48,274 bases of DNA from an uncultured Lentisphaerota bacterium (lineage in GTDB: Bacteria; Verrucomicrobiota; Kiritimatiellia; RFP12; UBA1067): contig ONRL01000008.1 in the NCBI GenBank assembly GCA_900320225.1, positions 1 through 48,274 on the forward strand, given 5' to 3'. A program made the translations under genes and the position numbers. Below, in pieces: positions 1-48,274 of the stretch. Below the pieces are notes generated by a model. The model had not been told where the DNA came from, ran no database searches, and saw nothing but the letters and a program-made list of their open reading frames with translations. Every line of letters begins with the position of its first letter. Positions within the stretch are counted from its first letter, which is position 1.

Positions 1-1227
1 GCGCTGAAGTTCATGGAGGACACGGGCCTCAAGGTGGCGCTCGACTGGTACTGGTGGCACGGCGTCCCCTACGACACCTACTATCCCAACTTCTGGCCGC
101 CGCGCGAGCCGATCTCCTCGTTCACGAACGGCATCGCCCGCATCCACGCCGCGGGCGGCTACGTGCAGCCGTACACGAACGGCATGCTCTGGGACTGCGA
201 CGACGCGCAATGGGCCGAGGGCGGCGACGACTGCGCCATCGTGCTGCGCGGCGGCAAGGTGAAAAGCACGATGTTCAACCCCTACACGAAGCAACGCCAG
301 GCGTGGAGCTGCGGCGAGGCGCCGAAGTTCCAGGAACGCATCCGCATGATTGAGCGCACGATCCGCGCGGCGGGCATGGACGGCGTGTACATGGACATGA
401 TCGGGCACGCCGCGCACGGCTGCTGCTACAACCCCCGCCACCGCCACCCCAAGGGCGGCGGACGGCACATGGTGGACGGCTACCGCGCGTACGTGGAGAA
501 GGTACGCGCCGACAACCCCGGCTTCTACCTTTCCACCGAGGAGCAGGGCGAGGCGTATCTGGAGCTCTTCGAGTCGTTCATCTTCGTGCATTCCAGCGCC
601 GAGCGTTTCGGCACGGGGATCCTGCCGAAGTACGAGCTCGTGCCGGCGTTCCAGGCCGTCTACCACGGCGCGGTGGTCGTGTTCGGCTCGTTCGCGACGA
701 TCGACGACCAGCCGCCGTGGGACGAACGGTGGGGCGAGAACCCCTACGGCGTGGAGACGACGGAATGGGAGAAGAAGTACCCCGACCAGTTCGCGGTCGA
801 GGTCGCGCGCGGCGTCGCGTGGGGACAGCAGCCGACCGTCCACAAGTTCCTGCTCGAACACGCCACGTCGCCGCGATTCGCCGCCGACTACGCATTCATG
901 AAGGACACGGCCCGCTTCTACCACGACAACCGCGACCTGCTCTTCGACGGCGAGATGCGCGCGCCGGGGCGTCTGGAATGTCCCACGCAGCGCGTCGTGT
1001 TCCTGCGGCGCAGTTCCTACACGAAGCCGCAGGACGTGAAGGAGGCCGTGCAGAACGCCCTGCCGACCGTGTTCCATTCCGTGTGGCGGTCGAAGGTCGG
1101 CCGCACGGCTGCGGTGCTCGTGAACTGGTCCCGCGCGGAACAGACGTTCGCGCTTGAAACGCCCGACGTCTCCGCGCGCGGCACGATCCCGCCGCGCAGC
1201 TGGAAACTCGTCGCTCCGTCTCGTTGA
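1..1227 (+). CDS. Putative secreted glycoside hydrolase, DUF6259-like, C-terminal part (5' truncated)
   Basis: The reading frame is open at the window edge, so the start lies upstream. The visible 408 residues begin inside a probable TIM barrel (aromatic-rich DWYWWHGVPYDTYYP, then MDGVYMDMIGHAAHGCCYNPRH and a LSTEEQGEAYLE segment that could carry a catalytic acid). The last ~80 residues (AAVLVNWSRAEQTFAL onward) look like the beta-sandwich that closes many glycosidases. I recognise a resemblance to DUF6259 glycosidase-like proteins from pattern memory, but cannot name the substrate. The stop codon overlaps a perfect TTGACA that serves as -35 of the next gene. The gene probably belongs to the carbohydrate-degrading set at this end of the window. 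Family assignment is moderate; that it is coding is certain. Confidence 0.6.
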   Translation, partial: ALKFMEDTGLKVALDWYWWHGVPYDTYYPNFWPPREPISSFTNGIARIHAAGGYVQPYTNGMLWDCDDAQWAEGGDDCAIVLRGGKVKSTMFNPYTKQRQAWSCGEAPKFQERIRMIERTIRAAGMDGVYMDMIGHAAHGCCYNPRHRHPKGGGRHMVDGYRAYVEKVRADNPGFYLSTEEQGEAYLELFESFIFVHSSAERFGTGILPKYELVPAFQAVYHGAVVVFGSFATIDDQPPWDERWGENPYGVETTEWEKKYPDQFAVEVARGVAWGQQPTVHKFLLEHATSPRFAADYAFMKDTARFYHDNRDLLFDGEMRAPGRLECPTQRVVFLRRSSYTKPQDVKEAVQNALPTVFHSVWRSKVGRTAAVLVNWSRAEQTFALETPDVSARGTIPPRSWKLVAPSR

Positions 1228-1253
1228 CAGGGACGAGCCGTCGGTGTTATACT
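1224..1253 (+). promoter_or_regulatory. Promoter of the LamG/repeat protein gene
   Basis: A perfect TTGACA (1224-1229) lies 18 bases before TATACT (1248-1253), which is also preceded by TG-N (1245-1247). The -35 overlaps the stop codon of the upstream gene, so this gene has its own promoter directly at the end of its neighbour. Predicted +1 is near 1260. Confidence 0.75.
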
Positions 1254-1289
1254 ACCTCGTGAAAGCAAAGAAAAATGAGGGTGATTGAC

Positions 1290-4200
1290 ATGAAGAGTGC
1301 AAAGTTCGTTTTGCTTGCCGTTGCCGCCGCATCTTGCGCGGGGGCCGGAGCCGTCGAGTTGACGCACCGCTGGAGCTTCAACGCCGCAGACGACTACACG
1401 GATTCGGTCGGGGGTGTGGTCGCCGCGAAGATGGGCACCGCGCTCCACATCGCCGACGGGAAGGTGGTGTTGAACGACACCGGCGCGAGCGTCTCCGGCG
1501 CGAAGGAGGGTTCGCTCAACCTCGGCACCAACCTGCTGGACGCCGACGGCGCGACCATCGAGATCTGGGCCACAGAGAACGCGGTGCGGAATTCGGCGCG
1601 GATCTTTGACTACGGCACCGACAGTACGCACTACTTCATGCTGGAATGGTCGCATGGCACGGACGCCTACCAGTCCTGGGCGATGGCATGCACGCCCGGC
1701 GCGGTGACGAACGTCTACACGCCCACAGGCGCCTTCATCCTGGGTACGCCGTACCACCTGGCCGTGACGTTCAAGAAGAACTCCAGCGGCAAGACGGACA
1801 TCCGCTGGACCAAGCGCCTTGCGCAGACCGGCGGCCTGCCCATCGCGCACGAGCTCACCACGAAGGAGGCGCTGTCGACGTTCTCGAATCCGCGTCTCTA
1901 CCTGGGCGCGTCGCAGTCCGACAACGTGGACGCGAGCGCGAGCTACGACGAGGTCCGCATCTGGAAGGGCGTGCTCAGCGAGGAGCAGCTGGCCGCGAAC
2001 GCCATCGCCGGGCCGAACGCGGTGGCCACGAACGGCGTGCCCGCCGCCGGCACGGCAGGCTTCTGCATCGCGCCGAACACGCGGTTCGTGATCGGCTCGT
2101 CCGCGCAGGGCTCTTTCCTCCGCAGCGACCTCACCGGACGGTTCCTCACCAAGGGCACCGTGAAGATCGGCTCGGGCGCGAAGATCGTGTTCGACACCTC
2201 GGAGCACCGCGTCCCCACGCTCAGCTTCAGTGCCGCGGGCTTCACGCTCCCGAGCGACGCCCCGGCGGGCGCGACGGTCCTCGACTACGTGGAGGTGACG
2301 GACACCGTGAACTACGGCTCTCCGACGCTCTCCGGCAACACGATCACCGTCTCGCTCGTCTCCGGCATGCCCGCCACGGCGTACTGGACCGGCGGGCGGC
2401 CGGCGTCCGGCGACGACTTCGCCAACGCCGCGAACTGGAAGTGCTACGACGCCGCCGGCAACCTGATGAGCGGCGTCGTGCCGGGGGCGGCGACGACGGT
2501 GGTGATCACCAACGCCACGACGGCGTTCACGGTCCCCAGCGGCGTGACGCCGGCCTGGAAGCGCATCCGGGTCGGTGCGGAGCGGACCGTCTCCCAGTGG
2601 GGTAAGAAAAACTACGGCGTGAACCGCTACACGAACTACGGCATGTACGGCACGGAATGGATGCTGCCGCTGAGCGACTACACGTGCCGTGGCACGCTCA
2701 GCGACCCCAACACGCCGATTCCCGCAAAGGAAGTGGAGAAGTCGCAGCTGCGCATGGACGGCTGGTTCTACGTGCCCGCGGCGAACGCCGGCGACTGGAA
2801 GTTCTACCAGAGCTCGTCTTCGTTTGACGACTACTTCGCCTTCGCCATCGACGGAGATTGGGTGTTCCACAACACCGGCTACCGCTTCAGGCTGTCGTCC
2901 TACTGCAACGTGGCGGAAGGCTGGCACCGCTACACCGTGATCTGCGGCGACACGTTCGGCGGCTATACCTCTACCGATCTCCGGCTGTGGATGACGCGTC
3001 CCAAGTCGGGCGGCGGCACCGAAAGCGTGCAGTTCAAGGCGTCCAGCAGCTTCACGCTCGGCAGTGCGGCGAGCTCCAAGATTAAGCTGACGGACGACTG
3101 CAACTGGGGCGCGTTCGGCGTGGTGACGCTCTCGAACGGCACGGTGCTCGACCTGAACGGACACAGCCTCGTCGTGGCGGACGTCGACTCCGACTATGTC
3201 GGCACGACGATCACGAACACCGCCACGTCGCTGGCCACGCTCTACACCGACTTCGAGCCGACGCAGTCGGGCGTGTCGAACCTCTGCGTCGCCGCGAAGG
3301 TCACGGTGGCCCGGAGCTCCGCGTACATCTGGACGGGCGAGGGCGGCGACGCCAAGTTCTCCACGCTGGGGAACTGGCGGCTGCTCAGCGGCGCCACGCC
3401 GTCCGTAGCCCCCGCCGCCGGCAATCCGCTCATCTTTGCCACCGCAGGCGGCGGGGTGGTGTCCAACGACCTTGTGAACCTCGGAGGCGCCCTCGTCAGC
3501 TTCCAGTCCGGCGCGGGCGCGTTCACGATCTGCGGCAATCCGTTCACGGGAGTGCCGTCCGTGATCAACGATTCGTCCAGCATCCAGACCTTCTCCAACG
3601 CCGTGACGTTCGCGGGCACCTACCTTGCCATCCCGTCCGCGGCCGCCGTCCGCTTCGACGGCGGCGCCACGGCGACGTATCCCGATCCTTCGCTGCGCAG
3701 CGACTTTTCCGACGCGCGGTACCGCACGCTCTACGGCAATTTCACATTCACCGAGAACTGGTCCGTGCCGAACATGTCGACTGAACGTGCGTGGGTCATC
3801 CCGTCCGGGACATCGGTGACAGGGAAGAAGTTCACCGGCACGCAGGGATCGTTCAGGTGCATCCTGCAGATCAGCGCCGGTGGCAGCGCGCACTTCACGG
3901 AGATGGAGATGGGCTGGAACCGCGGCGACTTCGAGTGCAAGGGCACGCTCGTGATCGACGGCCTGTACGTGCATCTCGTCAGCTCCTCCGAGACCAACAC
4001 CGGGATATCCCACATTGGCCGTCCCGGCAGCACGGGAACGCTGTACGCCAACAAGATCGAGAAACGCTACTACAGCTATCTCTGCAACTACATCACCACC
4101 CTTGTCGTCGGGTCGGGCGGCATTCGCCTTACCGAGAGCTCCTATCACCCGATGACGTTCTACGCCAACACAACCATCCGCGCCGCAGACGATTTCGGCA

Positions 4201-6194
4201 TTCTCTCCGACTTCGCAGGCGACGGGACGGACTTCCATGGCTTGAGTCTGAGCAACCGTACGATCACCGTCAACACCGAGGACGAGTCCGGCATCGGCCA
4301 CACGGTCACGTTCGGCACGTCCGTGAGCGCGGATGGCGGCGTGCTGCGCAAGATCGGCGCGGGCACGCTCGTGATGCAGGACGGCGACCTCGCCTCCAAG
4401 ACGAATTTCGTGAAGCGATACACCGGCGGCACGGTGGTGGAGGCGGGCACGCTGCTTGTGAAGAGCTCCAACCAGCTGGGCAGCGGCAACGTGACGCTGC
4501 ATCCCGGCGCGACGGTGGAGTTCGCAGACGGCGTGACGTGCGCGAACAGCGTCGTCGCCTCCGCGCAGGGCGGCGGCACGCTTCGCGTGAGCGGGGCCGT
4601 GACCCTTGCCGACGGTGCGAGCTGGCATGCGGGCAGCTACGATTTCGCGGAGGGGGCGCTCGTGACGGTGGAGCCCCGCACCGCGGACGCGCGGGTGATC
4701 GCGAGCGGTCTCACTTCTGCTGAAACCAACCACTTCACCACGACGTCCGGCCGCCTGTTTCTTTCCGACAACGGCGAACTCACGTACGCCGACAGTTTCG
4801 TGTGGATCGGTCCTGACGGCGGCAGTTGGTCGGACGCCGCGAACTGGTCGCACAACGGAGTGGCGGGCGATGCGGCGCCGATTTCGGTGCCCTCCGCGTT
4901 CGTGGAGTTCGCGAACGCCGCCTCCCTCACCGTGGTGCTGGATACGCCGGTCGAGTGCAGCCGTCTCGTGTTCGGCGGTGCGGGCGCGGTGACCGTGGCG
5001 AACCCGGACGCGGCGACCACGAACGCGCTCACGGTCTACCGGGTGACGGGCACGGGCGCGGCGGCGAACCGGTTCGAATGCCGGGTGAATTTCTCCGAGG
5101 CCTACAACGTGAACTTGGACGGCGTGCTGGACTTCGCCGGCGGCGCGACCGCCACGACGCCCGGCAGCGACACGTTCGCGAGCGTCCACAACCGCACGCT
5201 CACCGGAAACGTCGCGTTCACGAACAGCTGGAAGTTCCCGTGGCAGTCGGGCAGCAGCAGCAGTCCGATCGTTGTCACCTCCGGCAGCACGTTGACGGGC
5301 ACGTCGTACTACGGCGCCCAGACGGGCTGGCTCCTCATTCTCGACATCCAGGCCGACGCGCTGGCGCGTTTCAATTCGTTCGAGTGCGGATGGGACCGCG
5401 GTTTTGTCAGGGTAGACGGCGTGCTGGACGTGGCAGGCGACTGCACGATCGTGGCGAGCTGGTCTCCGACAGGTGCCTCGAACCATCTGGGATGGTATTC
5501 GGACGGAGGGCTGGTACGTGTAGGGGGACTCGTCAAGACGGGCATGGCCAGGTCAATGCTCTTTACGCCTCGTTACGAAATTGGCACAGGCGGCGTGCGC
5601 AGCCCGATCAGCGAATGCTTTGTCGTGACGAACGGCCACCCCGTGACCGTGACCGCTACGGCGGACATGGGTTTCTCCAAGGGCACGAACCATTCTGCGC
5701 AAGTCGTGAACGTGTACAATGGCGTGGCCATGACGTTGGATCTGGACGGCCACACCGTGACGAACGTCAATCTCGTCGGAGGTGGCGGCACGCTTGCGGT
5801 CACAGGGGCCGGCACGGCTCGGTACGATGCCGTCGGCGGTCCGGCCACAATCTCGGTCGGCAGCGGCGCCACGCTCCAGATCGGCGCGAACGTGGTCGCC
5901 ACCAACGCGATGGCGTTGGCGGACGGCGCGACGCTCGTGCTGGGGAGCGGCGCGCAGGCCGGCATCGTCTCGACGCCGGCCACGGGTGCCGCCATCGTGC
6001 GCACGGCGGGTGCCTATTCCACTCCCCAGTCCGTGCCGTTGGGCAAGCTCGCCGCCAACGCCAACGTGAAGCGGCTCGCGCTCGATCCTGCGGGCATCAC
6101 GCTTCCGCAAGGATACCGTGCGTTCCTGAAGCGTTCCGGCGACAACCTCTTCCTGCGCATCGACAAGCTGGGCGCCGCCCTCATCATCCGCTAG
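1290..6194 (+). CDS. Giant secreted LamG / autotransporter-associated repeat protein
   Basis: About 1634 residues. I chose the ATG at 1290 because GAGGGTG sits about 8 bases upstream and it gives a clean signal peptide (MKSAKFVLLAVAAASCAGAGA); an in-frame ATG at 1275 would add five residues. Residues ~20-235 form a LamG/concanavalin-like domain (LTHRWSFN at the start, YDEVRIWKGVLSEEQL at the end). Residues ~440-570 look like a PA14-type sugar-binding domain. Three modules of the form W-(T/I)G..G....(A/G)NW begin near residues 365, 680 and 1170, and one clear autotransporter-associated beta-strand repeat (IGAGTLVMQDG... TGGTVVEAGTLLV) lies near residues 1020-1070. No C-terminal beta-barrel, sorting motif or enzyme domain is visible. 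Likely a surface or secreted beta-helix adhesin or polysaccharide binder; function is inferred. Confidence 0.8.
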   Translation: MKSAKFVLLAVAAASCAGAGAVELTHRWSFNAADDYTDSVGGVVAAKMGTALHIADGKVVLNDTGASVSGAKEGSLNLGTNLLDADGATIEIWATENAVRNSARIFDYGTDSTHYFMLEWSHGTDAYQSWAMACTPGAVTNVYTPTGAFILGTPYHLAVTFKKNSSGKTDIRWTKRLAQTGGLPIAHELTTKEALSTFSNPRLYLGASQSDNVDASASYDEVRIWKGVLSEEQLAANAIAGPNAVATNGVPAAGTAGFCIAPNTRFVIGSSAQGSFLRSDLTGRFLTKGTVKIGSGAKIVFDTSEHRVPTLSFSAAGFTLPSDAPAGATVLDYVEVTDTVNYGSPTLSGNTITVSLVSGMPATAYWTGGRPASGDDFANAANWKCYDAAGNLMSGVVPGAATTVVITNATTAFTVPSGVTPAWKRIRVGAERTVSQWGKKNYGVNRYTNYGMYGTEWMLPLSDYTCRGTLSDPNTPIPAKEVEKSQLRMDGWFYVPAANAGDWKFYQSSSSFDDYFAFAIDGDWVFHNTGYRFRLSSYCNVAEGWHRYTVICGDTFGGYTSTDLRLWMTRPKSGGGTESVQFKASSSFTLGSAASSKIKLTDDCNWGAFGVVTLSNGTVLDLNGHSLVVADVDSDYVGTTITNTATSLATLYTDFEPTQSGVSNLCVAAKVTVARSSAYIWTGEGGDAKFSTLGNWRLLSGATPSVAPAAGNPLIFATAGGGVVSNDLVNLGGALVSFQSGAGAFTICGNPFTGVPSVINDSSSIQTFSNAVTFAGTYLAIPSAAAVRFDGGATATYPDPSLRSDFSDARYRTLYGNFTFTENWSVPNMSTERAWVIPSGTSVTGKKFTGTQGSFRCILQISAGGSAHFTEMEMGWNRGDFECKGTLVIDGLYVHLVSSSETNTGISHIGRPGSTGTLYANKIEKRYYSYLCNYITTLVVGSGGIRLTESSYHPMTFYANTTIRAADDFGILSDFAGDGTDFHGLSLSNRTITVNTEDESGIGHTVTFGTSVSADGGVLRKIGAGTLVMQDGDLASKTNFVKRYTGGTVVEAGTLLVKSSNQLGSGNVTLHPGATVEFADGVTCANSVVASAQGGGTLRVSGAVTLADGASWHAGSYDFAEGALVTVEPRTADARVIASGLTSAETNHFTTTSGRLFLSDNGELTYADSFVWIGPDGGSWSDAANWSHNGVAGDAAPISVPSAFVEFANAASLTVVLDTPVECSRLVFGGAGAVTVANPDAATTNALTVYRVTGTGAAANRFECRVNFSEAYNVNLDGVLDFAGGATATTPGSDTFASVHNRTLTGNVAFTNSWKFPWQSGSSSSPIVVTSGSTLTGTSYYGAQTGWLLILDIQADALARFNSFECGWDRGFVRVDGVLDVAGDCTIVASWSPTGASNHLGWYSDGGLVRVGGLVKTGMARSMLFTPRYEIGTGGVRSPISECFVVTNGHPVTVTATADMGFSKGTNHSAQVVNVYNGVAMTLDLDGHTVTNVNLVGGGGTLAVTGAGTARYDAVGGPATISVGSGATLQIGANVVATNAMALADGATLVLGSGAQAGIVSTPATGAAIVRTAGAYSTPQSVPLGKLAANANVKRLALDPAGITLPQGYRAFLKRSGDNLFLRIDKLGAALIIR

Positions 6195-6213
6195 TTTTGG
6201 TATACTTTCCGCA
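6195..6213 (+). promoter_or_regulatory. Extended -10 promoter, GH51 gene (leaderless)
   Basis: TTTTGG-TATACT-TTCCGC-A: the TG-N extended -10 is at 6198-6200 and the -10 at 6201-6206. The A of the start codon (6213) is the seventh base after the -10, so transcription should start at or next to the ATG. No ribosome binding site fits between them, and no convincing -35 is seen. Confidence 0.7.
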
Positions 6214-8163
6214 TGAAAGCAAGATCGTTTAAAGCCGCCATCTCGCTGACGGCAGCAGTGGCGTGCAGTCTCGCCGCATCGGCGGTCAACGTGGATGTGG
6301 CGGTATCGAAGCCGGGGCATGAGGTGCCGGCGTCGCTGTGGGGCATCTTCCTGGAGGACATCGCGTTCTCCGTGGACGGGTGCCTCTATCCCGAGCTCGT
6401 GTGGAATCGGGGCTTCGAGTTCCGTCCCGCGCCGAGCGACGACGGGTTCGAAAAGCGACTGAAGGGTCCGACCGATTTGGGCATCCCCGGCTGGACGGCG
6501 GACTGCCGCCGCACGGGAATGGGGCGCTTCACGCTCCAGTACGCGAAGCCGCTGCGGGCGGACACGCCTGCCTATCTGCGCATCGAGGCGTTCGCGTCGT
6601 TCGCGGGCGTGCGCAACACGGGGCCGATGGGCGAGATGGACGTGAAGGGCGGCGAGCCGCTCAACCTCTCGCTCTACGCGCGCGGCGACGCGCCGCTCAT
6701 CGTGCGCGTGGAGTCGGCCGAGAACAAGATCCTCTGCGAAAAGCACTTCCACCCGAAGGCGACGTGGAAGAAGTTCGCAGCCACCGTCACGCCGAAGGCG
6801 TCCGCGAAGAAGGCGCACCTCCTCATCCTCGCGGCGAAGGCGGGCACGGCGGAGATCGACTACGTGAGCCTCATGCCGGCGAAGACGTTCAAGGGGCACG
6901 GCCTCCGGGAGGACATCGCGCAGCTGATCGCCGACCTCAAGCCCGCCAACTTCCGCTTCCCCGGCGGCTGCATGCTGGAGAGCTGCGACTACGCGGGGTG
7001 GTTCGACTGGAAGCGCACCGTGGGCGCGCCCGAGACGCGCCAGCCGCTCTGGAACATCTGGGGCTACTACCAGAACGTGGGCCTCGGGTTCCACGTGCCA
7101 GTTCCGCAACTCGAAACTCTTCCCGAAGGAGAACCTCGGCTGGCTCGTCACGAACATGCTCGACGCGGTGGAGTTCATCCGCGGCCCCACGAACACGACG
7201 TGGGGCGCGCTCCGCGCGAAGATGGGGCACCCCGCGCCGTTCCCGCTCAAGACGATCGGCATCGGCAACGAGAACTGGGGCAAAGAGTACTACTCGCGCT
7301 TCTACCCGCTCGCGGCGGGCGTGAAGGCCGTGCATCCCGATCTCAAGGTGATTGCCGCCATCGACCCGCACGTGATCCGCGACCCGCCGCGCGGCAAGGA
7401 GAGCTGGGCCGAGATCCGGAAGGGCGAGGTGGACTTCGCGGACGAGCACATGTACGCCTCGCCGAGCTACTGGCTCAACCATACGGACCGCTACGACTCC
7501 TATCCGCGTGACCACGTGCCGGTGTACATCGGCGAGTGGGGCACGCGCGACATCCGTCCCGACTGGATTGACGGACTCTACGTATCGCTCGCCGAGGCGG
7601 CGTTCCGCATCGGCATCGAGAAGAACAGCGACGTGGTCAAGATGGTGGCCTACGCGCCGCTCGCGCGCCGGCGGGGCGCGCCGCGCGACGGGTTCTCGCT
7701 CCTCGACGTGACGACGGACGCGGTCTGCGGCAACCCCACGTACTATGCGGAGAAGATGTTCACGCACAACCGCCCCGACCGCGTCGTGCCCGTTTTCTAC
7801 CCGAAGGTGACGACGCGCCAGCCGGCCGGCTGGGACCGCGAGAAGGGTCCGTTCAACCCGAAGGCGGAGGCGATCGACGTGGTGGCGTTCCACGCGGGCG
7901 CGGGGCTTGCGGGCGACGAGCTCGTGGTGAAGCTCGTGAACGCCGCGTCTGCGGCGTGTCCCGTAACGCTCGCGTTCGACGCGCAGCTGCCTGCCGGGAA
8001 GGTGTCGCGTGAGACGCTGAGCGGCGAGCCGGGCGCGAAGAACACGCCCGAGGAGCCGACGCGCGTGGTGCCGCGGAAAGACGCCTTCGATTTCGCGGGC
8101 GGGAAAACGCTGGACGTGCAGCTGCCGCCTTATTCCTTCGTCGTCTTGCGGCTCCGCCGTTGA
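6213..8163 (+). pseudogene. GH51 alpha-L-arabinofuranosidase, secreted, interrupted by an internal deletion/frameshift
   Basis: The first frame runs from 6213 with a signal peptide (ISLTAAVACSLAASA), a GH51 N-terminal region (ASLWGIFLEDIAFSVDGCLYPE), a carbohydrate-binding insert and FRFPGGCMLES...WGYYQNVGLGFH, where it loses homology near 7094. Homology resumes one frame over at 7096 (CQFRNSKLFPKENLGW) and continues to 8163 with the acid/base motif IGNENWG and the nucleophile region VYIGEWG. In GH51 enzymes about 22 residues (an EYxQLCEDLGAEPL-like strand and loop) normally separate the two points, so roughly 65 bases are missing, not just shifted. The enzyme would be truncated before the catalytic residues. 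The alternative is an assembly error. Family is clear; the broken state is seen in the sequence, its cause is not known. Confidence 0.85.
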
Positions 8164-8176
8164 GGTGCGCTGGATG

Positions 8177-8191
8177 TGATATACTATCTTC
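8177..8191 (+). promoter_or_regulatory. Extended -10 promoter, kinase gene (leaderless)
   Basis: TGA-TATACT (8177-8185) followed by ATCTTC and the ATG at 8192. The A of ATG is again the seventh base after the -10, so the mRNA should have no leader. No -35 match is seen 16-18 bases upstream. Confidence 0.65.
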
Positions 8192-11100
8192 ATGCAAACG
8201 GAAGCAATAGGACAAAAAGCGGTCAAGTTGCTCGAACCGGGTGATATGTTCGGCGACTATACCGTGGAGAAACTGCTCGGGAAGGGCGGCATGGGCGCGG
8301 TGTACCTCGTTCGCGCGCCGGGCGGCGAGCGGTATGCGGTGAAGGTGATGTTCCCGGAGATCGCCGACAAGAATCAGGACTACCGCACGCGCTTCGCGCG
8401 CGAGGCCGAGTTCGCGATGACGCTTCGCCACAAGAACCTCATACAGGTCTACGACGCGGGGGAGGATCCCGATACGGGACTGTGCTACATCATCATGGAC
8501 TACGTGCCGGGCGGCAGCGTGAAGGACCGTCTACGCGAGCACGGGCGCATTCCCGTCGCCGAGGCCGTCTCGATTACCGCCCAGATCGCGATCGCCCTTG
8601 AACTGGCGCATCGCCACGGGGTGATCCACCGCGACATCAAGCCGGACAACATCATGTTTGACGCGGACGGGACGCCGAAGCTGGCCGACCTGGGCGTCGC
8701 GAAGTTCACGGACGAGGCGCACAAGACGACGGTGACGACGACGGGCATGATCATCGGCACGCCCGCCTACATGGCGCCGGAGCAGATGATGGACTCGCAC
8801 CATATCGACGCGCGGGCAGACATCTACGCGTTGGGCGTCGTCCTCTACGAGATGCTGACGGGGAAGCGTCCGACCGAGGGCAGCACGGCGGTGGAGCTGC
8901 TCGCGAAGGCGCTGAAGGGCGAGCCGCTGCCGGACGTGCGGACGATGTGTCCCGAGATTTCGGCGGCGATCGCGCACGTTATCTCGCTCATGTGCGCGCC
9001 CAAGCCCGAGGATCGTCCGACCACGACGCTCGCGGTCGCGCAGTTGCTTCAGCAGGCCGCCATGGGCCAGTTGAAGTTGCCCAAGAAAAAGCCGCGCGCG
9101 GCGGACGCGCGGAGGACGAAACGCCCGTTCCCCGTTGCCGCATGCGTCATGGGTGCGCTCGTCCTCGGCGCGGCGGTGTTCGGCTGGCGCGCGTGGTCGT
9201 CGCGGCAGAAAACCGCCACTGGGGCAACTGGCGTCCCGCCCGTTGCCGCCACGACAAGCACGGCTCTCCCGACTGGGACGGGCGGCTCGCCCGTTGGCGG
9301 CGACGTTCTGGGAAGCGGCGCTCGTGCCATTTCGTCGGCCTCGGACGAGAAACTTCCCAAGGAAACTTCGCCCAAGCCCAAGGACCTTTCCCTCGACCTC
9401 GGCGGCGGCGTGAAGATGGAGATGGTGGGGTGTCCGGCCGCTAGATTCCAGAGGCGGGTGCTGTACGTGAAGAACCGGCAGACGCTCGAGATCACCCGTC
9501 CGTTCTGGATAGGGAAGTTTCCAGTGACTGTTGAGCAATGGGAACGCCTCATGCCCAGGACCGAACCGCCGCAGGGCGCGACGAGAGACGCCGAGTATCC
9601 ACGCGTGCCTGTCATGTGCGGTAAGTTGCTGCCGAAAACCAGCTTGTCACGGCGATCGGCCGAGGAGTTCATGGACAAGTTGACGAGCATGAACAAAGAC
9701 AAGATTCCCGTCGGCTACAAGTTCAGGTTCCCGACGATGGCAGAATGGGCACATGCGTTCATGGCGATGTCCAGCGATCCGTCAGACCCCTATGCCGACA
9801 ACAACCAGGCGACAAGGGCCGACTGCGACGCCAGTTTCGTGACGCGCGAAGACAGTCTCTCCTACTGGGGGAAGCGTGCCGTCGACATGAGCCGTTTCAG
9901 GGAGGGATGCTGGGTTCCATACATCCCCGTTGGGCAGCGTCGTCCGAACAAATGGGGAATATGCGACATGGGTGGCGTGACGGTCGAACCACTGCTGGAT
10001 TCGGGTGTGTACGATTCCGATGACGGCAGCGTAGACGCCCGGTTCGGGAGGTTCTTGCATCGATATGCCGGGACAGCGTTTGCAGATGGCGCACGGGATC
10101 CGTTGATCTTCGAGGCATACAATCCGGGTGACGTGCGACGCAACTTGGCGCTTGTGAACCAAGGTGGAGGCCCTAACGATTGTTATGGACAACACCGCTA
10201 CGCAAGTATCGGCCCCGTCCCGTACGGGTTCTGCTACAGAACACCGGGAACAGAGCATTTCGTCATGAAGCTTCGTCTCTGCATCGGCCCCGACCTGCTG
10301 AAGGAACGCGGCATCGCGCCGCCCAAGCCTGAAGGCAGTTCGTCCGTCGCATCGGCATCGTCCGCGCTGGGAAGCGGCACTCCCGCCCCTGCGCCTGTAA
10401 CGGGCGAAAAGCGCCCCAAAGAGACCTCGCCCCGTCCCAAGCCTCTCTCGTTCGACCTTGGCGGCGGCGTGACGATGGAGATGGTGGGGTGTCCTGCCGG
10501 TACTTTCATGATGGGCTACGGCAAAGAGGCCAGCGGAGATCACAAACCATTTAACAAGCCGCACAAGGTTGCCATCACTCGGCCATTCTGGATTGCGAAA
10601 TACCCGTTAACGCCTCACATGATCGAGGCATTGGGCATCTGTCCAGAAGTCAGTGAACATGTCAAGCAAGAGCAGAAGCGCATATGGGATGGAATTGGAT
10701 TGCGAGTGCCCTATAACCCTCTTGCCAGGGCACCGATGCCTGCATTCGTGCAAGCGAGGATATTTCGCCACCTGAACGAAAAAATCAAAAACAGGCCGCA
10801 GGGGTACATTTTCCGTTGCCCGACTTCTGCCGAATGGGAATATGCGGTCAAGGCCGATGAATCGGATCCGACATTTGTTGACGCCAATCTGTCGATGACA
10901 TCGGTTATTCATGCTATTTGGGGCGAGACGGTTCAGGCAAAACGATTTCTTGATGAATACACTCACTTTCGCGATCATCCTCAAGACAACAGGATTACTT
11001 GGATGATGCCGCTGGAGTATACGAAACCAAATCCATGGGGGCTTCAGGCCCTTTTGGTTGGTCGTACGTTCATGCTGGACAGCGTGGATCCAGACAAAAT

Positions 11101-12847
11101 CGTGAAGGCGGGTAGAGGGTCGCTAATTCATGCGATAAAAGACAATGCGCGTCTTTCATCTCCTGAAAGAGACCCCGTGTATGTCGCTGCGCTGACATCA
11201 CCAGACGAGTGTCGGCTGGCGAGAGGGTCGATGGCCTTGTCCAATTGGGATTTCCCAGAGCGAGGATCGTGTTCCGTCCTCGTGACGCTCGGTCCCGACC
11301 TGCTGAAGGAGCGCGGCATTACGCCTCCGAAGCCGGATGCGAACGGGCGAGATGCTCGTTCTCCCAGAAATGCCAGTTCTGCCGACGATGACCGTTCTCC
11401 CAATGTTGAGCCATACAAGTTGCTGTCGGAACGGCCCAAGCCGCTGACGATCAAGCTCGGCAAGGGTGAGCAGCTGGAGCTGATGGGGTGTCCGGCGGGG
11501 ACGTTCACGATGGGGTATGAGGGAGGGGCGCCGGCTCACGTGCCTCACACTGTGACGATCAGCCGTCCGTTCTGGATTGGAAAGATCCCGGTGACGCGGG
11601 CGCAATGGGAGTGCATCAGCCCAGCTCTTCGTTGCGAACCGGCCATGCAGGCGCAAATTGACGCCTTGGGAGGGGCTCAGACGCCGCAGACGTGCTGTTC
11701 GCGTCGGCAAATCGACGAGTTCATCGAAAAGTTGAACAGGCGTCACGCGAAGGCTCTCCCCGTCGGGTTCGTGTTCAGGTTGCCGACGCTTGCCGAATGG
11801 GAGTATGCGTGCCGGGCGAACGGCGATCCGGAAAGGGAGGTGTACGCGCGACCGAAGATGTGGGGAGCCGGACTGAATGAACGCGCTCAGATAGGCGTGT
11901 TGCCGAGCGAAAAAAGGGAGATGCTTGAGCGAAAGGGCGTTCCAATCGATGCGCAGCGTTGGAAGGGGGCATATTGGCAGGTCGCAGCGTCCGTTGCGAC
12001 CAAGAAACCAAATGCCTGGGGCCTGTACGACATGCTGGGCAATCAAGCGGAGATCGTGCTTGACACGTTTTCATCGCAGGTTATGCGGGACATAGAACAA
12101 GGTTTCTGCGTTGTCAAGTCCCCTGACGATTTGCCATGGATCGACAAGGATGTAGATCCTCTTTTCTGGAATGATGGTGACGATGCGGCGTTCCTGCGCA
12201 TAGACTCCCTTAACGTGCACGGATGGGGGGAAAACGCAATCTGGTTCATGAAGCAAAATGCGAGATTGGGCTATTGCGATGGTTTCCGTCTCGTGGTCGG
12301 CCCCGATCTCGTGAAGGAAAGGCGGTCTGGGAAGTCGGGGGGAACTGTTGTTGGAGGAATGCGGTCAGTTTCCATCTTCCCTCGCGCCGACACGAAGGAC
12401 AACAAGTGGAAGAAGCGCGCGCCGTGGCGGTACACGATGAAAGTGCCCCCGGCAAACTGGATGGAGCCGGATTTCCGTGACGGCACGTGGAAGCGGACGA
12501 ACAAGCCGGTCGGATACGGCAAGGAGGCTACGCTCATGCGCATGTCCGAGCGATGGCCGACGAGCGACATCTGGCTGCGGCGGCACTTCACCTGGAAGAC
12601 GGCGAAGGTGACGCGCGTGACGTTCGACATGTTCCACGACGAGAACGTGGAAATCTACCTGAACGGGACGCGCATCCTGGAGGCGCAGGGATGGAACGAC
12701 GGGTGGGGGCCGTTCGAGGTTGCCGCCGACACGTTCCTCTCCGCCGTCAGGGAGGGCGACAACGTCTTGGCCGTGAAGGTGCACGACAGCGGCGCGCCGC
12801 GCTTTTTCGACTGCGGCTTGCGCGTGGAGGTTGAAGGGGCGAAATGA
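8192..12847 (+). CDS. Membrane Ser/Thr protein kinase fused to three degenerate FGE-sulfatase modules and a jelly-roll
   Basis: 1551 residues. Residues 20-290 are a Hanks-type (PknB-like) kinase with an intact core: Gly loop LGKGGMGAVY, Lys51, HRD 146-148 with KPDN, DLG 166-168 and APE 195-197. A KR-rich stretch and one transmembrane helix (~312-333) follow, so the kinase is cytoplasmic and the rest lies outside. Three FGE-sulfatase/C-type-lectin-like modules cover about 400-709, 750-1046 and 1083-1380. Each opens with (M/L)E(M/L)MGCPAGTF or MEMVGCPA and PFWI.K.P(V/L)T, has PT.AEW in the middle and ends GPDL(L/V)KER. The GLYDMxGN motif survives only in module 3, so they are probably binding modules, not enzymes. 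Residues ~1400-1551 resemble a galactose-binding jelly-roll (IWLRRHFTW, VEIYLNGTRI). Linkers contain repeated palindromic DNA, and the module cores are visibly less GC-rich than their borders. Inferred role: surface sensor signalling to the kinase. Confidence 0.85.
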   Translation: MQTEAIGQKAVKLLEPGDMFGDYTVEKLLGKGGMGAVYLVRAPGGERYAVKVMFPEIADKNQDYRTRFAREAEFAMTLRHKNLIQVYDAGEDPDTGLCYIIMDYVPGGSVKDRLREHGRIPVAEAVSITAQIAIALELAHRHGVIHRDIKPDNIMFDADGTPKLADLGVAKFTDEAHKTTVTTTGMIIGTPAYMAPEQMMDSHHIDARADIYALGVVLYEMLTGKRPTEGSTAVELLAKALKGEPLPDVRTMCPEISAAIAHVISLMCAPKPEDRPTTTLAVAQLLQQAAMGQLKLPKKKPRAADARRTKRPFPVAACVMGALVLGAAVFGWRAWSSRQKTATGATGVPPVAATTSTALPTGTGGSPVGGDVLGSGARAISSASDEKLPKETSPKPKDLSLDLGGGVKMEMVGCPAARFQRRVLYVKNRQTLEITRPFWIGKFPVTVEQWERLMPRTEPPQGATRDAEYPRVPVMCGKLLPKTSLSRRSAEEFMDKLTSMNKDKIPVGYKFRFPTMAEWAHAFMAMSSDPSDPYADNNQATRADCDASFVTREDSLSYWGKRAVDMSRFREGCWVPYIPVGQRRPNKWGICDMGGVTVEPLLDSGVYDSDDGSVDARFGRFLHRYAGTAFADGARDPLIFEAYNPGDVRRNLALVNQGGGPNDCYGQHRYASIGPVPYGFCYRTPGTEHFVMKLRLCIGPDLLKERGIAPPKPEGSSSVASASSALGSGTPAPAPVTGEKRPKETSPRPKPLSFDLGGGVTMEMVGCPAGTFMMGYGKEASGDHKPFNKPHKVAITRPFWIAKYPLTPHMIEALGICPEVSEHVKQEQKRIWDGIGLRVPYNPLARAPMPAFVQARIFRHLNEKIKNRPQGYIFRCPTSAEWEYAVKADESDPTFVDANLSMTSVIHAIWGETVQAKRFLDEYTHFRDHPQDNRITWMMPLEYTKPNPWGLQALLVGRTFMLDSVDPDKIVKAGRGSLIHAIKDNARLSSPERDPVYVAALTSPDECRLARGSMALSNWDFPERGSCSVLVTLGPDLLKERGITPPKPDANGRDARSPRNASSADDDRSPNVEPYKLLSERPKPLTIKLGKGEQLELMGCPAGTFTMGYEGGAPAHVPHTVTISRPFWIGKIPVTRAQWECISPALRCEPAMQAQIDALGGAQTPQTCCSRRQIDEFIEKLNRRHAKALPVGFVFRLPTLAEWEYACRANGDPEREVYARPKMWGAGLNERAQIGVLPSEKREMLERKGVPIDAQRWKGAYWQVAASVATKKPNAWGLYDMLGNQAEIVLDTFSSQVMRDIEQGFCVVKSPDDLPWIDKDVDPLFWNDGDDAAFLRIDSLNVHGWGENAIWFMKQNARLGYCDGFRLVVGPDLVKERRSGKSGGTVVGGMRSVSIFPRADTKDNKWKKRAPWRYTMKVPPANWMEPDFRDGTWKRTNKPVGYGKEATLMRMSERWPTSDIWLRRHFTWKTAKVTRVTFDMFHDENVEIYLNGTRILEAQGWNDGWGPFEVAADTFLSAVREGDNVLAVKVHDSGAPRFFDCGLRVEVEGAK
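9218..9329 (+). repeat. Palindromic repeat copies within the kinase linker
   Basis: Two direct copies of an element of the form ACTGGG.C....GCG..CGCCCGTTG lie at 9218-9250 and 9272-9301, followed by CTGGGAAGCGGC(A/G)CTC at 9309-9324. They are translated as TGATGVPPVA, TGTGGSPVGG and LGSGAR, in the linker between the membrane helix and the first FGE-like module. Confidence 0.6.
10367..10390 (+). repeat. Linker repeat copy between FGE modules 1 and 2
   Basis: CTGGGAAGCGGCACTC repeats, with one change, the 9309-9324 copy and is read as LGSGTP. The following codons (ERPKETSPRPKPLS-like) also duplicate the end of the first linker, so the linker and module border were copied together. Confidence 0.5.
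11338..11403 (-). repeat. Inverted palindromic repeat copies between FGE modules 2 and 3
   Basis: Read on the minus strand this stretch contains TGGGAGAACG twice, the second followed by AGCATCTCGCCCGTT, which matches the family seen at 9272-9301 but in opposite orientation. On the plus strand it is translated as NGRDARSPRNASS, in the linker between modules 2 and 3. Confidence 0.55.
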
Positions 12848-12878
12848 AACGCGATTTGCCCCGCTTGCGCGGGCGGCG

Positions 12879-13538
12879 TCAGCGGGGGGCGGCGCAGCTC
12901 GGGCAATAGGGGCTGATCGGGCAGTCCGCGCAGTTGGGGTTGCGCGGGAAGCAGCGCGTCTGCCCGAACGAGACGAGGTGCGAGTTCCAGGTCTTCCAGT
13001 AGCGGACCGGCAGGATCTTGCGCAGCGCCATCTCCGTCTCAAGCGGCGTCTTCGTCTTGATGAGGTGCCACCTGTTCGTGATGCGGTGCACGTGCACGTC
13101 CACGCAGATGGCCGGCAGGTCGAAGCCCACGGCCACCGTGAGGTTGGCGGTCTTGCGTCCCACGCCCGGCAGTTCGCACAGCTCCTCCACCGTGTGCGGC
13201 AGCACGCCACCGAACTTCTCGCGCAGCACCTTGGGCAGGTCATGCAGGTGGCGGGCCTTGTCGTGGTAGAAGCCGACGGGGAAGATGAGTTTTTCGAGCT
13301 CGGGCACGGGGATTGCCTCAAGGGCGTCAGGCGTGGCGGTTCCGCCCATGCGGGCGAAGAGGCGCTTCACGGCGCCGGCCGTGCACTGGTCCTTCGTGCG
13401 GGCCGAGAGAATCGTGCCCACGAGCACGCAGAAGGGGTCGTGGGTTTGCGCCTCGATCAGTTCGATGATCGGGGCGGCGTGCGCCTTGAACTCCTTCTTG
13501 AGCAGGCGGTTCACCTCTGGAACGTCTTCAAGCGTCAT
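12879..13538 (-). CDS. nth: Endonuclease III (DNA glycosylase/AP lyase)
   Basis: 219 residues starting MTLEDVPEVNRLL. I chose the ATG at 13538 because GAAGGAGAA lies about 8 bases upstream; the longer frame to 13604 runs back across the promoter. The helix-hairpin-helix ELPGVGRKTANLTVAVGF carries the catalytic Lys, and VDVHVHRITNRW carries the catalytic Asp. The C-terminal iron-sulphur loop is complete: C-x6-C-x2-C-x5-C in CFPRNPNCADCPISPYC. It removes oxidised pyrimidines in base-excision repair. It converges on the kinase gene with a gap of 31 bases that holds only an imperfect GC hairpin, and it is transcribed divergently from fhs. Confidence 0.96.
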   Translation of the reverse strand: MTLEDVPEVNRLLKKEFKAHAAPIIELIEAQTHDPFCVLVGTILSARTKDQCTAGAVKRLFARMGGTATPDALEAIPVPELEKLIFPVGFYHDKARHLHDLPKVLREKFGGVLPHTVEELCELPGVGRKTANLTVAVGFDLPAICVDVHVHRITNRWHLIKTKTPLETEMALRKILPVRYWKTWNSHLVSFGQTRCFPRNPNCADCPISPYCPSCAAPR

Positions 13539-13572
13539 ACTGCATTCTCCTTCGCGGCGGTTTGATGCGTCC

Positions 13573-13581
13573 ATTATACCA
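13573..13581 (-). promoter_or_regulatory. Extended -10 promoter of nth
   Basis: On the minus strand this reads TGG-TATAAT and is followed by GGACGC-A. The presumed +1 leaves a leader of about 28 bases containing the GAAGGAGAA ribosome site. It forms a TTATACCA...TGGTATA inverted repeat with the fhs promoter only six bases away. Confidence 0.7.
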
Positions 13582-13587
13582 CATTTA

Positions 13588-13596
13588 TGGTATACT
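13588..13596 (+). promoter_or_regulatory. Extended -10 promoter of fhs
   Basis: TGG-TATACT followed by AACCGC-A (presumed +1 near 13603). The leader is short and carries AGAGGTGA just before the ATG at 13621. The two -10 boxes of the divergent genes nth and fhs are 12 bases apart, so two polymerases cannot occupy both. Confidence 0.75.
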
Positions 13597-13620
13597 AACC
13601 GCATCCAGAAAGAGGTGACT

Positions 13621-15387
13621 ATGAAACTTGACCCGACGAAGATGAAGGACTGGGAGATTGCCGAGGCGGCGGAAGCGACGCTGCGCCCGGCGGCGGACCT
13701 CGCGGCCGAGCTCGGCCTTGAGTCCGGCGAATGGACGCCCTACGGCGACGTGCTCGCCAAGGTGGACGTCACGAAGGTGCTGAAGCGCCTCGGCGAAAAG
13801 AAGCGCGCGAAGTACATCGACGTGACCGCGATCACGCCCACCGCGCTCGGCGAGGGCAAGACCACTACCACGCTCGGCCTCGTGGAGGGCCTCGGGCGCC
13901 TCGGCAAGAAGGTGGTCGGCTGCGTGCGCCAGCCCTCGGGCGGCCCCACGTTCAACATCAAGGGCAGCGCCGCGGGCGGCGGCCTCGCGCAGGTCGTGCC
14001 GCTCACGAACCTCTCGCTCGGCCTTACCGGCGACATCGACGCGATCACGAACGCGAACAATCTCGCGATGGTGGCGCTCAACAGCCGCATGCAGCACGAG
14101 CGCAACCATGACGACGCCTGGCTCGCCGCGCGCGGCCTGAAGCGCCTCGACATCGACCCCGAGCGCGTCCAGCTGCGCTGGGCGATCGACTTCTGCGCGC
14201 AGGGCCTGCGCAACGTGGAGATCGGCCTCGGCGGCGGCGCGCTCGACGGCTTCCAGATGAAGAGCGGCTTCTACATCACCGTCGCGAGCGAGGTGATGGC
14301 GATCCTCGCCATGTCCGCCGACCTCGCCGACCTCCGCAAGCGCCTCTCGAAGATCGTGGTGGCCTACGCGAAGGACGGCCGCCCCGTCACGACTGCCGAC
14401 CTCGAGGTGGACGGCGCGATGTGCGCGCTCCTCGTCAACGCGATCAAGCCCACGCTCATGCAGTCCATCGAGGGACAGCCCGTGTTCGTGCACGCGGGCC
14501 CGTTCGCGAACATCGCGATCGGCCAGAACAGCGTGGTCGCGGACCGGCTCGCCTGCGCGCTCGGCGACTACGTCGTGACGGAGAGCGGATTCGCCAGCGA
14601 CATGGGCTACGAGAAGTTCTGGAACATCAAATGCCGCTGCTCCGGCCTGAAGCCCGACGCCGTGGTGCTCGTCGCGACCGTCCGCGCCCTCAAGGCCCAC
14701 GGCGGCGCGCCCGCCGTGAAGGCGGGGCTTCCGCTCGACCCCGTCTACACGCACGAGGACCTCGGCCTGCTCGAGAAGGGCTGCGACAACCTGCTCGCGC
14801 ACATCGACATCATCCGCCGCAGCGGCGTGCAGCCGGTCGTGTGCCTCAACGCGTTCTACACCGACACGCCCGCCGAGCGCGACCTCGTGCGCCGCATGGC
14901 AGAAGGCGCCGGCGCGCGCTTCGCCGTGAGCGACCACTGGTTGAAGGGCGGCGAAGGCGCGCTCGACCTCGCGAACGCCGTGATCGCCGCCTGCGACGAG
15001 CCGAACGAATTCGCCTTCCTCTGCGACCTCGACGAGCCGCTTGCCGACCGCATCGAGAAGCAGGTGAAGGAGGTCTACGGCGGCGACGGCGTGGACTACA
15101 CGCCCGAGGCCGCCGAGAAGCTCGCCGCCTACCAGGCCGACCCCGAGACGGCGCGCCTCCCGGTGTGCATCGCGAAGACGCAATACTCGCTTTCGCACGA
15201 CCCGAAGCTGCTCGGCCGCCCGAAGGGGTGGCGCCTGCCGGTGAAGGACGTGCTCATCTACCGCGGCGCCGGGCTGCTCGTGCCCGTCGCCGGTGAAATC
15301 AAGCTCATGCCGGGCACCTCCGCCTCGCCGGCCTACCGCCGGATCGACGTGGACGTGGAGACCGGCCACGTGAAAGGACTCTTCTAA
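13621..15387 (+). CDS. fhs: Formate-tetrahydrofolate ligase
   Basis: 588 residues, close to the usual ~560 of the family. It makes 10-formyl-THF from formate, ATP and THF. The ATP-binding loop TPTALGEGKTTTT (residues ~77-89) and the family signature VRQPSGGPTFNIKGSAAGGG are intact, as is the segment FANIAIGQNSVVADR. The ATG at 13621 is supported by AGAGGTGA upstream and by the promoter position. The stop overlaps the next start as TAATG, so translation of the aldo/keto reductase is probably coupled. In acetogens this enzyme is part of the Wood-Ljungdahl pathway; nothing else here points to that, so a role in purine and one-carbon supply is the simpler reading. Confidence 0.97.
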   Translation: MKLDPTKMKDWEIAEAAEATLRPAADLAAELGLESGEWTPYGDVLAKVDVTKVLKRLGEKKRAKYIDVTAITPTALGEGKTTTTLGLVEGLGRLGKKVVGCVRQPSGGPTFNIKGSAAGGGLAQVVPLTNLSLGLTGDIDAITNANNLAMVALNSRMQHERNHDDAWLAARGLKRLDIDPERVQLRWAIDFCAQGLRNVEIGLGGGALDGFQMKSGFYITVASEVMAILAMSADLADLRKRLSKIVVAYAKDGRPVTTADLEVDGAMCALLVNAIKPTLMQSIEGQPVFVHAGPFANIAIGQNSVVADRLACALGDYVVTESGFASDMGYEKFWNIKCRCSGLKPDAVVLVATVRALKAHGGAPAVKAGLPLDPVYTHEDLGLLEKGCDNLLAHIDIIRRSGVQPVVCLNAFYTDTPAERDLVRRMAEGAGARFAVSDHWLKGGEGALDLANAVIAACDEPNEFAFLCDLDEPLADRIEKQVKEVYGGDGVDYTPEAAEKLAAYQADPETARLPVCIAKTQYSLSHDPKLLGRPKGWRLPVKDVLIYRGAGLLVPVAGEIKLMPGTSASPAYRRIDVDVETGHVKGLF

Positions 15388-16367
15388 TGAATATGCGCGA
15401 ACTCGGCCACAGCGGCATCAAGGTTTCCCCTATTGCGCTCGGCACGTGGGCGGTCGGCGGCGGCCCCTGGTGGGGCGCGACGGACGACGACGCGTCCGTC
15501 GCCGCGATCCACGCGGCGCTCGACAACGGCGTGAACCTCGTCGACACGGCGCCCACGTACTACTTCGGCCACTCCGAGGAGGTCGTGGGCCGCGCGCTCG
15601 AGGGACGGCGCGACAAGGCCGTGCTCGCGACGAAGTGTGGCCTTCCCTGGGACGGCGACCGCGGTCCCGTGTGGTACGAGCAGGACGGGAAGACCGTCCG
15701 CTCGTGCGTGGAGCCCGCCTCCATCCGCCGCGAGCTCGAACAGAGCCTGCGCCGCCTGCGCACCGACTACATTGACCTCTACCAGATTCATCTCCCCGCG
15801 CAGCCGCCGCTTCTCACGCCCGTCGTGGACACGATGGGCGAGCTGATGAAGATGAAGGCGGAAGGCAAGATCCGCGCGATCGGCGTGAGCAACGAAACGG
15901 CCGCGGGCCTCGCGGAGTGGTCGGCGGCCGGCGCGCTTGACTCGTGCCAGAACAAGTACTCCATGCTCGTGCGCGACGCCGAGAAGGAGGTCCTTCCCGC
16001 CTGCGCCGCGAACGGCATCGCCTTCCTCGGCTACCAGCCGTTCGAGCAGGGCCTCTTGACCGGAAAGATCCGCATGGACACGCCCCTCGACCCCTCGCAT
16101 TTTCGCAGCACGATTCCGTGGTACAAGCCGGAGAACCGCGCGCGCGTGATCGCGATGCTCGACGGCTGGGCGGACCTCACAGAGAAGTACCGCTGCACCA
16201 CGGCGCAGCTGGTGGCGGCCTGGACCGCCGCGCAGCCCGGCGTGACGGCCGTGCTCTGCGGCGCGCGCCGCGTGAAGAACGCCCTGGAGAACGCCGGTGC
16301 GGCCGCGCTCGCGCTCGACGCGGCCGACATCGCCCGCATCCGCGCCGACATAGAAAGCATGTCATGA
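15387..16367 (+). CDS. Aldo/keto reductase
   Basis: 326 residues beginning MNMRELGHSGIKVSPIALGTW, a typical AKR start. The catalytic tetrad is visible: Asp and Tyr in NLVDTAPTYYFGHSEE, Lys in VLATKCG and His in LYQIHLP. The NADPH-binding end (VLCGARRVKNALENAGA) is present. The start overlaps the fhs stop (TAATG) and the stop overlaps the next start (ATGA). Next to a UxaA-family sugar-acid dehydratase it may be a sugar or aldose dehydrogenase, but the substrate cannot be read from the sequence. Confidence 0.9.
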   Translation: MNMRELGHSGIKVSPIALGTWAVGGGPWWGATDDDASVAAIHAALDNGVNLVDTAPTYYFGHSEEVVGRALEGRRDKAVLATKCGLPWDGDRGPVWYEQDGKTVRSCVEPASIRRELEQSLRRLRTDYIDLYQIHLPAQPPLLTPVVDTMGELMKMKAEGKIRAIGVSNETAAGLAEWSAAGALDSCQNKYSMLVRDAEKEVLPACAANGIAFLGYQPFEQGLLTGKIRMDTPLDPSHFRSTIPWYKPENRARVIAMLDGWADLTEKYRCTTAQLVAAWTAAQPGVTAVLCGARRVKNALENAGAAALALDAADIARIRADIESMS

Positions 16368-17660
16368 TCATCCATCCGCTCGACAACGTCGAAATCCGCG
16401 ACGATGGCCACAAGTACGCCCTGCGCGCCATCCGCGCCGGCGAGAACGTGATCAAGTACGGCATGCCGATCGGGCACGCCACGTGCGACATCGCGCCCGG
16501 TGAGCACGTGCACGTGCACAACGTGGCCACGAACCTCGGCGACAACCTCACTTACATCTACGAGCCTGATTCTGTCGTGTTGGAGCCGCCGCCGCGTGCG
16601 GCGGAAATCCCCACATTCAAGGGCTACCGCCATCCCGACGGACGCGTGGGCGTGCGCAACGACATCTGGGTGGTGCCCACGGTGGGGTGTGTCAATAACC
16701 TCTGCGAACGCCTTGCCGCCAGTTGCGGCGGCATCGCCCTCACGCACCCCTACGGCTGCTCGCAGCTCGGGGCGGACCACGAGATGACGGCGAACCTGCT
16801 CGCCGCGCTCTGCCGCCACCCAAACGCGGGCGGCGTGCTCGTGGTGGCGCTCGGCTGCGAAAACAACACGCTCGACTCCTTCAAGGAACGCCTCGGCGAC
16901 ATTTCCACGCTCAACATCCGCTTCCTGCGCGCGCAGGATCCCGGCGACGAATACGCGCGCGGGCTGGAGCTGATCAAGGAACTTGAGTCGAACCGTCCGG
17001 CAACGCGCGTGGACGTGCCCGTGTCGGAGCTCGTGGTGGGCCTCAAGTGCGGCGGGAGTGACGGCTTCTCGGGCCTCACGGCGAATCCGCTCGTGGGGCG
17101 CTTCAGCGACTGGCTCGTTGCGCGCGGCGGTTCCACGCTCCTCACAGAGGTGCCCGAGATGTTCGGCGCGGAGACGCTCCTCATGCGGCGCTGCCGCGAC
17201 CGCGCCGTGTTTGAGAAGTGCGTGAAGATGGTCAACGACTTCAAGGATTATTACACGCGCCACGGCCAGCCGTGTTACGAGAACCCGTCGCCCGGCAACA
17301 AGGCGGGCGGCATCACCACGCTTGAGGACAAGTCGCTCGGCTGCGTGCAGAAGGGCGGCAGTTCCCGCGTGGAGGACGTGCTGGACTACGGCGAGCACGT
17401 GAAGGCGCACGGCCTCTCGCTTGCTGTTCACGACCGGACGCGGCACGCCGTTCGGCACGGTGGTACCCACGATGAAGATCTCCACGAACACGGCGCTCGC
17501 GCAGGCGAAGCCGCACTGGATCGACTGGGACGCGATGGCGAACCCGGATGTGGAGGCGTTCGCCGCGAAGGTGCTGGAGGTGGCCTCCGGCGCGCCGGCG
17601 CGCAACGAGGTGGAGAATGCCCGCGGCATCGCGATCTTCAAGGACGGCGTCACGCTCTGA
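16364..17660 (+). pseudogene. uxaA: UxaA-family altronate/sugar-acid dehydratase, interrupted by an internal deletion/frameshift
   Basis: The gene starts at the ATG overlapping the AKR stop. An N-terminal SAF domain (MIIHPLDNVEIRDDG...IAPGEHVHVHNV) is followed by the UxaA catalytic region (TVGCVNNLCERLA, THPYGCSQLGADHEMT, LGCENNTLDSFKERL, GLKCGGSDGFSGLTANP). Near 17421 (residue ~352) the frame breaks after KAHGLSL and resumes one frame over as LLFTTGRGTPFGTVVPTMKISTN to the normal end IAIFKDGVTL. In E. coli UxaA about 21 residues containing GPGNDAVSATALAAAG stand at this point, so about 62-65 bases are missing. The altered frame reads on to 17701. As written the product lacks its conserved C-terminal part and is probably inactive. 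An assembly error is the main alternative. Confidence 0.85.
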
Positions 17661-17697
17661 TTCCGTTTCAGGTTTTGCATCTCGTGCATCGTGGTAG

Positions 17698-17726
17698 TTG
17701 AAAGCGGTCAACCGATTTGGTAGAAT
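17698..17726 (+). promoter_or_regulatory. Promoter of the mutarotase-DUF1080-mgtC operon
   Basis: TTGAAA (17698-17703), a 17-base spacer ending in TGG, then TAGAAT (17721-17726). Both hexamers and the extended -10 fit a housekeeping-type promoter. Presumed +1 is near 17733, leaving a short leader with GGGAGA before the ATG at 17755. Confidence 0.75.
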
Positions 17727-17754
17727 AACGCCGTACAAAAAAAGACGGGAGACT

Positions 17755-18717
17755 ATGGACGGTCGAGAATTACCTGCTCACGCGGATTGCGTGGAACTGA
17801 ACCGACGTTATGGCGCGCCGGAGCGGATCGTGTTCCGTCCGTCGCGCCACGGTGTGCCGATCGTTGTGCTCGCGAATAGGTACGGATCGGCGGAGGTGGC
17901 GCTCTTCGGGGCGCAGACCCTCTCGTACCGTCCCACGGGGAACCCGCCGGTCCTCTACATGCCGCATCCCTACGACGAGACGCCGGCGGGGCAGGAGATC
18001 CATGGCGGCATTCCCGTATGCTGGCCGTGGTTTGCGCGCTGCGGCGGCGAGGGCGCGAAGCCGCACGGCCTCGCGCGTTACTCCACGTGGCAGGTGCGCG
18101 GCACGGAATATTCCGAGGACCTCACGGAGATCCGCCTTGGATTGACGTCGTCCGACGAGACGCGCGCCGTGTGGCCGCACGACTTCGATCTGGAGCTGTC
18201 GGTGTCCGTGTCGATGAAGCTGACCCTCTGCCTCACGGCGAAGAACACGGGCGACGCGCCGTTCAAGGTGACGGAGGGGTTCCACCCCTACCTTCTCGTC
18301 AAGGGGCGGGAAGGCGTGTCCGTGCGCGGCGTGGACGGCTGTGCGTTCTTTGACACGCGTGCGCCGGAGAAGGGCGGCGAGCGCGTCTGGACGGGCGACT
18401 ACGCGCCGATCGCGGACGGAAGCAAGGTGTTCACCGTCGAGAAGCACGAGCACGTGCTTCTCGACCCCGGCCTGCATCGCGCGATCGCGCTCGTCTCGCG
18501 CGGCAACAAGAAGCTTGTCGTGTGGAACCCGGGTCCGGAGAGCGCGGGCCGCGTGGCGGAGCTCGGCGAACGCGGCTGGGACCGCTTCGTGTGCGTGGAG
18601 CCGGCGACGATCTACGAGGACGCGGCGCTGGAGCTCGCGCCCGGCGAGGAGCACAAGCTCGTGATGGCCATTCAATCGGTGCCCGAAGGGGCCAACTACC
18701 AGGAGACAAAAACATGA
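17755..18717 (+). CDS. D-hexose-6-phosphate mutarotase (YeaD-like, aldose 1-epimerase superfamily)
   Basis: 320 residues. The ATG at 17755 follows GGGAGAC and agrees with the promoter; the reading frame is open further upstream, but that would cross the promoter. The YeaD-type signatures are present: GGIPVCWPWF, HGLARYSTW, TEGFHPYLLV (with the conserved His) and the C-terminal FVCVEPA. The family interconverts alpha and beta hexose 6-phosphates. It is first in a three-gene operon; its stop overlaps the next start (ATGA). Confidence 0.88.
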   Translation: MDGRELPAHADCVELNRRYGAPERIVFRPSRHGVPIVVLANRYGSAEVALFGAQTLSYRPTGNPPVLYMPHPYDETPAGQEIHGGIPVCWPWFARCGGEGAKPHGLARYSTWQVRGTEYSEDLTEIRLGLTSSDETRAVWPHDFDLELSVSVSMKLTLCLTAKNTGDAPFKVTEGFHPYLLVKGREGVSVRGVDGCAFFDTRAPEKGGERVWTGDYAPIADGSKVFTVEKHEHVLLDPGLHRAIALVSRGNKKLVVWNPGPESAGRVAELGERGWDRFVCVEPATIYEDAALELAPGEEHKLVMAIQSVPEGANYQETKT

Positions 18718-20195
18718 AGATGACGACAATGCTGCTCGCCGCGTGCGCGGCGGCGGTTACGGCGTACGGCGCGGGAACGTGCTGCAACGCCCCCTACCCA
18801 GAAACAATCGACGAAGGATTCGTCCCGCTCTTCAACGGGAGGGACCTTTCGGGCTGGTGCGGGGCCACGGAAATGTACGGGGTCGAGACGATCACGGAGA
18901 CGATGCGCGGCACGAAGCAGGAGAAGACCTCCACGGTTCTCGCCTGCTTCCCCGAGCGGCACGTGAAGGGATCGAGCGGCAACCTCTGCACAGAGAAGGA
19001 ATACCGCAACTTCATCCTCCGCTTCGAGTTCAAGATGCCCGAGAACGGCAACAACGGCCTCGGCATCCGCATGGTCGACGTGAACAAGGACGCCGCCTAC
19101 TTCGGAATGTGCGAGCTGCAGCTCCTCGACGACGGCGGCAGCCAGTACTACGACGGCGAGGCGAAGAAGGACAAGCTCAAGCCCTACCAGTACACGGGCT
19201 CCGTGTACGGCATCGTGCCCGCGCTGCGCGACAACGTGGGCAAGCAGATCTGGGGCAAGGAGAAGAACTTCGCCGCCGGCGGCAGCTACCTGCGCAGGGC
19301 CGGTCTGTGGAACTTCGAGGAGGTCAAGGTAATCGGCAGCGAGATCGAGGTGTACCTCAACGGAAGCCTCATCACGAAGGCAGACGTGTCGAAGTGGAAG
19401 GGTGACGGCGACACGCCGGACGGCAAGAAGCATCCCGGCCTGCACACGCCGAAGGGCCGCATCGGCTGGCTCGGCCACGGCCACCACGTGATGTGGCGCA
19501 ACATCCGCATCAAGGAGCTGCCCGACGACGCGAAGATGGGCGTTGTCTGCCCGTGCCAGACGGCGAAGTGCCCGGCGGGCTTCACCACCTACTTCGCGGG
19601 CAAGGCGTGCGACCTCGCGAACTGGAAGGGCGTGACCACCACTGAGAAGTTCGACAATCCGAAGGTACGCCAGGCGGCGACGCCCGAGAAGCGCGCCGAG
19701 ATGCAGAAGGTGGCCGACAAAGGCATGGCCGAGCACTGGTCCGTGCGCAACGGCAACCTCTTCTTCGACGGCTTCAAGGGCGGCTACTCGCTCGCCACGA
19801 AGAAGGACTACAAGGACTTCGAGATGTGGGTCGACTGGCGCATCATGTCCGTGCAGGGCGACAGCGGCCTCTATCTCCGCGGCGCGCCGCAAGTGCAGAT
19901 CTGGGATGCCAACAACGACTGGGGCATTGGCTCGGGCGGCCTCTACAACAACAAGAAGAACCCCGACAAGGCGCTCTGCATCGCAGACCGGCAGGTGGGC
20001 GACTGGAACCGCTTCTACATCAAGATGGTGGGCGAGAAGGTGACGGTGCGCCTCAACGGCGCAGTCGTGGTGGACAACGTCACGCTCGAGAACTACTGGG
20101 ACCGCACGCAGCCGATCTTCCCGTGCGAGCAGATCGAGCTCCAGTGCCACGGCGACCCGATCGAGTTCCGCAACATCTTCATCAGGGATCTGTGA
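18714..20195 (+). CDS. Secreted protein with two DUF1080 (3-keto-disaccharide hydrolase-like) domains
   Basis: 493 residues with a signal peptide (MKMTTMLLAACAAAVTAYGAG). Domain 1 (about residues 30-275) starts FVPLFNGRDLSGW and has FEFKMPENGNNGLGIRM and GRIGWLGHGHHVMWRNIRIKEL. Domain 2 (about 290-493) starts TYFAGKACDLANWKG and has MWVDWRIMSVQGDSGLYLRGAPQVQIWD and IEFRNIFIRDL. Both are DUF1080 beta-sandwiches; some members hydrolyse 3-keto-glycosides, others probably only bind. The second domain has a ~35-residue insert rich in Lys/Glu between its first strands. The start overlaps the mutarotase stop and the stop overlaps mgtC (GTGA), so the three are cotranslated. Function inferred from family only. 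Confidence 0.88.
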   Translation: MKMTTMLLAACAAAVTAYGAGTCCNAPYPETIDEGFVPLFNGRDLSGWCGATEMYGVETITETMRGTKQEKTSTVLACFPERHVKGSSGNLCTEKEYRNFILRFEFKMPENGNNGLGIRMVDVNKDAAYFGMCELQLLDDGGSQYYDGEAKKDKLKPYQYTGSVYGIVPALRDNVGKQIWGKEKNFAAGGSYLRRAGLWNFEEVKVIGSEIEVYLNGSLITKADVSKWKGDGDTPDGKKHPGLHTPKGRIGWLGHGHHVMWRNIRIKELPDDAKMGVVCPCQTAKCPAGFTTYFAGKACDLANWKGVTTTEKFDNPKVRQAATPEKRAEMQKVADKGMAEHWSVRNGNLFFDGFKGGYSLATKKDYKDFEMWVDWRIMSVQGDSGLYLRGAPQVQIWDANNDWGIGSGGLYNNKKNPDKALCIADRQVGDWNRFYIKMVGEKVTVRLNGAVVVDNVTLENYWDRTQPIFPCEQIELQCHGDPIEFRNIFIRDL

Positions 20196-20653
20196 CCGGA
20201 ACGCTCATCCTGCGGCTCGCCCTTGCGGCGGGGCTCGGCATGCTCATCGGCATGGAGCGCGCGTACCGCGCCAAGACGGCCGGTACGCGCACCCACTGCC
20301 TGGTGGCGCTCGGCAGCGCGCTGTTCATGATCGTGTCGCAGTACGGGTTCCTCGATTCGCCCGACGGCGCTGGCGTGCATGCGGCCGACCCGGCGCGCGT
20401 GGCCGCGCAGATCGTGAGCGGCATCGGCTTTCTCGGCGCCGGCACGATCATCATGCAGAAGCACGTGATCCACGGCCTCACGACGGCCGCTGGCATGTGG
20501 GTGGCCGCCGGCATCGGCATGGCGTCGGCCGCAGGGCTCTACTGGGTGGCCGTGGCCGCGACGGCGCTCTGCCTTGTGGGACTTGAGCTGTTCGGGCGTC
20601 TCAACCGGGCCATCCGCAGCCACGGCGAGAAGGAACCCGAAAACGCCGGTTAG
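20192..20653 (+). CDS. MgtC/SapB family inner-membrane protein
   Basis: 153 residues from a GTG that overlaps the DUF1080 stop (GTGA). The MgtC signatures are complete in the N-terminal membrane half: LRLALAAGLGMLIGMERAYRAKTAGTRTH and VSGIGFLGAGTIIMQKHVIHGLTTAAGMWV. Four hydrophobic helices are visible. The cytoplasmic C-terminal ACT-like domain of true MgtC is missing, as in the short SapB type. Family members are linked to magnesium homeostasis or to ATP synthase regulation; the role here is unknown. Confidence 0.88.
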   Translation: MTGTLILRLALAAGLGMLIGMERAYRAKTAGTRTHCLVALGSALFMIVSQYGFLDSPDGAGVHAADPARVAAQIVSGIGFLGAGTIIMQKHVIHGLTTAAGMWVAAGIGMASAAGLYWVAVAATALCLVGLELFGRLNRAIRSHGEKEPENAG

Positions 20654-20683
20654 GCGGAAAGCATTTTCTTTTTCTTTTTCCGC
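20654..20683 (+). terminator. Possible terminator after mgtC
   Basis: GCGGAAA (20654-20660) and TTTCCGC (20677-20683) can form a 7-bp stem around a T/C-rich loop, and TTGCCTTTT follows. The loop is long and the U tract weak, so this is tentative. Confidence 0.3.
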
Positions 20684-20712
20684 TTGCCTTTTCGCCGCGT
20701 TTTCTGTATCAT
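20684..20712 (+). promoter_or_regulatory. Promoter of pal
   Basis: TTGCCT (20684-20689), 17 bases, then TATCAT (20707-20712). This is a classic two-hexamer promoter without the TGG extension seen elsewhere in the window. The leader of ~45 bases contains AAGGAG before the ATG at 20764. Confidence 0.6.
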
Positions 20713-20763
20713 ACACGCCGCTTTCACAACCAAAAGAATTTTATCTCATAAGGAGTCAAAAAA

Positions 20764-21387
20764 ATGAAGAGTTCGACGATGATGGCGATTGCGCTCTGCG
20801 GTGTTCTCGCGTGCGCGGTCACAGGTTGCAAGTACGACGACGAGTCGGTTGACGGCGATTCGATCGCCCAGGCGACGGACGTCGGCACGGACGACGGCAT
20901 GACGGAGGGCAAGGACATTGCCTCCGAAGGCACCGACGGCGCCGGGCTCGCGAACGCGGGTGCCGACCTGGGCGCGATCAACGACGAAGACGGCAAGCCC
21001 GCGACGGGCGTTCCGTTCGACCAGGATCCCAATTACGTGCGTTGCACGGACGTCGACTTCGCGCCCGTCTACTTCGGTTTCGACGCGGCGAACCTCCAGC
21101 AGAGCGAAATGGCGAAGATTGAGGCCGTGGCCGCGCACCTCAAGCAGACAGGCCGCGTGGTGATGGTGGAGGGCAACTGCGACGAGCGTGGCTCGAACGA
21201 ATACAACCTCTCCCTCGGCCAGAATCGCGCGATTTCGATTCGCGACTATCTCGTGCAGCTCGGCGTCGACGTGAAGAGCGTGCAGGACAAGAGCTACGGC
21301 GAGGAGAAGCCGGCCGTCATTGGCCACGACGAGAGCGCGTGGAGCAAGAACCGCCGCGGCGAATTCGCCGTGTATGCGCACAAGTAA
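20764..21387 (+). CDS. pal: Peptidoglycan-associated lipoprotein (Pal/OmpA-like)
   Basis: 207 residues. A lipoprotein signal peptide ends in the lipobox VTGC, placing Cys ~22 at the membrane anchor. An Asp/Gly-rich linker of ~70 residues follows. The OmpA-like peptidoglycan-binding domain (residues ~100-207) has FGFDAANLQQSE, VEGNCDERGSNEYNLSLGQNRA and SAWSKNRRGEF, all typical of Pal. AAGGAG precedes the start. No tolB or tolQR lies next to it; instead tatB-like, tatC and trkH follow, the first only 22 bases downstream. It ties the outer membrane to peptidoglycan and supports a diderm envelope. Confidence 0.93.
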   Translation: MKSSTMMAIALCGVLACAVTGCKYDDESVDGDSIAQATDVGTDDGMTEGKDIASEGTDGAGLANAGADLGAINDEDGKPATGVPFDQDPNYVRCTDVDFAPVYFGFDAANLQQSEMAKIEAVAAHLKQTGRVVMVEGNCDERGSNEYNLSLGQNRAISIRDYLVQLGVDVKSVQDKSYGEEKPAVIGHDESAWSKNRRGEFAVYAHK

Positions 21388-21409
21388 GGGCGTTGACTGA
21401 CGGTTCCTG

Positions 21410-21946
21410 ATGGGCTTTGCGTTCATCTTTGAATCCGTAGGAGGCACCGAGTGGTTCGTTCTGCTCGGTGTCGTTCTTATCGTCGTCGGTCCCCGGAACC
21501 TGCCGTCCGCCGCGCGCAAGCTGGGGCAGATGATGACCAACCTCCGGCGCGCCGCGGACGAATTCAAGCGCCAGCTGATGTCGATGGACCAGGAAGTCCG
21601 CAAGGAGGTCGACAACGCGATCGCGGACAATTCCTCCTCGACGTCCTCCGCGGCCGAAGCAACGTCCGATTCAACGGCGACCGACGAGGGCGGCAATCCC
21701 TATCCGGAGGGCAGCCCCTATCCGGGGCATGAGGATTTCTACGACGAGACCTCGTACGACGACTATGGTTACGGAGATTCGCCGGATGGAGATGATTCCT
21801 CGACAACCGGTGAAGATTCCTCGACTGGGGGCGACGAGGTGTCGCCCGAGCCTCCGGCGGAGCCTGCGCAACCGCCTCCCCCGACCGAGGAGGAATTGCG
21901 GCGGGTGACGATCACGGTGTCGGCCGCGCCGGGGAAGGGCAAGTGA
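21410..21946 (+). CDS. tatB: Sec-independent translocase subunit TatB-like (TatA/B family)
   Basis: 178 residues. A short N-terminal segment, one transmembrane helix (EWFVLLGVVLIVVGPRNLP) and an amphipathic helix (SAARKLGQMMTNLRRAADEFKRQL) are the hallmarks of TatA/B; the Pro/Gly hinge is VGPRNLP. The long acidic, Ser/Gly/Pro-rich tail (residues ~65-170) is unlike the E. coli proteins. The ribosome site is weak (only GGTT within reach). It precedes tatC directly. No second TatA-type gene is in the window, so either this serves both roles or tatA is elsewhere. Confidence 0.85.
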   Translation: MGFAFIFESVGGTEWFVLLGVVLIVVGPRNLPSAARKLGQMMTNLRRAADEFKRQLMSMDQEVRKEVDNAIADNSSSTSSAAEATSDSTATDEGGNPYPEGSPYPGHEDFYDETSYDDYGYGDSPDGDDSSTTGEDSSTGGDEVSPEPPAEPAQPPPPTEEELRRVTITVSAAPGKGK

Positions 21947-21948
21947 AG

Positions 21949-22755
21949 ATGGGCGAGCTCATCAAAAACCCTGACGAGTACAACGATCCGCCGCGTCCGT
22001 TCTTCGAGCACATCGTCGCGCTGCGTTCCTGCTTGATCAACGCCGTGATCGCGTGGGTGACGTGCTGCATCGTCGTGGGCGTGTTCTCTCCCACCGTGCT
22101 GGCGTGGCTCAAGGCGCCCGCCGCGGCCCTTGAGGCGGCGGGGAAGATCCGGATCGTCAGCCTGAACCTCACGGGCGGCTTCAGCCAGATCATGTCCATC
22201 GCCATGTGGGGCGGAACCGTGCTGGGCTTCCCGTTCGTGATGTACTTCATCCTGCGTTTCGTGTTCCCCGCGCTCACGAAACGCGAGAAGGTCGCGATTC
22301 TCTTCTTCCTGCTTTCCGGCACGGCCTTTTTCGGCGTGGGCGTGACGTTCGCCTACGGTCAGCTCGCGCCGAACGTCGTGCGTTTCTTCGACGTGGTGAA
22401 CGAATGGATCGGCCTGAGCGTCACCGAGGTGCAGATCGAGAACTTCGTGCCGCTCATCCTCAAGCTTGTGCTGGCGTTCGGGCTCGTCTTCCAAGTGCCC
22501 CTGCTTCTCTTCGTACTGGGCTGGCTGGGCGTCATCTCGTCCGACTCGTTGCGCCGCTGGCGCCGTTTCGCGATCGTGCTGGCGTTTTTCCTCGGCATGG
22601 TGCTCACGCCGCCAGATCCCATGAGCCAGCTGCTCATGGCCCTGCCGCTCATCCTGCTCTACGAGGTGAGCATCTGGGGCGTCTACTTCAAGGAGGTCTG
22701 CTCCGGCGACCGTCCCTCCGCGAAGAAGAAGGCGCAGGAGAAGGAGACGCCATGA
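21949..22755 (+). CDS. tatC: Sec-independent protein translocase TatC
   Basis: About 268 residues with six transmembrane helices. The TatC signatures are visible: the N-terminal region with a conserved Glu (PRPFFEHIVALRSCLI, normally HL.ELR.R), F..P the FGLVFQVPLLLFVLG helix and the C-terminal RRFAIVLAFFLGMVLTPPDPMSQLLMALPLILLYE. ATG 21949 lies 9 bases after GGGGAAGGG; a GTG at 21943 overlapping the tatB stop (GTGA) is an alternative start. The stop overlaps trkH (ATGA). It receives twin-arginine signal peptides; two likely clients are at 32383 and 38633. Confidence 0.95.
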   Translation: MGELIKNPDEYNDPPRPFFEHIVALRSCLINAVIAWVTCCIVVGVFSPTVLAWLKAPAAALEAAGKIRIVSLNLTGGFSQIMSIAMWGGTVLGFPFVMYFILRFVFPALTKREKVAILFFLLSGTAFFGVGVTFAYGQLAPNVVRFFDVVNEWIGLSVTEVQIENFVPLILKLVLAFGLVFQVPLLLFVLGWLGVISSDSLRRWRRFAIVLAFFLGMVLTPPDPMSQLLMALPLILLYEVSIWGVYFKEVCSGDRPSAKKKAQEKETP

Positions 22756-24098
22756 AGTGCAAGTGGCTGATCGTGTTCGGATTCCTGGGCGCGATCCTGC
22801 TGGGCGCGGTTCTTTTCATGCTGCCGATCTCCTCGCCGACCCACACGTGGATGCGGCCGGGGGACGCCTTGTTCACGGCCTGCTCCGCCGTCTGCATCAC
22901 GGGACTCACCGTGGTCGACGTGGGGCGCGACCTCTCTTGCTTCGGACAGGCCGTTCTGCTGTGTCTCGTGCAGCTTGGCTGCGCGGGCATTATGACATGC
23001 GCCACATTCTTCCTCGTCGTCGTGGGACGCCGGATCTCGCTCGCGAGCGAGTTCACGCTCATGAACGCGTACGGCGTCTCGGGCGTGCGCGGTTTCCGTT
23101 CGCTTGTCGTGTGGGTCGTGGCCGCGATGTTCGTGATCGAGGTGCTTGGCACGCTTCTCCTCTGGTTCCAGTTCACCCTCGACCAGCCGATTCAGGCGGC
23201 GTTGCTGAACGGACGGGCGTGGTACCGCGCGTATTTTTTCGCCGTGATGGCGTTCTGCAACGCCGGCTTCTCCCTTGATCCGGGCAGCATCGCCGGTTTC
23301 CAGAACCAGCCCTTCGTCATCGTCACGATGGGCGTCCTGGTGATTCTCGGCGGCGTGGGCTTCCTCGTGATCTACAACCTGTGCACCGTCAAGTTCTGGC
23401 GCCGCAACCTCATGAAGCGCGGGCGCCTCACGCTTCACGCGCGCGTGGTGCTGCAGTGGACGTTCCTCTTTTCGCTTCTGATGTTCGTGCTCTTCTACCT
23501 GCTCGAGTGGAAGGGCGCGCTGACCGACTACGCCCCCTCGTCGCGTCCGGCCATCGCCTTCTTCCAGGCTTTGACGCCGCGCACGTGCGGATTCACCGTG
23601 GTGCCGGTCGAGGACCTCCATCCCGCCATGCGTTTCCTCTCCGAGGTGATGATGTTCATCGGCGCGGCCCCCGGCGGTGCCGGCGGCGGCATCAAGATCA
23701 CGACCTTCGCCGTGTTCCTCACGACGCTTCTGGCCATCTGCCGCGGGAACCGCGACACCGTGATGTTCAGGCGCGCCGTTCCCGAAGCCGTCGTGCGCGA
23801 GGCGATCGTCATCGTCATCGTCTTCGGGGCCCTTGTCACCTGCGCGATGACCGTGTTGCTCGTCAGCGAAGAGGGACTGTCGTTCGAGTACCTTCTCTTC
23901 GAGACCGTCAGCGCCGTCTCCACGACCGGACTCAGCTGCGCCGACACGACCGTCTCCCTTTCCGCTGTCGGACGCGCCGTCATCATGGTGTGCATGTTCT
24001 GCGGCCGCCTTGGCGCCATCGCCATCGTGATGCTCATCGGCGGGCAGGACGAGCGGATCACCATCCGCTACGCCAAGGAGGAACTGGTCGTTGGATAA
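22752..24098 (+). CDS. trkH: TrkH/KtrB-type potassium uptake channel subunit
   Basis: 448 residues, polytopic. The four pore loops with the central Gly of the selectivity filter can be picked out: VCITGLTVVD, FCNAGFSLDP, PRTCGFTVVP and VSTTGLSCADT. It starts inside the tatC stop codon (ATGA), so it is cotranslated with the Tat genes. No TrkA/KtrA regulatory subunit is found nearby. The length is closer to KtrB than to the ~480-residue enterobacterial TrkH. Confidence 0.94.
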   Translation: MKCKWLIVFGFLGAILLGAVLFMLPISSPTHTWMRPGDALFTACSAVCITGLTVVDVGRDLSCFGQAVLLCLVQLGCAGIMTCATFFLVVVGRRISLASEFTLMNAYGVSGVRGFRSLVVWVVAAMFVIEVLGTLLLWFQFTLDQPIQAALLNGRAWYRAYFFAVMAFCNAGFSLDPGSIAGFQNQPFVIVTMGVLVILGGVGFLVIYNLCTVKFWRRNLMKRGRLTLHARVVLQWTFLFSLLMFVLFYLLEWKGALTDYAPSSRPAIAFFQALTPRTCGFTVVPVEDLHPAMRFLSEVMMFIGAAPGGAGGGIKITTFAVFLTTLLAICRGNRDTVMFRRAVPEAVVREAIVIVIVFGALVTCAMTVLLVSEEGLSFEYLLFETVSAVSTTGLSCADTTVSLSAVGRAVIMVCMFCGRLGAIAIVMLIGGQDERITIRYAKEELVVG

Positions 24099-24158
24099 TC
24101 TTCTTTGCGGCTGAATTAACAACTCAACTGAGGAAACGAGGGTAAAAGGAGGAAGGCA

Positions 24159-25013
24159 ATGTTCAAGATCGGATGCCATTTGTCGTCGGCGGGAGGCTAT
24201 CTCGCCATGGGCCAGACCGCGCGTTCCATCGGCGCGAACGTGTTCCAGTTCTTCACGCGCAATCCGCGCGGCGGCGCGGCGAAGCCGATCGATCCCGCCG
24301 ACGTGCGCGCGTTCCTCGATTACGCGGCGAAGGAGGGCATCGGGCCCATCCTCGCCCATGCTCCCTACACGCTCAACGCGGCCGGCGCAGAGGCGCGCGT
24401 GCGCGAGTTCGCGGAGTCAACGATGGCGGATGACCTCAAACGCCTCGAGCTCACGCCCGGCGCGCTCTACAACTTCCACCCCGGCAGCCACGTGGGCCAG
24501 GGCGCCGAGAAGGGCGTGTATCTCATCTCATCCCTGCTTGTGCGTATCCTCTCGCGCCTCCCGAAACCGCCCGCCACCACGATTCTCCTCGAGACGATGG
24601 CCGGCAAGGGATCCGAGGTCGGCGGCACGTTCGAGGAACTCCGCGCGATCATCGACGCCGTGGAGGGAAAGCTTCCCTACGCCTACCGCCTCGGCGTGTG
24701 CCTCGACACCTGCCACGTGTGGGACGGCGGCTTCGACATCGTCAACGACCTCGACGGCGTGCTGAAGAAGTTCGATTCCGTCATCGGCCTTGACCGCCTC
24801 CATGCGATCCACCTCAATGACTCGCTCAACGCGCGCGCCTCCCACAAGGACCGCCACGCCTGCATCGGCAAGGGCAAGATTGGCCTCGATGCCCTCATAC
24901 GCGTAATCAACCATCCTCTCCTGCGCGACCTGCCGTTCTACCTCGAGACGCCCAACGACCTCGACGGTTACCGCGACGAGATCGCGCTTCTCTCCTCGCA
25001 TCGCGCCACCTGA
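24159..25013 (+). CDS. nfo: Endonuclease IV (AP endonuclease)
   Basis: 284 residues, the normal length. The TIM-barrel zinc enzyme signatures are present: [89 protein letters not shown] and FYLETPND, containing the His, Glu and Asp zinc ligands. AAGGAGG lies just before the ATG. It cuts abasic sites in base-excision repair and complements nth in the same window. The 60-base gap after trkH holds a fragment (TTCTTTGCGGCT) resembling the dispersed repeat family found at 28906. Confidence 0.97.
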
Positions 25014-25030
25014 CGTGCGCCCGTTGCGGC

Positions 25031-25936
25031 TCACGCCTTGACTGCGCCGTGTCCGGGACTCATCTGCTCGCCGAGCAGGTTCGACTCGCCCGAGGATTCA
25101 AATCCCTGCACCCAGCCGCGCGTGAAGCCGAAATCCGACGCTGCCTCCGCGGCAAGGTCGTATTCCTCCTCCGTGACGGGGCGGTCGAAGGGCGGCGTCT
25201 CACGCGCCTTGTAGACGGGCGTATACTGGCTCATCACGGCCACGTGGAGATCGGTGAATCCCTCGCCCGCGAGCCAGGCAAGGTTCTCGGCCGCTTCCTC
25301 GGCATGGCCCGGCAGCACGAGAATGCGCACGATCACGCCGCGCGTTGCGGCGCCGGGGGCATCGGAGTCGAGCGGTCCGAGCGTATCGTGCAGGTAGCGG
25401 ATCGCCGCGCGGTTCGCCGTCACGTAGCCCGGCGCGGCGGAGGCCGCGCGCGCCGTCTCGTCGTTCGCGTAGCGCATGTCGATGAGCGCGATGTCGCAGA
25501 GGTCACGGTATTCGGCCAGCGTCTCGACCGTCTCATAGCCGGATGAGTTCCATACGAAAGGAAGGCGGATGCCCTCTGCGAGCAAGGGCGCGACGGCTTC
25601 GCGGATGAAGGGGAGATAGGGCGTGGGCGAAACCAAGTTCCAGTTCGAGCAGTTGTCTTTTACGGCGAGGTCGCGCAGGATCTCCGTGAGGCGCGCCACG
25701 GGGATGTCCTTGCCCTCGCCGTTCCAACTCCACGGGGAGTTCTGGCAGTAGAGGCACTTCATCGTGCAGCGCGAGAAGAACACGCAGCCCGAGCCGCGCG
25801 GTCCTACAAGCGGCGGTTCCTCGCCGAAGTGCGGGCCCCAGCGGAACACGCGCGGCTGCGCGCCGGCGCGGCAGAATCCAACCGCGCCGGACGCGCGGTC
25901 GGCGCGGCAGCGGCGCGGACAAAGTTCGCAGGGCAT
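25031..25936 (-). CDS. Radical SAM protein, PflX/COG1313-like (pyruvate formate-lyase activating-enzyme related)
   Basis: 301 residues from the ATG at 25936, chosen because GTGGAG lies 6 bases upstream; a GTG at 25948 would add four residues. The radical SAM CxxxCxxC motif is CTMKCLYC (Cys 57, 61, 64) followed by QN. An N-terminal Cys cluster (CELCPRRC...GFC) precedes it, as in the COG1313 proteins. FVWNSSGYE and the LVLPGHAEEA segment fit the SAM-binding half-barrel. Its substrate is unknown. It is the last gene of psd-pssA-radical SAM with a gap of ~19 bases, an association I cannot explain. Confidence 0.85.
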   Translation of the reverse strand: MPCELCPRRCRADRASGAVGFCRAGAQPRVFRWGPHFGEEPPLVGPRGSGCVFFSRCTMKCLYCQNSPWSWNGEGKDIPVARLTEILRDLAVKDNCSNWNLVSPTPYLPFIREAVAPLLAEGIRLPFVWNSSGYETVETLAEYRDLCDIALIDMRYANDETARAASAAPGYVTANRAAIRYLHDTLGPLDSDAPGAATRGVIVRILVLPGHAEEAAENLAWLAGEGFTDLHVAVMSQYTPVYKARETPPFDRPVTEEEYDLAAEAASDFGFTRGWVQGFESSGESNLLGEQMSPGHGAVKA

Positions 25937-25955
25937 GGAAGGCTCCACGAAGTTG

Positions 25956-26873
25956 TTAGGCGGAGACGGACGGCGCGGAAGGCTCGGCCGTTTCGGACAC
26001 GGGATGGTCGCGGAAGTATTTCGCGCGGACCTTCAGGAAGATCAGTCCGACGAACGGCACCGTGAGGATGTAACCCGCGCCGACGACGCCGAGCGTGAGC
26101 CAGAAGTTCGTGGCAAGGAAAGCGATCAGCAGGAGACACGCCGCCGTGGTCGGCAGGAGATAGGCGCGCGAGATGTGGACGGACTTCAGGGAGATCGTCG
26201 GCAGACGGCTCGCCATCAGGATGCCGATGAAGAGCAGCATGGACATGCCGAACCAGGGATTCTGGAAGGCGCTGCTCATCAGCGGCGCGGTTTCCTTGAC
26301 CGTGAAGGACAAGGCGAGAATCGCAGGCGTCAGCACCATCCAGCAACCACCGGGCGCGGGTACGCCCAGGAAGAAGTTCTTCCAGTACGGGATGGTCGGC
26401 TGTTCGAGCATCGTGTTGAAGCGCGCGAGGCGGAAGGCGTCGCAGAGCGCATAGAAAAGCGCCGAGCCGAGCAGGAGGTTCTTGACGTGGTGGGGCATGT
26501 CGGGCTGACCCGACAGACACCAGAAGTACATATACATCGCCGGCGCCACGCCGAAGTTCACGAAGTCGGCGAGGGAGTCGAGCTCTGCGCCGAGCTTCGA
26601 ACTCGCGTTGAGGAGACGCGCCACGCGACCGTCCATCGCGTCGCAGATGCAGGCGACGAGCAGGGCGAGAAGCCCCATAAACCAATCGCGCGGCGAGGCG
26701 GGCGTGCCGCCCAGCGTCTTCGCGAAGTTCGTCGCGCTGATGACGATGCTGGTAATGCCCGCGCAGGCGGCGATGGAGGTGATGAGGTTGGGCGCGATGG
26801 ACCGCAGCGGAACCCGGTCGCGCAACGCGGGACGGTTCTTGCGTTTACGACCTCTTAGACGGAATTTGCTCAT
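25956..26873 (-). CDS. pssA: CDP-diacylglycerol-serine O-phosphatidyltransferase
   Basis: 305 residues with about eight hydrophobic helices. The CDP-alcohol phosphotransferase motif D-G-x2-A-R-x8-G-x3-D-x3-D is exact in DAMDGRVARLLNASSKLGAE followed by LDSLADF. A basic N-terminus (KFRLRGRKRKNR) precedes the first helix. The start overlaps the psd stop (ATGA). It makes phosphatidylserine, which the upstream decarboxylase turns into phosphatidylethanolamine. Confidence 0.95.
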   Translation of the reverse strand: MSKFRLRGRKRKNRPALRDRVPLRSIAPNLITSIAACAGITSIVISATNFAKTLGGTPASPRDWFMGLLALLVACICDAMDGRVARLLNASSKLGAELDSLADFVNFGVAPAMYMYFWCLSGQPDMPHHVKNLLLGSALFYALCDAFRLARFNTMLEQPTIPYWKNFFLGVPAPGGCWMVLTPAILALSFTVKETAPLMSSAFQNPWFGMSMLLFIGILMASRLPTISLKSVHISRAYLLPTTAACLLLIAFLATNFWLTLGVVGAGYILTVPFVGLIFLKVRAKYFRDHPVSETAEPSAPSVSA

Positions 26874-27610
26874 TTGATGTGTCCCAGTATGGTTTCGCCG
26901 GCCACCATGACCTGGCCGACGCGCACAACCGGCTCCGCGCCGGCGGGCAGGTAGACGTCAAGGCGCGACCCGAAGCGGATGAGGCCGAAGCGTTCGGCCG
27001 CCGCAAGGGAGGCGCCTTCCTTCACAAAGGGGACGATGCGTTTGGCCACGAGGCCCGCAATCTGCACAACGCCGTACTTCACGCCGGACGGCGTCTCCAT
27101 CAGGTAACAGCAGCGCTCGTTGTCCGTGGACGCCTTGTCAAGCGAAGCGTTGAGAAACTTACCGGACACATGCGCCATCTTGAGGATCTTCGCGGCCGTG
27201 GGCATGCGGTTCACGTGCACGTTCATCACGCTCATGAACACGCTCACGCGCCAGTATTCCGCGGCGGGGTCGAGTCCGACGGCGGCGGCGTCCAACTCCG
27301 CGGGGAGCGGATACTTCCCGATGAGGCAGATGCGCCCGTCAGCCGGCGACAGCACGGCGGAGGGGTCGTCCGGCGGGTAGCGTTCGGGGTCGCGGAAGAA
27401 AAGGAACACGCCGTAGCTCAGCAGGAACAGCGGCAGCGAGAACAGTCCGAGGATGAAGGCCGTGAGCGGGTGGAAGAACCAGAGGGCGATAACGCCTCCG
27501 GCGAAGAAAAAGGCAAGCACGAGCGCCGCTGTTCCGAAGCGCATCCCCTCGCGGTTGATGTGCGGGAACAGGTGGGCCGACGTCGAAAAATCTGGTTTGG
27601 CTTCATTCAT
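26870..27610 (-). CDS. psd: Phosphatidylserine decarboxylase proenzyme
   Basis: 246 residues. I chose the ATG at 27610 (MNEAKPDFS) because the frame upstream crosses a promoter. An N-terminal hydrophobic hairpin (residues ~25-70) anchors it. The core has LSPADGRI, SVFMSVMNVHVNRMP and the C-terminal RFGSRLDVYLP, where cleavage before the Ser of GS creates the pyruvoyl cofactor; this is the short archaeal/Bacillus-type site, not the LGST of E. coli. It is first in the operon with pssA. Confidence 0.94.
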   Translation of the reverse strand: MNEAKPDFSTSAHLFPHINREGMRFGTAALVLAFFFAGGVIALWFFHPLTAFILGLFSLPLFLLSYGVFLFFRDPERYPPDDPSAVLSPADGRICLIGKYPLPAELDAAAVGLDPAAEYWRVSVFMSVMNVHVNRMPTAAKILKMAHVSGKFLNASLDKASTDNERCCYLMETPSGVKYGVVQIAGLVAKRIVPFVKEGASLAAAERFGLIRFGSRLDVYLPAGAEPVVRVGQVMVAGETILGHIK

Positions 27611-27617
27611 GGGTAGA

Positions 27618-27646
27618 ATTATCCCATTTTCTCGGGCGCTATGCAA
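27618..27646 (-). promoter_or_regulatory. Promoter of psd-pssA-radical SAM (leaderless)
   Basis: On the minus strand TTGCAT (27641-27646) lies 17 bases before GATAAT (27618-27623), which is preceded by TGG. Only TCTACCC separates the -10 from the ATG at 27610, so the transcript should start at the start codon. No ribosome site is present. Confidence 0.65.
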
Positions 27647-27680
27647 TAGGAAAATCTTGGAAGGGGGAATGGGCCATTTT

Positions 27681-27696
27681 TGGTATACTATCCGCA
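27681..27696 (+). promoter_or_regulatory. Extended -10 promoter of the lipoprotein gene
   Basis: TTTTTGG-TATACT-ATCCGC-A, a near-exact copy of the window-wide motif. The -10 is at 27684-27689 and the presumed +1 at 27696. The 21-base leader carries AAAGGAG before the GTG start. Confidence 0.75.
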
Positions 27697-27716
27697 ACCC
27701 CACGAAAGGAGTTGCC

Positions 27717-28895
27717 GTGAAACGCAGATCTGCCATCAGCCCTTTGCTCTGTGCCGCCGCGCTTGTGGCGTGCGGTGCCTGCACGTCCACGCCCCCCGCG
27801 AAGCTGGAGGATGTCCGCGCCGCCGGACGGCGCATCCGCGAGCGCGAGCCCGGAAAGCCCGTGGGCGGACAGGGCACGCTCGCCGAGGCGAAGTCGTTCG
27901 CCGCCTCGGGGGAGAGCGAGGAAATCGACTTCTGGCGCCTGACGTCCGTTCCCTCGTCCGCCGAGCTCGCGGAGCTGCGCGCCGCGTTCGACGGCGCGGG
28001 TGGACGCGCCGTGCAGATCCTCCGTCCCGGCGAGGAGTTCCGTCCCGTTTCGCCCACGCACGCCCTCAAGGTGTCCGGTGACCTGCCGGGCGACGTCCTC
28101 CTCACGGGCACGGACCGTGTGCTGCGCGTGGGGCCGGGCGGACACGTCGCGTGGGAGAAGCGCGGCTGCGGCAACGTCCATTGCGCCTGTGTCCACGGCA
28201 ACTTCGTCTACTATTCGAACGGTGCCGTCTACCGCGTCCCCCGCACGGGTACGGCGTGGAGCAACCCCGAGCGCGTGTGGATGCCCGCGAACGTCGTGGG
28301 GGGTGGCGTGCTTTGCTTCGACATGACGCCCGAGGGATCGCTCGTGATGGCCGTCAACTCCACCTGCGAGGTCGTGGAGCTCGACCTCCGCTCGCGCATC
28401 GAGCTCGCGCGCTTTGCCGTGGACGCGCGGAACACCGAGGGCAAGTTGCCACCGCCGCACGGACGCATTCGCTGCGCGCACAAGACCGCGTCTGGCACCT
28501 ACCTCGTCGCCTGCGCCGGCGCCGAGACGGTGCGCGAGTTCGACCGCGCCGGACAGGTCGTGTGGTCCGTGAAGGCGCCCGCGTTCGTGTTCGACGCCGT
28601 GCGGCGCCCGAACGGCAACACAGTGGTTTCGCACGTCACGGGCCTCACCGAGTACACGCCCGATGGCACGGCCTGCTGGACGCTGAAGCCGGAGGACGTG
28701 CCGGACCTCAAGGCCGCGAACTTCACCGCGCTCCAGCTGCGTCCGAACGGAAACCTCGTGGTCGGCACCTGGGCGAACGGTGCGGCCGACGCCTCGCACG
28801 CCGGTGCGTTCGAAGTGACGCCCGAGAAGAAGGTCGTCTGGTCGCTCGCCTCCTCGACGGACGTCAACATGATGAGCGCGCGGAGGCTCGATTGA
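27717..28895 (+). CDS. Putative lipoprotein with beta-propeller-like repeats
   Basis: 392 residues from a GTG with AAAGGAG 5 bases upstream. The signal peptide ends in ALVACGAC; Cys 19 or Cys 22 could be lipidated. The C-terminal ~300 residues show repeated W(E/S).. blades: GHVAWEKRG, AGQVVWSVKAP, DGTACWTLKP and EKKVVWSLASS, spaced about 45-60 residues apart, with (R)PNGN turns. This resembles arylsulfotransferase- or PQQ-like propellers that bind rather than cut sugars. I do not recognise a specific family. It precedes the PL11 fusion gene, separated by an inverted repeat. Confidence 0.7.
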   Translation: MKRRSAISPLLCAAALVACGACTSTPPAKLEDVRAAGRRIREREPGKPVGGQGTLAEAKSFAASGESEEIDFWRLTSVPSSAELAELRAAFDGAGGRAVQILRPGEEFRPVSPTHALKVSGDLPGDVLLTGTDRVLRVGPGGHVAWEKRGCGNVHCACVHGNFVYYSNGAVYRVPRTGTAWSNPERVWMPANVVGGGVLCFDMTPEGSLVMAVNSTCEVVELDLRSRIELARFAVDARNTEGKLPPPHGRIRCAHKTASGTYLVACAGAETVREFDRAGQVVWSVKAPAFVFDAVRRPNGNTVVSHVTGLTEYTPDGTACWTLKPEDVPDLKAANFTALQLRPNGNLVVGTWANGAADASHAGAFEVTPEKKVVWSLASSTDVNMMSARRLD

Positions 28896-28905
28896 TCCGA
28901 GATTC

Positions 28906-28978
28906 TTTGCCGCAAAGAACGCAAAGTGCGCAAAGCAATGTTATGATCTTTGCGTTCTCTGCGTTCTTTGCGGCGAAA
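28906..28978. repeat. Inverted repeat element, CTTTGCGGC family
   Basis: The left arm (28906-28935) and the right arm (28948-28978) are near-complete complements around a 12-base AT-rich loop; the core is GCCGCAAAGAACGCA. It could act as a terminator for the lipoprotein gene. Diverged AT-richer relatives are at 38666 and 47343. Confidence 0.75.
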
Positions 28979-29008
28979 CAAATAATGGCAGTATTCTGAA
29001 GGAAAGTT

Positions 29009-32000
29009 ATGATGAAAAAGGTGATGATGTTGATTGTGGCCGTACTCACCGGCAGCGTGTTCGCGGGGCCGGACGTGATGGCGATGTGGGGCGCGGACGA
29101 CGCGCGCGCGAAGAAGGTGCTGGCGGCGCTCGCCGACGAAGGCGAGTGCTACGTGATCGCGTCGGCGACGAATGCGGCGTCGTGCCGCGCGACGCTCGCG
29201 CGCTTGAAAAGCCGCTGCGTGGTCGTGTGCGCGGACGGCGGCGCGATGCTGCGCGAGATCCTCGCCACGCCCGAGGGCGCGAAGCTCGTCGCGAAGAAGG
29301 TGAGCAAGGTCGTCAGCACGACGATGCTCCCCGAGCTGCGCGTGCCGGTGGAGGTGGTGGAGGGCGGCCCCGCGTTTGCCGCTTTCGCGGCGGTGCGCCC
29401 GCGGCGCGTGGGACGCTTCCCCGCCTCGGTGATCGATTCGGTGCTTGACGAGCTCGCGGCGCGCACGCCGCGGCGTCTGCGTCCCGACGTGATCGAGAAC
29501 GCGCGTACGCGTTGCGAGAAGACCGCGACGGGCGTGCGCCTCGCGCGCGACGGGAAGACGATCTGGAACTTCGAGATCGACAATCCGGAGGGGCGTCCGT
29601 TCATCCACCCGATGTACCTGCCGTCCGGCGCGCCGCTGACGGACATCCGCCCGAAAGACCACGTGTGGCACCTCGGCTGCTGGTTCTCGTGGAAGTTCAT
29701 CAACGGCGTCAACTACTGGGAGCCGGCGGATGCGAAGCGCACGGGATGCGAGCCGGAAGGGCGCACGCGCGTGGTGAAGAAGTCCGTCGCCTGCGACGGC
29801 GCGGCCTGCACGGTGGAACTTACGCTCGACTACGGTCCGCGCGCTGGGAAAGAAGCGGTGCTGGACGAGATGCGCACGGTCGTGTTCGATCCGCCCGACC
29901 CGAAGGGCGGCTACACCGTGACGTTCCGCCACACGTTCACCGCGCGCACGGACGTGACGCTCGACCGCACGCCGCCGCACGGCTCCACCGAGAAGGGCAA
30001 GTGGGGCGGCGGCTACGCGGGCTTCACGATGCGCCTCGATCCCGCTGCCGCGAAGGCATTCGGCGTGCGCGGATTTGCGGGCGGCACCACGCCCGCCGCC
30101 GTGACCGGCGTGGAGCGCACGTGGCTCGACTTCGTGAATCCCGCGAACGGCGAAGGCGTCACGCTCACACAGCTCGCCGCGCCCGACACTGCGCGCTTCT
30201 ACTCGTGGCCCGACCAGCGGATGATCAATCCCTCGCCCGTCTACGCCGGCCCGATTACCCTCAAGAAGGGCGAGACGCTTACGCTCGCCTATCGCCTCGC
30301 CGTGCATGCGAACCGCGCGGTCGTGAAAAACGGCTTCGCGGCGCGTCCCGTGGAGCCGATGAACCGCGGGCTCGTCGCGACCGTGGGCGAGAAGGGCACG
30401 TACGTCTCGTGGCGTCTCCTCGACACGGACGCCCCCGACGCCGCGTTCAACCTCTGGCGCAAGGTCGGCGACAAGGTGGAGAAAGTGAACACCGCGCCGA
30501 TCCGCCAGACGACCGATTTCCTCGTCGAGGGCTGCGCGGACGCGGCCGCCTGCTATTCGCTTGACCGCGCGGCCTGGACGCCCGTGCGCATCCCGCACCG
30601 TCCGGGCCAGGCCCCGTACATCTCGATCCCGCTCGCGCAGACGAACGAGACCGTGGCAGCGGTGGGCGTGGGCGACCTCGACGGCGACGGCGCGTACGAC
30701 TACGTGATCAAGACGCCGCGCGGCGGCACCGACCCGTGGGACCTTGTGTGGAGGCCCGCGCCGGACACCTACAAGATGGAGGCCTATTCCTCCACGGGCA
30801 AGTTCCTCTGGCGCAAGGACCAGGGCTGGAACATCGAGATGGGCATCTGGTACTCGCCGTTCCTCGTGGCGGACCTCGACGGTGACGGAAAGGCGGAGGT
30901 GATCACGAAGACCGCGCCGCTTTCGCCCGACTACCGCGACGCGACCGGGCGCGTGCAGAGCGGCCCCGAATACCTCTCCGTGATCGACGGCCTCACGGGC
31001 GAGGAGCGCGCGAAGACGGACTGGATCCCGCGCGACCCGCCCGATCCCGTGGGGGCCTACAACCACTACAACTCGCGCAACCAGCTCGCGCTCGCCTACC
31101 TCGACGGACGCACCCCGTGCATCATCGTGGAGCGCGGCACGTACAACCACATGGTGGTGGAGGCCTACCGCTTCGTGCAGAACCGCCTCGAGCGCCTCTG
31201 GCGCTTCGACAACACGTTCATGCCGCGCCGCTTCAGGGGACAGGGCGACCACGCCTGCCTCTGCGAGGACGTGGATGGCGACGGCTGCGACGAGGTGCTG
31301 ATCGGCTCGCTCACGCTCGACCAGGACGGCACGGTTCTCTGGTGCAACGGGCGCGGACACTCCGACGCGCACTACTACGGCGACATCGACCCCAACCGCC
31401 CCGGCATGGAGCTCGCGTTCGTGTACGAAACCCCGCAGCGCAACGGCGGCGGACTGTTCATGGCCGATCCCGTCACCGGCGAGGAAATCTGGAAACTCCC
31501 CGTGCCGACACACCACGTGCATGGTTGCGGCATCTGTGCGGACATCGCCCCCGAGTATCCCGGTCTTGAGATCTATGGTGAGCAGGTCGGACGCGCCGCC
31601 GGACGCGACAGCAAGAACACGCACCCGCACAGCGACGACCGCTGGTTCTACACGGCGGCGGGCGAGCTGCTCTGCGCCTACACGAACTGCACGTTCAACT
31701 ACGGCTACGGCGTGCGCAACGCGTTCTGGGACGCCGACCTCCAGCGCGAGGTGTTCCGGGGCGCGCTGCGCGACCACGAGGGCGCGTCCGTCTCGCCGCG
31801 CGTGCCGTCGCCGATGATCGTGGCGGACCTCTTCGGCGACTGGCGCGAGGAGTTCATCGCCGCCGTGCCGGGCGAGCTGCGTGTCTATACGACGGACGTT
31901 CCCGCGATGGACCGGCGCGTCACACTCATGCGCGACCGCCCCTACCGCTCGCGCATCCTCATGACGCCGAGCGGCTACGAGCAGCAGCCGATCCTCACCT

Positions 32001-32302
32001 ACGTGCCAAGCGCACGCGACCCGAACCTCTCGCTCCGCCTCGCGCCGAACGCGCGCACAATCCGCCTCGACGTCACCGCGCCGCAGGACCGTCCGCTCAA
32101 GGGACGCCTTTCGGTGTCGTTCACCAACGGCTGGCGCATCGACCTCGGCGACGGTGCTGTGGACCTGCCACCGGGCGGCATCCTCAGCCGTACGTTCAAG
32201 GTGAAGCGTCCGCCGAACCCGCGCGGCCGCTACGACGCCACGCTCACACTCGAGCGCCCGGACGCCCCGCCGCTCGTCCTCCACCAGCCGTACTTCCTCT
32301 GA
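29009..32302 (+). CDS. Secreted DUF6807 (PmoA-like) - PL11 rhamnogalacturonan lyase fusion
   Basis: 1097 residues. A signal peptide (MMLIVAVLTGSVFAG) is followed by an alpha/beta segment of unknown type (residues ~20-150). Residues ~165-440 match DUF6807: FEIDNPEGRPFIHPMYLP, DHVWHLGCWFSWKFINGVNYW and the WLDFVNP strand. Residues ~447-1010 are a PL11 lyase: MNRGLVATVGEKGTYVSWRLL, VGVGDLDGDGAYDYVIK, GIWYSPFLVADLDGDGKAEV and LCEDVDGDGCDEVL, with several DxDGDG calcium sites typical of its propeller. PL11 enzymes cleave the rhamnogalacturonan I backbone of pectin. A beta-sandwich tail follows. AAGGAAAG precedes the start; a second ATG at 29012 is possible. The DUF6807 plus PL11 combination is unusual to me. 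Confidence 0.88.
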   Translation: MMKKVMMLIVAVLTGSVFAGPDVMAMWGADDARAKKVLAALADEGECYVIASATNAASCRATLARLKSRCVVVCADGGAMLREILATPEGAKLVAKKVSKVVSTTMLPELRVPVEVVEGGPAFAAFAAVRPRRVGRFPASVIDSVLDELAARTPRRLRPDVIENARTRCEKTATGVRLARDGKTIWNFEIDNPEGRPFIHPMYLPSGAPLTDIRPKDHVWHLGCWFSWKFINGVNYWEPADAKRTGCEPEGRTRVVKKSVACDGAACTVELTLDYGPRAGKEAVLDEMRTVVFDPPDPKGGYTVTFRHTFTARTDVTLDRTPPHGSTEKGKWGGGYAGFTMRLDPAAAKAFGVRGFAGGTTPAAVTGVERTWLDFVNPANGEGVTLTQLAAPDTARFYSWPDQRMINPSPVYAGPITLKKGETLTLAYRLAVHANRAVVKNGFAARPVEPMNRGLVATVGEKGTYVSWRLLDTDAPDAAFNLWRKVGDKVEKVNTAPIRQTTDFLVEGCADAAACYSLDRAAWTPVRIPHRPGQAPYISIPLAQTNETVAAVGVGDLDGDGAYDYVIKTPRGGTDPWDLVWRPAPDTYKMEAYSSTGKFLWRKDQGWNIEMGIWYSPFLVADLDGDGKAEVITKTAPLSPDYRDATGRVQSGPEYLSVIDGLTGEERAKTDWIPRDPPDPVGAYNHYNSRNQLALAYLDGRTPCIIVERGTYNHMVVEAYRFVQNRLERLWRFDNTFMPRRFRGQGDHACLCEDVDGDGCDEVLIGSLTLDQDGTVLWCNGRGHSDAHYYGDIDPNRPGMELAFVYETPQRNGGGLFMADPVTGEEIWKLPVPTHHVHGCGICADIAPEYPGLEIYGEQVGRAAGRDSKNTHPHSDDRWFYTAAGELLCAYTNCTFNYGYGVRNAFWDADLQREVFRGALRDHEGASVSPRVPSPMIVADLFGDWREEFIAAVPGELRVYTTDVPAMDRRVTLMRDRPYRSRILMTPSGYEQQPILTYVPSARDPNLSLRLAPNARTIRLDVTAPQDRPLKGRLSVSFTNGWRIDLGDGAVDLPPGGILSRTFKVKRPPNPRGRYDATLTLERPDAPPLVLHQPYFL

Positions 32303-32337
32303 TGCGGAGATTTCCGTATCGGAACTCGGGCGAATTA

Positions 32338-32346
32338 TGGTAAACT
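32338..32346 (+). promoter_or_regulatory. Extended -10 promoter of the Tat-exported TIM-barrel gene
   Basis: TATGG-TAAACT followed by AACAGT-A; the -10 is at 32341-32346. The dyad TTCCG-TAT-CGGAA (32312-32324) lies over the -35 region and could be an operator. The leader holds AAAGGA before the ATG at 32383. Confidence 0.6.
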
Positions 32347-32382
32347 AACAGTATCGATTTCAACCACAAAAAAGGAATGACA

Positions 32383-33639
32383 ATGAACAGAAGAGATTTC
32401 TTCAAGTCCGCCGCCGCGTTCGCGGCCGCCGCCGGCGTGGTCGGCACGGCGAAAAAGGCCGAGGCGCATGCCGCGAAGCCGAAGGCCGGCAACAACCCGA
32501 TCTGGCTGATGACGTCGGCCTTTCCCGCCGACGACTTCGACGGCGTCGTGAAGCGCGCGCTCGCCGTCGGCGCGCAGGGCCTTGAGCTCTGCGTGTTCCG
32601 CCGCGACTCCGACCGCACGGACCACGTGGCCACGCACCTCGACTACAAGAACTTCACGCCCGCAAAGGCGAAGTACGTGATCGACACGTGCAACGCGAAG
32701 GGCCTGCGCGTTTCGGTGGGCGCCTACGACAACCTCATCGGCGGCGACTTCCAGGAGACCAACCAGAACCACATCCTGAACCTCATCCGCATCGCGGCGA
32801 TGCTCGGCGGCGACGCGAACGATGTCGTCTGCGGCACGTTCGTAGGCTATGACCAGAAGCTCGGCGCCGAGGACGGCGGCTTCGAGAAGAACCTCGAGAA
32901 GTTCAAGAAGGTGTTCACGCCCATCCTCAAATACGCGAAGGACCTCGGCGTGACGGTGTGCGTCGAGAACTGTCCGATGGAAGGGTGGGTGCCGGCCTCG
33001 TCGCCCGTGTGCTACTGCAATCTCCCCGGCTGCCTCGCCGCGCGCAAGCTCATGTACGCGATCCTCGACGACAGCTCGAACCTCCAGGAGACGTACGACC
33101 CCTCGCACGACATCTGGCAGCACATCGACCCGTCGGACGTGATCAACGCCATGGACTTCAAGAAGCTCCGCCGCATCCACATCAAGGGCACGCGCAACTT
33201 CCCGAACGACGCAGAGGCCGTCAACTGGGGCCGCCTCTTCCCGCGCCAGCGCGTGAGCGACGCCCTCGCCGCGAAGGCCGGTCTCCCCGCGCTCCCGCCC
33301 GATTCGCAGGGTGGCAACTGGGACCGCATGAACTACGAGCCGCGCCTCCCCGGCTTCGGCGGCAGCGACTCGTGCGACTGGACGAAGTTCCTCGAGACCC
33401 TCATGGCGAAGGGCTACAAGTATCCGTTCGTGATCGAGAACGAGGGCTGCAACTCGTCCCACACGGGCAACATGGGCGCGACGATGCAGGGTTTCCGCGC
33501 GACGATCCTCAACACGGCGCCGGTCGTGTGGCCGCTCGGCGAGAACGGCTACGCCTTCGACGCGTCCGCGCTCAAGCCGATGACCGCGTCGCGCGTGGCG
33601 GACCTGCCCGTCGTGACGATGAAGGACCTGGGTGCCTGA
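32383..33639 (+). CDS. Tat-exported sugar isomerase/epimerase-like TIM-barrel protein
   Basis: 418 residues. The ATG at 32383 is 6 bases after AAAGGA; an ATG at 32377 would overlap that site. A twin-arginine signal peptide is clear: MNRRDFFKSAAAFAAAAGVVG. The mature part is an AP-endonuclease-2/xylose-isomerase-like barrel (LAVGAQGLELCVF, GLRVSVGAYDN, TVCVENCPMEGW, ILDDSSNLQETYDPSHDIWQ, RRIHIKGTRNF, YPFVIENEGC), with the Glu, Asp, His and Glu positions where metal ligands usually sit. The substrate is unknown. The next gene starts inside its last codons. Confidence 0.87.
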   Translation: MNRRDFFKSAAAFAAAAGVVGTAKKAEAHAAKPKAGNNPIWLMTSAFPADDFDGVVKRALAVGAQGLELCVFRRDSDRTDHVATHLDYKNFTPAKAKYVIDTCNAKGLRVSVGAYDNLIGGDFQETNQNHILNLIRIAAMLGGDANDVVCGTFVGYDQKLGAEDGGFEKNLEKFKKVFTPILKYAKDLGVTVCVENCPMEGWVPASSPVCYCNLPGCLAARKLMYAILDDSSNLQETYDPSHDIWQHIDPSDVINAMDFKKLRRIHIKGTRNFPNDAEAVNWGRLFPRQRVSDALAAKAGLPALPPDSQGGNWDRMNYEPRLPGFGGSDSCDWTKFLETLMAKGYKYPFVIENEGCNSSHTGNMGATMQGFRATILNTAPVVWPLGENGYAFDASALKPMTASRVADLPVVTMKDLGA

Positions 33640-35191
33640 CGCGGTGCGCGTGGCGATGAACGACAAGACGCTTCAAGACCACTATCTCCGCCGCATCCTC
33701 AACTCGAAGGTGTACGATGTGGCGATCGAATCGCCGCTTGAAAAGGCGGCGACGCTCTCGAAGAAACTTGGCAACACCTTTCTCCTCAAACGCGAGGATC
33801 TCCAGAGCGTCCATTCCTTCAAGCTCCGCGGCGCGTACAACACGATGTCGCAGCTGCCGCGCGCGGCGCTTGAGAAGGGCGTGTTGGCTGCGTCGGCGGG
33901 CAACCACGCACAAGGCGTGGCGCTCAGCGCAAAGCGTCTCGGCTGCAAGGCGACGATCGTGATGCCCGTCACGACGCCGGAGATCAAAATTGCGTCCGTG
34001 AAGGGCTTGGGCGCGTCCATCGTGCTCGCGGGCGACTCGTATTCCGACGCGGCTGCCGCCGCGGCGCATCTCGTGAAGGAGAAGAACTACACGTTCATCC
34101 CGCCATACGACGACCCAGACGTGATCGCCGGACAAGGCACCGTGGCGATGGAGATTCTCCGCCAGCGTCCCAGCGCGCTCGACGCCGTGTTCGTGCCGAT
34201 CGGTGGCGGCGGTTTCGCCGCCGGCGTCGCGGTCTATATCAAGGCCGTCCGCCCTGCCGTGAAGGTGTACGGCGTGGAGCCGGTCGACTCCGACTGCATG
34301 GACCGTTCCATCAAGGCGGGCCGTCGCGTGGAACTTTCCGAGGTCGGACTCTTCGCCGACGGCGTGGCCGTGAAGAAGCCTGGGAAGATCACATTCGACC
34401 TCTGCCGGCGTTTCCTTGACGGCATCGTGCGCGTGTCGACGGACGAGACGTGCGCGGCCATCAAGGACATCTTCGAGGCGACGCGCGCGATCTGCGAACC
34501 GGCGGGCGCGCTCGCGCTCGCCGGCGCGAAACAATACGCCGCGCGGAAGGGGACCACAGGAGGGACCTACGCCTGCATCATCTCCGGCGCGAACATGAAC
34601 TTCGACCGCATCCGCTTCGTCTCTGAGCAGACCGAGATCGGCGAGAAGCGCGAAGCCATCCTCGAGTGCCGCATACCCGAAGTGCGCGGCGCATTCAAGG
34701 ACTTCATCCGCAAGATCGGCAAACGCGCCGTGACCGAGTTCAACTACCGTTATTTCGATCCCGACCGGGCGTACGTGTTCGTGGGCATTGCCGTGTCCAG
34801 CCGCGAGGAGACGCACCAAATCGTCGAGCAGCTCACGGCGGCGCGTATCGGGACGATCGACCTCTCGGACGACGAACTCGCGAAGGAGCACATCCGCCAC
34901 ATGGTGGGCGGCCACACGCGCGGCATCCACGACGAAGTCGTCTGCGCGTTCGAGTTCCCCGAGCGCCCCGGCGCGTTGCTTGACTTCCTCGAGGCGATCT
35001 CGGACCGCTGGAACATTACGCTCTTCCACTACCGCAACCACGGTGCGGACCACGGCAAGGTACTTGTCGGGATGCAGGTTCCGTCCGCCGAACGCGCCGC
35101 GTTCCGTCGGGCGCTGAAACGCCTGGGCTACGCCTGGAAAGACGTCACGAGCAATTCGGCGTATCGTCTGTTCCTCGGCAACCGCGACTGA
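33632..35191 (+). CDS. ilvA: Biosynthetic threonine dehydratase
   Basis: 519 residues from the GTG at 33632, which overlaps the upstream gene by 8 bases and has AAGGA 5 bases before it; the ATG at 33656 gives a start closer to the usual N-terminus and is an alternative. The PLP lysine is in VHSFKLRGAYN, the Gly loop is PIGGGGFAAG, and SAGNHAQGVA and GANMNFDRIR are present. Two C-terminal ACT-like regulatory domains (from residue ~340, RPGALLDFLEAI in the second) indicate the allosteric biosynthetic form that feeds isoleucine synthesis. Its stop abuts the stop of the NYN gene on the other strand with no base between. Confidence 0.94.
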   Translation: MPDAVRVAMNDKTLQDHYLRRILNSKVYDVAIESPLEKAATLSKKLGNTFLLKREDLQSVHSFKLRGAYNTMSQLPRAALEKGVLAASAGNHAQGVALSAKRLGCKATIVMPVTTPEIKIASVKGLGASIVLAGDSYSDAAAAAAHLVKEKNYTFIPPYDDPDVIAGQGTVAMEILRQRPSALDAVFVPIGGGGFAAGVAVYIKAVRPAVKVYGVEPVDSDCMDRSIKAGRRVELSEVGLFADGVAVKKPGKITFDLCRRFLDGIVRVSTDETCAAIKDIFEATRAICEPAGALALAGAKQYAARKGTTGGTYACIISGANMNFDRIRFVSEQTEIGEKREAILECRIPEVRGAFKDFIRKIGKRAVTEFNYRYFDPDRAYVFVGIAVSSREETHQIVEQLTAARIGTIDLSDDELAKEHIRHMVGGHTRGIHDEVVCAFEFPERPGALLDFLEAISDRWNITLFHYRNHGADHGKVLVGMQVPSAERAAFRRALKRLGYAWKDVTSNSAYRLFLGNRD

Positions 35192-35893
35192 TCAGTTGTT
35201 GCGGTACTTGCCGCGGCAGGTCGAGCAGAAGAACTCCGGACCGGCCCAGGTCGTCTCCTCCTCGCGTCCGCACTGCTTGCACACGCGCTTGACGTTCTCG
35301 CGCACGAGCCGAACCTCTTCGGCGTGATCGTCGATGTAGAGGGGCGGGAAGTCGCTGACGCGGGATTTCCAGATCAGGGATGTGCCGACGGCGGGCTGGA
35401 CGCCGCCGGAGGCATGTGCGGTTACGAGCTGGATGCGCCGGCCGAAGAGGCGCGTCCGCCGTAGTACCGGCGCGTAGTCGAGGTCATCCCCGATGAGAAT
35501 GGCCACGTCGAACGATCCCGGCATCGCGGCGTTGAACATGAGCGAGGCGCCGAGCGCCATCTTGATCCACATGTCGTCGTGTCCGCCGTCGCCGCCCACG
35601 TCCACCTCGTGGATTTCCATCTCGTAGCCGCACGAACGTTCAAGGAACTCGTAGAACGCGCGCTGCTTCGACGAACTGAAACTGGAACGCGCTGACGGTA
35701 GCGTGCCGAAATAGTTCGTGCGCACGAGGCCGACGTCTTCGTCCAGGTAATTTGCCACGTCTTCGCAGAAGACACGCGGCAATTTGGCGTAGTCGATCTC
35801 GCAGCCGTTTGCCTCGCCGAGCTTCGCGAATATCGACGTCCGGTTTCGATAGAGCCACGCACCATCGATGAATGCCATTGCTTTCAGTGACAT
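35192..35893 (-). CDS. NYN-domain (LabA-like) putative RNase with C-terminal zinc ribbon
   Basis: 233 residues from the ATG at 35893, which has AAAGGGGGA just upstream. The NYN/PIN-like core shows the acidic residues expected for a metal-dependent RNase: FIDGAWLY near the start, GHDDMWIKMAL in the middle and ILIGDDLDYAPVLRR. A C-terminal CxxC...CxxC ribbon (CKQCGREEETTWAGPEFFC, then STC) could bind zinc or RNA. It lies 31 bases after the membrane coiled-coil gene and is probably in its operon. Function unknown beyond the family. Confidence 0.82.
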   Translation of the reverse strand: MSLKAMAFIDGAWLYRNRTSIFAKLGEANGCEIDYAKLPRVFCEDVANYLDEDVGLVRTNYFGTLPSARSSFSSSKQRAFYEFLERSCGYEMEIHEVDVGGDGGHDDMWIKMALGASLMFNAAMPGSFDVAILIGDDLDYAPVLRRTRLFGRRIQLVTAHASGGVQPAVGTSLIWKSRVSDFPPLYIDDHAEEVRLVRENVKRVCKQCGREEETTWAGPEFFCSTCRGKYRNN

Positions 35894-35924
35894 GTTTTCC
35901 CCCTTTAGGTTTGTTCCTGGCGTT

Positions 35925-37199
35925 TTAATTTTGCGGCAGTTCAATCAACCAGGGGATTGGACCGCCCTCCGCACCGCCAATTGCGAGTGTTTCGGTTTTC
36001 GTCTCGGGCTGCGTCGGTTTCTGCACGGGCTTCAGTGCAGGTTTCACCTCGGGTTGCCGAGTGGGTTTGGCAGAAGATTGGGCAGGAGCCGTCGCCGTGA
36101 GAGGTTGCTGCGTTGGTTTTGCGACTGGCTGCGGTGCAGGCTTGGCTACTGGTTTCGGCGCAGGCTTGGTGACAGGCAGCGGCGCAGGCTTGGTGACAGG
36201 CAGCGGCGCAGGCTTGACGACTGGCTGCGTGGGCTTGGCGACAGGTTGTGGCGCGGGCTTGGCAACAGGCTGAGGCGCAGTTTTGGGCTTCAGCAGTTCC
36301 TTCAGTTCTGGATCTTCATCAGGCGCGGAGGCGTTGAAATAGCTGACGGGTTTCATTTCCCTTAATCTCTGGGACCGTTCCGTATTTTGCAGAGACGGTT
36401 GAGAAGGGGGGACGACAGGAGATTTCGCCGCAGGTGCAGGTGAAGGTCTTTCGGGCGGCGGCGCAACGCGCACGGGTGCGGCTTCGGCGGCCTTCAAGGC
36501 TTCTTGTTGCGCATAATATTCAGGGTAAAGTCTGCGACGATGGGCTTCGATGTCCGCTTGGCGCTTTTCTTCCTTTGCGCGGGCCTGCTCGGCCTTGCGT
36601 TCCTCTTTCTCGCGACGCAGCTCCTCCCGCAGGCGGGCCAGTTCGGCAGATTCGGCCGCAGTCTGGACGACAGGCGCAGGCGACGTGGTGACGACGACCG
36701 GCGTGGGCGTGACAGGTTGCTGCTGGGCCTTGGCAAGCGCAGCCGTGAGCGATTCGATTTTTTCCCTGTCACGCTTGGCCTGTTCCGCCTGATGCTCTTC
36801 TTTCTGGCGTTGGAGTTCCTCGCGGAGCCGAACCAGTTCGGCGGATTCGACAGAGGGCTGCATGACGGGCATCGGCGCGGGGGACTGGACGTTGACGACG
36901 GGCTGGGCGGGAACCTTCTCGCGCAAGGCGATGTCGAGAAGACGATCGGACAGCGCCTGGTTCCTGCTGATGACTGTCGTGATGACGAGCGTGAACGTGA
37001 CGACAACCACAATGAGCAAAACGATGAAGAAAATGCTCAAGCCCAGCATGCGCTTGCGCGCCTTGGCCTGTTCTGCGTCGATGTATTCCTGAAATGCTTT
37101 CAAGACGGGAAAATCGTTCGCACCGCCTGCCTGGCCATAGAGGCTGACGGCGTTCGCCGTTGGCGTGGCTTCCTCTGGTTCGGGTATTTCTGGATTCAT
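35925..37199 (-). CDS. Membrane-anchored coiled-coil protein with Lys-Pro repeats, unknown function
   Basis: 424 residues. An acidic N-terminus (~50 residues, cytoplasmic), one transmembrane helix (51-76) and a long extracytoplasmic part. Two copies of a segment built on SAEL(V/A)RLREEL, starting at residues 119 and 184, show an internal duplication of 65 residues; each has a Pro/Val linker then a charged coiled coil. Residues ~300-385 are a (K-P-A/T-P-x-P-V) repeat that could span the periplasm like TonB. I do not recognise the family. The gene and the downstream NYN gene are visibly more AT-rich than the neighbours, which could mean transfer. Confidence 0.72.
   Translation of the reverse strand: MNPEIPEPEEATPTANAVSLYGQAGGANDFPVLKAFQEYIDAEQAKARKRMLGLSIFFIVLLIVVVVTFTLVITTVISRNQALSDRLLDIALREKVPAQPVVNVQSPAPMPVMQPSVESAELVRLREELQRQKEEHQAEQAKRDREKIESLTAALAKAQQQPVTPTPVVVTTSPAPVVQTAAESAELARLREELRREKEERKAEQARAKEEKRQADIEAHRRRLYPEYYAQQEALKAAEAAPVRVAPPPERPSPAPAAKSPVVPPSQPSLQNTERSQRLREMKPVSYFNASAPDEDPELKELLKPKTAPQPVAKPAPQPVAKPTQPVVKPAPLPVTKPAPLPVTKPAPKPVAKPAPQPVAKPTQQPLTATAPAQSSAKPTRQPEVKPALKPVQKPTQPETKTETLAIGGAEGGPIPWLIELPQN
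36100..36290 (-). repeat. Tandem Lys-Pro-Ala-Pro codon repeats
   Basis: Imperfect tandem units of about 30 bases encode KPAPxPV(A/T) and are almost identical at the DNA level, with two exact neighbouring copies near 36165-36215. Copy number should vary easily between strains. Confidence 0.7.
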
Positions 37200-37220
37200 C
37201 GTCTTTCCTTGGTTGCGCGT

Positions 37221-37249
37221 ATTTTATCAATTTCTTGCTTATTCTGCAA
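37221..37249 (-). promoter_or_regulatory. Promoter of the coiled-coil/NYN operon
   Basis: On the minus strand TTGCAG (37244-37249), 17 bases, then TAAAAT (37221-37226). AAGGAAAG precedes the ATG at 37199. This is a standard two-hexamer promoter, unlike the extended -10 type of most genes here. Confidence 0.65.
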
Positions 37250-37289
37250 GTACTAAGAGAATATTGCGCCTAATGTCAGTTATGTAAAC

Positions 37290-37345
37290 TAGGGTGTTAT
37301 CAAAAATAGGACTACCTCTGAGGGTGCGTCCTAACATGATATGAC
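37290..37345. repeat. AT-rich inverted repeat between minus-strand operons
   Basis: TAGGAC (37307-37312) and GTCCTA (37328-37333) are flanked by partial complements (TTATCA... and ...TGATAT). It could be a terminator for the 37365-38633 gene, a regulatory site or the end of a lost element. Apart from this and the promoter, the 165-base gap shows nothing recognisable. Confidence 0.35.
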
Positions 37346-37364
37346 GAAAGCCCTTCCCAAAATA

Positions 37365-38633
37365 TCAGACCGCCTTCTCGATGACGGAGAGAACGTTCAT
37401 GGATTCGTCGCGTGCCTCAAGCAAATAGATGCGGTAGGCGTTGCCGCCGGGCAGCACCTTGACAACCACATGCGCAGTGTGCGGTACGAGGATGTTCTTC
37501 ATGTAAGCCTCGTTGATTTCCCTGGCCTTGCGCCTGGCCGGCATGAGATTCGGCAGAATAGCAGGATCGCTGTGCGCTATAATCGTCTTGAGCGTCTTCG
37601 GGGCCAGCTGGCCCGGACACCACATGCACGCCACATACGCCTGGGCGCGAACCTGCTTGACGAACGCCTCGTCCATCGAGTCGCTGCAGCCGTGGTGGTT
37701 CATCTTGCAGACGGTCACCGGGCCGACACGCTCGCCGACGAGTCCCTCGTAGTTGACCTCGCCGCCGCCCTTGACCTTGAACCGCCGCCCGACGTCGCCG
37801 CCCGTGTAGTAGCGGAACTTGCCGTATTGGATCACGAACGCCATTGAGAGTTCGTTTTGCGGAATCCTGTCCTTCTTCGTAACGGCCACGTGTTCCGCTG
37901 CGTAATCATGCGTTCCCTCCTTCCCGTCCCACAGCACGCCGTTCGCGCAGATGTTGCGGATGGAGAACACGTCCTTATAGCGAGCAGGATCGCGCTGCAG
38001 CGCAATCTGGTTGAGGGCACCAACCTTGAACGGCTCGACGATGAGCCCCTTCCCCTTCTGTTCCTCGACCCACGGCGCGAGAAGCTTCATTGAAGAGTCC
38101 TGCGAGTTGTACGTGCCGCGCGCGGGATACTGATGGTCGAAATAACGCTTGAAGGAGAAGTCCTCGGCCACGCACAGGAAACCGTTCACCTTGCGCCCGT
38201 CGGCTGTCGTGCGGTAACGGTAGTTCGCCCCCGGAGTCTCCTTGCGGTCGTACGTGGCATGGCCGATGTGGTCGCTGTGCCAGTGCGAGAACAAGGCGTA
38301 GTCGATTGTCTTTTCCGAGTAGACGCGGTGAATGTAACGCGTCATCCAATCGCCGCCAAGGCGGTCCGGAGACGGAAGCAGCGGCACCTGGTCGAGGTCG
38401 CGCGGACGGTAGAACTCGCCTGTGTCGTTCAGGATGGCCGTGCCGTCCGGGAGACGGTAGAACATGTTCTCGCCGCAACCCGTATACACAAAGTGCAAAT
38501 CCATCTCGCCGGGTTCCCATCCGGGATAGGGCTTGCCGACTTCAGGGGACTCGCCCTTCGCAATTCCCGTGGCGGCCAGCGCGCCAAACGCCGTGGCATG
38601 CTTGAGAAAATCGCGCCTATTCAGAATTAGCAT
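37365..38633 (-). CDS. Tat-exported metallo-beta-lactamase-fold hydrolase
   Basis: 422 residues. The ATG at 38633 is 6 bases after AAAAGGA; ATG 38636 is three. The signal peptide LNRRDFLKHATAFGALAATG is a twin-arginine type. The metal site is visible as HWHSDHIGH (HxHxDH) and later KMNHHGCSD; YYTGGDVG supplies the bridging Asp. The fold occurs in many hydrolases, including ComEC-like and UlaG-like ones; the substrate is not evident. It ends a minus-strand set headed by purF, but the 104-base gap with an inverted repeat suggests its own transcription. Confidence 0.86.
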   Translation of the reverse strand: MLILNRRDFLKHATAFGALAATGIAKGESPEVGKPYPGWEPGEMDLHFVYTGCGENMFYRLPDGTAILNDTGEFYRPRDLDQVPLLPSPDRLGGDWMTRYIHRVYSEKTIDYALFSHWHSDHIGHATYDRKETPGANYRYRTTADGRKVNGFLCVAEDFSFKRYFDHQYPARGTYNSQDSSMKLLAPWVEEQKGKGLIVEPFKVGALNQIALQRDPARYKDVFSIRNICANGVLWDGKEGTHDYAAEHVAVTKKDRIPQNELSMAFVIQYGKFRYYTGGDVGRRFKVKGGGEVNYEGLVGERVGPVTVCKMNHHGCSDSMDEAFVKQVRAQAYVACMWCPGQLAPKTLKTIIAHSDPAILPNLMPARRKAREINEAYMKNILVPHTAHVVVKVLPGGNAYRIYLLEARDESMNVLSVIEKAV

Positions 38634-38665
38634 CATTATTCCTTTTCATTTCATCTGGTTATGAA

Positions 38666-38735
38666 TTAGCCACAAAAGAAACTCGAAGTATTTCAATTTT
38701 AAAGTCTCTGTGTTCTTTGTGTTCTTTGTGGCAAA
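38666..38735. repeat. Inverted repeat element, CTTTGTGGC variant
   Basis: GCCACAAAAGAA (38669-38680) can pair with TTCTTTGTGGC (38722-38732) with one bulge; the right arm holds two tandem GTTCTTTGTG units. It lies in the leader of the metallo-beta-lactamase-fold gene. Same family as 28906-28978 with A/T replacing G/C. Confidence 0.65.
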
Positions 38736-38740
38736 AAACA

Positions 38741-39256
38741 TCAAATCGGATAATGGTAGAGGTCGTGGCCGTCCCAGTAGCCGAACGTGCGCCCCTGACC
38801 GCCCTTCGGCAACGAGATGGAACCTGGATTGAAGATGGTAATGCCACACGGCAGCTTCTTCTTATCGGCGATGTGCGTGTGGCCGTGTGCGAGAACCGTG
38901 CCCATGCCGACGGGCGGGAGCGCGTATTCGTTCCAGCGGTGTCCGTGCGTGAGGAAGAAACGCTCGCCGTCGGCATCAAGCTCGGCGTAGTCGGACATCA
39001 TCGGAAACTCGAGCAGAAGCTGGTCGACTTCCGAATCGCAGTTGCCGCGAACGGCGAGAATCTTGTCTTTGTGCGCGTTGAGGATGTCGGCCACCTTCGC
39101 CGTGTCGTAGAAATCGGGCACGCCGTTGCGCGGACCGTGGTACAGCAAGTCGCCGAGCAGCACGAGGCGGTCGTAGCCCAGACGCTCGCCCTGCTCAAGG
39201 GCGGCGGATAAGGTGGACGGCACGCCGTGAATATCGCTGATGAAGAGAATGCGCAT
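38741..39256 (-). CDS. yfcE: YfcE-family metallophosphodiesterase
   Basis: 171 residues. The ATG at 39256 has GAAGG 5 bases upstream. Calcineurin-type motifs are complete: SDIHG, LLGDLLYHGPRN, GNCDSEVDQLLLEFP, LTHGH and LAHGHTHIA. The match to E. coli YfcE as I remember it is close over the whole length (RGNCDSEVDQ, FNPGSISLPKGG). It hydrolyses phosphodiesters with Mn2+ in vitro; the true substrate is unsettled. The start is 24 bases after kdsB. Confidence 0.93.
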   Translation of the reverse strand: MRILFISDIHGVPSTLSAALEQGERLGYDRLVLLGDLLYHGPRNGVPDFYDTAKVADILNAHKDKILAVRGNCDSEVDQLLLEFPMMSDYAELDADGERFFLTHGHRWNEYALPPVGMGTVLAHGHTHIADKKKLPCGITIFNPGSISLPKGGQGRTFGYWDGHDLYHYPI

Positions 39257-39280
39257 GGCGCCCTTCCGCATTGGTTCCGT

Positions 39281-40033
39281 TTAAACTTGTTGCTGGCGTT
39301 CGCGCAGGATCGCCTCGATGCGTACGGCGTCTTCGGGCGTGTCCACGCCCACGCCTTCGTCGTCCGTGCGGATGACGGCGATTTTCGCGCCCATCCAGAG
39401 CGCGCGGAGCTGTTCGAGCTTTTCGGTTTTCTCCAGATCGCACGGCGGCTCGGAAATGTACTTCTTCAGGAACGCGCCGCGGTAGGCGTAGATGCCGAGA
39501 TGACGCACCCAGAGTCCGCTTGCGATGTCCGGCACATGGTCGCGATCGCACGGGATCGGCGCGCGGGAGAAGTAGAGCGCGCCGTCGTCGCGGTCGAGCA
39601 CGACCTTCACCACGGTCTTTGCGTTGAGGTCGTCGAGGGACTTGATCGGCGTCACGGCCGTCGCCATGTCCCACTTCGATCCCTCCTTCATGCGTCCGAC
39701 GAGCGCGTCGATGAGATCGGGAGAGATGAGCGGCTCGTCGCCCTGGATGTTCACGAGGATGTCGTCGTCTGCAAAGTCGCCGGCTGCGCAGGCGATGCGG
39801 TCCGTGCCGCTCGGCAGCTCGCTCGGCGTCATCACCGCCCTTCCACCATGCGCCTCCACGGCCGCGACGATGCGGTCGTCGTCCGTGGCCACGATCACGT
39901 CGTCGAGGGTCTTCGCCTTCTTGACGGCCTCAACGACCCACGCGACGAGCGGCTTGCCGCAGAGGAGATGGAGCGGCTTGCCGGGAAAGCGGCTGGAGCC
40001 GTAGCGGGAGGGAATGATGCCAAGCGTTTTCAT
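39281..40033 (-). CDS. kdsB: 3-deoxy-manno-octulosonate cytidylyltransferase (CMP-KDO synthetase)
   Basis: 250 residues. IIPSRYGSSRFPGKPL is the nucleotide-binding start, followed by VIVATDDDRI, PSGTDRIACA, LVNIQGDEPLI, YFSRAPIPCDRD and the C-terminal LEQLRALWMGAKIAVI, all KdsB signatures. It activates KDO for lipid A-core assembly, evidence for LPS. The start overlaps the lysA stop (ATGA). Confidence 0.97.
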   Translation of the reverse strand: MKTLGIIPSRYGSSRFPGKPLHLLCGKPLVAWVVEAVKKAKTLDDVIVATDDDRIVAAVEAHGGRAVMTPSELPSGTDRIACAAGDFADDDILVNIQGDEPLISPDLIDALVGRMKEGSKWDMATAVTPIKSLDDLNAKTVVKVVLDRDDGALYFSRAPIPCDRDHVPDIASGLWVRHLGIYAYRGAFLKKYISEPPCDLEKTEKLEQLRALWMGAKIAVIRTDDEGVGVDTPEDAVRIEAILRERQQQV

Positions 40034-41286
40034 TTGGGAAGTCCGGGATAGTCGAGAGTTGCGAAATAGTCGGCGAGCGTCTCCGCGCGGCGGATCTGCA
40101 CGACGGAGCCGTCGGGCTTGAGGAGAAGTTCCGCGCTGCGGAGCTTGCCGTTGTACTGGAAGCCCATTGCATGGCCGTGCGCGCCGGCGTCGTGGATCAC
40201 CACGAGGTCGCCCGGATGGAGTTCGGGGAGTTCGCGCTGGATGGCGAACTTGTCGTTGTTCTCGCAGAGCGATCCCGTCACGTCGTAGACGGCGCGGGGC
40301 GCGTCGGGCGCGGCGCCCGGCACGGAGATGTGGTGGTAGGCGCCGTAGAGGGCGGGGCGCATGAGGTTCGCCATGCAGGCGTCGAGGCCCGCATACTTGC
40401 GGTAGGTGTCCTTGATGTGCCGCACGCGCGAGACGAGATAGCCGTAAGGGCCCGTGATGCAGCGTCCGCACTCCATGTAGAGACGCAGGTCGGGATGGCC
40501 CTGCCCGAGGATGCGGGCCCGGTACTCGGCCTCGATCCCCTTCCCGACACGCTCGAGATCCATCGCCTGCTGGTCGGGACGATACGGGATGCCGATGCCG
40601 CCGCCGATGTTGATGAACTCGAAAGTGATGCCGACCTCGCGGGAGATTTCAACGACGAGGTCGAAAAGGAGAGAGGCGGTGTCGATGATGTACTGCGGGT
40701 CGAGCTCGTTGGAGGCGACCATCGTGTGCAGGCCGAAGCGCGTGACGCCCTTCTCCTTCATGCGGCGGTACGCCTCAAACAGCTGCGGTTTCGTGAAACC
40801 GTATTTCGCCTCCTCGGGCTTTCCGATGATGGCGTTGCCGCCCTTCAGCGGACCGGGGTTCCAGCGACAGCAGAGCAGGTCGGGGAGTTTCCCGTCCAAC
40901 GCCTTCTCGAGGAAGTCGAGATGCGTGATGTCGTCAAGGTTGATGATTGCGCCGAGCGCGGCCGCCTTCTGGAACTCCTCGGCAGGCGTGTCGTTCGACG
41001 TGAACATGATGTCCTCGCCGACGTTGCCGACGGCCTCGGCGAGGACAAGTTCCGCCATCGACGAGCAGTCGCTCCCGAAGCCCTCCTTGCGCAGGAGTGC
41101 CATGAGGTGCGGATTGGGCGCGGCCTTCACGGCGAAGTACTCGTGGAAGCCCTTGTTCCAGGCGAAGGCCGCCTTCAGCCGACGCGCGTTCGCGACGATG
41201 GACGCCTCGTCGTAGATGTGGAACGGCGTGGGCCAGCGCGCTGCGATCGATTCGAGCTGCTCAAGTGTAAACGGAAGTTCTTTCAT
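40030..41286 (-). CDS. lysA: Diaminopimelate decarboxylase (LysA-like)
   Basis: 418 residues from the ATG at 41286 with AAGGAAAG upstream. Fold III PLP enzyme: the Schiff-base Lys is in YFAVKAAPNPHLM, INIGGGIGIPY is the phosphate-binding Gly turn, GSLCENNDKF supplies the active-site Cys, and HDAGAHGHAMGFQYN ends the barrel. The usual EPGR motif reads ECGR here. LysA makes lysine; a carboxynorspermidine decarboxylase is a less likely alternative. It is 4 bases after purF and overlaps kdsB. Confidence 0.87.
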   Translation of the reverse strand: MKELPFTLEQLESIAARWPTPFHIYDEASIVANARRLKAAFAWNKGFHEYFAVKAAPNPHLMALLRKEGFGSDCSSMAELVLAEAVGNVGEDIMFTSNDTPAEEFQKAAALGAIINLDDITHLDFLEKALDGKLPDLLCCRWNPGPLKGGNAIIGKPEEAKYGFTKPQLFEAYRRMKEKGVTRFGLHTMVASNELDPQYIIDTASLLFDLVVEISREVGITFEFINIGGGIGIPYRPDQQAMDLERVGKGIEAEYRARILGQGHPDLRLYMECGRCITGPYGYLVSRVRHIKDTYRKYAGLDACMANLMRPALYGAYHHISVPGAAPDAPRAVYDVTGSLCENNDKFAIQRELPELHPGDLVVIHDAGAHGHAMGFQYNGKLRSAELLLKPDGSVVQIRRAETLADYFATLDYPGLPK

Positions 41287-41290
41287 AGTC

Positions 41291-42760
41291 TTACTTTCCT
41301 TGGGCGGCGGCGTGCGGGCACTTCCCGCCGCAGGGACAACCGCCCTTCTCCGAAACGTCCTTGCCAGTCCAGCAGTAGGTGCAGAGCTTTTCCTTCGGGA
41401 GGCCGATCGCGGAGACGAGATCGTCGAGGCGCTGGAACGCAAGCGTCGTCAGTCCGAGGTCGTTGCGGATCTTGTCCACCATCTTCTTGTACGGCTCGCC
41501 GTCGGGGTCCAGGTACTTCTCCACGGCCTTCGGGTCGTCCCCTTCCACGTCGCGGATGTAGCGGCGCGTGGCGAGGTCGTACACGGACTTCGACCGCGAG
41601 AAGTTGATGAACTTGCAGCCGTAGAGGAGCGGCGGACAGGCGATGCGCATGTGGATCTCCTTCGCGCCGTCGCCCCAGAGTCGTTTTGCCTGCTGGCGCA
41701 GCTGCGTGCCGCGCACGATCGAGTCGTCGCAGAACACGAGGCGCTTGTCCTTGATGAGGCCGGGAATCGGGATGAGCTTCATGTGCGCGATGAGGTCGCG
41801 CTGGCGCTGGTCGGGCGGCATGAAAGAGCGCGGCCACGTGGGCGTGTACTTCACAAACGGGCGCGCATAGCGCGTACCGCATTCCTGCGAGTAGCCGAGG
41901 GCGTGCGCCACGCCCGAGTCGGGCACGCCGCCCACGCTGTCAGCCTCCACGGGGTTGCGCCGCGCGAGGTAGCCGCCACAGCGGTAGCGCGCCATCTCCA
42001 CGTTGCGACCCTCGTAGGTCGAGGCGGGATAGCCGTAGTAGACCCAGAGGAAGGAGCAGATTGCCATGTCCTCTCCGGGCTCGATGAGCGAGGTGATGCC
42101 GTCCGGCGTCGCCTCCACCATCTCGCCGGGACCGAGGTCGCGCAGATGCTCGTAGCCAAGATTCGGGAAGATGCAGCTCTCCTGGGTGGCGATGACCGTG
42201 CCATCCTTCTTGCCGAAGATGATCGGCGTGCGGCCGTAGCGGTCGCGCGCGGCGTAGAAGCGGCCCTCCTCCGTGAGGATCATCAGCGAGCAGGAGCCCT
42301 CGATCCGCGCTTGCGCGTACTTGACGCCCTCCACGAAGGAGTCCTGCGAGTCGATCAGCGCGGCCACGACGGCCGTGGGGCTTACGACGCCTGAGGTGGT
42401 GGAGTACTGGAACTGCATGTGCCGCTCGGCGAACATCTCCGCCATGAGCGACTCGACGTTCGTGAGGATGCCCACGGTCACGATCGCATAGGTACCGAGA
42501 CGGCTCGCGACGATGAGGGGCTGGGGGTCGGTGTCCGAGATCACGCCGAGCCCGGCCCGCCCCTCGAATTTGGAGAAGTCGTTCTCGAATTTCGACCGGA
42601 ACGGCGCGTTCTGGATATTGTGGATGGCGCGCTGGAAGCCCTTCGCGCCAAGCACCGCCATCCCGCCGCGCTGGGTGCCGAGATGGGAATGGTAGTCTGT
42701 GCCGAAAAAGAGGTCTGCCACGCAGTCCTCTTTTGATATGACGCCGCAAAAACCGCCCAT
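41291..42760 (-). CDS. purF: Amidophosphoribosyltransferase (glutamine PRPP amidotransferase)
   Basis: 489 residues from the ATG at 42760, which follows AGGAGA. The Ntn-type glutaminase domain starts MGGFCGV, with Cys5 as the likely N-terminal nucleophile after removal of four residues; most PurF proteins have Cys directly after Met or after a longer propeptide. GTQRGGMAV and GLGVISDTDPQP follow. The PRPP-binding loop is LVFCDDSIVRGTQLRQ. The C-terminus has CTYCWTG, matching the iron-sulphur Cys pair of the Bacillus type, plus an additional Cys-rich tail (CPCGGKCPH). It catalyses the first committed step of purine synthesis and heads a minus-strand operon with lysA and kdsB. Confidence 0.93.
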   Translation of the reverse strand: MGGFCGVISKEDCVADLFFGTDYHSHLGTQRGGMAVLGAKGFQRAIHNIQNAPFRSKFENDFSKFEGRAGLGVISDTDPQPLIVASRLGTYAIVTVGILTNVESLMAEMFAERHMQFQYSTTSGVVSPTAVVAALIDSQDSFVEGVKYAQARIEGSCSLMILTEEGRFYAARDRYGRTPIIFGKKDGTVIATQESCIFPNLGYEHLRDLGPGEMVEATPDGITSLIEPGEDMAICSFLWVYYGYPASTYEGRNVEMARYRCGGYLARRNPVEADSVGGVPDSGVAHALGYSQECGTRYARPFVKYTPTWPRSFMPPDQRQRDLIAHMKLIPIPGLIKDKRLVFCDDSIVRGTQLRQQAKRLWGDGAKEIHMRIACPPLLYGCKFINFSRSKSVYDLATRRYIRDVEGDDPKAVEKYLDPDGEPYKKMVDKIRNDLGLTTLAFQRLDDLVSAIGLPKEKLCTYCWTGKDVSEKGGCPCGGKCPHAAAQGK

Positions 42761-42779
42761 AGAATCTCCTGTTTTCCTC

Positions 42780-42815
42780 TGCGGACAGTATACCAAAAAC
42801 CGCCTGGGGATTCAA
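42780..42815 (-). promoter_or_regulatory. Promoter of purF-lysA-kdsB
   Basis: On the minus strand TTGAAT (42810-42815), a 17-base spacer ending TTTTTGG, TATACT (42787-42792), then GTCCGC-A with presumed +1 at 42780. It has both a -35 and the full extended -10 motif. The 19-base leader carries the AGGAGA ribosome site. Confidence 0.8.
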
Positions 42816-42866
42816 CTGCCCCGTTCCATTCCGGACTGCATTATTTCCTGTCGGTGCGGGGGGTGG

Positions 42867-42885
42867 TTTTGGTATACTGGCCCGT
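42867..42885 (+). promoter_or_regulatory. Extended -10 promoter of the GH50-like gene
   Basis: TTTTGG-TATACT-GGCCCG-T; the -10 is at 42873-42878. No -35 is seen. It is divergent from the purF promoter with about 80 bases between the two -10 boxes. A GTG stands exactly at the presumed +1. Confidence 0.7.
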
Positions 42886-42943
42886 GAATCCCCGCAGGAA
42901 CGGACGGCGGATTTTGAAAAACAGCGAAAGGAAAACGGAATGA
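42884..42943 (+). CDS. Possible leaderless 19-residue upstream ORF
   Basis: A GTG at the presumed transcription start opens a frame encoding MNPRRNGRRILKNSERKTE, whose stop overlaps the ATG of the next gene (ATGA). This layout fits a translationally coupled leader peptide. Chance is a real alternative in such GC-rich DNA, and the downstream gene has its own AAAGGAAAA site. Confidence 0.2.
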   Translation: MNPRRNGRRILKNSERKTE

Positions 42944-45117
42944 GATTACGGTGCGGAATGATTGCCGTCGTGTGCGCGTGCGCAGCGATGGCGAACGGCG
43001 ACGTGGTGCTGTTCGACGCCGCGACGGCAAAACGGTCCGCCGTCCACGCACAGGACGGCGCGTCGTTCAAACTGGAGAACGGCCTCTTGACGGTGACGAC
43101 GGCTCCCTCGGGCGGCTATCCGGGTGTGTGCGTGTCCGGCAACTGGAACCTCTCGGGCTGCCGCCGCGTGGAGGTGGAGTTTGTGAACGGCGGCATCTAC
43201 GGACTCTACACCCTGCGTCTCCTGAACGCCGGCGGCGTGCCCGCCGGCAAGGGCAGCAAGATCTTCAAGTTGCCCATCCGCGGCGAGAAACACGCCGTGA
43301 TCGGCGCCGATTTCCCGCCGGACCTGCCGGAGCTCGACGCGATCGTGTCCCAGCTCAGCCCCCTGCGCGTGTGGGCCATCCCGTATCTCGTCTGGGCACC
43401 TCATCCGAAGCCGGGTGAAAGTCCCAACAGACGTGCGCCGCCTGGCGGCGTGGGCACGCTCGACCGCCGCGCCGTACGGCAGGTGGCCGTCTACATCAAC
43501 AAGCCCCAGCTCCCGCACGTCTGGAGCGTGCGACGCATCGTGGCAAAGCTCGGATCCGACGCGCCGTCCGCGCGTCCCGTGCCTGCCTGGGCGAAGATGA
43601 CGACAGACCAGTTCTTCCCGTTCATCGACGAGTACGGACAGTTCAAGCACCGCGAGTGGCCCGACAAGGTGCATGCCGATGCCGACCTTGCACGCCAGCG
43701 CGCGAAGGAGGAAGCCGACCTCGCCGATCATCCCGGCCCCGTCGGCTGGGACAAGTGGGGCGGCTGGGCTGATGGTCCCCAGTTGCCGCCGACGGGCGGT
43801 TTCTCGACGACCAAGTGGAACGGCAAATGGTGGATCGTCGATCCCGACGGACACCTTTGGTGGAGTCACGGTCCGGTGCGCGTGACGCCCAGTTGCGCCA
43901 CCACCCCGCTCGACAACCATGAACGCTGGTTCGCTCGCCTTCCGGCGAAGGGGTCCCCCGAGGCCGAGTTCTATTCCACGCGCGACATGCTCCTGTGGCC
44001 CTACTACGGCAAACGCGGTCTCAAGAGCGTGTACGACTTCTCCGCGCAGAACATCGCACGCAAGTACGGCAAGGGGTGGTACGACACCTGGGCGGCGCTT
44101 GCACACCGCCGCCTCCGCAGCTGGGGCTGCAACACGATCGCCAATTCGTCCGACTTGCAGATTTGCCTCATGGACCGCACCCCCTACACCGACCGCTACG
44201 AAATCCACTCGCGGCCCATTGCCGGACACAAGGGCGGCTGGTGGGAGTTCTGCGACCCGTTCGACCCGTCTTTCCGTGCGGAGGCGCGACAGAAAACGGT
44301 GGACTACCGCAAGCAGTTCGAGGATCCGTGGTGCTTCGGGTTTTTCGTGGACAACGAACACCATTGGGGAACGGCCAACACCTTGGCGCTCTCCACGCTG
44401 AAGTCGCCCGCCGACCAGCCATGCAAACGCGTGTTCCGCGACCGGATGAAGACGAAGTACGTCGAAATCGCGAAGCTGAACACGAAGTGGCATACGTCCT
44501 ATTCGAATTGGGATGATTTCCTGGCCGTCACGAAGACGCCGGATCCCAAAGCCGCGAAGGAGGATCTCGAGGCGTTCACCGCTGAAATCGCCGAAGAGTA
44601 TTACCGTGTCATCCGCGAGGAACTCAAGCGCGCGGCGCCTGGCAAACTCTACCTCGGCTGTCGATGGGCCGGCGGCGCGCCGCTCTTCACCGTGAAAGCG
44701 GCCGCCAAGTACTGCGACGTGCTGAGTTACAACATCTACCGGCGGCACTTGCGCGAGTTCAAGCTTCCCGACGGGATCGACATGCCGATCCTCGTGGGCG
44801 AATTCCATTTCGGCGCCTTGGACCGCGGACCGTTCTGCCCCGGACTGATCCTGCTCCAAGACCAGGAAGAGCGTGGCCGGACATACGTGGACTACGTCCG
44901 CTCCGCGCTTGAACATCCGCAGTTCGTTGGCGTACACTGGCACCAGTTCTCAGACCAGGCCACCTCGGGACGTTTCGACGGAGAGAACATGCAGGTGGGA
45001 TGGACGGACGTGTGCGACACGCCCTACTGGGAAACGATCCGCGCGTTGCGCGAAATCGGCTACAACCTCTATCCCGTCCGCGCCGCCCGCGTCATTCCGT
45101 CACGCGGTTGCGATTGA
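42940..45117 (+). CDS. Secreted glycoside hydrolase, GH50-like (putative beta-agarase/galactosidase)
   Basis: 725 residues with a signal peptide (MIAVVCACAAMANG). Residues ~20-200 look like a carbohydrate-binding beta-sandwich, which contains a Pro/Gly/Arg-rich insert near residue 160. The GH50-type catalytic part follows: PFIDEYGQFKHREWPDKVH, PVGWDKWGGWADGPQL, WWIVDPDGHLWWSHG, then the acid/base region CFGFFVDNEHHWG and the nucleophile region ILVGEFHFGALDRG near residue 625. This arrangement belongs to clan GH-A; GH50 enzymes known to me are beta-agarases, but related galactosidases are possible. It overlaps the 3' end of the convergent MFS gene by 26 bases. Confidence 0.72.
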   Translation: MRLRCGMIAVVCACAAMANGDVVLFDAATAKRSAVHAQDGASFKLENGLLTVTTAPSGGYPGVCVSGNWNLSGCRRVEVEFVNGGIYGLYTLRLLNAGGVPAGKGSKIFKLPIRGEKHAVIGADFPPDLPELDAIVSQLSPLRVWAIPYLVWAPHPKPGESPNRRAPPGGVGTLDRRAVRQVAVYINKPQLPHVWSVRRIVAKLGSDAPSARPVPAWAKMTTDQFFPFIDEYGQFKHREWPDKVHADADLARQRAKEEADLADHPGPVGWDKWGGWADGPQLPPTGGFSTTKWNGKWWIVDPDGHLWWSHGPVRVTPSCATTPLDNHERWFARLPAKGSPEAEFYSTRDMLLWPYYGKRGLKSVYDFSAQNIARKYGKGWYDTWAALAHRRLRSWGCNTIANSSDLQICLMDRTPYTDRYEIHSRPIAGHKGGWWEFCDPFDPSFRAEARQKTVDYRKQFEDPWCFGFFVDNEHHWGTANTLALSTLKSPADQPCKRVFRDRMKTKYVEIAKLNTKWHTSYSNWDDFLAVTKTPDPKAAKEDLEAFTAEIAEEYYRVIREELKRAAPGKLYLGCRWAGGAPLFTVKAAAKYCDVLSYNIYRRHLREFKLPDGIDMPILVGEFHFGALDRGPFCPGLILLQDQEERGRTYVDYVRSALEHPQFVGVHWHQFSDQATSGRFDGENMQVGWTDVCDTPYWETIRALREIGYNLYPVRAARVIPSRGCD

Positions 45118-46426
45118 ACGTGAAGAAGAACGAAACGAGCATCAGCGCGCCCCCAACGGCGTAGACGCCGCCGATGATCGCGAAGCCCACTTCGAACCCC
45201 CTGAGCCCCCATGCATCGTAGAGGTATCCCATCAGCACGGGTGCCAGCGCCCCAAGGAAAAACGCGAGCATGGTCATGAGCCCCACTGCCGTGGAACGAT
45301 ACTTCGGCGCCACTACGTCGAAAAGCGAGGCGTGCGTGTTGACCTCGAAGAAGCCGCGGAACACGCCGTAGGCGGCCACGGCCACCCATGTGGAGATGAG
45401 GTTGGGTGCGAAGCCGAACCAAACGAGCATCGGAGCTCCCAAGAAGAGCGCCACACCTTGAACGAGCAAACGGAAACGCGGAAAGCGTTTCACGAACGCG
45501 TCCGTCAGGAATCCACCGACCATGATCGCCGCGAACGCGAAGACATGGTGCCAGAGCATCGTGCCGTTTCCGGCCGAGGCGACGGCCGCGGTCTTGTCGC
45601 CCAGCTCAGCCGCGAACTTCTCCGCCACGAACTTCGGCGCCCACGACATGTAGACGTTGTTCGCAATCACGATGGCGATGAATCCGCCCGAGGCCAGCAA
45701 AGCGGATGGATTGCAGAAGAACGCCTTCAAACCCTCGATCAGCGGCGGCTTCTCAACTTTTCTGTCCTTTTCGTCCCCTCTGTCCTTTTCATCTTTGCCT
45801 TCCTTCAGGAAAAAGATAAAGCCCACGCCCAACAGAAATCCGAGCGAGCCGAAGATGATGAACACGGGCCGCCAGAAACCGAGTTCGCCGAAGTGCTTCG
45901 CCACCCACGCGCTCCCCTTCAGCGCATGCAGGATACATCCCACGAGCGCACCGCTCGTCATCAACCCGATGTAGAGCGCGGCCTGGTGGATCGAGAGCGC
46001 CACGGACCGCGTCTCCTTGTGGTGTACGGCGATGAGCGCGTAGGCGCTCGGCGCGTAGAACGACTCGCCGCCGCCCGTCGCGATCGACCTGAAGAACATC
46101 ACGCTCAGGAACGCGGGGATCACAAGACCCAATACGTGGAAATCGCCGACGAATCCCATGCACGCGGTCGTGATCGACCAGAAGATGAGCGAGCCGGTGA
46201 TGAGCCACTTGCGGCTGAAGCGGTCCCCGCAGAACCCGGCAATTGGCGTCATGATGGCAAGCGTCGCGAAGAGCGCCCCGTTGATCCAGCCCATCTGCCC
46301 GCCAGTCAGGTTGAGCTCGTCCTGAATCGGGATCGTCAGCAGACCGAACAGCGCCCGGTCTGCCTGGTGGAAGAAGAAGGCGAAGCTCAGCATCGCGATC
46401 AGCAACCACTTGTACGACTTACCCAT
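45092..46426 (-). CDS. MFS transporter (hexuronate/sugar-acid type)
   Basis: 444 residues with 12 predicted helices. The ATG at 46426 has a strong GAGGAGGTAAGGAG upstream. RALFGLLTIPIQDELNLT in helix 1, GDRFSRKWLI in loop 2-3 and FFEVNTHASLFDVVAPKYRSTAVGL in the C-terminal half are MFS features; the resemblance to anion:cation symporters of the hexuronate type is from pattern memory. The central loop has an insert KDEKDRGDEKDRK encoded by an 18-base tandem repeat. It follows the SDR gene and probably imports a sugar or sugar acid. Confidence 0.85.
   Translation of the reverse strand: MGKSYKWLLIAMLSFAFFFHQADRALFGLLTIPIQDELNLTGGQMGWINGALFATLAIMTPIAGFCGDRFSRKWLITGSLIFWSITTACMGFVGDFHVLGLVIPAFLSVMFFRSIATGGGESFYAPSAYALIAVHHKETRSVALSIHQAALYIGLMTSGALVGCILHALKGSAWVAKHFGELGFWRPVFIIFGSLGFLLGVGFIFFLKEGKDEKDRGDEKDRKVEKPPLIEGLKAFFCNPSALLASGGFIAIVIANNVYMSWAPKFVAEKFAAELGDKTAAVASAGNGTMLWHHVFAFAAIMVGGFLTDAFVKRFPRFRLLVQGVALFLGAPMLVWFGFAPNLISTWVAVAAYGVFRGFFEVNTHASLFDVVAPKYRSTAVGLMTMLAFFLGALAPVLMGYLYDAWGLRGFEVGFAIIGGVYAVGGALMLVSFFFTFNRNRVTE
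45761..45793 (-). repeat. 18-base tandem repeat in the MFS central loop
   Basis: TCTGTCCTTTTCGTC (45761-45775) and TCTGTCCTTTTCATC (45779-45793) differ by one base, with CCC between. On the coding strand they read GA(T/C)GAAAAGGACAGA, giving DEKDR twice between helices 6 and 7. Confidence 0.65.
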
Positions 46427-46446
46427 CTCCTTACCTCCTCTACCTC

Positions 46447-46481
46447 TAAGCACTAAGCACTATCTACTAAGCACTAAGCAC
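46447..46481. repeat. TAAGCAC tandem repeats
   Basis: Two identical 14-base blocks, each two TAAGCAC units (46447-46460 and 46468-46481), are separated by TATCTAC. They fill the gap between the SDR stop and the MFS ribosome site and lie in the MFS leader if the two genes are cotranscribed. Confidence 0.75.
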
Positions 46482-46484
46482 CAA

Positions 46485-47288
46485 TCAAAAATCCACATCT
46501 TCCGGCATGTGCTGGGCGCTGCAGCCGGCGTCCACCACGAGACGCTCGCCGCCGACGTTGCGCGCGGCGTCCGACGCGAGGTACGCGACGGCCTCCGCGA
46601 TGTCGCCGCCCGTCGCCTCGTGGCGAAGCGGACAGTTCAGGCGGCGGCGCGCCTTGATCTTCTCGTCGAGCACGTCCCAGCGTTCCGTGTAGATGTAGCC
46701 GGGCGCGACCTCGTTCACGCGGATGCCGAGCGGACCGAGGTCGAGGGCGAGCGAGCGCACCAGCGCGTCGATGCCGCCTTTCGAGGTCACGTACGCCGTG
46801 CGGTTGCGGATCGCGCGCATCGAGGTGTTCGAGCCGAGAAACACCACCACGCCCTTCTGGCGCGTGGCCGGATTCGGCTCCTGCTTCAGGAAGAACCGGT
46901 TGCACGCCGCCTGCGTCACCTGGAAACCGCCGAGCAAGTTCACCTTCAGGACATCGAGCATCTGCGCGGTTGTCATCTCCAGCGGAGAGCCGTGTCCGAG
47001 CCCCTGATTCGCGGCGTTGTTCACGAGGATGTCGAGCCGCCCCGCCTTCTCCTCGATCACGTCGAAGAGATGCTTCACCTGCGCGGCGTCCGAAACGTCG
47101 CACGGCACGGCCGTGAAATCGCCGATGTTCCGCGCGCGCAGGATCTGCTCGCCCTTCGCCGTGGACGCAGGCGTGGACCCGCACATGAACACCTGCGCGC
47201 CCTCGCGCACGAACAGGTCCACGATTTCGATGCCCGTGTTCCGGTTTCCGCCGGTCACCAGCACGACTTTTCCTTCAAAACGCTTCAT
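46485..47288 (-). CDS. Short-chain dehydrogenase/reductase
   Basis: 267 residues, AAGGAGAA upstream of the ATG. Rossmann motif VTGGNRNTGIE (TGxxxxxG type with an extra Asn), NNAA after strand 4, Ser in VVFLGSNTSM, and the catalytic YVTSKGG (YxxxK). VNEVAPGYIYTE ends the core. Substrate unknown; neighbours (MFS sugar-acid carrier, GH106-like rhamnosidase) suggest a sugar or sugar-acid dehydrogenase. Confidence 0.9.
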   Translation of the reverse strand: MKRFEGKVVLVTGGNRNTGIEIVDLFVREGAQVFMCGSTPASTAKGEQILRARNIGDFTAVPCDVSDAAQVKHLFDVIEEKAGRLDILVNNAANQGLGHGSPLEMTTAQMLDVLKVNLLGGFQVTQAACNRFFLKQEPNPATRQKGVVVFLGSNTSMRAIRNRTAYVTSKGGIDALVRSLALDLGPLGIRVNEVAPGYIYTERWDVLDEKIKARRRLNCPLRHEATGGDIAEAVAYLASDAARNVGGERLVVDAGCSAQHMPEDVDF

Positions 47289-47342
47289 CTTGTATTCTCC
47301 TTAAATTCTTTCGTTTCTTAATTGTTGCTTTTTTACAACAAT

Positions 47343-47427
47343 GCACACAAAGTTCACAAAGTGTAAAATGATTTGATGATAGTACTATTAAAACTGTTTT
47401 CTGTCTCTTTGTGGCTCTTTGTGGCTA
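47343..47427. repeat. Inverted repeat element, CTTTGTGGC variant
   Basis: The left arm has CACAAAG and CACAAAG in tandem (47346-47362), the right arm CTCTTTGTGGC twice (47405-47426), with an AT-rich centre. A separate short hairpin TTGTTG-CAACAA (47322-47341) lies just beside it. Together they fill the 155-base gap between the rhamnosidase stop and the SDR start. Confidence 0.6.
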
Positions 47428-47443
47428 AAAACAAATTGAAGCA

Positions 47444-48274
47444 TCAGCGGGCGATCACGCCGGTACGCAGCAGCACGGGGCCGAGCAGGCCGGATGGCAG
47501 CAGCTCGTCGCGCTTGTCCCAGTGTTTCCACGTGGTGAACGTGTGGCGGCCCGTCGGGGACGGCAGGCCGTCTTTCACCCACTGCGGCAGATCCTTGATG
47601 CCGATCTCCTTCACGCCCTTGCGCACCACGCCCTTCCACTCGCAGTCGTCCGCGTAGAGGCGGTCGTCGCCGATGAGGCGGTTCGGCCAGAGGTTCGTCA
47701 CGCGGATGGAGAGGTCGAGGGTGCCACCGGTCGCGCAGGAGCGCGACCCTCCCAGTGCGTCCGTGATGTCCACGCGGAACGGCGGCTTCCAGAGGACGGG
47801 ATACGTCTTGCCGTTCACCGTCACCTCGGCGAAGTTCTTCACGTTGCCGAGGTCGAGCACGAGACGCGCCCCGGCCGGCAACGGCGGCGCGGACACGCGC
47901 TTCGTGTAGGTCGCCGTGCCGGAGAAGTACTTGATGCCGTCCTCGGGACGTTCCGGCCACGAGACGAGGCGCGGGAACGTGACGGACGCCGGGGCGTCCC
48001 ATCCCTCCGGGAACGACACGTTCCAGGCACCGCCCACGAGGATCGGCGCCGGCGGCTCGGCGGCGACGCGCGTCACAAGCCCCTTCGCCGGCGTCACCTC
48101 CGCGACAAGCGGCTGCCACGCGAGTATCTGCCCGTCGTGCCACTCCCAGACGGGCGGAGCATCGACGATCGTGGCCGAGGGTGGCACGGTGAACGTCGCG
48201 TTCTCCTCAACCGTCACCGTCTTCTCCACGCCGTCGTAGGTGTAGGTGATGCGCCCGACCTTCTTCGTGAGGTA
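47444..48274 (-). CDS. Alpha-L-rhamnosidase-like glycosidase (GH106-type), C-terminal part (5' end outside window)
   Basis: The frame is open to the window edge; 276 residues are visible. The sequence matches the C-terminal region of GH106-type enzymes as I recall it: GGAWNVSFPEGWDAPASVTF, LVSWPERPEDGIKYFSGTATY, a galactose-binding jelly-roll (LDLGNVKNFAEVTVNGK...PPFRVDIT), RVTNLWPNRLIGDD, then PSPTGRHTFTTWKHW and a terminal SGLLGPVLLR. The catalytic domain lies upstream, off the window. Rhamnosidase would fit the PL11 lyase in pectin breakdown. The jelly-roll carries an in-frame palindromic insert (see 47725). Confidence 0.75.
   Translation of the reverse strand, partial: YLTKKVGRITYTYDGVEKTVTVEENATFTVPPSATIVDAPPVWEWHDGQILAWQPLVAEVTPAKGLVTRVAAEPPAPILVGGAWNVSFPEGWDAPASVTFPRLVSWPERPEDGIKYFSGTATYTKRVSAPPLPAGARLVLDLGNVKNFAEVTVNGKTYPVLWKPPFRVDITDALGGSRSCATGGTLDLSIRVTNLWPNRLIGDDRLYADDCEWKGVVRKGVKEIGIKDLPQWVKDGLPSPTGRHTFTTWKHWDKRDELLPSGLLGPVLLRTGVIAR
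47725..47755 (-). repeat. Palindromic element inside the rhamnosidase-like gene
   Basis: GGTCGCGC (47729-47736) and GCGCGACC (47741-47748) are perfect complements around AGGA. The element with flanks CCACC and CTCCCAG is read on the coding strand as LGGSRSCATGG, in a loop between two strands of the jelly-roll. Confidence 0.65.

Follow-up and report, generated by a model that had tools for sequence, protein, structure and literature searches.

The 48,274-nucleotide stretch analysed here (the window), from an uncultured Lentisphaerota bacterium, encodes a protein in which DUF6807 is joined N-terminally to the two Pfam domains of a PL11-type lyase, and this architecture is shared by ten genomes of one bacterial family, the window's and nine others. 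On sequence grounds it is a new architecture of known families, with a putative function. The explanation that we prefer, and to which we give about an even chance, is that of a secreted multimodular plant-cell-wall enzyme of a Kiritimatiellae-type bacterium, most likely for rhamnogalacturonan-type pectin, in which the propeller and DUF6807 cooperate. As to how modules were gained and lost, we infer that an ancestor had three, namely a nucleoside-hydrolase-like (NH) domain, DUF6807 and a calcium-binding propeller of a divergent PL11 type, and that the first decayed in the window's lineage, leaving DUF6807 and the propeller under strong selection. The propeller would cleave or hold a uronate-containing backbone of the presumed pectin substrate, and DUF6807, which carries a conserved Asp-His-x-x-His/Arg/Arg/Tyr set, would act as an enzyme on ends or side-chain sugars released nearby. 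In the open-access literature searched, the name DUF6807 is mentioned only as the highest DUF number, and fusions of the DUF6807-PL11 type are lacking from the open-access titles and abstract openings listed, neither of which implies absence from print; that literature also gives no joint mention of rhamnogalacturonan lyase and nucleoside hydrolase, or of two or more of PmoA, ThuA, DUF1080 and DUF1961.

Table 1. Features of the fusion gene and its downstream neighbour (positions in the window).
Feature	Position	Strand	Remarks
Fusion ORF	29009-32302	+	Uninterrupted, 1097 aa
N-terminal secretion signal, residues 1-19	29009..29065	+	MMKKVMMLIVAVLTGSVFA then GP; putative, by eye
NH-like domain remnant, residues 20-165	29066..29503	+	Profile of relatives' NH domains
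DUF6807 (PF14100), residues 176-436	29534..30316	+	Pfam E 5.9e-42
RGI_lyase (PF18370), PL11 N-terminal beta-sheet domain, residues 447-508	30347..30532	+	Pfam E 1.3e-11
RGL11_C (PF21348), PL11-type beta-propeller, divergent branch, residues 551-998	30659..32002	+	Pfam E 1.3e-84
C-terminal tail, ~97 aa	32009..32299	+	Aligns in fused relatives L064, L066, L068, L069, L044
Xylose-isomerase-like TIM-barrel gene (AP_endonuc_2), downstream	32377..33639	+	Pfam E 1.9e-14

The layout of the gene is given in Table 1. A Pfam scan of the full protein places both families in one ORF, as the preliminary description had proposed; DUF6807 (144.6 bits, cut-off 27) lies within residues 165-440, where it had been expected, and the observation of a fusion therefore stands. 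RGI_lyase and RGL11_C score 45.1 bits (cut-off 27.8) and 285.2 bits (cut-off 27), and the C-terminal tail is without a Pfam match in the same scan. The window protein is the single DUF6807 match of its host genome at E <= 0.001. A candidate ribosome-binding-site-like sequence, GAAGGAAAG, is seen by eye 5' of the ORF, and the protein is apparently secreted; close relatives of the source bacterium are rumen inhabitants. The downstream AP_endonuc_2 gene is separated by 74 bp, a gap from which the two genes are perhaps co-transcribed, and has a Tat-like signal (the Tat model match is slightly below its cut-off); an AP_endonuc_2 neighbour is also present at two other fused loci, L070 and L071.

DUF6807 has other partners in this phylum. 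Among ten DUF6807 proteins picked for long frames (L137, L140, L141 and L143 were left out of the Pfam scan), three carry ThuA, one GH2, two HEAT, one DUF6288 with HEAT, one cytochrome c and one a DNA-binding domain (L142, possibly a frame artefact), and one is partnerless. ThuA-DUF6807 fusions occur in both orders, and DUF6807 frames of about 300 aa are common. Gfo/Idh/MocA genes account for 25 of 63 adjacent co-directional genes (17/31 upstream, 8/32 downstream, near-identical and closely related loci each being counted), against roughly 1% of genes as judged from 449 such domains in ~49.5 Mb of 12 genomes. AP_endonuc_2 TIM barrels contribute 2/31 upstream and 5/32 downstream, including the window's own gene. 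These loci were picked as window-like or long-framed, and genes were called by our own rough procedure with a gap limit of 250 bp; the upstream set is 30 of 31 genes called (the window's left out) plus the L125 Gfo/Idh/MocA gene added by hand, and the downstream set is 32 of 33, the fused relative L126 being left out. At L176 a downstream 106-aa ORF was skipped and the next gene, which resembles Gfo/Idh/MocA, was counted.

These neighbours, together with the two orders of ThuA fusion and a free-standing DUF6807 gene in G482 that abuts or overlaps a Gfo/Idh/MocA gene, point to a role in an oxidative sugar pathway, in which DUF6807 would act on keto- or enol-sugars from Gfo/Idh/MocA dehydrogenases and the PL11 link would be a local use of a general module. 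We regard this as possible but somewhat improbable: two queries gave no Gfo/Idh/MocA match at the fused loci L064-L072 or in the window, the counts include closely related loci, and the window's DUF6807 clade lies apart from the ThuA clade in the tree. Moreover, among the three closest free-standing DUF6807 genes, two share a gene run with a GH88/GH105-type gene. That of G533 (52% identity) adjoins it, and in G550 (57% identity) the two lie in one co-directional run with two genes between, encoding proteins of 786 and 627 aa with no Pfam match and no convincing PDB match; PDB matches of the G550 GH88/GH105-type protein include GH105 3qwt and YteR 1nc5. The fusion, the predicted fold described below and both kinds of neighbour point to sugar processing for a domain without an assigned Pfam function.

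A general linkage between DUF6807 and PL11 was also considered and is weak. Judged by eye, both families occur in at least 35 genomes, fused in two (G000, G282) and unfused within ~5 kb in two (G214, G240), so that the unfused pair is rarely close among the rows listed, where a rough estimate of the chance figure is 0.3; of the PL11 loci L073-L124, 52 in number and all outside the window's clade, one (L075) has DUF6807 in its flank, unfused. An involvement in methane oxidation is suggested by the name PmoA only, and nothing here points to methane; a passage of PMC10291797 uses PF14100 as a marker for the methane monooxygenase subunit PmoA. In a passage of PMC5342196 a soil clone is described with a DUF6807 gene that may form an operon with two novel beta-galactosidases, which counts in favour of the preferred explanation.

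Columns were chosen from 52 non-fused DUF6807 rows, fused rows excluded, and 34 of the 36 conserved in at least 90% of these are also kept in the window, the exceptions being R196 (K in other members) and M202 (L in other members). D217, H218, H221, W237 and R342 are present in 52/52 of the non-fused sequences and R289 and Y428 in 51/52, providing named targets for mutation; a separate set of 12 invariant columns includes the window by construction and is no test. Selection within the fused clade constrains DUF6807 and the propeller about equally, with dN/dS between the window and L069 of 0.125 and 0.134, respectively.

The DUF6807 model has a predicted galactose-mutarotase-like supersandwich fold, by which the domain is predicted to belong to that superfamily. 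Structure alignment (VIA-align) gave Z scores up to 14.7, with 427 of 998 chains at Z >= 8; GalM (4bze) aligns at Z 14.3 and rmsd 3.9 over 224 residues, and the Z scores of the 50 listed entries lie between 12.7 and 14.7, with 199-246 residues aligned at 6-14% identity. No DUF6807 sequence relative was found in the PDB or among viral contigs. Confidence in the window protein model is moderate (mean pLDDT 56.5 overall, ~70 over DUF6807); its NH remnant is below 50 and the fold was not read, and a three-domain model of L064 (mean pLDDT 38.8) was not used. The best structural matches listed include the LacZ C-terminal domain and parts of HepC, GH36 and GH97 enzymes, and L048, a divergent PL11 protein of the family, has CBM_4_9 at the equivalent N-terminal position; both would suit a domain without catalytic activity that binds carbohydrate or acts as a spacer and so holds the propeller in position, like the mutarotase-like domains of LacZ, GH36 and GH97. 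Such a role seems rather unlikely to us, as the Asp, His, His, Arg, Arg and Tyr residues are near-invariant in fused and non-fused DUF6807 alike, and a pure spacer leaves the common ~300 aa frames unexplained.

In the DUF6807 tree (L140, L136 and L190 left out) the ten fused rows and two free-standing rows form one clade with support 99/95. The frame is broken in the fused relatives L069/G548 and L072/G487, and in L042/G282 it runs to an apparent contig end. The nested free-standing genes are from G482 and G550, genomes 90% and 76% complete in which no PL11 was found; they are taken to have lost the fusion, and independent fusions would also be compatible, with three changes of the fused/free-standing label needed on the tree. 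A further relative, in G552, has NH and PL11 without DUF6807. That the fusion is a functionally meaningless chance join or assembly chimera is very improbable: the decayed NH domain, the relative without DUF6807 and the nested free-standing members mean that the join is not fixed, but its presence in ten genomes argues against a chimera, and both remaining modules are under strong purifying selection.

The N-terminal segment, which the preliminary description had left as an unassigned alpha/beta segment, can be assigned through the relatives, in eight of which it is an NH domain; in the window it appears as a degraded remnant, about 190 aa shorter and lacking the catalytic Asp motif. It matches the relatives' NH profile in three collinear pieces at E 6.5e-4 (the best of 2000 shuffles gave 0.04), and it is on this profile that the proposed homology rests, PF01156 not being among the Pfam matches of the window protein up to E 1. 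The DTD...D.DD calcium motif kept by the relatives is absent from the window, where the region reads PDVMAMWGADDARA; the NH domains of L064, L041 and L044 have the Asp motif and score 41.3, 50.0 and 40.9 bits with PF01156 (cut-off 34.2). Constraint on the remnant is weaker (dN/dS 0.37, window versus L069).

The relatives further reveal that NH-like domains are joined to many wall-degrading enzymes, with GH106, GH43, GH28 and CE15 as partners in the same bacterial group, which speaks for the preferred explanation, and also with esterases and sulfatases. The samples of 10 and 9 proteins (L211 and L230 left out) were picked for long frames and so show that such fusions occur, not how often. They include L219, with an NH match slightly below the Pfam cut-off, two proteins without a partner family and one without any family, and one protein has a 5'-nucleotidase partner, which points to nucleotide salvage as the role in its branch; a single NH domain used as a PDB query gave no match. 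We tentatively raise the possibility, with the balance against it, that these domains are an uncharacterised class of secreted, calcium-dependent glycan hydrolases (e.g. furanosidases on pentose side chains) repeatedly recruited into wall-degrading fusions, including that with divergent PL11 and DUF6807, where DUF6807 would add a second enzyme that processes sugars.

The propeller departs from canonical PL11 enzymes at its active site. Residues 444-998 align to YesW (2z8r) at E 8e-79 (phmmer), and window residues were placed with this alignment and YesW residue numbers. The calcium ligands H748, H784, D786 and E807 and the stacking Y990 are kept, the canonical Arg and Lys align with C840 and with V932 or P933, and E610 and W614 occupy canonical Arg and His positions. 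The carboxylate-binding Arg and Lys are each present in fewer than 20% of 26 distinct divergent sequences, defined as those 40% or more identical to the window, versus 96% and 92% of 49 canonical ones, and the window protein is assigned by sequence to a divergent branch mostly without them. The roles of the calcium-binding and stacking residues are taken from passages of PMC8787155. The description of a complete PL11 lyase thus holds for its two Pfam domains and not for its active site; with the carboxylate-binding residues missing, rhamnogalacturonan specificity is not secure and RG-I lyase activity not assured, and activity in this branch should not be inferred from YesW.

The surroundings of the fused loci are mixed. 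L068 has an alpha-L-rhamnosidase, GH97 and GH2 with an arabinofuranose-binding domain as neighbours, L071 is near an alpha-L-rhamnosidase, and L064 is near a sugar ABC transporter (solute-binding protein and permease). Clear pectin neighbours are lacking at L066 (tRNA synthetase), L069 (SMC-like, by eye), L072 (VIT/DUF2135), L065 (O-antigen-ligase-like, weak GH42) and the window (threonine dehydratase). The proposal that DUF6807 acts on or binds rhamnogalacturonan is partly sustained. The equal constraint on DUF6807 and propeller, the GH88/GH105 genes of G533 and G550, the rhamnosidases and the sugar transporter are in its favour; set against it are the PL11-less genomes of the nested members, the G552 protein, the rarity of close unfused pairs and the altered propeller. 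The many partners and frequent Gfo/Idh/MocA neighbours suggest a general sugar-metabolism module rather than a rhamnogalacturonan specialist.

Comparison with known systems places each module. The PL11 part resembles YesW and YesX of B. subtilis (2z8r, 2zuy) in having both Pfam domains, near whole-chain alignment and the same calcium ligands and stacking Tyr; it differs in that Arg is replaced by Glu610 and His by Trp614 in 26/26 divergent sequences, of which 92% or more have His836 and His838, and in the extra N-terminal modules of the window protein. Inosine-uridine nucleoside hydrolases (RihA, 3g5i) are related to the relatives' N-terminal domains (L064, L044 and L041) by PF01156 above cut-off and by the Asp, Glu, Asn, Trp-Asp set in 15/15 domains of A6, Thr replacing the Glu in L068, outside A6; the relatives' domains, however, are fused to wall enzymes, and the window copy is shortened and motif-less. 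The supersandwich fold predicted for DUF6807 is that of GalM, YeaD and the LacZ C-terminal domain, although the likeness to GalM is one of predicted fold, without the catalytic Glu/His pair located in DUF6807. Finally, the window domain is a clear member of PF14100, called PmoA in some annotation, with the conserved residues of that family, and differs from other members in being joined N-terminally to a PL11-type domain.

The fusion gene of the window is an uninterrupted open reading frame at 29009-32302 on the forward strand, encoding 1097 amino acid residues. The preliminary description had called it a DUF6807 domain joined to a PL11 rhamnogalacturonan lyase, and both its borders and its domain calls were correct. 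Residues 444-998 align to the PL11 reference enzyme YesW (phmmer, E 8e-79). This is the sole DUF6807 match in the genome, which contains two RGL11_C matches; the second (L003, contig C158 of G000) lies in a 729-residue frame and covers the C-terminal part of the profile only. Immediately 5′ of the fusion gene there is an inverted repeat (28910-28973). When up to 2 mismatches are allowed, a 25-base pattern taken from it is found at 13 sites in the genome, two of which lie in this spot; a reversed control gave none.

Domains of the window protein, and loci at which nucleoside-hydrolase-like (NH) domains are joined to other enzymes
Feature	Location	Basis
Putative secretion signal	window protein, residues 1-19	judged by eye
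DUF6807 (PF14100)	window protein, residues 176-436	Pfam, above cut-off
RGI_lyase (PF18370)	window protein, residues 447-508	Pfam, above cut-off
RGL11_C (PF21348)	window protein, residues 551-998	Pfam, above cut-off
NH fused to GH106/GH43/GH28/CE15/esterases/sulfatases	L212-L219, L222, L223, L225	

The whole protein was searched against 345 genomes of the class and a named genome collection, and 99 of the 345 match some part of it. The DUF6807-PL11 arrangement occurs in ten genomes of one family (the window, L064-L069, L072, L041 and L042), and pieces are present at contig ends in three further genomes (L070, L071 and L220). L065 and L067 are recorded as Kiritimatiellae from sheep and goat rumen respectively, and L066 and L069 as Verrucomicrobia; the frame is broken in L069 and L072, and L042 ends at an apparent contig end. 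None of the 52 remaining PL11 loci found (L073-L124) contains a fused DUF6807, and one of them, L075, has a separate DUF6807 gene in its flank. The fusion is no artefact, and is genuine, inherited and selected.

The front of the protein differs between the window and most of its fused relatives. In eight of them (L064-L068, L072, L041 and L042) the N-terminal ~340 residues form an NH-like domain by our own profile, and PF01156 scores above its cut-off in all three proteins scanned (L064, L041 and L044, the last of these, from genome G552, being an NH-PL11 protein without DUF6807). The motifs DTDM..D[YF]DDVGA and WDE are retained in the eight and in L044, and EYN in all of these nine except L068, which has TYN. 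In the window and L069, which are 88% identical, the front domain is ~190 residues shorter and the Asp motif is absent; the NH profile built from the relatives nevertheless still matches three collinear pieces of the window segment (E 6.5e-4; best of 2000 shuffles, 0.04). Values of dN/dS (NG86) between these two proteins are 0.37 (NH remnant), 0.125 (DUF6807), 0.193 and 0.134 (the two PL11 domains) and 0.179 (tail); when the window is compared with L064, which is more distant, DUF6807 gives 0.354 and the propeller 0.403. The front module is therefore decaying, with DUF6807 retained as strictly as the lyase-type domain.

The most surprising finding is that the NH-like module, which may cut either glycans or nucleosides, is joined to wall-degrading enzymes. 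With the L064 domain as query, matches were found in 110 of 332 class genomes. The partners in ten examples picked for long frames are GH106 in three, a ureide/sugar permease in two and, in one each, GH43, GH28 with GH43, a CE15-type glucuronyl esterase, a GDSL esterase and an alpha/beta hydrolase, the last encoded in the window's own genome. A second set of nine, of which seven lie outside the family, adds sulfatase (three), LamG/Ig, F5/8C and 5′-nucleotidase (one each), two without a partner family and one without any family. The NH-like and 5′-nucleotidase fusion (L229:2836-5961) is plausibly a nucleotide-salvage protein, in contrast to the wall-enzyme fusions. The closest solved relative of the NH profile is RihA (E 7e-4), and the Asp, Glu, Asn and Trp-Asp set is present in all 15 aligned domains. 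In a tree of 20 NH domains the PL11-fused members form one clade and the GH106-fused members another.

DUF6807 itself is well preserved, the window retaining 34 of the 36 columns that are conserved in at least 90% of 52 non-fused domains. D217, H218, H221, W237 and R342 correspond to residues conserved in all 52, and R289 and Y428 to residues conserved in 51. An AlphaFold2 model built from seven sequences has a mean pLDDT of 56.5, with ~70 across DUF6807 (some stretches below 50) and values below 50 across the NH remnant. The DUF6807 model falls in the galactose-mutarotase-like fold (Foldseek, VIA-align), with Z 14.7 against part of a beta-galactosidase, Z 14.3 (rmsd 3.9, 224 residues) against mutarotase 4bze, and Z 12.7-13.8 against parts of HepC, GH36 and GH97 enzymes. 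The likeness to mutarotases is one of common fold and is not evidence of function; true mutarotases have a catalytic pair, which was not located here.

The partners of DUF6807 elsewhere are diverse. Ten proteins of the phylum, picked for long frames, carry ThuA (L127, L128 and L130), HEAT repeats (L135 and L136), DUF6288 with HEAT (L144), a GH2 beta-galactosidase (L134), cytochrome c (L139), a DNA-binding domain (L142) or no named partner (L138). ThuA occurs on either side of DUF6807 (L127, L128, L130, L131 and relatives), and several of these genes adjoin a Gfo/Idh/MocA gene. Dehydrogenases of that family make up 17 of the 31 upstream and 8 of the 32 downstream co-directional genes adjoining window-like DUF6807 (by rough gene calling, near-identical loci counted apart), against a background estimated very crudely at 1% of genes (449 across 12 genomes totalling ~49.5 Mb, with gene density assumed). 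In a soil clone, a DUF6807 gene and the genes of two novel beta-galactosidases may form an operon (PMC5342196).

The ten fused rows lie in one clade (99/95) when 62 DUF6807 domains are placed in a tree, and 18 of the 19 rows of its sister clade match a ThuA query. Two free-standing rows, G482 (80% identity) and G550 (57%), are nested among the fused ones, and the adjoining branches are a GH2 fusion and the free-standing G533 (52%). From the branching we read the nested pair as probable losses of the fusion, while independent fusions may instead lie behind them; RGL11_C was not found in G482 (90% complete), G550 (76%) or G533 (84%). The G533 gene adjoins a GH88/GH105 protein, and that of G550 shares a co-directional run with another, two genes lying in between. 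Among the PDB matches of this second GH88/GH105 protein are several GH105 members, an enzyme of family 88 and YteR. The substrates of GH88/GH105-type enzymes are unsaturated uronyl ends, as produced by PL11 lyases. The G482 gene abuts or overlaps a Gfo/Idh/MocA gene. Genes without a Pfam match occur in runs with free-standing DUF6807 and GH88/GH105 at L155:2416-6670 and L156:825-5169; those of 786 and 802 residues are mutually homologous, and no match was found between those of 627 and 641.

Around the fused loci, L068 is flanked on one side by a gene for a GH2 protein that carries an arabinofuranose-binding domain and on the other by genes for GH97 and an alpha-L-rhamnosidase, and L071 (97% identical over its available part) has a rhamnosidase two genes downstream, whereas a clear pectin neighbour is absent at L066, L069, L072 and L065; the context is therefore pectin-related at some loci and not at others. 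Genes for a solute-binding protein and a permease come after L064; after the fusion gene of the window come a TIM-barrel gene and, beyond it, threonine dehydratase. Farther along the window (42940-45117) is a 725-residue frame that matches GH42 weakly (E 1.3e-5). The fusion supports a sugar-processing role for DUF6807, and pectin is the likeliest setting for the window's clade; a broader claim, that the whole DUF6807 family acts on rhamnogalacturonan, is not supported by it. PF14100 has been used in one study as a marker for the methane monooxygenase subunit PmoA (PMC10291797); the family as analyzed here looks sugar-related.

The alignment of the PL11-type part comprised 26 distinct divergent sequences, each sharing at least 40% identity with the window protein, and 49 distinct sequences of the canonical kind. 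The window's branch retains the calcium ligands (H748, H784, D786 and E807) and the stacking tyrosine (Y990). The Arg and Lys to which published models based on YesW assign the binding of the substrate carboxylate (PMC8787155) occur in nearly all canonical sequences (96% and 92%, respectively) but in fewer than 20% of the divergent ones, three of which (L055-L057) still have the Arg. The window protein is PL11-related, and its reaction should not be assumed from that of PL11. Compared with the canonical enzymes, all 26 members of the divergent branch have Glu610 in place of Arg and Trp614 in place of His, and His836 and His838 are new to the branch.
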